Source of the DNA: Pseudomonadota bacterium
GTDB lineage: Bacteria; Pseudomonadota; Gammaproteobacteria; Burkholderiales; Burkholderiaceae_C
Length of the DNA: 39,549 nt
Direction: 5' to 3'
Assembly (NCBI GenBank): GCA_018241895.1
Contig: JAFECX010000005.1
Coordinates: forward strand, 1-39,549
Part shown: positions 1-39,549 of the stretch, one piece after another
How the letters are laid out: each line of letters begins with the position of its first letter
Numbering within the stretch: position 1 is the first letter of the stretch
Made by a program: the position numbers and the translations under genes
Notes under the pieces: model-generated
The model's database searches: none
What the model was told of the DNA's origin: nothing
What the model saw: only the letters and a program-made list of their open reading frames with translations

Positions 1-791
1 AGATCACGGTCGTCCTCGGCACTGAGGTCCTCGAGCACGGCCAGCACGCGCCATGTGCTGCCGCCGTTGGCGTCGCCCGCGGTGCAGGCGAGCCGCGCCG
101 CGAGCCGCCGCCGCCGCCCGTCGGCCAGCGCGACGATGCCCTGGCGCTCGAGCGCCGGCGCACCGGGGGCGAGCGCGGGCGGCAGCGTGCCGCCCTGCCA
201 GCCGAGGAGCGCCTGCAGTTCGGGCGCGGCGTCGCCGAGCACCTCGGGCACATGGCCGAGCAGCGACTCGAAGGCGCGGTTCGAGCGCACGATCAGGCCC
301 GCATCGTCGTACACCAGCATGCCGGTGCCCGCCAGTTCGAACCACTGCCCGAGTTCGTCCTGCAGACGGCGCACCTGGTCGCGCGCCTCGTGCTCGGCGC
401 TCACGTCCTGCAGCAGCGACAGCCACAGCGGCGGCGCGCCCGGCGCCGCCAGGTTCTGGACGTCGAGCGTGCACCAGTGCCAGCGGCCCTCGGTGTCGAG
501 CAGGCGCTGGTGCTGTTGCGCCAGCGTCGCGCCACGGCGTGCCGCCGCGCGCAGCTCGAGGCGCGCGGCACGTGCGGCGGCACGATCGTCCGGCGGCAGC
601 AACAGCACCGGGTCGGTGCCGATCAGCGTGGCGCGCGCGCGGCCGCAAAGCGCCTCGAAGGCGGCATTGACGTCGAGCAGCAGGAACGACGCATCCTGCA
701 GCAGGGCCGGGAACGGCGCGTCGTGCAGCAGTTGCAGCATGCCCTGGCGGGACATCGCAGCGGCGCTGCGGGCGACACGGGTCGGCTCCAT
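1..791 (-). CDS. PAS-domain signalling protein (3' end outside window)
   Basis: An open frame of 263 codons starts at an ATG (GAG CCG ACC follows) and runs off the left edge, so the C-terminus is missing. Two PAS-like repeats can be read. The first is at about residues 18-130 and contains ALLQDASFLLLDVNAAFEAL. The second is at about 145-255 and contains GMLVYDDAGLIVRSNRAFESL. The stretch between them (WLSLLQDVSAEHEARDQV) has the usual PAS-to-PAS linker look. Proteins of this build normally carry a GGDEF, EAL or histidine-kinase output domain after the PAS pair; that part is not visible, so the output is unknown. A second in-frame ATG 12 codons later is an alternative start. The 142-base gap to the upstream HDOD gene suggests separate transcription, although both point the same way. 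High confidence that it is coding; function only at the level of sensor. Confidence 0.8.
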   Translation of the reverse strand, partial: MEPTRVARSAAAMSRQGMLQLLHDAPFPALLQDASFLLLDVNAAFEALCGRARATLIGTDPVLLLPPDDRAAARAARLELRAAARRGATLAQQHQRLLDTEGRWHWCTLDVQNLAAPGAPPLWLSLLQDVSAEHEARDQVRRLQDELGQWFELAGTGMLVYDDAGLIVRSNRAFESLLGHVPEVLGDAAPELQALLGWQGGTLPPALAPGAPALERQGIVALADGRRRRLAARLACTAGDANGGSTWRVLAVLEDLSAEDDRD

Positions 792-933
792 CGGGCTCGT
801 CGTCGGGTCGAGGGCCTGAACGTTCGGTCGGCGGCGCGCAAGCGGCGCCGCGCCGCCTTCCCTGCAGGGCACGCCGCCGCCGCCTCCAAAACGCGCGATG
901 CTACGCGCGTGCCGCAGCTTGCCCGGCGATCGT

Positions 934-2223
934 TCAGTCCAGCAGACGCGCCGAGCGCAGGGATGCGAGCAAGGCGCGGTTGACTTCGGCCGGCCCGAGC
1001 AGCAGGCGCTCGCTGCACTCGCGGATGTCGAACACCGACTGATTCTCGATCGCGCACACCAGGTCGAGGTAAGGTTGGTACGCGCCGGCATGGCCTTCGA
1101 GCGTGAGGCGCACGCGCTCGGGCACGGGCACGGCGGCGAGCAGCTCGGCGAACGGCTGCAGCAGCAGCCGGTCGAGCAGCGAGAACACGCCGCAGATGAA
1201 CATCTCGCTGCGCATCTCGGCGTCGCTCTGGGTGCGCGCGAGTTCCTCCATCAGCAGACCACGGCGCACGGCGGCGTACATCGTCGGCCTGGCGTTGGGG
1301 TCCTTGCTCGCCGAGGCCAGCAGCAGCGCGAGCCAGCGCTTGAGGCGCTGGTAGCCCAGCAGCATCAGCGCATGGCCGAACGACGTGATCTCCACGCGCA
1401 GCCCGAAGGCCGGCGAGTTGAGGTAGCGCATCAGCCGGTACGCGAGCCTCGGGTCACGGCTGAGGATGGACTCGAGCCGCGACGCCGGGAGTTCGCGCTC
1501 GACGCCGTCGATGAGGTCGAGCACCACCTTCACGTCCGGCGCCACCACGGTGCGTCCGGTCGGCCTGGGCGCCTCGTCGTCGAAGGTCCAGCCGAGCACG
1601 GCGACGGCGCCGCGCGCGAACGCGGCTTCGAGTTCGGCCGTGCTGCGCACGCCGGCCTGCACGCTGGTCACGCTGCGCACGCCGGGCGCCACCGGCTCGC
1701 TGCCGCGGCGCTCGTCGGCCAGCTCGACGATGGAATGGCTGAAGCAGGCCAGCACGTCGGGCGCCAGCGGCTTGAGCGGACGGCCTTTCATCAGCAGCAC
1801 GCTGCCCGCGGCGTGCAAGGCGCGGACGGTCTCGGCATGCAGCGGCTCGGCGGCCATGAAGGCCGGGATCTCGAGCATCAGCTGCGGCCCGGGGCGCGCG
1901 GCCATCACCGCCGCGAGCGCGGCTTCGCCGGCGACGTTGAGCGCCACCGGCGGGCGCGCGCAGCTTGCGCGCTGGCCCACCGCAGCCGGGTCGAGCGGGC
2001 GCAGCGTGAGCTCGAGCTTGGCGTCGCACGCCTCGCCCGGCCAGACTTCGTCCAGCGCCGCGAGCAGCGCCGCGGCGTCCGGTGCGGCGTCGGGCCGTTC
2101 GGGAAACACCACGAGGCGCGTTGCCACGACCTCGCGCTTGCGGTCGATCATCGGGCAGTAGCCCAGGGCGATCTGCCCCAGCACGGGATGGGTCAGCATC
2201 GTTCGGTCGTCGCGTGCATTCAT
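934..2223 (-). CDS. EAL/HDOD-type signal transduction protein
   Basis: The 429-residue protein ends in a clear HDOD domain (about residues 235-420). It includes LESILSRDPRLAYRLMRYLN, then SPAFGLRVEITSFGHALMLL, a helix pattern typical of HDOD proteins. The N-terminal half resembles the degenerate EAL-like module found before HDOD in YuxH-type proteins: GQIALGYCPMIDRKREVV is in the position of the usual QPIFDR motif, but I do not see an intact catalytic EAL set. Such proteins are thought to act as signalling scaffolds, and several affect motility or c-di-GMP responses. The gene begins 18 bases after the flgL stop, so it is probably the last gene of the flg operon, which fits a motility-linked role. 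An internal ATG nine codons in (MLTHPVLG) is an alternative start. Confidence 0.85.
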   Translation of the reverse strand: MNARDDRTMLTHPVLGQIALGYCPMIDRKREVVATRLVVFPERPDAAPDAAALLAALDEVWPGEACDAKLELTLRPLDPAAVGQRASCARPPVALNVAGEAALAAVMAARPGPQLMLEIPAFMAAEPLHAETVRALHAAGSVLLMKGRPLKPLAPDVLACFSHSIVELADERRGSEPVAPGVRSVTSVQAGVRSTAELEAAFARGAVAVLGWTFDDEAPRPTGRTVVAPDVKVVLDLIDGVERELPASRLESILSRDPRLAYRLMRYLNSPAFGLRVEITSFGHALMLLGYQRLKRWLALLLASASKDPNARPTMYAAVRRGLLMEELARTQSDAEMRSEMFICGVFSLLDRLLLQPFAELLAAVPVPERVRLTLEGHAGAYQPYLDLVCAIENQSVFDIRECSERLLLGPAEVNRALLASLRSARLLD

Positions 2224-2241
2224 GGGTGTGGCGGGGTTGTC

Positions 2242-3207
2242 TCACCCCAGGTACTGGAACAGCGACAGGCGCTGCACGGTCGCGTAGGCCTTCAGAGCCG
2301 ACTCGTAGCCGCTCTGGCGGGACTGGAATTCGGAGATCGCCTGGACCAGATCCAGGTCTTCGGCGCTCGAGCGCTGCTGTTGCGAATCGACGTGGGCCTG
2401 TGCCAGCCGGTCGTCGATCGCGTCGATGCGCACCAGCGCCTGGCCGGCAGCGGAGCGCGCGCTGCTCAGGTTGTCGGCGAGGGCGTCGACGCGGCCCAGC
2501 CCGCTGCCGACGGTCTGCGCCACCAGCGCCGAACTGCGCCCGGGCGACGACAGCTCGGCGATGGCGGCGTCCAGGGCCCCGAAGACCGACAGCGGCTGGC
2601 CCGGGTTCGCAGGGTCGGCCGCCTGCATCCAGATCCTGTCGCCGTCGACCGTGAGCGCAGAGGCTTCGCCGAAGACGCGCGCCGTCGTCTGGGCACCGGC
2701 CAGGCCGAAGTACTGCACCGCGCTCGGGCGTGCCGGCGGCGGCGGCGGCGGCGCCAGCGCGACGTCGCGAAACGGCGCGCCATCGGCCCCTTCGCCACCG
2801 AACAGGTAGCGTCCCGTGCCGTCGGTACGGTTGGCCAGCGCCAGCAGCTGCTCGCGCACGTCGGCGAGCGACTGTGCGAGGTGCGCGCGCTCGCTGTCGC
2901 CATAGCTCGCGTTGCCGGCCTGCACCAGCGTCTCGCGCGCCTGCTGCAGCAGTTCGCCGGCGCTGCCCAGGGTGCTCTCGGTGAGCTGCATCGCGTGCCG
3001 CGAGGCGGCGATCGCGCGCTGCTGCGCTTCGACGCGCCCCTGCCACGCCAGCGCGCGTTCGGCCTGTGCCGCCGCCGCCGGGTCGTCGCTCGCCCGCTGC
3101 ACGCGCTTGCCGCTGGTCAACTGCGTCTGCGACTCGAGCAGCCGCTGCTGGCGCTGCTGCAGGTTGGCGACGACGGCGTCGTAGGCCGTGGCGGTGGTGA
3201 TGCGCAT
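2242..3207 (-). CDS. flgL: Flagellar hook-filament junction protein FlgL (HAP3)
   Basis: FlgL forms the second ring of the hook-filament junction, on which flagellin assembles. The 321-residue length matches the family (about 300-320). The start was set at MRITTATAYDAVVANLQQRQ because the flagellin-like N-terminal coiled coil (QLTSGKRVQRASDDPAAAAQ) follows at once; the frame stays open far upstream only because of GC bias. The C-terminal helix (EFQSRQSGYESALKAYATVQ) is the matching D0/D1 half. A proline run (PPPPPP, about residue 150) comes from a CCG repeat in the variable central domain. It lies 23 bases after flgK and is probably co-transcribed with it. Confidence 0.95.
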   Translation of the reverse strand: MRITTATAYDAVVANLQQRQQRLLESQTQLTSGKRVQRASDDPAAAAQAERALAWQGRVEAQQRAIAASRHAMQLTESTLGSAGELLQQARETLVQAGNASYGDSERAHLAQSLADVREQLLALANRTDGTGRYLFGGEGADGAPFRDVALAPPPPPPARPSAVQYFGLAGAQTTARVFGEASALTVDGDRIWMQAADPANPGQPLSVFGALDAAIAELSSPGRSSALVAQTVGSGLGRVDALADNLSSARSAAGQALVRIDAIDDRLAQAHVDSQQQRSSAEDLDLVQAISEFQSRQSGYESALKAYATVQRLSLFQYLG

Positions 3208-3230
3208 CGCGGCTCCCCGGGCGATGGAGG

Positions 3231-4631
3231 TCAGCGGCCCGCCGCCTGCAGCAGCGTGTCGAAGAGGCTCTGCGCCACCTGCAGCATCTTGGCCGCCGCC
3301 TGGTAGCTCTGCTGGTACTGGATCAGGCGCGCGGCCTCCTCGTCGAGGTTGACCCCCGCGACCGCCGCCCTCGCCTGCTCGGCCTGGGCCGCGGCCGCGG
3401 CCGAGATCCCGGAACTCGTCCGGGCCGACTGGACACGCACGCCGATCGTCGTCATCGCTTCGGCATAGGCATCCGATGGCGTGCGGCCGTCGACGATCGC
3501 GCTGTCGCGCAGCGCGAGCAGCGCGATGGCATTGCCGTTGCTCGACGCCGGGGCCGGCGGCTGCGATGCCGCCGCGATGTCGCCGGGGCCGAAGCCCGCT
3601 GCCAGCGTGATGTGGCTGGCGTTCAAGGGCACCGGCTGCGCTGCGATGACGAACATCACCTGACCCGCCGTGCCGCCAGGCGTCAGGCCCATGGCCTGCT
3701 GCTGGTTGACGGCGCTGCACACCTTCTCCGCGAAGTCGTTGAGCAACCTGCGCGCCGTCATCAGATCGTCGTCCTGGAACTGCAGCAGCCCGGCGATGTC
3801 GCCGCCGCCCAGCGTGTCCGGACTCAGCAGACGCGGCGTCGGGCCGTCGGCGATCGCGAGCGCCGAGCGCGAGGGATCGCCGGGACAGGCCTGGATCGAC
3901 AGCTTGTTGGCCGTCGCGCCGAGCACCAGGTTCTGGCCGCCGGCGATGAACAGGCTGACGCTGCCGTCGTCGGCGTCGGCGCGCGTGAGCTGCAGGTGCT
4001 GCGCCAGACGCTGGATCAGCTGGTCGCGCTGATCGAGCAGGTCGTTGGGTGGATGACCGAGCGCGCCCGCGGCGATGATGCGCTGGTTGAGGCTGGCGAC
4101 GTTCTGGGCCATCGCGTTCACCTCGTCGACCGCGACTTTCAGGCCGGCGGTGACGCCGGCTTGCAGCGTGTCGAAACCGGCACCCATGCGCTGGAACTGC
4201 GACACCAGGTCGCCGGCGCGCGCCAGCACGACCTGACGCGTCGACGCATCCGCCGGCTGCGTCGTCAGGTCGGACAGCGCGTTGAAGAACTGCGTGCTCG
4301 CGTGGCCCAGGCCCTGCTCGCCGGTCGGGAACTGGGTCTCGAGCTGCGTGAGCTGCGCCAGGCGCGCCGCGTCCATCGCCGCCACCGAGCCGGCGCCCGT
4401 CGCCTCGCGCGTGAGGAACGCGTCGTGCGCGCGCTCGACGCTCACGACGTCGACGCCGCGGCCGAAGTAGCCCGAGCCGCTGAACTGCGGCAGCGACGGT
4501 GCGAGCACGACGCTTTGCCGCGAGTAGCCGGCGACGCTGGCGTTGGCGATGTTCTGGCCCGTGGTCTGCAGCCCGGCATAGCTCGCCGCCAGCGCCTTGA
4601 CGCCGATCGACGTGAGTGCGGTGTTCGCCAT
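3231..4631 (-). CDS. flgK: Flagellar hook-associated protein FlgK (HAP1)
   Basis: FlgK is the first junction ring on the distal hook. The start was chosen at MANTALTSIGVKALAASYAG. The rod/hook-type signature follows (GLQTTGQNIANASVAGYSRQ), and the C-terminus has the paired helix (LIQYQQSYQAAAKMLQVAQS). At 466 residues it is shorter than the 547-residue E. coli protein and much shorter than many betaproteobacterial FlgK proteins. The missing part is in the variable outward-facing middle, while both assembly ends are intact. Unlike its neighbours it is separated from flgJ, by 202 bases, most of which is a dispersed repeat. It may therefore be transcribed partly on its own or be subject to polarity from that repeat. 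The longer frame reaching into flgJ is a shadow. Confidence 0.95.
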   Translation of the reverse strand: MANTALTSIGVKALAASYAGLQTTGQNIANASVAGYSRQSVVLAPSLPQFSGSGYFGRGVDVVSVERAHDAFLTREATGAGSVAAMDAARLAQLTQLETQFPTGEQGLGHASTQFFNALSDLTTQPADASTRQVVLARAGDLVSQFQRMGAGFDTLQAGVTAGLKVAVDEVNAMAQNVASLNQRIIAAGALGHPPNDLLDQRDQLIQRLAQHLQLTRADADDGSVSLFIAGGQNLVLGATANKLSIQACPGDPSRSALAIADGPTPRLLSPDTLGGGDIAGLLQFQDDDLMTARRLLNDFAEKVCSAVNQQQAMGLTPGGTAGQVMFVIAAQPVPLNASHITLAAGFGPGDIAAASQPPAPASSNGNAIALLALRDSAIVDGRTPSDAYAEAMTTIGVRVQSARTSSGISAAAAAQAEQARAAVAGVNLDEEAARLIQYQQSYQAAAKMLQVAQSLFDTLLQAAGR

Positions 4632-4671
4632 GGTGCCGCGGTGCCGAGATCGTGCGCGCAGGCGGGGCCGG

Positions 4672-4836
4672 CTCAGAAGCTGTGAATGAGCCGGTCGCGC
4701 CCGAGCGGCGCGCCAGCACGATCCCGCTCGAGGCGCAAAGCGCAGCCATGTCGCGCGATAGGGCGAGCATTTGCAACGCCGAGCCGGAGCCTCAGGGCGC
4801 GTCGAGCGGGCGTGAGGGGTTCGTTCACAGGTCTCA
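4672..4836 (-). repeat. Dispersed repeat, copy 1, ending on the flgJ stop codon
   Basis: This is one of two near-full copies; the other is at 34909-35076. Read on the minus strand it begins TGAGACCTGTGAACGAACC and ends TTCACAGCTTCTGAG, so the ends are imperfect inverted repeats of each other. The interior shares long blocks with copy 2, for example CTCGGCGTTGCAAA and GGCTGCGCTTTGCGCCT, and an inner hairpin CGCGCC-CGAGC-GGCGCG (4696-4712). The first TGA is the stop codon of flgJ. The size and terminal inverted repeats resemble a MITE or a large REP/BIME-type element. No transposase is present, and target-site duplications were not evident to me. Confidence 0.8.
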
Positions 4837-5817
4837 GGCCTGCAGCGTGCGCTGCAGCCGCAGCGTGGTGTTGATGACGCGGCTGAGCTTGTCGGCGTAG
4901 GCCGGGTCGGTGGCGTAGCCGGCGCGCTGCAGGCCGCGCGCGAAACTGGCCGCCGCATCACCTGCCGGACCCGCCGCCGCACCGCCTGCCGGACCCGCCG
5001 CCGCACCGCCTGCCGGACCCGCCGCCGCACCGCCTGCCGCACCGCCTGCCGCGCCGCCTGCCGCACCACCCGCCCGGGTGGCAGCGTCCAGCACCTGCCG
5101 GTAGCGCGGGCTGGACTTCATCAGCCGCGCGTAGTCGGCGAACGATTCGGCATAGCTCGAATAGGCGCGAAAGCGCGCCGTCACCTTCTGCGCCTTGCCC
5201 TCGACGTATTCGGTGGTCGTGATCTCGGCGGTCGGCCCGCGCCAGCCGGCGCCGGCCTTGATGCCGAACAGGTTGTACGACGGGGCGCCGTCGGCATGGC
5301 GGATCTCCTTGCGCCCCCATCCGGTCTCGAGCGCCGCCTGCGAGACCATGAAGGCCGCCGGGATGCCGGTGGCGGCCTCGGCCTGGCGCGCCGCCGCGTC
5401 GTGCTGCTGCACGAACGCCGCCGCGCCGCCTTGCGGCAGACGCGTCGGGCGGCCCGCCAGCGGTGCCGGCGAGTCGTTCGCCGAGCCCGTGGCGGGGATC
5501 GGCCCGGGCGCCAGCCCCATCTGGCGCTCGAGCTGGCGCGCGATCGCCTCCGACAGGCCGCCCGGCATGCCGGCGAGCTGGTTCGCGAACTGGGTGTCGA
5601 GCATCCCGGTGGCGAGTTGCGACTGCGCATCGTCCTGCGACTGCATCGTCGTCGCGCGCATGCTCTTGACGAGTTCGTTCATGAACAGCGCCTCGAACTG
5701 CCTGGCGGCCTCGCGCACCGCGCTCCGGGGATCGCCCGCGGCGCGCGCGCGCAGGCCGGCGAGCGACTGCGTGTCGGCGGCCAGACGCGTGGCGCCAGCG
5801 GAGTCGTGCACGGCCAT
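4834..5817 (-). CDS. flgJ: Rod cap and peptidoglycan hydrolase FlgJ
   Basis: The 327-residue protein has the two expected parts. The N-terminal rod-cap domain (about residues 10-100) includes AARQFEALFMNELVKSMRAT. The C-terminal muramidase domain (about 130-325) has the predicted catalytic glutamate E164 in AALETGWGRKEI. It digs a hole in murein for the rod and caps the growing rod. The oddity is an insertion of about 38 residues made only of Gly, Ala and Pro (250-287). It is encoded by a minisatellite at about 4957-5070 (12- and 24-base units) and lies between QVLDAATR and ASFARGLQRAGYATDP, which are adjacent in ordinary FlgJ. Its stop codon lies in the end of a dispersed repeat. It follows flgI by three bases. 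Confidence 0.95.
   Translation of the reverse strand: MAVHDSAGATRLAADTQSLAGLRARAAGDPRSAVREAARQFEALFMNELVKSMRATTMQSQDDAQSQLATGMLDTQFANQLAGMPGGLSEAIARQLERQMGLAPGPIPATGSANDSPAPLAGRPTRLPQGGAAAFVQQHDAAARQAEAATGIPAAFMVSQAALETGWGRKEIRHADGAPSYNLFGIKAGAGWRGPTAEITTTEYVEGKAQKVTARFRAYSSYAESFADYARLMKSSPRYRQVLDAATRAGGAAGGAAGGAAGGAAAGPAGGAAAGPAGGAAAGPAGDAAASFARGLQRAGYATDPAYADKLSRVINTTLRLQRTLQA
4957..5070. repeat. In-frame minisatellite within flgJ
   Basis: On the plus strand a 24-base unit (CCGCCGCACCGCCTGCCGGA plus CCCG) is repeated three times and then degenerates into 12-base units (GCCGCACCGCCT). All units are multiples of three, so copy-number change keeps the flgJ reading frame. The encoded product is a flexible GGAA/AGPA linker inside the muramidase domain. 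Confidence 0.9.
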
Positions 5818-5820
5818 CGC

Positions 5821-6975
5821 TCAGATCACCTCGATCTCGGCGTTGAGCGCGCCGGCCGCGCGCATCGCCTGCAGGATCGCCTGCAGGTCCAGCGGCGTCG
5901 CGCCCATCGCGTTGAGCGCCTTGACGACGTCGGCCAGCCGCGTGCCGGCCGCCATCTGCACCAGCGCGCCCGGCTGCTGCGAGACGGTGATGTCGACCTT
6001 GTCGACCTTCACCGTCTGCCCCTGCGCGAACGGCTGCGGCTGGCTCACCGCGGGCGTGTTGGTGATGGTCACCGACAGGTTGCCGTGCGCGACCGCGCAC
6101 GGGCCGATGGTCACCGATTCGTTCATCACCACCGAGCCGGTGCGCGAGTTGACGACCACGCGCGCCGCCGGACGCTGCAGCTCGATCGGCAGGTTCTCGA
6201 TGTCGGCCAGGAAGGCCACGCGCTCGTCGGGCGCGGGCGCGCGCAGGCGCACGGTGCGCCCGTCGATGGCGACGGCGGTGCCGGCGCCCTTGGCGCCGTT
6301 GATGGCACCGGCCACGGCGCGCGCGGTGGCGAAGTCGCTGGCGTTCAGATCGAGCTGCAGCGAGTCGCCCTGACCCCAGGGCGTCGGCACCGCGCGCTCG
6401 ACGCTGGCGCCCTCGGGCACGCGGCCGGTCGACAGCTGGTTGATCTGCACCTTGGAGCCGGCGGCCGAGGCGCCGGCGCCGCCCACCACGACGTTGCCCT
6501 GGGCCATCGCGTAGACCTGGCCGTCCAGGCCCTTGAGCGGCGTGGCGATCAGCGTGCCGCCGCGCAGGCTCTTGGCGTTGCCCAGAGACGAGACGACGAC
6601 GTCGATCTTCTGCCCCGGCCGCGCGAAGGCCGGCAGCTCGGCGGTCACCGTCACCGCGGCGACGTTGCGCAACTGCATCGTCGAGCCCGGCGGCAGCGTG
6701 ATGCCCATCTGCTGCAGCATCGTCGCCACCGCCTGCGTCGTGAACGGCGTCTGCGTCGTCTGGTCGCCGGTGCCGTCGAGGCCGACGACGAGGCCGATGC
6801 CGGCCAGCGCGTTGGCGCGCACGCCCTGCACCGCCGCCACGTCCTTCAGGCGCACGACGGCGGCGGCGCCGGACAGCGGCCACCACAGCGCGGCGCTGGC
6901 GGCGACGAAGGCGACGGTCACCGCGATGCGCAGCCAGCGCTCGAGCGGATCGTGCGGCACGAAGCGTCTGCGCAT
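5821..6975 (-). CDS. flgI: Flagellar P-ring protein FlgI
   Basis: FlgI assembles the periplasmic P ring around the rod. The start at MRRRFVPHDPLERWLRIAVT gives a long signal peptide: a basic start, then a hydrophobic stretch ending near ALWWPLSGAAA. The conserved mature N-terminus follows (VVRLKDVAAVQGVRANALAG, then IGLVVGLDGTGD). The 384 residues fit the family (about 365-385). The C-terminus (LQAILQAMRAAGALNAEIEV) is the normal FlgI ending. It lies 5 bases after flgH and 3 bases before flgJ, within the flg operon. Export is by Sec, unlike that of the other rod and hook proteins. Confidence 0.96.
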   Translation of the reverse strand: MRRRFVPHDPLERWLRIAVTVAFVAASAALWWPLSGAAAVVRLKDVAAVQGVRANALAGIGLVVGLDGTGDQTTQTPFTTQAVATMLQQMGITLPPGSTMQLRNVAAVTVTAELPAFARPGQKIDVVVSSLGNAKSLRGGTLIATPLKGLDGQVYAMAQGNVVVGGAGASAAGSKVQINQLSTGRVPEGASVERAVPTPWGQGDSLQLDLNASDFATARAVAGAINGAKGAGTAVAIDGRTVRLRAPAPDERVAFLADIENLPIELQRPAARVVVNSRTGSVVMNESVTIGPCAVAHGNLSVTITNTPAVSQPQPFAQGQTVKVDKVDITVSQQPGALVQMAAGTRLADVVKALNAMGATPLDLQAILQAMRAAGALNAEIEVI

Positions 6976-6980
6976 GGCGT

Positions 6981-7706
6981 TCAGATCGGCAGCACCGACA
7001 GGAAAATGCGCGCCAGCCAGCCGATCGCCTGCGCGTCGGCCTGCGCACCGCGGCCGCGCTGCTCGAGCCGCACGTTGGCGATCTGCGCGCTTTGCACGAC
7101 GTTGCCGGGCATGATCGTGCGCGGGTCGACCTGGCCCGAGAAGCGCAGCACGTCGATGTTGTTGTTGACGCCGATCTGCTTTTCGCCGGCGATCAGCAGG
7201 TGGCCGTTGGGCAGCACGGCACGCACGACGACGGTGATGGTGCCGGAGAAGTCGTTGCTGTTGGCCACCGACCCCTTGCCGGCGAAGGTGTTGCCCGAGC
7301 TGCCGCCGACGCCGGCGCGAGCGAACGAATTCGACGCGATGCCGGGCAAGGCGGTGATCGAGCCCTTGAGCGATCCGCTCTTGTCCAGCGTGCTGGTGCT
7401 GGTCTGCGTGGCGCTCACCTTCTCGATGATCTGCACCACCAGGGTGTCGCCCGCCAGGCGCGCCCGGTGGTCCTCGAACAGCGGCCGGTAGGTCGCACCC
7501 GAGTACAGCGAGCCGCTGGCAGGACCGGGCGCCGCAGCCGGCTCGGGCGCGGGCGGCGGGGCGTCGTCGATCTGCACGCGCGGATACAGCATCGCGCAGC
7601 CGGCCGACGCAACGAGCGCGGCGGCGCACGCCAGCGCCAGTGCCGGGCGCACGAACGCCGGTGGCGGACGCACGGGCGGCGTGGACAGGGCAGGCCGGCG
7701 GCTCAT
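6981..7706 (-). CDS. flgH: Flagellar L-ring lipoprotein FlgH
   Basis: FlgH forms the outer-membrane L ring. The start at [11 protein letters not shown] gives a signal peptide with a lipobox (LVASAGC, lipidated cysteine at residue 37), as expected. The body carries the FlgH signature regions [35 protein letters not shown] and [10 protein letters not shown], and ends in [15 protein letters not shown]. Length is 241 residues. Its ATG overlaps the flgG stop by four bases (ATGA), indicating translational coupling. A proline/alanine-rich linker ([14 protein letters not shown]) follows the lipid anchor. Confidence 0.96.
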
Positions 7707-8485
7707 ATCTGCGTCAGCCGCTGCAGCATCTGGTCGGAGGTCTGGATGGCCTTGGAGTTGAGCTCGTAGGCGCGCTGCGTGGCGATCATCGACACCAGTT
7801 CCTCGACCACGTTGACGTTGCTGCCTTCGAGTGCACCGGCCATCAGCGTGCCGTGCCCGTTGCCGCCCGGCGCCGCGGTGTCGGGCGTGCCCGACGCCGC
7901 GGTTTCGGCAAAGAGGTTGCCGCCGCGCGGCTCGAGCCCGGCCGGATTGACGAAGCTGGCCGTCTGCAGCGTGCCCAGCGGCTGCGCGGTGGCCTGGCCG
8001 GGCACGCGCGCCGAGACGACGCCCTGCGCGTCGATCGTCACGCCCTGCGCGTTGGCCGGGATCGTGATGCCGGGCAGCACTGCATGGCCGGCGGCCGTGA
8101 CGAGCTGCCCGTTCGCGTCGACCTGGAACGCACCGTCGCGCGTGTACGCCGTCGTGCCGTCGGGCATCTGCACCTGGAAGAAGCCCTGGCCCTGGATCGC
8201 GACGTCGTAGGGGTTGCCGGTCTGCGTGAGTGCACCCTGACCGAAGTTGCGCGTGCTCGCCGACACCCTTGCCCCCAGGCCGACCTGCAGCCCGGTCGGC
8301 AGCGTGCCCTGCTCCGAGCTCGCGCCGCCGGGCGCGCGCAGGCTCTGGTACATCAGGTCCTCGAACAGCACGCCGGCGCGCTTGTAGCCGTTGGTGCCGA
8401 CATTGGCGAGGTTGTTGGCAATCGAGTCCAGCTTGGTCTGCTGACCCTCCATGCCGGTCTTGGCGATCCACAGCGATCGGAGCAT
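7703..8485 (-). CDS. flgG: Distal rod protein FlgG
   Basis: FlgG builds the distal rod. The 260-residue length and the ends are canonical. The N-terminus is [20 protein letters not shown], followed by the rod/hook signature [16 protein letters not shown]. The C-terminus is [20 protein letters not shown], followed by [13 protein letters not shown]. No signal peptide is present because it is exported by the flagellar type III apparatus. The gene overlaps flgH by four bases. A 114-base gap separates it from flgF upstream; that gap carries a hairpin and a possible sigma-28 -10 element. Confidence 0.97.
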
Positions 8486-8557
8486 GAGCTGGCTTTCGTT
8501 GAGCTGCCGTCGATGCGCCGATGTTGGACTGCCGGCGCGGCGCCGAGGGCTCGAAAT

Positions 8558-8602
8558 GCGCGGCCCCGAGCCGTCTTATCGGCGCAGCCCGAGGCCGCGC
8601 TA
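8558..8602 (-). promoter_or_regulatory. Hairpin and possible sigma-28 promoter upstream of flgG
   Basis: On the minus strand GCCGATAA (8583-8576) is a perfect sigma-28 -10 element. The -35 position at the usual 14-base offset reads TAGCG, a poor match, and coincides with the flgF stop codon. The same gap holds an imperfect hairpin (arms 8558-8570 and 8588-8600, two mismatches). It could be an internal promoter for flgG onward or an RNA processing hairpin; only the -10 is convincing. Confidence 0.35.
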
Positions 8603-9328
8603 CGTGGCCGACAGCAGCTTGGCCGCGCTCTGGTCGCGCTGCTCGGCGCCTTGCAGCGCCTTGATCTGCTGCTCGAACTGGCGCGCCGCGGCGATCATCC
8701 CGATCATCGATTCGATCGGGCTCACGTTGCTGCCCTCGAGCGCTGCGCCTTGCACGCGCGCCTGCGGGTCGACGTCGAGCTCACCGTCGGCGGCGCGAAA
8801 CAGCCCGTCGGCGCCGCGCTCGAGCGGCGCCTCGGGCGTGACGAGCTTGAGCCGGCCGACGACCTGCGGCCGCTGGCCGGCGACGGTGGCGGCGATGGAT
8901 CCGTCGGCGGCGATGTCGACGCTGGCGTTGGCGGGCACCGTGATCGGGCCGCCGCCGCTGCCGGCCACGGGCAGGCCCGAGGCGGTGACGAGCTGGCCTT
9001 GGGCGTCGAGCTGCAGCGCGCCGTTGCGCGTGTAGGCCTCGCTGCCGTCGAGCGACTGCACGGCCAGCCACGAGTTGCCCTGCACGGCGACGTCGAGCGC
9101 GCGTCCGGTGCTGGCCACCGGGCCCGGGCGGGCGTCGTAGCCGACCGTGGTCTCCAGCGCGTACACGCGCGTGCTCGCGCCGTCGCCGCGCACCGGCACC
9201 GCGCGCAGCGCCTGCAGCTCGGCGCGAAAGCCCGGCGTCGACACGTTGGCCAGATTGCCCGCCAGCACGTCCTGGCGCGACAGCAGCGCCTGCGCGCCGG
9301 CAGCGGCGATGTAGATGAGGCGGTCCAT
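8600..9328 (-). CDS. flgF: Proximal rod protein FlgF
   Basis: FlgF is a proximal rod subunit. It is 242 residues long, starting MDRLIYIAAAGAQALLSRQD and continuing into the signature LAGNLANVSTPGFRAEL. The FlgF/FlgG-type C-terminus is present (ALEGSNVSPIESMIGMIAAA, then RQFEQQIKALQ). It follows flgE after 26 bases. After its TAG stop the operon is interrupted by a 114-base gap before flgG, the only large gap between flgB and flgJ. Confidence 0.96.
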   Translation of the reverse strand: MDRLIYIAAAGAQALLSRQDVLAGNLANVSTPGFRAELQALRAVPVRGDGASTRVYALETTVGYDARPGPVASTGRALDVAVQGNSWLAVQSLDGSEAYTRNGALQLDAQGQLVTASGLPVAGSGGGPITVPANASVDIAADGSIAATVAGQRPQVVGRLKLVTPEAPLERGADGLFRAADGELDVDPQARVQGAALEGSNVSPIESMIGMIAAARQFEQQIKALQGAEQRDQSAAKLLSAT

Positions 9329-9354
9329 CTTCTACGGCCCGGCGCCCGGGGACC

Positions 9355-10584
9355 TCAGCGCAGGTTGACCAGCGTCTGCATCACCTGGTCCTGGGTCTTG
9401 ATGGTCTGTGCGTTGGCCTGGTACACGCGCTGCGCGGTGATCATGTTGACGAGCTCGCCGGTGAGGTCGACGCTGCTCTCCTCGAGCGCGCCGGCCTGCA
9501 GCAGTCCGAGGTTGCCGGCACCGGGCGTGCCGGGGACCGGTTCGCCCGAGGCATGGGTGCTGGCCCAGGCGTTGTTGCCCAGCGGCTGCAGGCCCTGCGG
9601 ATTGCGGAACGTCGCGATCTCGATCTGTCCGGCCGGGCGCGACTGGCCGTTGGAGTACTTGGCGTTGACGATGCCGCTGGCATCGACCGACACGCTGGTG
9701 AGCTGGCCCGCGGTGTGGCCGTCCTGCGTCAGCATCGTGATGCCGTAGGCCGAGCCGAACTGCGTCGACTTGGAGAAATCCAGCCCCAGCGTGCGCCCGT
9801 CGAGCTGGAAGTCGGCGGACGACGACTGGTTGAACGTGCCGTCGGCATTGAAGCCGAGCGTGGTGATCGGGGTGGGCGCCGCCTGCGTTCCCGCCACCGT
9901 CTGCCCGTCGGCGGTGGCGAACACGTTCCAGGTGTTGTCCGGCGCCGGCGGGGACGGCGATTTCTGGAAGTAGTAGGTGAGCGCGATGTCGCGCCCGAGC
10001 GGGTCGAACACCGTGAGCGAGGTCGCGCTGCTGTAGGTCTTCGCGTCGTCGAAGTCGATCGCCGGCGCGCCGGCGATGGCGGGCTTGCGCGCATCGAGGT
10101 TCATCTCCAGCGCCACCTTGGTCGTCGGCGCCGGCGTGATGCCGCCGGTGGGCAGCTGCAGCGGCACCGAGCGCCCGGGCTGGATCACGCCGGTGGCGTC
10201 GGCCGTGTAGCCCAGCAGCTTCTTGCCGTCGTTGTTGACGATGTAGCCGTCGCGATCGATCTTGAACTGCCCGTTGCGCGTGTAGTTCGGCGGGTTGACG
10301 CCGTCGCCGACCTGGAAGAAGCCGCCGCCGCTGATCGCCAGGTCCATCGGGTTGTCGGTGGTCGTGATCGTGCCCTGGCTGAACTGCTGCGCCACCGCCG
10401 CCACGCGCGTGCCGATGCCGATGTCGTTCGTTCCCGAGCCGTTCAGGGCCGCGGCATAGACGTCGGCGAACTCGGCGCGCGAGGCCTTGGCGCCGTAGGT
10501 GCCGGCGTTGGCGATGTTGTTGCCGATCACGTCCAGGCTCTTGCTGGTGGCGTTCAGTCCCGACAGACCTTGTTGGAAGCTCAT
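9355..10584 (-). CDS. flgE: Flagellar hook protein FlgE
   Basis: FlgE polymerises into the hook that transmits motor torque. It is 409 residues, close to the 402 of E. coli. The N-terminus MSFQQGLSGLNATSKSLDVI is followed by GNNIANAGTYGAKASRAEF, the rod/hook signature. The C-terminus is VDLTGELVNMITAQRVYQAN, then AQTIKTQDQVMQTL. The middle (about residues 90-330) is the variable hook surface. It lies 19 bases downstream of flgD, which encodes the cap required for its assembly. Confidence 0.97.
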   Translation of the reverse strand: MSFQQGLSGLNATSKSLDVIGNNIANAGTYGAKASRAEFADVYAAALNGSGTNDIGIGTRVAAVAQQFSQGTITTTDNPMDLAISGGGFFQVGDGVNPPNYTRNGQFKIDRDGYIVNNDGKKLLGYTADATGVIQPGRSVPLQLPTGGITPAPTTKVALEMNLDARKPAIAGAPAIDFDDAKTYSSATSLTVFDPLGRDIALTYYFQKSPSPPAPDNTWNVFATADGQTVAGTQAAPTPITTLGFNADGTFNQSSSADFQLDGRTLGLDFSKSTQFGSAYGITMLTQDGHTAGQLTSVSVDASGIVNAKYSNGQSRPAGQIEIATFRNPQGLQPLGNNAWASTHASGEPVPGTPGAGNLGLLQAGALEESSVDLTGELVNMITAQRVYQANAQTIKTQDQVMQTLVNLR

Positions 10585-10603
10585 GGAATTCCTCGTGGGG
10601 GGG

Positions 10604-11269
10604 TCAGTTGACGGCGCGCACGGCCGCGTAGTCGACGGGGCCCGAGTTCAGCGTGTCCAGCACCAGGCGGCTGCCGACCAGCGAGACGGCCTGCACCTGG
10701 TCGACGACGAGCGGCGTGGCGCCCACCGTGGCGGCACCGGCGGTGGCGCTGACGCGAAAGCGGTAGCTGCCGTCGGGCTGCTTGCCGGCCGGCCATTCGA
10801 AGTCATGCTGACCGGCCGACAACGCACCCAGCGCCAAGGTGTCGACGACGCGACCGCTGCCGTCGAGCACCTCGACCTTGACCGCATCGGCGGCGCCGGC
10901 GAGCGCGAACGCGCCCTCGCCGCGGCCGCCGGCGACCGCCATCGTGCTGCCCTCGAGCACGATGTGGCGCCCGACCAGCGAGACCCCCTGCAGCGCCTGC
11001 AGCTGCGTGAACTGGGAGGCGAGCTGGCCCATCGTGGTGTTGAGGGTCTGGATGCCGGTCACGGTGTTGATCTGCGCGATCTGGCTCGTGACCTGCGCGT
11101 TGTCCATCGGGTTGAGCGGATCCTGGTTCTGCATCTGCGTCACCAGCAGCTTGAGGAAGGTCTCGCTCGTGCCCTGGCCCGCACCGGCAGCATCGCCCGC
11201 CTTCGCGCCGCCCGGCGCGCCCTTCGTCGCGCCGTTGAGCGCATTCATCGTCTCGAGCGTGAGTGCCAT
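10604..11269 (-). CDS. flgD: Hook assembly cap protein FlgD
   Basis: FlgD is the scaffold cap that folds FlgE subunits at the hook tip and is discarded later. The 221-residue protein has the conserved N-terminal block (ETFLKLLVTQMQNQDPLNPM, then DNAQVTSQIAQINTVTGIQ). A C-terminal Ig/tudor-like part follows, with the FlgD pattern GQHDFEWPAGKQPDGSYRFR. It starts 20 bases after flgC and precedes flgE, the usual order. Confidence 0.96.
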   Translation of the reverse strand: MALTLETMNALNGATKGAPGGAKAGDAAGAGQGTSETFLKLLVTQMQNQDPLNPMDNAQVTSQIAQINTVTGIQTLNTTMGQLASQFTQLQALQGVSLVGRHIVLEGSTMAVAGGRGEGAFALAGAADAVKVEVLDGSGRVVDTLALGALSAGQHDFEWPAGKQPDGSYRFRVSATAGAATVGATPLVVDQVQAVSLVGSRLVLDTLNSGPVDYAAVRAVN

Positions 11270-11289
11270 CGCCTTGTCCCGCGCCCGCG

Positions 11290-11730
11290 TCAGCCCTGGC
11301 CGAGCTGCAGCGTCTTGAGCAGCAGGCTCTTGGCCGTCGTCATGACCTCGATGTTGTTCTGGTAGCTGCGCGAGGCCGAGATCATGTTGACCATCTCCTC
11401 GACCGGACTGACGTTGCTGTACGTCACGTAGCCGTCGGCGTCGGCAGCCGGATGCTTGGGGTCGTGTACGCGCCGCCCCGGCGCCTGGCTCTCGGTGAGC
11501 GTGGACACGCGCACGCCGGCGCCGGCGCCGGCCGGGTCGGCCGCGTCGGCGCCGCGCTGCCCCGGCCCCAGCAGCACCGTCTGGAACACGACCTGGCGCG
11601 CCTTGTAGGGCTGGCCGTCGGGACCGGCCACCGTGTCGGCGTTGGCCAGGTTGGAGGCGACGACGTTCAGGCGCTGACTCTGTGCGCTCACGGCGCTGCC
11701 GGCGACGTCGAAGATGCGCAGCATGCTCAT
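11290..11730 (-). CDS. flgC: Proximal rod protein FlgC
   Basis: FlgC is a proximal rod subunit. The N-terminus ([20 protein letters not shown], then [13 protein letters not shown]) and the C-terminus ([20 protein letters not shown], then [18 protein letters not shown]) are canonical. The 146 residues are slightly longer than the usual 134-138; the extra part is around [17 protein letters not shown] in the exposed middle. It starts 13 bases after flgB. Confidence 0.96.
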
Positions 11731-11743
11731 GGCGGCTGCTCCC

Positions 11744-12154
11744 TCAGGCCTGGTTCGGCGCCTTCATCGCCTCGAGCGCGGTGCGCACGCCGGCGCCGAC
11801 GAAGCGCAGCGTCGCCTCGTACTTGACGGCGTTGTCGGCGAAGGCGGCGCGTTCGCGGTCCATGTCGACCGAGTTGCGGTCCAGATTGGTCTGCGCCGGC
11901 AGCGCATAGCGCAGGCCCGGGTGCAGCGTCGGGTGGCGCGCATCGGCCGACCCCGTCACCCCTTCGGCAATGCCTTCACCGACGCGGGCGGCGCCGCTGG
12001 CGGCGCGCAGGGCGCGCGCGAAGTCGAAGTCGCGCGCCTGGTAGCCGGGCGTGTCGGCGTTGGCGATGTTGCCGGCGATCAGGCGCTGGCGCTCGGCGCG
12101 CAGCAACAGCGCCTGGCCCTGGAAGTCCAACGTCGCGTCGAGCGAGGCAATCAT
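11744..12154 (-). CDS. flgB: Proximal rod protein FlgB
   Basis: FlgB is the first gene of the rod-hook operon and the rod subunit nearest the export gate. The start at [20 protein letters not shown] has a GGAG ribosome-binding site about nine bases upstream and gives 136 residues, the family length. The rod signature is present ([20 protein letters not shown]). The end is [20 protein letters not shown]. It is transcribed divergently from flgA across a short shared regulatory region, so the flgBCDEFGHIJKL promoter should lie at about 12155-12320. Confidence 0.96.
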
Positions 12155-12322
12155 GCGCTGTCTCCGTGCCGCCGTATGTGAGGAGCGCATCGCGGCCCCA
12201 CCGATCGGTGCCGGGCATTCTGGGTGGCGCACGCTGCGCCCATGCATCCGAACAGGGCCGCCAACGGCGCGCAATTCCGGGCGCCGTGGCCGCGGCCGCC
12301 GGCTAGAGTTCCTCGCGTGAAG
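12155..12322. promoter_or_regulatory. Divergent flgB/flgA control region with a palindrome
   Basis: This 168-base gap must hold the promoters of the flgB operon (minus) and flgA (plus). A perfect 12-base palindrome, CACCGATCGGTG, sits at 12199-12210, about 45 bases from flgB and 110 from flgA. FlhDC normally activates promoters at this position in FlhDC-bearing betaproteobacteria. I could not recognise an FlhDC box or a good -10/-35 pair by eye. Confidence 0.45.
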
Positions 12323-13114
12323 ATGCGTGCGACCCCCCTTCCCCACCGCCTGGCGCGAGCCCGCGCCGTGCGTGCGCTGGCGCTCGCGCTGCTCGTGCCG
12401 TCGATGCAGGCGCTGGACGCGGCCCCGCTTGGACCCGTCGAGGACGGGCCCGAGAACGTGGCCACGAAGGGGCCCGAAACCGCGGCCCTGCCGGCCGAAG
12501 CCGTGGCCGGCGCGCTCGCGCTGGCACGCGCCGCGGCCAGCGCGCTGGCGCCGGACGACGCCCGCGTGAGCGCCACGGCCGGCACTCTGGACGCGCGGCT
12601 GCGTCTGGCGCCTTGCGCGCGCATCGAGCCGTATCTGGCCGCGGGCCAGCCGGCGTGGGGCCGCACGCGGGTCGGACTGCGCTGCACCGACGGGCCGGCC
12701 TGGCGCGTCTTTCTGCCGGTGCAGGTGCATGTGCTGGCGCCGGCCGTCGTGCTGCGCCAGACGCTGCCCGCCGGCGCGAGGCTGACCGAAGAGCAGCTTG
12801 CCCTCGCCGACGCCGACTGGGCCGCCGCGCCCGGCGTACCTTGGCGCGACGCAGGCGAGCTGGCCGGGCGCGTGCTCGTGCGCCCGCTCGCGGCCGGCCA
12901 GGCACCGAGGCCGGCGGATCTGCAGCCCAGGCAGTGGTTCGCGAGCGGGCAGATGGTGCGCGTCGTCGCCAGCGGCCAGGGCTTCGCGATCACCACCGAT
13001 GCGATGGCGCTCACGCCCGGCATCGAAGGCCAGCCGGCGCGCGTGCGCACCGATGCGGGCCGTGTGCTGGTGGGCCGTCCGACCGCCGCCGGCGAAGTCG
13101 AGGTCACGCTGTGA
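12323..13114 (+). CDS. flgA: P-ring assembly chaperone FlgA
   Basis: FlgA is a periplasmic chaperone for FlgI polymerisation. I chose the ATG at MRATPLPHRLARARAVRALA because it gives a normal signal peptide (basic start, then LALALLVPSMQALDA) and 263 residues; a GTG two codons earlier is possible. The C-terminal SAF/ChapFlgA domain is clear: VVLRQTLPAGARLTEEQLAL, a second module starting LAGRVLVRPLAAGQAPRPAD, and ending AGRVLVGRPTAAGEVEVTL. The frame open to 12224 probably includes untranslated leader. It is divergent from flgB and precedes flgM by 148 bases. Confidence 0.93.
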   Translation: MRATPLPHRLARARAVRALALALLVPSMQALDAAPLGPVEDGPENVATKGPETAALPAEAVAGALALARAAASALAPDDARVSATAGTLDARLRLAPCARIEPYLAAGQPAWGRTRVGLRCTDGPAWRVFLPVQVHVLAPAVVLRQTLPAGARLTEEQLALADADWAAAPGVPWRDAGELAGRVLVRPLAAGQAPRPADLQPRQWFASGQMVRVVASGQGFAITTDAMALTPGIEGQPARVRTDAGRVLVGRPTAAGEVEVTL

Positions 13115-13135
13115 CGACGCGGGTGCAGCCGCCCG

Positions 13136-13151
13136 CCCCCGCGATCGGGGG
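13136..13151 (+). terminator. GC hairpin after flgA
   Basis: CCCCCG-CGAT-CGGGGG forms a strong hairpin 21 bases after the flgA stop. There is no U tract behind it (GGTTCGGGTG follows), so it may be an attenuator or RNA stabiliser rather than a true intrinsic terminator. It lies just before the sigma-28 promoter of flgM. Confidence 0.35.
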
Positions 13152-13180
13152 GGTTCGGGTGAGAATCCGTCACCGGGGCC

Positions 13181-13208
13181 TCAAGTCGACCCCCGTTGCG
13201 GCCGATAG
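13181..13208 (+). promoter_or_regulatory. Sigma-28 (FliA) promoter of flgMN
   Basis: TCAAG (13181-13185) and GCCGATAG (13201-13208), separated by 15 bases, match the FliA consensus TAAAG-N14-GCCGATAA well. It lies 55 bases before the flgM ATG. A FliA promoter for flgM gives the usual feedback in which FliA raises the level of its own inhibitor. Confidence 0.8.
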
Positions 13209-13262
13209 CACGAGCAGGTCCGCGAGGGTGCGTCCGGCACCCGCTGCGACCAGGAGACTGTC

Positions 13263-13550
13263 ATGAAGATCGGTTCCCTCGAAAACAAGCCCGTCGTCCC
13301 TGCTCCGGCCACCGAGCGCAAGGGCAATCCCGCGCCCGGCGCCGCGGCGGCCGAACCCAGCGCCAAGGTGGCGCTGTCGCCGGCCGCTTCGCTGCTGGCG
13401 GGTGCGGCCGGCGACCCCACGTTCGACGTCGAGAAGGTGCAGCGCATCGCCGGCGCCATTCGCGACGGCAGGTTCCAGGTCAACGCCGAGGCGATCGCCG
13501 ACAAGCTCGTCGCCAACGCCGAAGAGCTGCTCGGGCGCAAGCTCAGCTGA
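13263..13550 (+). CDS. flgM: Anti-sigma-28 factor FlgM
   Basis: FlgM binds FliA and blocks late flagellar transcription until it is exported through the finished hook-basal body. The 95-residue protein starts MKIGSLENKPVVPAPATERK after a good ribosome-binding site (AGGAG, about eight bases upstream). Its first half is a disordered Ala/Pro-rich stretch, as is normal. The sigma-binding helices are in the second half: FDVEKVQRIAGAIRDGRFQV, then NAEAIADKLVANAEELL. It is followed 16 bases later by flgN and preceded by a FliA-type promoter. Confidence 0.95.
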   Translation: MKIGSLENKPVVPAPATERKGNPAPGAAAAEPSAKVALSPAASLLAGAAGDPTFDVEKVQRIAGAIRDGRFQVNAEAIADKLVANAEELLGRKLS

Positions 13551-13566
13551 GCCGCCGGCCGCATCC

Positions 13567-13965
13567 ATGGTTGAGTCGTCGGACGCGGGCGCCCTTGTGC
13601 TGCCCGCCGACCTCGAGGCGCCGCTGGCGGCCCTCGAAACCCAGCTCGCCGCGCTCGATGCCGCGTTGCGCCAGCCGCGAGACGGCGCCGTCGATCGCGT
13701 GGCCGCGCAGCTGCACGAGGCGCTGGCCCAGGCCGTGCAACGTTTCCAGGGTGCCGCGCGCGAGGGCGGCGTGCCGGCCGCGTTGCGCCACCGCCTGGCG
13801 CTGGCCGGCGCCGAGGTCGCCGCGCAGCGCGAGGCCCTGGCCCGCGCCACCGCAGCGCTCGACCGCGCCATCGACGTGCTGATGCCGCCCGCCGCGGCGG
13901 CACGGTTGTATTCGAACGCCGGCACCAGCGAGCGTGGCGTGGTCACGGGCGGTCTGACCGTCTGA
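13567..13965 (+). CDS. flgN: FlgK/FlgL export chaperone FlgN
   Basis: FlgN is a small cytoplasmic chaperone that delivers FlgK and FlgL to the export gate. The 132-residue frame starts MVESSDAGALVLPADLEAPL and is nearly all helical, with repeated heptad-like segments (LAALETQLAALDAALRQ, AAQLHEALAQAVQRFQGA). The C-terminal end SNAGTSERGVVTGGLTV fits the FlgN family, whose tail binds the cargo. Assignment rests mainly on position behind flgM, size and helical character, since FlgN sequences diverge strongly. The longer frame overlapping flgM is a shadow. Confidence 0.88.
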   Translation: MVESSDAGALVLPADLEAPLAALETQLAALDAALRQPRDGAVDRVAAQLHEALAQAVQRFQGAAREGGVPAALRHRLALAGAEVAAQREALARATAALDRAIDVLMPPAAAARLYSNAGTSERGVVTGGLTV

Positions 13966-13993
13966 GCACGCCTCGGACGTCACCCCCCAAGAC

Positions 13994-14020
13994 GAAGGGC
14001 CCCGCGGGGCCCTTCTTCCT
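13994..14020 (+). terminator. Intrinsic terminator of the flgA/flgMN unit
   Basis: A perfect 22-base palindrome, GAAGGGCCCC-GC-GGGGCCCTTC, is followed by TTCCTT. It starts 28 bases after the flgN stop and lies between the converging flgMN and fliA transcripts. The U-rich side favours termination of the plus-strand transcript. Confidence 0.85.
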
Positions 14021-14120
14021 TGGATGGTGCGTCACGCCGCGCGCACGCGCCGACGCCCGCGCTGGCACGACGTGCGGGCCTCGCGACGATCGGGGCGCCG
14101 CATCGGCGAACGTGGCCCGG

Positions 14121-14834
14121 CTACCACTCGCGCAGCCGCGAGCGCAGCCGCGCGATCGACTGGCTGTGCAGTTGGCACACGCGGCTCTCGGTGACGCCGA
14201 GCACGGCGGCGATCTCCTTGAGGTTCATGTCGTGCTCGTAGTACATGCTCATCACGTACTGCTCGCGCTCGGGCAGCTGCTTGATGGCCTCGACGAGCGC
14301 CTCGCGCATGCGCCGGTCCTGCAGCCGCGCGATCGGGTTGGCCTCCTCGTCGGCGACGTGGCGGTCGAGGTAGTCTTCGTCGCCCTCGTCGCCGCTCATG
14401 TCCTCGAGGTAGACGAGTTGGGTGCCGCGCACCTTGCCGAGCAGTTCCTGGTACTGCGTGAGCGTGAGCCCCATCTCGCGCGCGATCTCGCCCTCGCTCG
14501 GTGCGCGGCCGTGGCGCTGCTCGAGCTTGCGCACGGCGGCCTCGATGTTGCGCTGGTGGCGGCGGTCGCCGCGGCTCATCCAGTCGCTGCCGCGCAGTTC
14601 GTCGAGCATCGCGCCGCGGATGCGCTGCGTCGCGAAGGTCTCGAACTGCACGCCCTGGTTCACGTCGAAGCGCGTGAGCGCATCCGACAGGCCGATCATG
14701 CCGACCTGGATCAGGTCGTCGAGCTCGACGTTGGCCGGCAGCTTGGCGATCATCTGGTGCGCGAGGCGGCGCACGAGCGGGCTGTATTCCTTGAGCAGCG
14801 CGGACGCGTCGAGTTGTCCCTTGGCGGTGTACAT
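14121..14834 (-). CDS. fliA: Flagellar sigma factor FliA (sigma-28)
   Basis: FliA directs RNA polymerase to late flagellar promoters. The 237-residue protein starts MYTAKGQLDASALLKEYSPL. It shows region 2 (LIQVGMIGLSDALTRFDVNQ, then GVQFETFATQRIRGAMLDEL), region 3 (APSEGEIAREMGLTLTQYQE) and region 4 (LPEREQYVMSMYYEHDMNLK, then EIAAVLGVTESRVCQLHSQS). An acidic insert (DMSGDEGDEDYLDRH) precedes region 4. It lies 49 bases after the flhG-like gene, the last gene of the flhB-flhA-flhF-flhG-fliA row. FliA-type promoters that I can see precede flgM, motA and cheY. Confidence 0.97.
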   Translation of the reverse strand: MYTAKGQLDASALLKEYSPLVRRLAHQMIAKLPANVELDDLIQVGMIGLSDALTRFDVNQGVQFETFATQRIRGAMLDELRGSDWMSRGDRRHQRNIEAAVRKLEQRHGRAPSEGEIAREMGLTLTQYQELLGKVRGTQLVYLEDMSGDEGDEDYLDRHVADEEANPIARLQDRRMREALVEAIKQLPEREQYVMSMYYEHDMNLKEIAAVLGVTESRVCQLHSQSIARLRSRLREW

Positions 14835-14883
14835 GGCGTGGCCTTCTGGAACCTTGGAATCCGCAACCGTGCAATCCGTGCAG

Positions 14884-15765
14884 CTACGGGTGCAGCGGTG
14901 CGGCGGCGGTACGGGTGACGGTGCGTGTGCCGACGTGCCGGGCGCGCTCTGGGCACGCGGGCTGCCACGCCACCCGGGTGCGATCCGCCACGCCGGCACG
15001 TCCGGCCGGCGGCACGGCGGTGCCAGCGACCGGCGCCGGGGCGGTGCCGCCGAGCGCGAGCTGTGCATCGAGCAGCGCCGCGAGCGCCGTATGCTCGCAG
15101 GCGGTGTCGTCGGCCGGATCCAGGTGCGCCCAGCGGCACAGCAGCGCCTGCAGGAAGCCGTCGAGGCAGCCGGCCAGGCTGGCCGCGATGCGCGCGATGC
15201 GCGGCGACTGCGCGGCGGCGACGAGCAGCAGATCGAAGGTGGCCAGGCCGGTGCGCCGTGCCAGCAGCTTCGCACTGGCGTAGGCATGCTTGACGCTCTC
15301 CGGGTGATCGGCGCCCAGCAGCAGCGGTCGCGCCGCGCGGCGCGTCAGCATGCGCGCCAGCTCGGCAGCATCGGCATGCACGAGCAGCACGTCGGCCTCG
15401 GGCGCCGCGTCGTGCAGCGCGTCGAGAAATCCGGCGGCCGAGCCTCGGGTGTCGACATGGGCCATCGGCAGCCCGCGCGCCGGCAGGTAGCTCACGCGCC
15501 GCGCGACGCGCTCGATGCCGGCGGCCAGGTCGAGCCGCGACAGCTCGTGCGGCGCCGGCGCGCCGGCACCGGCGTCGACCACCAGCACCTCGCGCCCGCC
15601 GGCGGCCAGCACCTGCGCCAGGCGGTCCAGGACGACACCGCCGAAGGCCACGTGTGGATTCGCCGCCAGGGCGATCAGATGGCCGCGGCGCGCGGCGAAC
15701 AGGCGCCGCAGCCCGTCGGCCTGATCGAGCGGGACGGGTGAGGTGCCGGCGTAGAAGTCGCGCAT
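14884..15765 (-). CDS. flhG: FlhG/FleN-like MinD-family protein without P-loop
   Basis: By position (between flhF and fliA) this is the FlhG/FleN partner that limits flagellar number. The start chosen, MRDFYAGTSPVPLDQADGLR, has the DQADGLR motif that precedes the ATPase domain in FlhG proteins and gives 293 residues. Where FlhG has its deviant Walker A (KGGVGKT), this protein reads ALAANPHVAFGGVVLDRLAQ (residues 33-52), with no P-loop lysine. The next strand is preserved as GREVLVVDAGAG (about 58-69). The fold therefore looks MinD-like, but ATP binding by the normal mechanism is unlikely. The C-terminal tail is rich in Ala, Pro and Arg. It may have become a pseudo-ATPase or partner of FlhF; function is inferred. 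Confidence 0.75.
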   Translation of the reverse strand: MRDFYAGTSPVPLDQADGLRRLFAARRGHLIALAANPHVAFGGVVLDRLAQVLAAGGREVLVVDAGAGAPAPHELSRLDLAAGIERVARRVSYLPARGLPMAHVDTRGSAAGFLDALHDAAPEADVLLVHADAAELARMLTRRAARPLLLGADHPESVKHAYASAKLLARRTGLATFDLLLVAAAQSPRIARIAASLAGCLDGFLQALLCRWAHLDPADDTACEHTALAALLDAQLALGGTAPAPVAGTAVPPAGRAGVADRTRVAWQPACPERARHVGTRTVTRTAAAPLHP

Positions 15766-15825
15766 GGGGCTGCAACGAGGGGGACGCAAGACGATGGTCG
15801 GCAGACGCGGGGCGTGCCGTCGCGC

Positions 15826-17760
15826 TCAGGCGGCGCGGGCCGCTGCGGCACCGTCCGCGGCGACCGCGGCCGGCGCCGGCATGCCGGCGAAGATGAGGTT
15901 GACGTCCTCGCCGCCCAGGCGCCAGGCTGGCGCACCCTGGGCCTTGAGTGCGCGCTGCACGAGCGCGGCCGCCGACAGCCGGTGCCAGTCCTCGGGCACG
16001 CGCTGACCATTGGCGACGGCGAGCACCTTCAGACGCGAGCGGATCGTCGCATCCAGTGCCGGGCCGAGCTTGACCGCTTCGTCGACCTTGCTGAGCACGA
16101 CGCCGCGGCAGCCGGCGCCGGCGTAGGCCGCGAGCTGGTCCTCGATCGTCTCGCCCTGCGCGGCGGCGTTGACGACGACCAGGCGCTTGATCGACGGGTG
16201 CGAAAGCATCTCCAGCAGCTCGCGCGTGCGGTGGTCGCGCTGCGCCATGCCGGCCGTGTCGATCAGCACCATCCGCTTGCCGGCCAGCAGTTCGAGCAGG
16301 TCCTCGAGCGAGGCACGATCGTGTGCGGTGTGCACCGGCACGCCGAGGATGCGGCCGTAGGTGCGCAGTTGCTCGTGCGCGCCGACGCGATACGCATCCA
16401 GCGTGACGAGGCCGAGGTTGGCCGCACCGTGGCGGGTGGCGAAGGCGGCGGCCAGCTTGGCGGTGCCGGTGGTCTTGCCGACGCCGGTGGCGCCGATCAG
16501 CGCGTACACGCCACCCAGATCCTCGAGCGCGCCCTCGCGCTCGCCGGTCGCGAGGTTGCGCTCGAGCACGCCGGCGGCCCACTCGAGCTCGGCGACGTCG
16601 TTGGGCAGGCTCTCGACCAGCTTGCGCGTGAGCGCTGCCGAAAAGCCGATGTCCAGCAGCCGCTGTGCAAGCTGCGCCTGACGCGGTTGGCGCTGCAGCT
16701 TTTCCATGAACGCGAGCGCACCGAAGCGCTGCTCGATGAGGCCGCGCATCGAACGCAGCTCGCTCAGCATCTGCGCGTCGTCGCGTGCCGTCTCGTGCGC
16801 CGCCTCGTGCACGACCTCGTGCGCCGCCTCGCGTGCGGCCTCGCGTGCCGCCGTGCAGGGCGCATGGCGCGCCGGCCCGGGTTGGGGCGGGCGCAGGGGC
16901 GGCGCCTCGTGCGCACAAGACAGTTCGCCCAGTTCGCGCAGTGCGCTCGGTTCACGCAGTTCACGCGCCTCGCGCGACGCACGCGCTGCGCGCGCCTCGT
17001 GCGCCTCGTGCGCCTCGTGCGACGACGCCGACGCCGGCTCGTGTGCCGGCGCGGCGTCGGGCTCGGGCAGTGCGCCACGGATCGTGTCGCCCAGGCGCAG
17101 CTCCTCGCGCAGGATCGGCGGCTCGTGCGCCCCGCCGGACGCACCGCCCGCCCGGCGTGCGCCCAGCCGCGTGCGCGCCTGCTCGATCGGCGAGGCGGCG
17201 ACGGCCGAGGGGCGCGTCGGCGCGTCGGCGTGCGGGGCCTGCGCCGCCGCACGGCGCTTGAGCATGCGTTCGCGCACGTAGTCCTGGAACGACAGCGTGC
17301 TCATCTGCAGCTGCTGCACATCCTCGGCGACGCTGGGCTCGAACGTCGGCTCGATGCGCTCGCCGCCACGCGAGCGCTGCCGCGACGTCGTCGCGTTCGC
17401 GACGGACGGCGCGGCGGCACCTGCGGCCGTCGCGGCGGCCGGCTCGCGCGCCGATGCGGTCGCGGCAGCGGCAGCCGCAGTCGCCGAGCCGGCCATCGAC
17501 GGGGTGGACGAGGCCGCGGGCGCGTTGCGCGCCGAAGCACCGACGCCCGCCGCGGACGTCGGGCGCTGCGCAGCGCTCACGTGTTCGGCGCCGGCCGCGA
17601 CGCGCTCGAGCTGGTTCACGCTCTCGGGCGCCATCGCCAGCACCTCGACGCCCTCGGGGCAGGGCCGGGTGGACATCACGACCGCATCGTCGCCGAAGGC
17701 CTGGCGCACCAGGGCCAGCGCTTCGCGGGACGTGCGCGCGGTGAAGCGCTTGAGATTCAT
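15826..17760 (-). CDS. flhF: Flagellar SRP-like GTPase FlhF
   Basis: FlhF marks the pole and helps place the export apparatus. It starts MNLKRFTARTSREALALVRQ, the conserved B-domain start with AFGDDAVVMSTR. The C-terminal NG GTPase domain (about residues 335-620) has the P-loop GATGVGKTT (423-431), then LVTLDAYRVGAHEQLRTYGR, VLIDTAGMAQRD and VLSKVDEA. At 644 residues it is longer than most FlhF proteins (about 400-500). The extra length is a linker, about residues 60-330, rich in Ala, Arg, Glu and His, including the short repeat SHEAHEAHEA. Its ATG overlaps the flhA stop by four bases, so translation is probably coupled. Confidence 0.95.
   Translation of the reverse strand: MNLKRFTARTSREALALVRQAFGDDAVVMSTRPCPEGVEVLAMAPESVNQLERVAAGAEHVSAAQRPTSAAGVGASARNAPAASSTPSMAGSATAAAAAATASAREPAAATAAGAAAPSVANATTSRQRSRGGERIEPTFEPSVAEDVQQLQMSTLSFQDYVRERMLKRRAAAQAPHADAPTRPSAVAASPIEQARTRLGARRAGGASGGAHEPPILREELRLGDTIRGALPEPDAAPAHEPASASSHEAHEAHEARAARASREARELREPSALRELGELSCAHEAPPLRPPQPGPARHAPCTAAREAAREAAHEVVHEAAHETARDDAQMLSELRSMRGLIEQRFGALAFMEKLQRQPRQAQLAQRLLDIGFSAALTRKLVESLPNDVAELEWAAGVLERNLATGEREGALEDLGGVYALIGATGVGKTTGTAKLAAAFATRHGAANLGLVTLDAYRVGAHEQLRTYGRILGVPVHTAHDRASLEDLLELLAGKRMVLIDTAGMAQRDHRTRELLEMLSHPSIKRLVVVNAAAQGETIEDQLAAYAGAGCRGVVLSKVDEAVKLGPALDATIRSRLKVLAVANGQRVPEDWHRLSAAALVQRALKAQGAPAWRLGGEDVNLIFAGMPAPAAVAADGAAAARAA
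16783..17030. repeat. Low-complexity repeats in the flhF linker
   Basis: Two patches of short in-frame repeats built on GCCTCGTGC (nine bases) lie in the linker. One is at about 16783-16852, encoding AAREAAREAAHEVVHEAAHE; the other is at about 16975-17024, encoding SHEAHEAHEARAARA. All units are multiples of three, so expansion or contraction preserves the frame. Confidence 0.75.
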
Positions 17761-19862
17761 GCGGCGGCTCCGATGATCGACCCGATGCGGATCGAGTGGG
17801 TTTCGGGAATCTCGCTGTGCGCCAGCACCTTCAGGCGCGGCGCGGCGCGGCGCAGCAGCCGGGCGAGCTGTGCGCGCACCGCGTCGGGCACCAGCAGGCA
17901 GGCCGGCTGTCCGCGGTCCTCGGCGGCACGCGCGGTGTCGGCCGCGCTGCGCGTGAGCGTCTCGGCGATGCCGGGGTCGAGCGCGGCGCCGTGCGGCGAG
18001 CCGAGCGCCTGCGCCACGATGCGCTCGAGTTCCGGGTCGAGCGCGATCACCTCGAGCTCCTTCACCGGCCCGTAGATCTGCTGCACGATGGCCGGCGCCA
18101 GGTGGGTGCGCACGCGCCGCGCCAGCTCGTGCGGGTCGCTCACGCCGGCGGCGTGCTCGGCCAGGCACTCGACGATCGAGCGCATGTCGCGGATGTGCAC
18201 GCCCTCTTCGAGCAGCAGTTGCAGCACGCGCTGCACGGTGGCGATGCCGACCATCTTGGGCACGACGTCCTCGATCAATCTGGGGGCGAGCTTGGTGACG
18301 TGGTCCACGAGCTGCTGCGTCTCGACGCGGCCCAGCAGCCTCGCGGCGTTCACCTGCATCAAGTGTGAAAGGTGGGTCGCGATGACGGTGGCGCAATCAA
18401 CGACCGTAAATCCGGCCATTTGGGCCATCTCCTTGTGGCGCTCCTCGATCCACACCGCGGGCAGCCCGAAGGCCGGATCGACGGTCTCGGTGCCGGGCAG
18501 GCGCTGCTGCGCACCGCCGGGGTTGATGGCCAGCCACTGCCCGGGCATCGCCTCGCCCTCTCCCACCACGGCGCCGCGCAGCGTCACGCGGTACATGCCG
18601 GGCTTGAGCTCGACCAGGTTGTCGCGGATGTGCACCGGCGGCGGCAGGAAGCCGACGTCCTGCGCGAACTTCTTGCGCACGCCCTTGATGCGCGCCAGCA
18701 GGTCGCCCTGGCGCGCCTTGTCGACCAGCGCGATGAGGCGGTAGCCGACCTCGAGGCCGAGCGTGTCGACCGGCGTCAGGTCGTCCCAGCTGGCCTCGGC
18801 GTCGGGCGGCGGTCCGCGCCGCGTCGGGGCCTGGGCAGCGGCCGCCGCGGCGGCGGCCTGCTTCTGGCGCGCCAGGTGCCACGCCAGGCCGCCCAGCGCC
18901 GACGCGATGGCGATGAACACCAGGTTGGGCATGCCCGGCACCAGGCCCAGAGCGCCGACGATGCCGGCGGTGATGCCCAGCGCGCGCGGCGAGTCGAACA
19001 CCTGGGCGCGGATCTGCGTGCCGATGTCCTCGCTCTTGCCGACGCGCGAGACGACCATCGCCGCCGCCACCGAGATCAGCAGCGCCGGGATCTGCGCCAC
19101 CAGCGCGTCGCCGACGGCCAGCATCACGTACGAGCGCGCCGCCTCGCCCGCATCCATCGCGTGCATCGCCACGCCGATCACGAGGCCGCCGGCGATGTTG
19201 ATGAGCAGGATCAGGATGCCGGCGATGGCATCGCCGCGCACGAACTTGCTGGCGCCATCCATCGAGCCGAAGAAGTCGGCCTCCTCGCCGACTTCGGCGC
19301 GACGGCGCCGCGCCTCCTGCTCGTCGATCAGGCCGGCGTTGAGGTCGGCATCGATCGCCATCTGCTTGCCCGGCATGGCGTCGAGCGCGAAGCGCGCGCC
19401 GACCTCGGCGATGCGCTCGGCGCCCTTGGTGACGACGACGAAGTTGATGACGACCAGGATCGCGAACACGATCAGGCCGACGGCGAAGTTGCCGCCGATC
19501 AGGAAGTGACCGAAGGCCTCGATCACGCGCCCGGCGGCGGACGGCCCGGTGTGCCCTTCCATCAGCACCACGCGCGTCGAGGCGACGTTGAGCGACAGGC
19601 GCATGAGCGTCGTCACCAGCAGCACGGTGGGCAGGGCCGCGAAGTCCAGCGGCCGCACCATCTGCGCCGAGACCATCATCACCATCAGCGCCAGCGCGAT
19701 GTTGAACGTGAACAGCAGGTCCAGCAGCAGCGGCGGCAGCGGCAGCACCATCATCGCCAGCATCAGCACGACGAAGACGGGCAGCATCAGCACGCGCACG
19801 GCGACGGCGCGCGCGTCGCCGCCGGCGCGCAGCGCCTCGAGCGCGGCGACGATGCGATTCAT
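17757..19862 (-). CDS. flhA: Flagellar export gate protein FlhA
   Basis: FlhA is the main membrane component of the flagellar type III export gate. The 701 residues match the family (about 690-700). There are about eight membrane segments in the first 330 residues, starting at LMLPVFVVLMLAMMVLPLPP. They contain the conserved FHIPEP-type loop: DADLNAGLIDEQEARRRRAE and EADFFGSMDGASKFVRGDAI. The cytoplasmic domain (about 350-700) docks chaperone-substrate pairs. An alanine run (AAAAAAAAQAP) marks the linker between them. It starts three bases after flhB and overlaps flhF by four bases. Confidence 0.98.
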   Translation of the reverse strand: MNRIVAALEALRAGGDARAVAVRVLMLPVFVVLMLAMMVLPLPPLLLDLLFTFNIALALMVMMVSAQMVRPLDFAALPTVLLVTTLMRLSLNVASTRVVLMEGHTGPSAAGRVIEAFGHFLIGGNFAVGLIVFAILVVINFVVVTKGAERIAEVGARFALDAMPGKQMAIDADLNAGLIDEQEARRRRAEVGEEADFFGSMDGASKFVRGDAIAGILILLINIAGGLVIGVAMHAMDAGEAARSYVMLAVGDALVAQIPALLISVAAAMVVSRVGKSEDIGTQIRAQVFDSPRALGITAGIVGALGLVPGMPNLVFIAIASALGGLAWHLARQKQAAAAAAAAQAPTRRGPPPDAEASWDDLTPVDTLGLEVGYRLIALVDKARQGDLLARIKGVRKKFAQDVGFLPPPVHIRDNLVELKPGMYRVTLRGAVVGEGEAMPGQWLAINPGGAQQRLPGTETVDPAFGLPAVWIEERHKEMAQMAGFTVVDCATVIATHLSHLMQVNAARLLGRVETQQLVDHVTKLAPRLIEDVVPKMVGIATVQRVLQLLLEEGVHIRDMRSIVECLAEHAAGVSDPHELARRVRTHLAPAIVQQIYGPVKELEVIALDPELERIVAQALGSPHGAALDPGIAETLTRSAADTARAAEDRGQPACLLVPDAVRAQLARLLRRAAPRLKVLAHSEIPETHSIRIGSIIGAAA

Positions 19863-19865
19863 CGA

Positions 19866-21065
19866 TCAGCGCCGGGCATCGCGTGCGGCGCCGGTCGCAC
19901 CCGCGGCACCGGCTGCGCCCGCGGCAGAAGGCACCTGCGCCAGCGGATCCATGTCGGGCGGCACCTCGGGCACCGGCGCGCTGGCCGTGAAGGCGCGCCC
20001 CGCGGCCAGCGCGTCGCGCAACTGGTAGACCCAGGCCAGCACCTGCGCGACGGCGGTGAACAGCCGCGCCGGCACCTCCTGGTCGATGTCGGTGTGCGCG
20101 TACAGCGCGCGCGCCAGCGGCGGCGCCTGCACGACCGGCACCTTGGCCTCGAGGGCGAGTTCGCGGATCTTCAGCGCCAGCAGATCGGCGCCCTTGGCGA
20201 CGACGCGCGGCGCCGACATCTGCGCTTCCTCGTACTTCAGCGCCACCGCGTAGTGCGTGGGGTTCATCACCACCAGGTCGGCGCGCGGCACCGCGGCCAG
20301 CATGCGGCGGCTGGCCATCTCGCGCATGCGCAACCGCATCTTGCCCTTGACCTCGGCGTTGCCCTCGACCTCGCGCATCTCCTTCTTGACTTCCTCTGCA
20401 CTCATGCGCAGGCGGCGCAGCAGCAGGTGGCGCTGCAGCGGCAAGTCGACGAGCGCGAACAGTGCCAGCACGCCGCCCAGCAGCAGCAGCCCGCCGCGGA
20501 TCGCGGCGCCGGCTTCGGCGATGGCGCTGGGCAGCGGCAGCGCCAGCAGCCGCAGGGCCTCGGGCCAGTGGCCGGCCAGGTACCAGGCGCCGGTCGCGCC
20601 CAGCACGAGGGCCAGCAGGCAGGCCTTGAGCGTGTTGGTGAGCTGGCCCGGCGAGAGCAGCCGCTGCAGGCCTGCCAGCGGGTCGAGCTTGCGCAACTTC
20701 GGCGTCAGCGCCTCGAGCGAGAAGTTCCAGCCGCCGCTCAGCAGGCCCGCCGCCAGCGCCAGCAGCGCCGCGCCGATGCCGATCGGCAGCACCGCCACCA
20801 GCAGCCAGCCGCCCAGCCGCACCAGCCGTTCGACCATCGCCCGCGGCTCGCGCACGAGGGCCGCGTCGAAGGCCAGCCCTTCGGCGATCAGGCGTGCGAG
20901 CCCGCGCGTCAGCTCGGGGGCAAAGAGGCCCAGCAGCGCCACGCCCAGGCCGAGCGCGGCGAAGTGCGACAGATCGCGCGAGCGCGCGACCTGCCCTTCG
21001 CGGCGCGCCTTCTCGATCTTGCGCGGCGTGGCAGGAAGGGTGCGATCCTGGGCGGTTTCGGCCAT
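19866..21065 (-). CDS. flhB: Flagellar export switch protein FlhB
   Basis: FlhB switches export from rod-hook to filament substrates. I chose the ATG at MAETAQDRTLPATPRKIEKA, which gives the canonical start (EKARREGQVARSRDL) and 399 residues; a longer frame upstream is unlikely. Four membrane segments precede the cytoplasmic domain. The autocleavage motif NPTH is present, with N268-P269 in LVVMNPTHYAVALKYE. The C-terminus has an extra Ala/Gly-rich tail (SAAGAAGAAGATGAARDARR). It follows a 224-base gap after cheZ, which should contain the promoter of the flhBA-flhFG-fliA unit. Confidence 0.97.
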   Translation of the reverse strand: MAETAQDRTLPATPRKIEKARREGQVARSRDLSHFAALGLGVALLGLFAPELTRGLARLIAEGLAFDAALVREPRAMVERLVRLGGWLLVAVLPIGIGAALLALAAGLLSGGWNFSLEALTPKLRKLDPLAGLQRLLSPGQLTNTLKACLLALVLGATGAWYLAGHWPEALRLLALPLPSAIAEAGAAIRGGLLLLGGVLALFALVDLPLQRHLLLRRLRMSAEEVKKEMREVEGNAEVKGKMRLRMREMASRRMLAAVPRADLVVMNPTHYAVALKYEEAQMSAPRVVAKGADLLALKIRELALEAKVPVVQAPPLARALYAHTDIDQEVPARLFTAVAQVLAWVYQLRDALAAGRAFTASAPVPEVPPDMDPLAQVPSAAGAAGAAGATGAARDARR

Positions 21066-21289
21066 GGCTTGGACGCTCGTCGCGAGCGTCGCCATCGTGC
21101 CTCGCACGGGCAGCCGACTGGAGGCGGAAAAGCGCCCGAAAGGCGCGTTTCATGCGCTGCGGCGCGACGCCTCGTGCCGCGCGGCAGTGCCGCGCGCATG
21201 GCGCATGGCGCGCCGCGCCACTGCGGCCGGGACCTCTTGCTCGGGCGGCCGCGCCCGAGGCTCCGGACGCCGGGCCCGCCCGGGGGCGC
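21066..21289 (-). promoter_or_regulatory. Region between cheZ and flhB
   Basis: This gap of 224 bases must end the motAB-cheYZ transcript and start the flhB unit. It holds one terminator-like hairpin (annotated separately) and several GC-rich inverted segments. I could not recognise a sigma-28 or FlhDC site. Confidence 0.4.
21128..21146 (-). terminator. Possible intrinsic terminator after cheZ
   Basis: On the minus strand GCGCC-TTTCG-GGCGC is followed directly by TTTTCC. It lies about 145 bases after the cheZ stop and before flhB. The stem is only five base pairs, so termination may be partial. Confidence 0.5.
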
Positions 21290-21916
21290 TCAAAAACCCA
21301 GGCTGGCGAGCAGGTCGTCCACTTCGCCCTGGTTGGCGACAACGTCGCTGCGGCCCTGCGGATCGACGACCGGGCCGTTGAGCATGGTCGGCGCGACCTT
21401 GACGCGCTCGTCGTCGGGCACCACCGAGACCAGCAGCTTGACCAGGCTGTCCTCGAGCTCGGTGGCCAGCGTGATGACCTTGGCCACCACCTGTCCGGTG
21501 AGATCGTGGAAGTCCTGCGCCATCATGATGTCGGTCAGGTGGCCGTCGATGGCCGCGGTGCGCTCCTCGGCCTCGTGCACGAAGTTCATCACCGCCCCCG
21601 AGGCCACGGCCTTCACCGGATCGGCGACGATGAGGCGCGCCATGCGGTGCGCGGCCTCGGCGATGTACGCGTGGTCGGCCTTGGCGCGGTCGACCGAGTT
21701 GAGCACCTTCTCGGCCGCCTCGGCGGTCTTGCTGGCGATGTAGCTCAGGCGGCTGCGCGCGTCGGGCAGCCCCTCGGTGGCCACCTGCAGCTTGGGCATC
21801 ACGCCCAGCTGCGCCAGCGTGTCGTGCACCAGGCGCGTGATCGAGCCGATCTGCTGGTAGACCTCGGGCGAGACCGCCGGCGGCGGCTGCAGGGTGGCGG
21901 CATCGTCCATCTTCAT
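21290..21916 (-). CDS. cheZ: CheY-P phosphatase CheZ
   Basis: CheZ removes phosphate from CheY-P. The catalytic motif is intact: QDFHDLTGQ, where D138 and Q142 correspond to D143 and Q147 of E. coli CheZ. The C-terminal CheY-binding peptide is present (EVDDLLASLGF at the very end). The start was set at the ATG of MKMDDAATLQPPPAVSPEVY because GGAG lies eight bases upstream; the GTG three codons earlier overlaps that ribosome-binding site. Length is 208 residues. It follows cheY by 25 bases. Confidence 0.96.
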   Translation of the reverse strand: MKMDDAATLQPPPAVSPEVYQQIGSITRLVHDTLAQLGVMPKLQVATEGLPDARSRLSYIASKTAEAAEKVLNSVDRAKADHAYIAEAAHRMARLIVADPVKAVASGAVMNFVHEAEERTAAIDGHLTDIMMAQDFHDLTGQVVAKVITLATELEDSLVKLLVSVVPDDERVKVAPTMLNGPVVDPQGRSDVVANQGEVDDLLASLGF

Positions 21917-21941
21917 GCGGTTCACTCCGATGCGTCGCGTC

Positions 21942-22340
21942 TCAGGCCGTGGCGGCGAGCTTGTGCATGATCTTGGTCACCTTCTCCTCCAGCGTCGCCT
22001 TGGTGAAGGGCTTGACGATGTAGCCGGCGGCGCCGCTCTGCGCGGCGAGCACGATGTCTTCCTTGCGCGCCTCGGCGGTGACCATCAGCACCGGCAGGTG
22101 CTTGAGCCCTTCGTCGGCCTTGACGGCCTTGAGCAGCTCGAAGCCGTTCATGTTGGGCATGTTGATGTCGCTGACGACGAAGTCGAAGCGCGCGTTCTTC
22201 AGCATGTTCAGCGCCACCGCGCCGTCCTCGGCCTCGTCGACGTTGTTGCAGCCCATCTCCTTGAGCAGGCCACGCACGATGCGGCGCATCGTCGAGAAGT
22301 CGTCGACGACGAGGAACTTCAGTTCGGTGGGCGTACTCAT
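21942..22340 (-). CDS. cheY: Chemotaxis response regulator CheY
   Basis: This is a single-domain receiver of 132 residues starting [20 protein letters not shown]. The acidic pocket D13/D14, the phospho-acceptor D58 ([12 protein letters not shown]), T88 (MVTAEA) and K110 (YIVKPF) are all present. It signals direction change to the motor switch. Translation starts 31 bases after the motB stop. A sigma-28 promoter overlaps the end of motB, so cheYZ can be transcribed apart from motAB. Confidence 0.97.
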
Positions 22341-22371
22341 GGCAGGCTCCTCGGCGGGCAGGCTGGGTGAC

Positions 22372-22398
22372 TTATCGGAGTGGGTCGGCCGGACTTGA
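22372..22398 (-). promoter_or_regulatory. Sigma-28 (FliA) promoter of cheYZ inside the motB 3' end
   Basis: On the minus strand TCAAG (22398-22394), a spacer of 14 bases and TCCGATAA (22379-22372) match the FliA consensus at exactly the E. coli spacing. The last three bases of the -10 are the motB stop codon. The site ends 31 bases before the cheY ATG. Confidence 0.75.
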
Positions 22399-23388
22399 GT
22401 CGCGCGGCGACGCCGCGGCCGCAGCCGGTGCCGGCGCAGGCACGCGCGGCGCCGGGGCTGCGTCGGGCGCATCGCCGGCGGCAGGCTCGGCCGCAGGCTC
22501 GCCGGCGTCGATGCCGCCGCGCAGCGCGCGCTCCTCGGCCTCGCGGTTCATGACCAGGATGCTGATGCGGCGATTGGCCGGCGCGCGCGGGTCGGCGGCG
22601 GCGAACAGCACGCTCGAGGCCAGGCCGAGAACGCGCAGCACGTGCTCGTCGGGCAGGCCGCCGGCCAGCAGTTCGCGGCGCGACGCGTTGGCGCGGTCGG
22701 CGGAAAGCTCCCAGTTGCTGTAGCCGCGCTCGCCGCCGGTGAACGGATGCGCGTCGGTGTGCCCCTCGAGCGTGAGCCGGTTGGGCACGTCGGCGAGCAG
22801 GCCGCCCAGGTCGCGCAGCAGTTCGCGCATGTGCGGCTGCACCTCGGCGCTGCCGCTGGCGAACATCGCCCGGCCGGCATCGTCGACGATCTGGATGCGC
22901 AGCCCTTCGGGCGTCATCTCGAGCTTGATCTGGCTGCGCATCGCGGCCAGCCGGGGGTTGCTTTCGATCTTCTGCTCGACCTTGCGCTTGAGGTCCTCGA
23001 GCCGGGCGATCTCGGCGCGCAGTTGCTCGGCCTTGAGCGCGCGCAGGTTGACCGTGCTGCGGGTCGATGCGACCTCGCCGCGCTTGACCTGCCCGGTGGT
23101 GCGCGTGAAGTCCTGGCCGCCGCCCTTGATCACGTGCGAGCTGTCGCCCGAGCCCGAACCGGCGCCCAGCAGCGAGATCTTCAGCGGCGAGGCGAAGTAG
23201 TCGGCGATGCCCTTCTTGTCGCCCTCGGTCGTGCTGCCGAGCAGCCACATCAGCAGGAAGAAGGCCATCATCGCCGTCACGAAGTCGGCGTAGGCGATCT
23301 TCCACGCGCCGCCGTGCGCACCGTGGCCGCCCTTCTTGACGCGCTTGACGATGATCGGCTGCAGCTTCTTCGCGTCGCCTGCCATCAT
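22372..23388 (-). CDS. motB: Flagellar stator protein MotB
   Basis: MotB anchors the stator to peptidoglycan and carries the proton-binding aspartate. One membrane helix follows the cytoplasmic start ([20 protein letters not shown]), with the essential Asp at residue 35. The OmpA-like peptidoglycan-binding domain is in the C-terminal half ([13 protein letters not shown], then [18 protein letters not shown]). The tail after about residue 280 is Ala/Pro-rich. The length is 338 residues from the first of two adjacent ATG codons ([10 protein letters not shown]). It lies 97 bases after motA. Its final Arg-stop codons (CGA TAA) double as part of the cheY promoter. Confidence 0.97.
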
Positions 23389-23485
23389 CGGCCCCCGTGC
23401 CCGCTGCGCCCCGCGGCGGCCGCGTCCCGGGGCGCAGGGCCCGCATCCGGTCCGCAACGGTCGGACCGTCTGGACGCCGGGCCGT

Positions 23486-24346
23486 TCACTTCTTGCCCTT
23501 CACGTGCCCCTCGAGCTCGGCGAAGCTGGGCCGCTCGGTCGAGTACAGCACCTTGCGCCCGAACTCGATCGCCACCTGCGGTGCGTAGCCCTGCATGCTG
23601 GCCAGCAGCGTGGTCTTGATGCACTGCAGTTCCTTGGTCGCCTCGTCGACCTTCTGCTCGAGCAGCCCCGCCAGCGGCTCGGCGAAGCCGTAGGCGAGGA
23701 AGATGCCGAGGAAGGTGCCGACCAGCGCCGAACCGATCATGCCGCCCAGCACCGCCGGCGGCTGGCCCACCGAGCCCATCGTGTTGACCACGCCGAGCAC
23801 GGCCGCGACGATGCCGAAGGCCGGCAGCGCGCCGGCCAGCCGCTGCATCGCCGCCACCGCCGCGTGTTCCTCGTGGTGATGGGTCTCGATCTCGCTGTCC
23901 ATCAGCGACTCGATCTCGTGTGCATTCAGGTTGCCCGAGACCATCATGCGCAGGTAGTCGGTCACGAACTCCTGCACGTGGTGGTCGCTGCCCACCACCG
24001 GATATTTCTGGAACAGCGGCGAGTTGGCCGGATCCTCGACGTCCTGCTCGATGGCCATGAGGCCTTCCTTGCGCGCCTTCTGCAAGATGTCGTACATCAG
24101 CGCCAGCAGCTCCATGTAGCGCGCCTTGCTGTACTTGCTGCCCTTGAAGCACTTGCCGATGCCCGCCGCCGTCGCCTTGAGCACCTTGGGCTGGTTGTTG
24201 GCGACGAACGCGCCCAGCGCGGCGCCGCCGATCGTGATCAGCTCGAACGGCAGCGCCTTCAGGATCACGCCGATGTTGCCGCCGTGCACGATGAAGACAC
24301 CGAACACGCAGCCCAGGGCGAGGACCCAACCGACGAGGACGAACAT
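23486..24346 (-). CDS. motA: Flagellar stator protein MotA
   Basis: MotA forms the proton channel with MotB and pushes the rotor. Four membrane helices are visible: residues about 1-22 (MFVLVGWVLALGCVFGVFIV), about 30-50, and the C-terminal pair including LPAFGIVAAVLGVVNTMGSV and LGGMIGSALVGTFLGIFLAY. The conserved proline is in LPAFGIV. The cytoplasmic loop (about 60-165) carries the charged rotor contact region. The 286-residue length is typical of proton-type MotA. It begins 62 bases after the methyltransferase gene and has its own FliA-type promoter. Confidence 0.97.
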   Translation of the reverse strand: MFVLVGWVLALGCVFGVFIVHGGNIGVILKALPFELITIGGAALGAFVANNQPKVLKATAAGIGKCFKGSKYSKARYMELLALMYDILQKARKEGLMAIEQDVEDPANSPLFQKYPVVGSDHHVQEFVTDYLRMMVSGNLNAHEIESLMDSEIETHHHEEHAAVAAMQRLAGALPAFGIVAAVLGVVNTMGSVGQPPAVLGGMIGSALVGTFLGIFLAYGFAEPLAGLLEQKVDEATKELQCIKTTLLASMQGYAPQVAIEFGRKVLYSTERPSFAELEGHVKGKK

Positions 24347-24408
24347 GAGCGCTCAGCGTTGCTGCAGGCGAAGCGGGCGCGGCGGGGGCCACGCGCGTGC
24401 TGCGTGGG

Positions 24409-24435
24409 TTATCGGCCCGCCCCGCCGACGGTTGA
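24409..24435 (-). promoter_or_regulatory. Sigma-28 (FliA) promoter of motAB inside the methyltransferase 3' end
   Basis: On the minus strand TCAAC (24435-24431), a 14-base spacer and GCCGATAA (24416-24409) give a nearly ideal FliA promoter 62 bases before motA. The -10 ends in the TAA stop codon of the methyltransferase gene, and the -35 lies eight codons earlier (Ser-Thr). Confidence 0.8.
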
Positions 24436-25239
24436 GCCCCGGGCTGCGGCCTGCGGCGCCGCCGCCGACGGCGGACCCAGCCGATACACCCACACGTCGC
24501 GCCGGTCGGCGCCTTGCACGCGCGCGGTCGGCGCGACCCCCGGCACCGCGAACTCCAGGCTGACCAGCCAGCGACCGGGACGCATCTCGGCGTTCGCCTT
24601 GGCCCAGGCCTGCGCCATGCTCTCGGGGCGCTGGAACAGGTAGACGACGTCCAGCGCGGCCCACGAGATGCGCCACATGTCGGCACGACACACGCGCGCC
24701 CAGCGGCAGCGCCAGCGGGCGCACCAGGCGAGCGGCCAACTGCACTCGACGCCTTCGATCCGCGCGCGCGGCCACAGCCGGCGCAGCGCCGCGAGGCCGT
24801 GACCGAGCCCGCAGCCCGCATCGAGCACGTGCTCGGGTGCCGGTGCCACGATGCGCTCGAGACCCGCGAGGCCGTCGTGCGGCGTCGGGAACCAGGGCGC
24901 ATCGGACCACGCGCGCAGCGGATACAGCAGCGCCAGCGGCGCGAGCGCCGCCAGCCAGGCCCAGTGCGGCACCCCCAGGTCCGGCGCGGCGAGCAGCGCC
25001 GACAGCGGAAAGCCGGCGACGACCACGATGCGCCGCCACCAGCCGTGCTGCGGCCAGGCCAGCGCCACGCTGGCCAGCATCGGCGGCACGAGCACGCCGC
25101 CCGCGGGCCATCCGGCGTGGCCGAGCGCGACGAACAGCGCCCACGCCGATGTCCAGGCGAGCAGCGCCGGCAGCGGCCAGCGCCAGGTTGCCGGCACGAC
25201 AACGAGCGCCAGCAGCGGCAGCGAACGCGAGCGGATCAT
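24409..25239 (-). CDS. Membrane-anchored class I SAM-dependent methyltransferase
   Basis: The 276-residue protein has about four hydrophobic segments in residues 5-108, for example ALLAWTSAWALFVALGHAGW and LAALAPLALLYPLRAW. A Rossmann-type methyltransferase follows from about residue 120. SAM motif I is HVLDAGCGLGHGLAAL (137-152); the acidic end of strand 2 is in RIEGVECSWPLA; LDVVYLFQRPESMAQAW and RPGRWLVSLEFAVPG follow. The substrate is unknown. It sits between the HD-domain gene and motA. Since the motA promoter lies inside its last codons, the two have been kept together; a motility-linked role is possible but unproven. Confidence 0.8.
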   Translation of the reverse strand: MIRSRSLPLLALVVVPATWRWPLPALLAWTSAWALFVALGHAGWPAGGVLVPPMLASVALAWPQHGWWRRIVVVAGFPLSALLAAPDLGVPHWAWLAALAPLALLYPLRAWSDAPWFPTPHDGLAGLERIVAPAPEHVLDAGCGLGHGLAALRRLWPRARIEGVECSWPLAWCARWRCRWARVCRADMWRISWAALDVVYLFQRPESMAQAWAKANAEMRPGRWLVSLEFAVPGVAPTARVQGADRRDVWVYRLGPPSAAAPQAAARGSTVGGAGR

Positions 25240-25300
25240 TGCTGCGGACTGTGCCGCGCGCCGGTGGCGGCCAAACGCCGGAAAAGCGGCGCTGGAGGGT

Positions 25301-26521
25301 TCAGCGCATCGCGATCAGCCGCTCGTGCGGCGGGCGCACGCGCACGCGCGCCGCCGGGATCGCGGTCTTGACGGCGTAGCGCCGCTCGACGGTGTCGCGC
25401 AGCGCCGGCACGCCCAGCGGGGCGCCGCTGGCGCCCACCAGCGCGGCCACGTGCGGCAGGTTCGCGCGCCGCCCACGCGCCACGACGATGCCGATCTCGC
25501 CACCGGCGAGCTCGACGAAGCTGCCCGGCGGAAACAGGCCTGTGGCTCTGAGCAGCGCGCTGCCGATCGCGTCGGGCTGGCCGTCGGGGCCCAGGCAGGC
25601 CTCGCGCACCGCGAGCGCGGGTGCCGCGGGTTCGCCGACGGCGCGACGACAGATGCGCCCGGCGAGGACATCGGCACGCTGCAGCAGCGCCGTCATGCGC
25701 GGCACCGTCGCCGGCCCGGCCGCGGCGGCATCGGCGGGCAGCGCCTCGTGATGGCGGGCGACGATCTCGAGCGACTGCGCATCGCGCAGCGCCAGGCTTT
25801 CGAGCAGCGCTGCGCCGGCGCGCGCATGCGCGGCGAGCTCGGCTGGCTGCGCCGCGGTGGCGGGCGGACGCTCGCTGGCGGCCCACTGGTCCGCGAGCCG
25901 CCACACCGACACGTTCATCGTCAGTGCGGCCACGGCGAGGCGTTGCGACGCCTCGGCCGGCCAGTCGAGCAGGGGCGCCGCGAGCTCGCAGACGGCCATC
26001 GCCAGGGCGGCATGGTGCGCGCTGTGCCGCGCGCAGTCGTGGCCCGCCTCGTGGATCAGGAGGTACAGCGATGCGTCCGGCCAGCGCTCGAGCAGCGCCT
26101 GCATCTGGCAGCGCAGCGCGCTCAGGCGTTCGGCCCAGTCGGGGCCGGGCGCGCGCGTGGCCTCGCGCAGCAGCGCGTCGAGCTGGTCGATGCCGTCCTG
26201 CCACGCCTGCATCGGCGCACGTTCGTCGTGGCCGCGCGCGCGCGCCGGCACATCGGGCCGGGCGACGGCGACGTCCTTGAGCAGTGCGTTCTGCCGCAGC
26301 TTGGCATCGGCCGCCGCGTTGACGCGCCGCTTCCACTCGAGCGCGTGGCGCAGCTCGGTGAAGAGCCCATGACGAGCCAGCGCGGCCAGGCGCTCGCCGT
26401 CGCGCAGCACCACTCCGGCGGCAACCAGCAGGCGACCGGCGGCGTCGTGCAGCGGCACCGGCAGCGGTTCACCCAGACGCAGGTCGCAATGATCGAAAGG
26501 TACGAGCTTCACGGGCACCAT
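25301..26521 (-). CDS. HD-domain protein with degenerate HD-GYP site
   Basis: The 406-residue protein follows the plan of HD-GYP phosphodiesterases. It has an N-terminal segment (about 1-65) like the small domain that precedes HD-GYP (GRLLVAAGVVLRDGERLAAL) and helical HD-type segments at about 150-330. In place of the metal-binding HD pair it reads TMN (201-203, in AALTMNVSVWRLADQW). The later HHE (257-259) is kept but is followed by ALPADAAAAGP instead of the WDGxGYP signature. Cyclic-di-GMP hydrolysis is therefore doubtful, and it may be a binding or scaffold protein. Its neighbours are flhDC upstream and the methyltransferase/motAB downstream. A GCCGATAA element about 37 bases upstream suggests FliA control. 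Confidence 0.75.
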   Translation of the reverse strand: MVPVKLVPFDHCDLRLGEPLPVPLHDAAGRLLVAAGVVLRDGERLAALARHGLFTELRHALEWKRRVNAAADAKLRQNALLKDVAVARPDVPARARGHDERAPMQAWQDGIDQLDALLREATRAPGPDWAERLSALRCQMQALLERWPDASLYLLIHEAGHDCARHSAHHAALAMAVCELAAPLLDWPAEASQRLAVAALTMNVSVWRLADQWAASERPPATAAQPAELAAHARAGAALLESLALRDAQSLEIVARHHEALPADAAAAGPATVPRMTALLQRADVLAGRICRRAVGEPAAPALAVREACLGPDGQPDAIGSALLRATGLFPPGSFVELAGGEIGIVVARGRRANLPHVAALVGASGAPLGVPALRDTVERRYAVKTAIPAARVRVRPPHERLIAMR

Positions 26522-26557
26522 CCGCAGCCAGTCGAGGCGAGACCGGCACCGAACAGG

Positions 26558-26584
26558 TTATCGGCTGCGCGGCACCAAAAAAAA
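26558..26584 (-). promoter_or_regulatory. Possible sigma-28 promoter of the HD-domain gene
   Basis: GCCGATAA (26565-26558, minus strand) is a perfect FliA -10 element, 37 bases before the ATG. At the expected -35 distance lies the T tract of the flhDC terminator (TTTTT), not TAAAG or TCAAG, so the match is one-sided. Confidence 0.45.
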
Positions 26585-26605
26585 GGCGGGTCCCGAAGGA
26601 CCCGC
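26577..26605 (-). terminator. Intrinsic terminator of flhDC
   Basis: On the minus strand GCGGGTCC-TTCG-GGACCCGC is followed by C and eight T residues. This is the strongest intrinsic terminator in the window. It lies about 100 bases after the flhC stop and separates flhDC from the HD-domain gene. Confidence 0.95.
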
Positions 26606-26611
26606 TGCAAA

Positions 26612-26627
26612 GCACAGAGGACTGTGC
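26612..26627 (-). other. Second hairpin in the flhC 3' untranslated region
   Basis: GCACAG-TCCT-CTGTGC on the minus strand is a perfect six-base-pair hairpin just before the terminator. Together they give the flhDC mRNA a double-hairpin 3' end. Confidence 0.6.
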
Positions 26628-26707
26628 CAGGAGGAGACGAGCAATGAACCGAAAGACGTCTCGAATATCGGCGCGCGCGGCCGTTCGCTGCAGCCGGCGC
26701 GGTGTGC

Positions 26708-27277
26708 TCAGTGCGTCGAAACCGTGCCGATGTCACGCGCAGCAGCGCCGAGGCTGCCTGCGAGCTTGCCCTTGCCCGCGCGCGCCGGCGGGTGGCACAG
26801 CCCGCACACGTAATGGCGCGCGATCTCGTGCGGATGCGTGACGAAATGCCCGCCGCAGCGCGAGCATGGCGTCATCGTCAGCATGCCGTTGTCGACGAAC
26901 TTCACGAGCCGCCAGGCGCGCGTCACGCTCAGCAGCGGCTCGAGGCCCTGCGCCTTCATCTGCTCGGCGTAGAGCTGGTAGGCCTTGATGACGGCATCGA
27001 TCTCGTCGAGCGCCGCCACCTTGTTGAGGTACTCGTGCGTGTTCAGGAACAGGCTCGAGTGGATGTTCGGCTGCCAGGTCATGAACCAGTCGGTCGAGAA
27101 CGGCAGCTGCCCCTTGCTCGGGCTGCGGCCGGCGACCTCCTTGTACAGGCGCAGCAGCCGCTCGTAGCTCAGATCGGTCTCGCTTTCCAGCACCTGCAGG
27201 CGCGCGCCGAGGTGGATCAGCGTGACGGCGCGCTCGATCTGGCGCGCTTCGGTGAGGATGCTCTTGCTCCGTGCCAT
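26708..27277 (-). CDS. flhC: Flagellar master regulator subunit FlhC
   Basis: FlhC, in complex with FlhD, activates the early flagellar promoters. The 189-residue protein starts MARSKSILTEARQIERAVTL and shows the FlhC regions LGARLQVLESETDLSYERLL, GRSPSKGQLPFSTDWFMTWQ and YNAH-type equivalents. The zinc-binding cysteines are present in two CxxC pairs (PCSRCGG and VCGLCHP). It follows flhD by 51 bases and is closed by a strong terminator. Confidence 0.97.
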   Translation of the reverse strand: MARSKSILTEARQIERAVTLIHLGARLQVLESETDLSYERLLRLYKEVAGRSPSKGQLPFSTDWFMTWQPNIHSSLFLNTHEYLNKVAALDEIDAVIKAYQLYAEQMKAQGLEPLLSVTRAWRLVKFVDNGMLTMTPCSRCGGHFVTHPHEIARHYVCGLCHPPARAGKGKLAGSLGAAARDIGTVSTH

Positions 27278-27328
27278 GGTCGTCGTCCCTCCGGTGGCGG
27301 CTCGTCGTGCGTGCGGCGTGCGTGCGGC

Positions 27329-27652
27329 TCAGGCCGCCTCGTGATGGCGCCCGGCCATCAGGATCGACGCGTGCAGGCGACTCATGCCGTCGTTGGCCGC
27401 GCCCTTGCCGTGGCTGGTGAGCAGGTTCCACACGACGTCGTCGTCCATGCGCAAGCGGCACAGCAGCTGGTTGCCGGTGGCGATCTTCATCATCTGGGCC
27501 GAGGTCAGCATGCCGATCAGGTCGGCCGTCTCCTCGCTCACGCCGAGGCGGAACAGCGCCTGCTCCTTGTCCTGGCGCACCAGGCTCTGCGCGAGCATCA
27601 GGTACGACAGGTTGGCTTCACGGATCTCGGCGAGGATCTGGTCGGGGGTCAT
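27329..27652 (-). CDS. flhD: Flagellar master regulator subunit FlhD
   Basis: FlhD is the DNA-binding partner of FlhC. The 107-residue protein starts MTPDQILAEIREANLSYLML. It contains the conserved helices AQSLVRQDKEQALFRLGVSE and LIGMLTSAQMMKIATGNQLL, and ends in a short His-containing tail (ILMAGRHHEAA). The longer open frame upstream lacks family similarity. The gene starts after a 284-base gap that must hold the flhDC control region, including a perfect inverted repeat. Confidence 0.96.
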   Translation of the reverse strand: MTPDQILAEIREANLSYLMLAQSLVRQDKEQALFRLGVSEETADLIGMLTSAQMMKIATGNQLLCRLRMDDDVVWNLLTSHGKGAANDGMSRLHASILMAGRHHEAA

Positions 27653-27765
27653 GCGGGCTCCGGTGTGCGTGAGTGGGTGTATCGACGTGCTGCACTGTAC
27701 GCAGCGGAAATGCGCTGCGCGATCGGCCCACATCGGTGGCTGGAGTCCCGCTTCTTCCCGCCGCC

Positions 27766-27786
27766 GTGTAGGGCGAATTCCTACAC
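27766..27786. promoter_or_regulatory. Perfect inverted repeat upstream of flhD (possible operator)
   Basis: GTGTAGG-N7-CCTACAC is a perfect seven-base inverted repeat centred about 125 bases before the flhD ATG. The inner part, TAGG-N7-CCTA, has the shape of sites used by NarL/FixJ-type response regulators; the RcsB and EvgA boxes are similar. RcsB regulates flhDC in enteric bacteria. The link to a regulator here is an inference. Confidence 0.5.
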
Positions 27787-27832
27787 GCGGGCCCGACCGT
27801 GATCCGCGTCACGGCGCGCGCCGCCGGCTGCG

Positions 27833-27866
27833 GCGCGCCCGCCGGTCGGGCGCGCCCGCCGGTCGG
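27833..27866. repeat. 17-base perfect tandem duplication
   Basis: GCGCGCCCGCCGGTCGG occurs twice in direct succession. Each copy can form a small GCCCG-CCGGT-CGGGC hairpin, so in the folE2 transcript the pair may act as a weak terminator. Confidence 0.75.
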
Positions 27867-27874
27867 GCGCAGGC

Positions 27875-27960
27875 TCACGCGCGCTCGATGCGCGTGTCCC
27901 TTCATCACGCGTGCTCGATGCGCGCGTGCCCCTTCATCACGCGCGCTCGATGCGCGCGTA
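27875..27960. repeat. Triplicated folE2 3' end
   Basis: Three copies of a 30-32 base unit begin at 27875, 27905 and 27937. Each carries the complement of the last seven folE2 codons, Ala-Arg-Ile-Glu-Arg/His-Ala-stop. Only the copy at 27937 is part of the gene; the other two lie downstream of the stop codon and are out of frame with it. Confidence 0.85.
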
Positions 27961-28734
27961 GACCGAATGGTTGTGGATCGACTCGAAGTTCTCGACCTCG
28001 ACCACGTAGCGGCCCAGGCGCGGCTCGGCGTTGAGGCGCAGCGCGACGTCGCGCACCAGGTCCTCGACGAACTTCGGGTTCTCGTAGGCGCGCTCGGTGA
28101 CCCACTTCTCGTCGCTGCGCTTGAGCATCGGCCAGATCTCGCTCGAGGCTTCCTCCTCGGCGAAGCGCACCAGTTCGTGCCACTCGATGGGTGCGAGCAG
28201 CTCGACGCGCATCGTGATGCGCGCGCGCTGGTTGTGCGCGCCGTAGTCGCTGATCTCCTTGGAGCACGGGCATAGGCTCTTGACCGGCACCGCGACCTCG
28301 GCCCAGATCGCGCTCGTGCCCGCGCGCGTCTCGGCGATCCAGCGGCCCTCGTAGTCGAGCAGGCTGGACAGGCCGGACACCGGCGCGCGCTTGGCGAGGA
28401 AGAACGTGAACGCCGCCTCGCAGCGCCCGGCGCTCGCGTCCAGCCGCTGCAGCATCGCCGCATGACGCTCGCGCAGCGTGGCCGCAGTCCAGGCCGGCAA
28501 CGCCGCGCCCTCCTCCAGCCAGGCGACGAAGCGCGACATGTGCGTGCCCTTGTGCTCGGCGTCCAGCGCCACGTCGAGCGACCAGCACGCCGTCGTGCCC
28601 TGCTCGGCGCCGGCCACGAGCAGGCGCAGCGGGTAGCGCAGGGCCTTGACGCCCACGCGCTGGATGGCCAGATGGCGGTGGTCGCGCGCGCTTTGCGTGT
28701 CGGGAATGTGCAGGACGTCGGTGAGATGATTCAT
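27937..28734 (-). CDS. folE2: GTP cyclohydrolase FolE2 (type IB)
   Basis: FolE2 converts GTP to 7,8-dihydroneopterin triphosphate, the first step of folate and queuosine-type pathways, and works with zinc or other metals. The 265-residue protein starts MNHLTDVLHIPDTQSARDHR. It has the catalytic cysteine/metal region VPVKSLCPCSKEISDYGAHN, followed by QRARITMRVELL, and ends ESIHNHSVYARIERA. This C-terminus is tandemly copied downstream. It lies 113 bases after dxs on the same strand and may be co-transcribed with it. Confidence 0.95.
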   Translation of the reverse strand: MNHLTDVLHIPDTQSARDHRHLAIQRVGVKALRYPLRLLVAGAEQGTTACWSLDVALDAEHKGTHMSRFVAWLEEGAALPAWTAATLRERHAAMLQRLDASAGRCEAAFTFFLAKRAPVSGLSSLLDYEGRWIAETRAGTSAIWAEVAVPVKSLCPCSKEISDYGAHNQRARITMRVELLAPIEWHELVRFAEEEASSEIWPMLKRSDEKWVTERAYENPKFVEDLVRDVALRLNAEPRLGRYVVEVENFESIHNHSVYARIERA

Positions 28735-28847
28735 GTCGGGGGCCGGCGCGCGGAGTTGCCGTGCGCCGGCAACGGATGGGCGCGGGGCGTTCGGTGCCGT
28801 TGCATCGCCGTGGGTCCGCTCGCTCGTCGGTGCGGGCGCCGGCGCGC

Positions 28848-30761
28848 TCAGGCGCTGATCGCCGCCAACGCCGGGCGGGCGCCGAAACGCTGGCGGATCG
28901 ACTGCTCGATGCCCGCGGCGTCCAGCCCGAGGCCGGCGAGCAGCTTGTGCGCATCGCCGTGCCCGGTGAACTCGTCGGGCAGGCCGAGCATCAGGAGCGG
29001 CACCTGCACCCCGGCCATGACCAGGCACTCGGCGACGGCCGAGCCTGCCCCGCCGCGCACGCAGCCTTCCTCGATCGTCACCAGCGCCTCGTGCGTGCGC
29101 GCCAGCTCGAGCACCAGCGCCTCGTCCAGCGGCTTGGCGAAGCGCATGTCGGCCACCGTGGCGTCGAACTTGTCGGCCGCCGGCAGCGCCGCGTGCAGCA
29201 GCGTGCCGAAGCCGAGGATGGCCAGTCGCGGCACGCCCGGCCGCCGGTCGGTTGCCCGCGCGCTGCGGCGCACGACGCCGCGGCCCCACGGCCACGCGGC
29301 CAGCGTCTTGTCCACCGCCGCACCGATGCCGCTGCCGCGCGGATAGCGCACCGCCGCGGGCTGCCCGCACCGGTAGGCGGTGGTCAGCGCCTGGCGGCAC
29401 TCGTTCTCGTCGCTGGGCACGAGCATGGCGCAGTTCGGAATCGAGCGCACGAAGGCGATGTCGAACGCGCCGGCGTGCGTCGGGCCGTCGCCGCCGACGA
29501 TGCCGGCGCGATCGAGCGCGAACGTCACCGGCAGGTTCTGCAGCGCCACGTCGTGGATCAGCTGGTCGTAGCCGCGCTGCAGGAAGGTCGAGTAGATCGC
29601 GACCACCGGCTTCATGCCCTCGCACGCCAGCCCGGCGGCAAAGGTCACGGCGTGTTGCTCGGCAATGCCGACGTCGAAGTAGCGGCGCGCGAAGCGCTTG
29701 TGGAATTCGACCAGGCCCGAGCCCTCGCGCATCGCCGGCGTGATCGCGACCAGCTTGTCGTCGACCTCGGCCATGTCGCACGCCCACTGGCCGAAGACCT
29801 GCGTGAAGCTCGGCTTGCCGCCACCGGCCTTGGGAAAGCCCTCGGCCGGGTCGAAGCGCCCGCTCGCGGCGTGGTACTTCACCGGATCGGCCTCGGCCAG
29901 CTTGTAGCCATAACCCTTCTTGGTCACCACGTGCAGGAACTGCGGGCCCTTCTTGTCGCGCAGGTTCTCGAGCGTCGGGATCAGCGCGTCCAGATCGTGG
30001 CCGTCGATCGGGCCGACGTAGTTGAAGCCGAACTCCTCGAAGATCGTGCCCGGCGCCACCATGCCCTTGGCGTGCTCCTCGAGCCGGCGCGCCAGCTCGA
30101 ACAGCGGCGGCGCGGCCTTGAGCACGCCCTTGACCCCCTCGCGCGCGGCAGCGTAGAACTGCCCGCTCATCAGCCGCGCCAGGTAGCCGTTGAGGGCGCC
30201 CACCGGCGGGCTGATCGACATGTCGTTGTCGTTGAGCACGACCAGCAGGTCGGCAGCCTGGCCGGCGTGCGCGAAGCCGGCGTTGTTGAGCGCCTCGAAG
30301 GCCATGCCGGCGGTCATCGCGCCGTCGCCGATCACCGCCACCGCGCGCCGGCGCTCGCCCTTGAGCTGCGCCGCCACCGCCATGCCGAGCGCGGCCGAGA
30401 TCGAGGTGCTGCTGTGCGCGGTGCCGAAGGCGTCGTACTCGCTTTCCTCGCGCTTGGGAAAACCGGCCACGCCGTCGAGCTGGCGCAGCGTGTGCATGCG
30501 CTCGCGCCGCCCGGTGAGGATCTTGTGCGGGTAGGTCTGGTGGCCGACGTCCCAGACGATGCGGTCGTGCGGCGTGTCGAACACGTAGTGCAGCGCAATC
30601 GTCAGCTCCACCGTGCCCAGGTTGCTGCCGAGATGCCCGCCGGTCTGGCTCACCGTGTGCAGCACGAACTGGCGCAGCTCGTGGGCCAGCGCCGGCAGCT
30701 GTGAGCGCGCGAGGCGCCGCAGCTCGGCCGGACTGTCGATCTTGCTCAGCAATGCGTCCAT
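28848..30761 (-). CDS. dxs: 1-Deoxy-D-xylulose-5-phosphate synthase
   Basis: Dxs joins pyruvate and glyceraldehyde 3-phosphate with thiamine diphosphate, the first step of the MEP isoprenoid pathway. The 637-residue protein has the features of the family: the N-terminal [20 protein letters not shown] with [20 protein letters not shown], and the thiamine diphosphate motif [18 protein letters not shown] closing in NDNDMSIS. A transketolase-type central domain ([20 protein letters not shown]) and a C-terminal domain ([20 protein letters not shown]) follow. The ATG lies one base after the ispA stop (TGA C ATG), so the two genes are coupled. Confidence 0.98.
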
Positions 30762-30762
30762 G

Positions 30763-31653
30763 TCAGCTTTCGCGTTCTACCACCCGGTCGGCCAGCGTGG
30801 CCAGCATGCCGCCTTGCCCACGCAGGCCGCTGCGCGCGAGCGCCGCGTGCGCCTGCGCGCGCAGCGCTTCGGCGTGCGCGCGCGCGGCCTCCAGACCCAG
30901 CACCGAGACGTAGGTCGGCTTGTCGTGATCGAGGTCCTTGCCGGCGGTCTTGCCCAGTCGCTCGGAGGCCTGCGTGACGTCGAGGATGTCGTCGACGACC
31001 TGGAACGCCAGACCCACGGCGGCGCCATAGTCGCCCAGCGCCGCCAGCACCGGCGGCGTCGCTGCACCGCAGGCCGCGCCCATCATGACGCTGGCGTGCA
31101 GCAGCGCACCGGTCTTGCGACGGTGCATGTCGCGCAGCGCCGCCTCGTCCAGACGCTGCCCGATGCTCGCCAGGTCGATCGCCTGCCCGCCCGCCATGCC
31201 GGCGTGGCCGGCCGCGCGCGCCAGAATGGCGACCAGCCGCGCCTGCAGCGCGTGCTCGACGCCGGCGTCGGGCGTCAGCACGTCGAAGGCCAGCGCCTGC
31301 ATCGCGTCGCCGGCAAGCATCGCCTGTGCCTCGCCGTAGCGCACGTGCACCGTGGGCTTGCCCCGGCGCAGCACGTCGTTGTCCATGCAGGGCATGTCGT
31401 CGTGGATCAGCGAGTAGGCGTGGATCAGCTCCACCGCCACGGCGGCGCGCAGCGCGGCTTCGCGCGCGCCGCCCACCGCCTGGGCCGCGGCCAGCACGAG
31501 CAGCGCGCGCAGCCGCTTGCCGCCGTCGAGCACGCCGTAGCGCATCGTGTCGCCCAGGCCCGCCGGTGCATCGCCCGGTACCCAGGCATCGAGCGCGGCG
31601 TCCACCGCCTCGAGCTCGATGGTGGCCCAGGCGTCGAAGTCGCCCGCCGTCAT
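30763..31653 (-). CDS. ispA: Farnesyl diphosphate synthase IspA
   Basis: IspA condenses isopentenyl diphosphate with dimethylallyl and geranyl diphosphate to give farnesyl diphosphate. The 296-residue protein has the first Asp-rich motif ([12 protein letters not shown]) and the second ([11 protein letters not shown]), with [14 protein letters not shown] and [16 protein letters not shown] in their usual places. It starts inside the end of xseB (ATGA overlap) and ends one base before dxs, so xseB-ispA-dxs form one tight operon. Confidence 0.97.
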
Positions 31654-31910
31654 GAGCCGGCGCCGCCGGCGAACGGCTCGAGTTGGCCGCCTTCGAGCAG
31701 CTTGACCTGGTCTTCGACGCTCTGCAGCCGGGCACGGCAGTAGGCCAGCAACTCGGCGCCGCGCCGGTAGCCGTCGAGCAGCCGGTCCAGCGGCAACTGC
31801 CCGCCCTCCATCTGCTCGACGAGCCGGTCCAGCTCGGCGATCGCCTGCTCGAAACTGGCGGGCGCTTCCTCTGGGGGTGTGCTCGCTGCGGTCGTGGAAC
31901 TTCGGGCCAT
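31650..31910 (-). CDS. xseB: Exodeoxyribonuclease VII small subunit
   Basis: XseB is the small subunit of exonuclease VII. The conserved core is FEQAIAELDRLVEQMEGGQL, then PLDRLLDGYRRGAELLAYCR and LQSVEDQVKLLEGG. The start is uncertain. In-frame ATGs lie at 31910, 31919, 31928, 31937 and 31955, four of them spaced by nine-base repeats. The innermost gives 86 residues, close to the usual 80, and was chosen. A TACAAT -10-like hexamer (31959-31954, minus strand) overlaps the outermost ATG, which makes that start unlikely. Translation of ispA overlaps its stop. Confidence 0.9.
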   Translation of the reverse strand: MARSSTTAASTPPEEAPASFEQAIAELDRLVEQMEGGQLPLDRLLDGYRRGAELLAYCRARLQSVEDQVKLLEGGQLEPFAGGAGS

Positions 31911-31955
31911 TCGGGCCATCGCGGCCATTCGGGACATGGGGACTGAACCGGCCAT

Positions 31956-32240
31956 TGTAGACAACGAGGGTCCCCTGCCCTTCAGGCGGCCGCCCGACGG
32001 CCGTGTGACAGCCGTCCGACGGCGGCCCGAGACGAATCGGCCGCCCGCGCGCCGCTGCCGTGCCGGGCACCGGCCGTGGGGCGCCGCTGCGCGAGGGCAG
32101 GCCGCGCGAGGCAGGCCGGTGCAGGGAGCGGCCGGACCCAGCCGGTAAGATCGCGTCCGGGCGGACGACATGTCCGTCGGGCGGTCACCAGCCGGTGACG
32201 GGGTGGAACACCTTGCAGCCATGGAGGACGGGTTCGGATC
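31956..32240. promoter_or_regulatory. Divergent region between xseB and the Rieske gene
   Basis: These 285 bases contain no gene I can support. They hold several inverted repeats: GTCACC-AGCC-GGTGAC at 32184-32199, CGTCC-GGGC-GGACG at about 32154-32167 and CGGAC-GACAT-GTCCG at about 32162-32176. There is a TAAGAT hexamer at 32146-32151 that could be the -10 of the Rieske gene. The minus-strand TACAAT for xseB lies at its left edge. Confidence 0.4.
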
Positions 32241-33392
32241 ATGTCGGACCTCAGCATCTCTCTGGACGCGCGCAGCCGCGCCCAGCTTCCGGTTCACAGC
32301 TACTTCGACGAGGTCCTGTTCCGCCGCGAACTCGAACTGATCTTCCATGCCTGGCCGCGCTACGTCGGGCACGAACTGCTGGTGCCCGAGGTCGGCGACT
32401 ACCATGTGCTCGAGCAGGAGGGCAAGGGGCGCGCGCTCGTGCGCACCGAGGCGGGCGTCGGGCTCGTCTCCAATGTCTGCCGCCACCGCCAGGCGCTGAT
32501 CCTCGAGGGGCGCGGCCGCAGCAGCGGCAACATCGTCTGCCCGGTGCATCGCTGGACCTACGCGCTCGACGGCAAGCTCGTCGGCGCGCCGCACTTCGAC
32601 GCGGATCCCTGCCTGAACCTGCGCAACTACGCGTTGCAGCGCTGGAACGGGCTGCTGTTCGAGCACGGCAGCCGCGAGTTGCCCAGCGATCTGGCCGGCA
32701 TGCGCGCGGCGGCCGCGCTCGACTTCTCGGGCTACGCCTTCGACCGCGCCATCGTCCACGAGTGCGAGTACAACTGGAAGACCTTCATCGAGGTGTACCT
32801 GGAGGACTATCACGTCGGTCCGTTCCACCCCGGGCTGGGGCACTTCGTGACCTGCGACGACCTCGACTGGCAGTTCGGGCGCCACTGGTCGGTGCAGACG
32901 GTGGGCGTGCGCGAGCGGCTCGCCAAGGCAGGCTCGCCGGTCTACGAGCGCTGGCATCGGGCACTGCGCCAGTACCACGGCGACGAGCCGCCGCGCCACG
33001 GCGCGATCTGGCTCACCTACTACCCGACGACCATGGTCGAGTGGTACCCGCACGTGCTCGTCGTCTCGACGCTGTTTCCGCGCGGCCCGCAGAAGACGCT
33101 CAACCTGGTCGAGTTCTTCTACCCCGAGGAGATCGTGGCCTTCGAGCGCGAGTTCGTCGAGGCGCAGCAGGCGGCGTACATGGAGACCTGCCTCGAGGAC
33201 GACGAGATCGCGCAGCGCATGGACGGCGGGCGTCGCGCGCTGATGGAGCGCGGCGACAACGAGGTCGGCCCCTACCAGAGCCCGATGGAAGACGGCATGC
33301 TGCACTTCCACGAGTGGTACCGGCGCGCGATGGGCCTGGCCGCCGAAGGCGCCATCGACCGAGAACCTGTGAATGAACCGGTGCCGCGATGA
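32241..33392 (+). CDS. Rieske-type ring-hydroxylating oxygenase alpha subunit
   Basis: The 383-residue protein has a Rieske [2Fe-2S] domain (C80-x-H82 in NVCRHRQALI and C100-x2-H103 in IVCPVHRWTYALDG). A catalytic SRPBCC domain follows, with the mononuclear-iron motif EVYLEDYHVGPFH (H191, H196). This is the pattern of aromatic-ring and choline/carnitine-type oxygenase alpha subunits; the substrate cannot be told. No reductase or ferredoxin gene is adjacent, so electrons must come from elsewhere. It is divergent from the xseB-ispA-dxs operon. The last ten residues (REPVNEPVPR) are encoded by the end of a dispersed repeat: the CGA at 33360 stands where two other copies of the repeat have the TGA stop. 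Confidence 0.88.
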   Translation: MSDLSISLDARSRAQLPVHSYFDEVLFRRELELIFHAWPRYVGHELLVPEVGDYHVLEQEGKGRALVRTEAGVGLVSNVCRHRQALILEGRGRSSGNIVCPVHRWTYALDGKLVGAPHFDADPCLNLRNYALQRWNGLLFEHGSRELPSDLAGMRAAAALDFSGYAFDRAIVHECEYNWKTFIEVYLEDYHVGPFHPGLGHFVTCDDLDWQFGRHWSVQTVGVRERLAKAGSPVYERWHRALRQYHGDEPPRHGAIWLTYYPTTMVEWYPHVLVVSTLFPRGPQKTLNLVEFFYPEEIVAFEREFVEAQQAAYMETCLEDDEIAQRMDGGRRALMERGDNEVGPYQSPMEDGMLHFHEWYRRAMGLAAEGAIDREPVNEPVPR

Positions 33393-33440
33393 GTCGCGCG
33401 CGCGCCGCGATGCCATGGGGCGCCAGCACGACCCTGCGGT
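33360..33440 (+). repeat. Dispersed repeat, fragmentary copy 3
   Basis: CGAGAACCTGTGAATGAACC (33360-33379) matches the terminal sequence of the repeat copies at 4672-4836 and 34909-35076 (TGAGAACCTGTGAACGAACC in copy 2), with the first T changed to C. A second block at about 33419-33436 (GGCGCCAGCACGACCCTG) resembles copy 1 (GCGCGCCAGCACGATCCCG). The opposite end was not found, so the copy is truncated or decayed. Confidence 0.6.
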
Positions 33441-33486
33441 GTGGCGCCGCCGCCGCGCGCGCGGCGCCACCGCCTGGAGCAGCGAG

Positions 33487-34326
33487 ATGCCCCACCGTAC
33501 CCTGATCGACGCTGCGACGCTGCTGGCCGCGCTGGCCGGCAGCGAACCGCTGGTGGTGCTCGACTGCCGCTTCGACCTCGCGGACACCGACGCCGGGGAG
33601 CGCGCCTGGCGCGAGCGCCATCTGCCGCGCGCCCAGTACGCCCACCTGGATCGCGACCTCGCGGGCGCGAGAACCGGGCACAACGGCCGCCACCCGCTGC
33701 CCGCGCTGCAGGCCTTCGCCCAGCGCGCCGGCGCCTGGGGCATCGCCCCCGGCGTGCAGGTCGTCACCTACGACGACCAAGGCGGCCCCTACGCGGCACG
33801 TGCCTGGTGGATGCTGCGCTGGCTCGGCCACGAAGCCGCCGCGGTGCTCGATGGCGGCCCGGCTGCCTTTATCGCTGCGGGCGGCCAACTGGTCGCCGCG
33901 CCCCCGCAGGTGCAGGGCCGGCCGCCCTACCCCGTGCACGCGCCCGCCATGCCGGCAATCGATGCCGACGCGCTGCTGGCCGCGCTCGCCACGACGCCCA
34001 TTGTCGACGCGCGCTCGGCCGAGCGCTTTCGCGGCGATGCCGAGCCGCTCGACCCGGTGGCCGGCCACATCCCGGGCGCGCGCCAGCGCTTCTTCCTGGA
34101 CAACCTGCAGGCCGACGGCCGCTTCAAGCCGCCCGACATGCTGCGGCGCGAATTTGCCGCCTACGCCGCGGCGCCGGCGGCCGTCGTGCACCAGTGCGGC
34201 TCGGGCGTCACCGCCTGCCACAACCTGCTCGCCATGGAGCACGCGCAGCTCGCGGGCTCGCGCCTGTACGCCGGCTCGTGGAGCGAGTGGTGCAGCGACC
34301 CCGCGCGGCCCGTGGCGCGCGGTTGA
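33487..34326 (+). CDS. sseA: Two-domain rhodanese-type sulfurtransferase
   Basis: The 279-residue protein has two rhodanese domains, an inactive N-terminal one (VVLDCRFDLADTDAGERAWR) and a catalytic C-terminal one with the cysteine loop QCGSGVTAC (C237). The CGSGVTA loop is that of SseA/thiosulfate or mercaptopyruvate sulfurtransferases. The start at MPHRTLIDAATLLAALAG was chosen because GGAG lies seven bases upstream; an earlier in-frame ATG at 33373 would put 38 unrelated residues in front, encoded within the repeat fragment. It is 94 bases after the Rieske stop on the same strand. Confidence 0.9.
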   Translation: MPHRTLIDAATLLAALAGSEPLVVLDCRFDLADTDAGERAWRERHLPRAQYAHLDRDLAGARTGHNGRHPLPALQAFAQRAGAWGIAPGVQVVTYDDQGGPYAARAWWMLRWLGHEAAAVLDGGPAAFIAAGGQLVAAPPQVQGRPPYPVHAPAMPAIDADALLAALATTPIVDARSAERFRGDAEPLDPVAGHIPGARQRFFLDNLQADGRFKPPDMLRREFAAYAAAPAAVVHQCGSGVTACHNLLAMEHAQLAGSRLYAGSWSEWCSDPARPVARG

Positions 34327-34416
34327 CAGCACGCAGCGCCGCCCTGTAGCGTCAGGCAACACTTCATCCAGCGGATGCGGCCGCCAGGGCCGTGCCCGCC
34401 AACCAGCGGGGTTCAC

Positions 34417-34851
34417 ATGTACAAGCGCATCCTTGTTCCGACCGACGGCTCCGAGATCACCGCCAAGGCCTTGCAGCACGCGATCGCGCTGGCCAAGCTG
34501 AGCGGCGGCGAGCTGTTTGCGCTGTCGGTCAAGGAGCCGTTTCCGTACAGCGCCATCAGCGAGATGCAGCCGGTGCCACCGCAGGAGTTCTACGACGCGC
34601 AGGAGCGCATCGCCGCGCAGCGCGTGGCCGCGGCGGTCGACGCCGCCAAGGCCGAGGGCGTGGGCTGCCATGGCCACACCACCGAGGCGCTGCACCCCTG
34701 GGAGGCGATCCTCGACCACGCGTCGACGCAGAACTGCGACCTCATCGTGATGGCCTCGCACGGACGGCGCGGGGTCGCCGCGCTGCTGCTGGGCAGCGAG
34801 ACACAGCGCGTGCTGATCCACTCCAAGCTGCCGGTGCTGGTGGTGCGCTGA
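34417..34851 (+). CDS. Universal stress protein (UspA family)
   Basis: This is a single-domain Usp of 144 residues starting MYKRILVPTDGSEITAKALQ. The ATP-binding signature G-x2-G-x9-G-S/T is visible in HGRRGVAALLLGSETQ, and it ends in SKLPVLVVR. Such proteins bind ATP and help survival under stress; a specific role cannot be read. It is 90 bases after the sulfurtransferase gene and is followed by a repeat element on the side facing the convergent ZIP transporter. Confidence 0.93.
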   Translation: MYKRILVPTDGSEITAKALQHAIALAKLSGGELFALSVKEPFPYSAISEMQPVPPQEFYDAQERIAAQRVAAAVDAAKAEGVGCHGHTTEALHPWEAILDHASTQNCDLIVMASHGRRGVAALLLGSETQRVLIHSKLPVLVVR

Positions 34852-34908
34852 GCACCCGGCACGCTGCGAGCGCGGGCGCCGGTGCGCGCCGCGGCGCCAA
34901 CCGCCACG

Positions 34909-35076
34909 CTCAGAACCTGTGAACGAATCGCTCGCGCCCGAGCGGCGCGACAGGACGGCCCTGATCAAGGCGCAAAGCGCAGCCCCATCGCGCGACAGGG
35001 CGAGCCTTTGCAACGCCGAGCGGGGGCGTCAGGGCGCGCGTCGAGCGGGCATGAGTGGTTCGTTCACAGGTTCTCA
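34909..35076 (-). repeat. Dispersed repeat, copy 2, ending on the ZIP transporter stop codon
   Basis: On the minus strand it begins TGAGAACCTGTGAACGAACC and ends GATTCGTTCACAGGTTCTGAG less its first base. The outer 15-17 bases are therefore near-perfect inverted repeats. The interior matches copy 1 along its whole length with scattered changes, and the inner CGCGCC-CGAGC-GGCGCG hairpin is conserved. The leading TGA is the stop codon of the transporter gene, exactly as in flgJ. Confidence 0.85.
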
Positions 35077-35850
35077 GTGCACGTGCAGCAGTGCCCGGGC
35101 GCCGGCGACGAGCGCGAGGCCGCCCGCCAGCCAGCCGAGCTGGATCGCCGTCTCGCGCCACGACAGGCGCTGCTGGAGCTGCGGCAGCAGGTCGGCCACG
35201 GCGACGTAGATGAAGCTGCTCGACGCGACGACGAGCAGGTACGGCAGCGTCGCCTGCCACGGTCCGACGAGGAAGTAGCCGGCGATGCCGCCGGCCACCG
35301 CGGCGACACCCGAGAGCATGTTGAACGCCAGCGCACGCCGGCGCGTGAAGCCCGCGTTGAGCAGCACGATGTAGTCGCCCGCCTCCTGCGGGATCTCGTG
35401 CGCCGCGACGGCGAATGCGGTCACGACGCCCAGTGCCGGGTCGGCCAGGAAGGCGGCGGCAATGAGCACGCCGTCGCAGAAGTTGTGCACCCCGTCGCCG
35501 ACCAGCACCGCGAGGCCGCCGCGGCCGGCCTGCGCGGCGTCGAAGTGGCTTGCATGCGCGTGCCCGTCGCCCTCATGGTGGTGCATGTGGCGATAGAGGT
35601 CGGCCTTTTCGAGCAGCCAGAAGAACAGCAGCCCGCCCAGCAGCGTGGCGAACAGCGGCTGTGCACCGGCACCGCTGTCGAACGCCTCGGGCAGCGCGTG
35701 CAGCAGCGAGGTGCCGAGCAGCACGCCCGCCGACAGGCTGACCAGGCTCCTGACGACGCGCCCGAGCACGGCCAGCGTCAGCGTGGCCGCCAGCAGCACC
35801 GACGCCATGCCGCCGATCGCGGTGGCCAGCACGATATAGACGAGGATCAT
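35074..35850 (-). CDS. ZIP-family divalent metal transporter
   Basis: The 258-residue membrane protein has about eight hydrophobic segments and the two ZIP metal-binding helices: GDGVHNFCDGVLIAAAF and AAHEIPQEAGDYIVLL. A His-rich cytoplasmic loop lies before them (HMHHHEGDGHAHASHF, about residues 88-103), as in zinc and other divalent-metal ZIP carriers. It should import metal into the cytoplasm; which metal cannot be told. The stop codon is the first TGA of a dispersed repeat. The start MILVYIVLATAIGGMASVLL is the only sensible one. Confidence 0.93.
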   Translation of the reverse strand: MILVYIVLATAIGGMASVLLAATLTLAVLGRVVRSLVSLSAGVLLGTSLLHALPEAFDSGAGAQPLFATLLGGLLFFWLLEKADLYRHMHHHEGDGHAHASHFDAAQAGRGGLAVLVGDGVHNFCDGVLIAAAFLADPALGVVTAFAVAAHEIPQEAGDYIVLLNAGFTRRRALAFNMLSGVAAVAGGIAGYFLVGPWQATLPYLLVVASSSFIYVAVADLLPQLQQRLSWRETAIQLGWLAGGLALVAGARALLHVH

Positions 35851-35937
35851 CGCGATGCCGCCGCGCGCCGGCGCGTCGGACGTTGTGCGATCGAAGGGTT
35901 CAGCGCCGGCGTGAGGGCATCGGAGGCGCGCAAGCCG

Positions 35938-36822
35938 TCAGCGCACGCCGTGGCTCTCGAACCAGGCCAGGCAGCGCTTGCCGCCGTCCTCGGCCGCGTC
36001 ACGGCGATAGCTCGGGCGATAGTCGGCGTGGAAGGCGTGCGGCGCGCCCGGATAGACGACGATGCGGCTGGCCTTCGCCGCGGCACTGCCTTCGGCCAGC
36101 GCCTTTTCCATCTGCTGCACGCTGTCGGGCGGGATGCCGCTGTCGGCCCCGCCGTACAGGCCGAGCACGGGGGCGTGCAGCGAGCCCGCGATGTCGAGCG
36201 GATTGCGCGGGCGCAACTCGCTGGGCTGCCCGACGAGCGGCCCGTACCAGGCGACGCCGGCCTTGACCGACGGGTTGTGTGCACAGTACAGCCACACGAT
36301 GCGCCCGCCCCAGCAAAAACCGGTGATGCCCAGGCGCGAGACATCGGCGCCCTCGGCCTTCGCCCACGCCACGCAGGCATCGAGGTCTCCCATCACCTGC
36401 CGATCGGGCACCTTGGAGATCACCTCGGAAAGCAGCTTGCCGATCTCGCCGTAGCTCTGCGCGTCGCCCTGGCGCACGAACAGCTCCGGCGCGATGGCGA
36501 AGTAGCCCGCCTTGGCCAGGCGCCGCGCGACGTCGGCGATGTACTCGTGCACGCCGAAGATCTCGCTCACGACCAGCACCACCGGCGCCTGTGCGCGCGC
36601 CTGCGGCGCGGCGCGGTACGCCGGCATCCCGAACCCGCCCACCGGGATCGTGACTTCGCCGACGACGAGGCCGACGCTGTCGGTCTTGATCTCGGTCTGC
36701 GCCACCACCGGCAGCACGGCGGCCGCAAAACCGGTGCCGACCGTGGTGCGCACGAAATCGCGCCGCGAGTACGCAGCGCGCTGCGCGGGCGACGTGAGCG
36801 AGTGGAACTGTTCCTCGAGCAT
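35938..36822 (-). CDS. Tat-exported dienelactone hydrolase-like protein
   Basis: The 294-residue protein begins with a Tat signal (SRRDFVRTTVGTGFAAAVLP, twin Arg at 20-21) ending near VVAQTEIK. The alpha/beta-hydrolase part is of the dienelactone hydrolase family, with the nucleophile Cys170 in GITGFCWGGRIV, Asp227 in YGGADSGIPP and His262 in YPGAPHAFHADY. Family members hydrolyse dienelactone or other esters and lactones; the periplasmic form here probably has a different substrate. An 87-base gap separates it from the transporter downstream. A TACAAT hexamer about 36 bases upstream may be its -10. Confidence 0.9.
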   Translation of the reverse strand: MLEEQFHSLTSPAQRAAYSRRDFVRTTVGTGFAAAVLPVVAQTEIKTDSVGLVVGEVTIPVGGFGMPAYRAAPQARAQAPVVLVVSEIFGVHEYIADVARRLAKAGYFAIAPELFVRQGDAQSYGEIGKLLSEVISKVPDRQVMGDLDACVAWAKAEGADVSRLGITGFCWGGRIVWLYCAHNPSVKAGVAWYGPLVGQPSELRPRNPLDIAGSLHAPVLGLYGGADSGIPPDSVQQMEKALAEGSAAAKASRIVVYPGAPHAFHADYRPSYRRDAAEDGGKRCLAWFESHGVR

Positions 36823-36917
36823 GCGGTGGACCTCGATCGTGGCTGTCTGCGCTGCCGATTGTAGAAACAGCGCGCGCAGCCCCTTCGGTACGGCAGTCCC
36901 TTCGGTACGATCGGCCG
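36823..36917. promoter_or_regulatory. Divergent region between hydrolase and ppx, with direct repeat
   Basis: CCCTTCGGTACG occurs at 36881 and again at 36898, a 17-base period just before the ppx ATG. On the minus strand TACAAT (36863-36858) could be the -10 of the hydrolase gene. The direct repeat could bind a regulator on one face of the helix, or be a simple duplication. Confidence 0.45.
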
Positions 36918-38432
36918 ATGCAAGCGGCGCGCGCGCTCGGCGGTCCCCTGGCGGCAGTGGACATCGGCTCGAACAGCATGCGGCTGGAGATCGGCCAGCT
37001 CGGCGCAGGCGGCACGCCGCACTACCGCCGCGTCGCCTACCTCAAGGACACCGTGCGACTGGGTGCCGGCCTCGACGCCGCCGGCCTGCTCGGCGAGGAG
37101 GCGACGCAGCGCGGGCTGGCCTGCCTGCGGCGCTTCGCGGCGCGACTCGCCGGCTTCGACGCGCGTCGCGTGCGCGCCGTGGCCACGCAGACGCTGCGCG
37201 AGGCGAGGAACCGCGACGCGTTCCTTCTGCGCGCACAGGAGGCGCTGGGCTTTCCCATCGAGGTCATCTCCGGGCGCGAGGAGGCGCGGCTCATCTACGC
37301 CGGCGTGGCGCAACTGCAGCCTGGGCGCCGGCGCCGGCTGGTGGTCGACATCGGCGGGCGCAGCACGGAGCTGATCCTCGGCCGCGGGCGGCGGCCGCGG
37401 GCGGCGGAGTCCTTCGGCATCGGCTGCGTCAACCTGAGCCAGCGCTACTTCGGCGACGGGCGCATCACGGCGCGGGACATGCGCGCCGCACAGGTCGCGG
37501 CCGGTGCCGAGCTCGAGGAGGCGCTGCGCACCTATGCGCCGGGGCAATGGGACGAGGCGCTGGGCGCATCGGGCACCGTCGGCGCCGTCTCGAAGGTGCT
37601 CGTCGCCGCCGGCGTGAGCGACGGACGCATCACACCCGCGGCGCTGCGCTGGTGCATCGAGCGCTGCCTCGAGGCCGGTCAGGTCGACGCGCTCGCGCTG
37701 CCCGGCCTCGAGGCCGATCGCCGCAGTGTGCTGCCGGGCGGACTGGCGATCCTCTACACGCTGGCTGCGCAGTTCGGCATCGAAACGCTGCGCCCGGCCC
37801 GCGGCGCGCTGCGCCACGGCGTGATCGTCGACCTGCACGAGCGCATCGGCGCGCAGCGCCGCCGCCGGCCCGGCGAGCTGCGCGACGCCTCGGTCGCCGC
37901 GCTGCAGTCGCGCTTCCAGGTCGACTGCGCGCAGGCCGCACGCGTGAGCCGGGTCGCGCTCGCCCTGTTCGACGCGGTGCGGCCCGACGCCGATGCGCAG
38001 GCGCGGCGCGAACTGGCCTGGGCCTGCGCGCTGCACGAACTCGGGCTGCTGGTCTCGCACCACGACCACCACCGGCACAGCGCCTACCTGCTCGCGCACG
38101 TCGATGCGCCCGGCTTCTCGCAGAGCCAGCAGCGCCACCTCGCCGATCTCGTGCTCGGCCAGCGCGGCGGGCTGCGCAAGGTCGAGCCGGCGCTGGCCAG
38201 CGCCACCTTCGCCTGGCAGTTGCTGTGCCTGCGCCTGGCGCTCATCGCCTGCCACGCGCGCGACGACGTCGATGGCGCGGCGCTGGCGCTGCGCGCGCGC
38301 GGCCGCGACGCACAGCTCGCCTGGCCGGCGCGCTGGGCCGACACGCACCCGCGCACGTTGTACCTGCTGCAGGAGGAGGCGGCCGCCTGGGCGCGCAACG
38401 GGTCGCTGCGGCTGGTCTTGCCTGCCGGCTGA
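36918..38432 (+). CDS. ppx: Exopolyphosphatase (Ppx/GppA family)
   Basis: Ppx releases phosphate from the end of polyphosphate. The 504-residue protein has the actin-like ATPase fold: phosphate-1 motif AAVDIGSNSMRLEIGQL near the start, then RAVATQTLREARNRDAFL, EVISGREEARLIYAG, and VVDIGGRSTELILGRG. The HD-like C-terminal domain is present (AWACALHELGLLVSHHDHHR, then HSAYLLAHVDAPGFSQSQQR). GppA has the same plan, but Ppx is the better guess given sixA nearby, since ppk, ppx and sixA are often together in Burkholderiales. Confidence 0.93.
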   Translation: MQAARALGGPLAAVDIGSNSMRLEIGQLGAGGTPHYRRVAYLKDTVRLGAGLDAAGLLGEEATQRGLACLRRFAARLAGFDARRVRAVATQTLREARNRDAFLLRAQEALGFPIEVISGREEARLIYAGVAQLQPGRRRRLVVDIGGRSTELILGRGRRPRAAESFGIGCVNLSQRYFGDGRITARDMRAAQVAAGAELEEALRTYAPGQWDEALGASGTVGAVSKVLVAAGVSDGRITPAALRWCIERCLEAGQVDALALPGLEADRRSVLPGGLAILYTLAAQFGIETLRPARGALRHGVIVDLHERIGAQRRRRPGELRDASVAALQSRFQVDCAQAARVSRVALALFDAVRPDADAQARRELAWACALHELGLLVSHHDHHRHSAYLLAHVDAPGFSQSQQRHLADLVLGQRGGLRKVEPALASATFAWQLLCLRLALIACHARDDVDGAALALRARGRDAQLAWPARWADTHPRTLYLLQEEAAAWARNGSLRLVLPAG

Positions 38433-38510
38433 GCCGCGCTGTGCGGCGTCGGCCTGCGCCAGCAGGTACCGGCACAATCGGCCGCACCACGCGTTCAGCC
38501 GAGGTACCCG

Positions 38511-39254
38511 ATGCCGCCGATCGACGCAGACCTGCGCTCCCGCCTCGCCCCGGGCGGCACGCTGCGCGCTGCCATCAACCTGGGCAATCCCCTGCTCGCG
38601 CGCCGCGACGGCGATGGCAGCGTGAGCGGCGTCTCGGTCGACCTCGCGCATGAGCTCGCGGCGCGGCTGGCGACGCCGTTGTCGCTGCACGTCGTCGACA
38701 CCGCCGCGGCGTCGGTGCAGGCGGTGCGCGACGAGGTCGCCGACATCGGCTTCTTCGCCATCGACCCGGCACGCGGGGCCGGACTCGCGTTCACCGCACC
38801 GTACCTGCTGATCGAAGGCGCGTACCTGGTGCGCTACGACTCGCCGCTGACCGCCAACGAGGAGGTCGACCGCGCCGGCACGCGCGTCGTCGTCGGTCGC
38901 GGCAGCGCCTACGACCTGCACCTGACGCGCGCGCTCGGGCGCGCCGAGATCGTGCGCGCGCCCAGTTCGCAGACGGTGGTGCAGACGTTCCTGGAGCAGC
39001 ACCACGACGTCGCCGCCGGCGTGCGTCAGCAGCTCGAAGCCGACGCCGCACGTCACCCGGGGCTGCGCCTGCTGCCCGGGCGCTTCATGGTCATCCAGCA
39101 GGCGATGGGGCTGCCACAGACGCGCGGTGATGTCGCCCGGCGCGCGCTGGCCGACTTCGTCGAGGAGACGAAGGCCGCGGGCTTCGTCGCCGCGGCGCTC
39201 GCGCGGCACGGCGTGCACGGCGCCTCGGTGGCGCCCGCCGCCGATCACAGCTGA
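38511..39254 (+). CDS. Solute-binding-protein-like (family 3) without signal peptide
   Basis: The 247-residue protein has the fold signature of amino-acid-type binding proteins of ABC transporters (SBP family 3): LRAAINLGNPLLARRDGDGS, VSGVSVDLAHELAARLATPL, DIGFFAIDPARGAGLAFTAP, and YLLIEGAYLVRYDSPLT. The ATG has GAGG seven bases upstream. The protein begins directly with MPPIDADLRSRLAPGGTLRA; it has no signal peptide, and no upstream start in the frame could add one. It should therefore be cytoplasmic unless exported by another route. No permease or ATPase genes are adjacent. Its end overlaps the converging sixA gene by ten bases. Confidence 0.82.
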   Translation: MPPIDADLRSRLAPGGTLRAAINLGNPLLARRDGDGSVSGVSVDLAHELAARLATPLSLHVVDTAAASVQAVRDEVADIGFFAIDPARGAGLAFTAPYLLIEGAYLVRYDSPLTANEEVDRAGTRVVVGRGSAYDLHLTRALGRAEIVRAPSSQTVVQTFLEQHHDVAAGVRQQLEADAARHPGLRLLPGRFMVIQQAMGLPQTRGDVARRALADFVEETKAAGFVAAALARHGVHGASVAPAADHS

Positions 39255-39549
39255 TCGGGATCGACCACCGCGCGCAGCACGACCTGCGGCACGCCGGCGC
39301 GTTCGCGCACGCGCAGCCACCACAGGCCCGCCTTGCGCACCGACCAGGGCTGCGACACCCGGGCGACGAGCCGCGCCGCGGCCAGGCCGAGCGTGGGCTG
39401 ATGGCCGACGACGAGCACCGCGCCGCGTGCATCGGGCCAGCGCGCTGCGGCGAGCAGATCGTCGACCGTGCCGCCCGGCGCCAGCGCGTGCACGATGCGC
39501 ACGCGCCGCCCGAGTGCGGCCGCGGTCTGCTGCGCGCGCTCGGCCGGAC
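39245..39549 (-). CDS. sixA: Phosphohistidine phosphatase SixA (5' end outside window)
   Basis: The frame is open to the right edge, so the N-terminus with the RHG motif is missing. The visible part reads PAERAQQTAAAL, GTVDDLLAAARW and VLVVGHQPTLGLAAARLVAR. These are the SixA/histidine-phosphatase landmarks, with the second catalytic His in GHQPTL. A GTG at 39502 is not the real start, since the family sequence continues upstream. SixA removes phosphate from histidine-phosphorylated proteins. It converges with the binding-protein gene. Confidence 0.88.
   Translation of the reverse strand, partial: PAERAQQTAAALGRRVRIVHALAPGGTVDDLLAAARWPDARGAVLVVGHQPTLGLAAARLVARVSQPWSVRKAGLWWLRVRERAGVPQVVLRAVVDPDQL

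Follow-up and report, generated by a model that had tools for sequence, protein, structure and literature searches.

Mobile elements that avoid damaging their host are best known for targeting tRNA genes, terminators or one fixed gene. GTAG REPs, BIMEs and REPINs are dispersed palindromic repeats of 20–40 bp that lie near gene 3′ ends (PMC3733652, PMC2817692), and in the accessible part of one account the termini of GTAG REPs are reported often to provide the TAG stop codon of flanking ORFs (PMC3733652). For E. coli, the accessible text of the RepRanger study places 446 of 4,072 REPs (∼11%) within 15 nt of a stop codon, and an earlier study cited there links stop-proximal REPs with lower translation and ribosome stalling (PMC12306157). 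ERIC, YPAL and Correia/NEMIS elements are short (<∼200 bp), non-autonomous repeats, some copies of which are transcribed with neighbouring genes; they mostly have TA termini, are A+T-rich or make variable duplications, and the part of the source available to us describes no fusion to stop codons (PMC2229807).

We analysed a 39,549-nt stretch of Burkholderiales DNA (contig JAFECX010000005.1, hereafter the window) that carries two copies of a non-coding near-palindrome of ∼160 bp, the left end of which mostly lies on a stop codon. The most likely reading is a miniature transposon mobilised in trans, perhaps by a transposase of the IS5 type, with CTGAG as its predicted target; we give this reading a probability of about 0.55. 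Like the GTAG REPs, BIMEs and REPINs of the accessible accounts, it is a dispersed palindromic repeat near gene 3′ ends, and as in stop-proximal E. coli REPs a hairpin stands right behind the stop. However, it is ∼160 bp rather than 20–40 bp long, and most of its copies, compared with ∼11% of E. coli REPs near stops, are flush with the codon. Unlike GTAG REPs as far as they are described in that part of the literature, its edge is TGA (TAG in sister families), there is no GTAG tag and a tip of ∼47 nt is shared, and unlike REPs moved by RAYT enzymes it has no Y1 transposase found linked to it. It is similar to ERIC, YPAL and Correia/NEMIS repeats in being short and non-autonomous, and to IS5-family elements and their MITEs in the short direct repeat at its edges and in the arm of one sister family, which approximates a terminal repeat (the arm in Xenophilus does so partly). 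The CTAG and CTGAG targets are also IS5-like by the target rules given below. In contrast to the IS5 family, the element has no coding gene, is palindromic over its full length, is over-represented at stops and has an almost fixed orientation; unlike IS5-family MITEs, no autonomous partner was found and its own arm is a weak match. As in MITEs, it is short, non-coding and multi-copy with terminal inverted repeats, and the orthologous sites at flgJ and a ZIP transporter gene are empty. In the open literature, which formed the scope of the search (subscription papers lay outside it), neither the element strings nor insertion at stop codons had a match beyond the REP precedents. The general phenomenon is therefore one with REP precedent, while the family, its TGA target, length, tip and spread were not found in the literature searched.

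Two copies in the window and their family in the genome

A preliminary description of this DNA had noted a 165-base MITE-like repeat with inverted ends, the terminal TGA of which is the flgJ stop codon, and a second copy further along. Both copies lie where they were described, on the minus strand at 4672–4836 and 34909–35076, and are identical in 143 of 168 aligned columns (85%; E 1e-49). The inverted ends are real, since copy 1 aligns with its own reverse complement at 70% identity across 154 columns. The length given needed correction: the right-hand TGAG contains a second TGA in direct orientation, and the unit proper is 158 bp. In the own-genome family the usual unit ends are GAACC...GGTTC. 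The features are as follows.

4834..4836, minus strand: left TGA of copy 1, the flgJ stop codon and target trinucleotide (from the sequence; FlgJ C-terminus and stop kept in 20 element-free relatives)
4676..4833, minus strand: element copy 1, 158-bp unit GACCTG...AGCTTC (borders drawn by analogy with identical Xenophilus copies)
4731..4777, minus strand: inner (apical) core GTTGCAAATGCTCGC...GCTGCGCTTTGCGCCT, common to Burkholderiales elements
4673..4675, minus strand: right TGA of copy 1, direct repeat of the target trinucleotide (from the sequence, and TGA on both sides of the Xenophilus copies read)
4834..5817, minus strand: flgJ, upstream gene (ORF; Pfam PF01832, Glucosaminidase, and PF10135, Rod-binding; NCBIfam TIGR02541 above cut-off)
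3231..4631, minus strand: flgK, downstream co-directional gene (gene caller; Pfam FlgK_D1)
34913..35073, minus strand: element copy 2, 161-bp unit (85% identity to copy 1)
35074..35076, minus strand: left TGA of copy 2, the ZIP gene stop (from the sequence; homologous TGA stop in 18 relatives)
35074..35850, minus strand: ZIP transporter gene (Pfam PF02535)
34910..34912, minus strand: right TGA of copy 2 (alignment of both copies)
33361..33382, plus strand: single-arm remnant (CGA GAACCTGTGAATGAACCGG), forming codons at the 3′ end of gene 32241–33392

Thus, the outermost TGA is the stop of flgJ in copy 1 and of the ZIP gene in copy 2. Copy 1 is set between flgJ and the co-directional flgK; copy 2 has the ZIP gene on one side and, on the other, a universal-stress gene in convergent orientation. 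The element had been said to break the flg operon and, as a matter of spacing, it does: flgJ and flgK are 202 nt apart, most of this being element, compared with an flgK start visible in the 87 nt inspected in 19 of 20 relatives (by eye). Two further observations were made in the window. FlgJ carries a low-complexity GGAAGPA-type repeat ahead of its C-terminus (4958–5060), and at 33361–33392 the CGA-preceded arm is read as the final codons of a gene for a Rieske-type oxygenase (…REPVNEPVPR, then the stop), which overlaps the start of the next gene; this arm is apparently a decayed copy turned coding sequence.

A genome-wide search with the 165-base sequence (3.98 Mb in 249 contigs) returned at least 40 near-full-length copies among the best 40 of 301 candidates. 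The core pattern was present at 63 places with up to two mismatches, and at 112 places with up to three, compared with 23 for a reversed control pattern. In the window and 70 fetched stretches we counted at least 58 full copies (20 more stretches around single ends were added after this count), so the family is not restricted to two copies. Genes were predicted with a codon-usage caller trained on the fetched stretches; all gene calls in this work follow codon-usage or GC-frame rules of our own, and the counts based on them are approximate. We scored copies that had a stop-side end and at least 200 nt upstream, which omitted five and three, respectively, of the 77 hits. Among the 69 remaining, 60 start exactly at a predicted gene stop, compared with one third expected from insertion in random phase (p 4e-20). 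All 60 stops are TGA, which ends ∼87% of the other predicted genes. The junction first seen at flgJ and ZIP therefore recurs in most of the family, and the copies are not scattered at random relative to genes. Two of the nine misses have CGA at the edge, one (C248) follows a YacG gene that the caller had overlooked (by eye), and the rest lie in non-coding DNA or next to no clear gene; five of the nine still show a TGA within 12 nt. At one CGA edge (C156:7166, L021), the upstream frame enters the element and continues to a TAG ∼82 nt in, which from the sequence would lengthen the upstream protein.

The gene–element junction in other genomes

The same junction was observed beyond the source genome. 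In a second species of the genus (G011), with copies ∼81% like our own, 23 of 31 copies start exactly at a stop. The edge stops of two of these copies are TAA and TAG (L277, L293) with TGA or TCA on the right side, so the right TGA need not copy the left one. Other relatives of the genus gave 11 exact junctions in 17 copies, with 7 of 24 hits left out for want of a stop-side end, and three of the six misses (L089, L092, L093) have a TGA 11–12 nt off the fixed anchor. This search of relatives took the best 13 candidates per genome and matched at least 17 of 61 genomes, each of them from the own genus. Nineteen of the 24 copies in Xenophilus sp. Marseille-Q4582 are at stops. The Xenophilus-type element occurs in 6 of 72,556 plasmid records and had no match in phage sequences; on a Variovorax plasmid, a CDS annotated by NCBI ends with TGA directly before the element.

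A pattern made from the shared tip matched at least 113 stretches in the GTDB collection, and among the 80 matches listed all titles but three were Burkholderiales (the three read Proteobacteria, Pseudomonadota and Pseudomonadales). Likeness of the tip within this order-wide set is true by construction, since the tip pattern was used to collect it. Sixty distinct loci had enough flank, of which 19 showed no coding-like stop within 160 nt. In 31 of the other 41 the stop lies at −58 to −62 from the tip, at the foot of the stem (25 TGA, 4 TAG and 2 TAA), and in 10 it lies elsewhere. None of 12 loci with further arm types (L124, L128, L129, L137, L144, L148, L151, L156, L164, L167, L171, L175) had a stop at the upstream stem foot.

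A sister family with arms TCCACTGAATC or TGGACTGTAACGG was found at stops that read TAG: an open-frame test placed the element there in L391, L392 and L184 and, for L193, at each of its two ends, and in L237 the NCBI annotation shows the same. As exceptions, the annotated stop of L239 is 6 nt further out and the frame of L390 is ambiguous; the stop rule does not hold for L195, L240, L242 and a second copy in L203. In L193, the element lies between convergent genes, both of which end with TAG at its feet. The tip, or part of it, was also seen in palindromes with quite different arms (L081, L082, L095, L084–L086, L096, L128, L143, L163, L167, L171 and L185), some of which end near CCTAGG.

Origin of the stop codon, target site and orientation

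Such a junction could arise if the element inserts at stop codons or if its end supplies them, and the preliminary description had allowed both. A TGA end that supplies stops and truncates genes would make the junction alike in most copies, as observed. However, copies inserted in random phase would place their TGA in frame in one third of cases, far below the observed share, and the stops at both loci compared are present in relatives without the element. The FlgJ C-terminus is kept with the same end point in 20 element-free relatives (19 TGA, 1 TAA), and the ZIP protein has the same ending, with no element, in 18 of the 18 relatives read, all with TGA. In G008, the closest relative at both loci (77%), the empty sites are TGAGCC and TGAGCG, equal to the right flanks of our copies. 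Some other upstream proteins also run to the end of their family models. Of 16 compared with NCBIfam, AcuI reaches 324/325 of its model (above cut-off) and, below cut-off, FdhD reaches 273/274, a thiolase-fold protein 399/399 and an E2 acyltransferase 406/408; six had no match at E 1e-20. Judged from these sequences, the stop codon was there first at flgJ and ZIP, for which an element-supplied stop is rejected, and as a general account it is scarcely credible. Insertion at stop codons, the other option of the preliminary description, and its label 'MITE-like' both fared well: copies are many and predominantly at stops, sites are empty in relatives, and recent identical copies exist elsewhere.

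These recent copies are from Xenophilus, where seven are identical and ten have at most three differences, indicating that the element moved recently; 7 of the 10 youngest are already at stops. TGA is present on both sides in all 24 Xenophilus copies read (from 26 loci, two of which had no readable end pair) and in 44 of 58 own copies. The element end in Xenophilus is GAAGGTGTGAA. The adjoining bases are also mostly constant: of these 44 own copies, 39 have a C ahead of the left TGA and 39 a G behind the right one, and in Xenophilus the corresponding counts are 23 and 20 of 23. The target is therefore better written as CTGAG than as any stop codon. In agreement, several copies away from stops keep TGA at their edge, and some young Xenophilus copies stand at a TGA with no predicted gene ending there (L361, L365 and probably L366); L361 and L365 follow a gene in the sense direction. 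Of the two flanking TGAs, the right one could be the element's own, as TGA stands beside a TAA stop in L277, and no empty site of near-identical sequence was found for comparison. At L130, two copies lie head to tail with TTCTGAGAAG in common, as if one had inserted at the right TGA of the other.

We compared the copies at stops with the share of CTGAG at stops among stop and non-coding sites. This share is 68% in the own genome, 33% in G011 and 46% in Xenophilus, with the CTGAG/TGAG background taken from DNA around copies, where unmasked weak remnants at stops raise the expected share. Counted in looser windows, 49 of 57 own (p 0.002), 24 of 31 G011 (p 6e-7) and 21 of 25 Xenophilus copies (p 1e-4) are at stops. 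None of 113 copies lies inside a spanning predicted gene, though 66% of sampled CTGAG sites are coding, and 16 of 19 non-stop copies are behind a co-directional gene (p 0.004). The motif, together with loss of harmful insertions, accounts for much of the stop bias, though perhaps not for all of it. With respect to TGA, the tip nearly always points the same way: TCA flanked both ends in none of 45 own, 20 genus, 23 G011 and 20 Xenophilus loci and in 2 of 59 order loci, in a count for which the end finder misplaced some ends (the left TGA was read in just 24 of 45 own copies).

The excess over the DNA-motif expectation, the nearly fixed orientation and the presence of different families at TGA and at TAG would each follow if insertion were coupled to the stop itself, with single-stranded sense DNA or RNA near terminating ribosomes setting position and orientation. 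We consider this quite improbable. Copies next to a TGA where no predicted gene stops (L361, L365, L383; C98, C100) speak against it, as do the bases outside the codon, which are mostly fixed (C before, G after) as for a DNA motif, and we know of no enzyme that couples insertion to stop codons.

Hairpin, mobiliser and wider meaning

RNA folding predicts strong hairpins of −77 kcal/mol for copy 1 (z −2.9) and −94 kcal/mol for copy 2 (z −6.1). Across the order, 95.1% of cells in 51 sequences are paired, compared with a mean of 80.5% and a maximum of 81.8% in 200 shuffles, and two-sided changes number 271 against a shuffle mean of 62.6 and maximum of 80; these shuffles ignore relatedness. In contrast, among 57 copies in the own genome only 1 of 28 pairs has a two-sided change, and pairing decays uncompensated. 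We read the pairing constraint as acting on the moving unit and not on resident copies; RNA selection on single copies is without support within the own genome. Many copies have lost the palindrome through internal deletion, and of the single or shortened ends read, 13 of 20 (own genome) and 9 of 13 (G011) still stand after a TGA. Five G011 loci (L347, L348, L349, L353, L356) are REP-like mini-hairpins of ∼35 bp with a nearly identical internal deletion, which may represent a route from long palindromes to REP-size repeats. No intrinsic terminator (stem plus T run) was found at 4550–4950 of the window. Rfam gave no match in the window, with three hits far below gathering score at 4600–4900 (E ≤ 10). 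Integron attC sites have RYYYAAC and GTTRRRY core boxes at their ends, which the ends of the element do not fit (by eye).

The strength of the hairpins, their covariation across the order, the surplus of stops over the motif expectation and the position of most non-stop copies behind co-directional genes are features expected of a selected mRNA 3′-end module, kept behind stops to protect or limit the upstream message or to insulate the next gene. This explanation appears doubtful, given the uncompensated decay within one genome, the internal deletions in many copies, relatives that have the same stop but no copy, and the youngest Xenophilus copies, most of which are at stops already. For a miniature transposon, by comparison, neutral drift of resident copies and arms that vary between families with pairing kept are supporting evidence.

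Which enzyme would move the element was approached from its ends and from known transposase families. A REP- or REPIN-type element moved by a RAYT, a Y1 enzyme acting on single strands, would have CTGA as cleavage tetranucleotide on each side; the hairpin form, the CTGA at both edges and the nearly fixed orientation fit Y1 logic, as does the stop provided by GTAG REPs in the accessible account (PMC3733652). However, the own genome has a single match to PF01797, which has no element near it and lies beside a TnpB-like frame (by eye), and G011, the copies of which are up to 98% alike, has none, though 20 of 38 genus genomes have a match. No element was found at 24 PF01797 loci. A Y1 profile built from 15 PF01797 proteins had no match in 278 mostly element-bearing loci (1.2 Mb), whereas two planted controls, both members of the training set, were recovered. 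The GTAG tag is absent at the stem foot, where the ends read in own and Xenophilus copies carry TGA. A tyrosine (RAYT) transposase is thus an unlikely mobiliser.

IS5-family transposases insert at YTAR or TNA, and both CTAG and CTGAG agree with these rules. The arm of one sister family (L151, AGGGAAGCTCTGAACAAGTCC) has one mismatch in 22 nt (E 0.4) with a terminal repeat from an Achromobacter plasmid; the element to which this repeat belongs is annotated as IS5-family, and both of its ends were read and are flanked by CTAG. A second match of the L151 arm, over 17 nt (E 5, one end read), is on a Xanthomonas plasmid, where the matching end adjoins a gene of the IS5 family. The Xenophilus arm agrees with the end of E. 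coli K-12 IS5 (IS5A) at 11–12 of 15 positions, a level reached by 0 to 0.4% of shuffles, while the own arm agrees at 9–10 and the G011 arm at 8–9 of 15 (12 uncorrected comparisons), so for the arms of our own family the IS5 link, which is drawn from sequence likeness, is weak. No stop junction was seen in the order set for the sister family whose arm is clearly IS5-like (L137, L148, L151). A tblastn search of plasmids with IS5 transposase matched at least 5000 records, with enterobacterial ones among the matches listed. We searched for an autonomous partner through matches to the ends, at 113 places in the own genome (100 of them listed) and 83 in G011, and none was found. We read 20 unpaired or shortened ends from the own genome and 13 from G011; none was seen next to a longer element, and they look like remnants or shortened copies. 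Ten proteins encoded between neighbouring copies at five order loci are ordinary genes, with no transposase among them.

A miniature transposon moved in trans accommodates most of these results: the copy number, the share at stops in every set counted and at an annotated plasmid CDS, the empty sites in relatives, the identical Xenophilus copies with their CTGAG edges, the near-identity of an IS5-family terminal repeat to one sister-family arm, and an inner tip common across the order. A transposase of the IS5 kind would insert the unit and duplicate the 3-bp TGA. Insertions within genes would be lost, and the survivors would be those that fall on a TGA stop or outside coding DNA, where they leave the protein unchanged. 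Resident copies then seem to undergo neutral drift, with internal deletions that remove the palindrome and leave end remnants at the stop. Between tandem genes such as flgJ and flgK, the mRNA would carry a hairpin right behind the stop, which in this model could slow termination or alter the downstream message. Several results fit less well. No autonomous partner adjoined the ends read, a transposase acting on symmetric ends would be expected to give insertions in both orientations, the families share the tip instead of the ends (opposite to the typical MITE), and some copies are at TAA or TAG. The stops also exceed the CTGAG share, so motif plus purifying selection may not suffice. A broader and more tentative proposal is an order-wide superfamily of mobile hairpins, with different arms and one tip, inserted in sense flush with TGA (CTGAG) or TAG (CTAG) stops. 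We hold both this and the miniature-transposon reading with less confidence because the IS5-arm family lacks a stop junction and other arm types lie off stops.

The address of this element is the end of a reading frame, a site that exists in every gene, and sister families use TGA or TAG. The identical young copies in Xenophilus offer a clean way to separate target choice from selection, and the shared tip under changing arms is a puzzle. In GC-rich Burkholderiales, many genes would have a large hairpin directly behind the stop, a point relevant to operon design, 3′-end annotation and ribosome stalling. If the order-wide superfamily is real, many gene 3′ ends would be safe harbours for mobile hairpins and gain a ready-made hairpin behind the stop.
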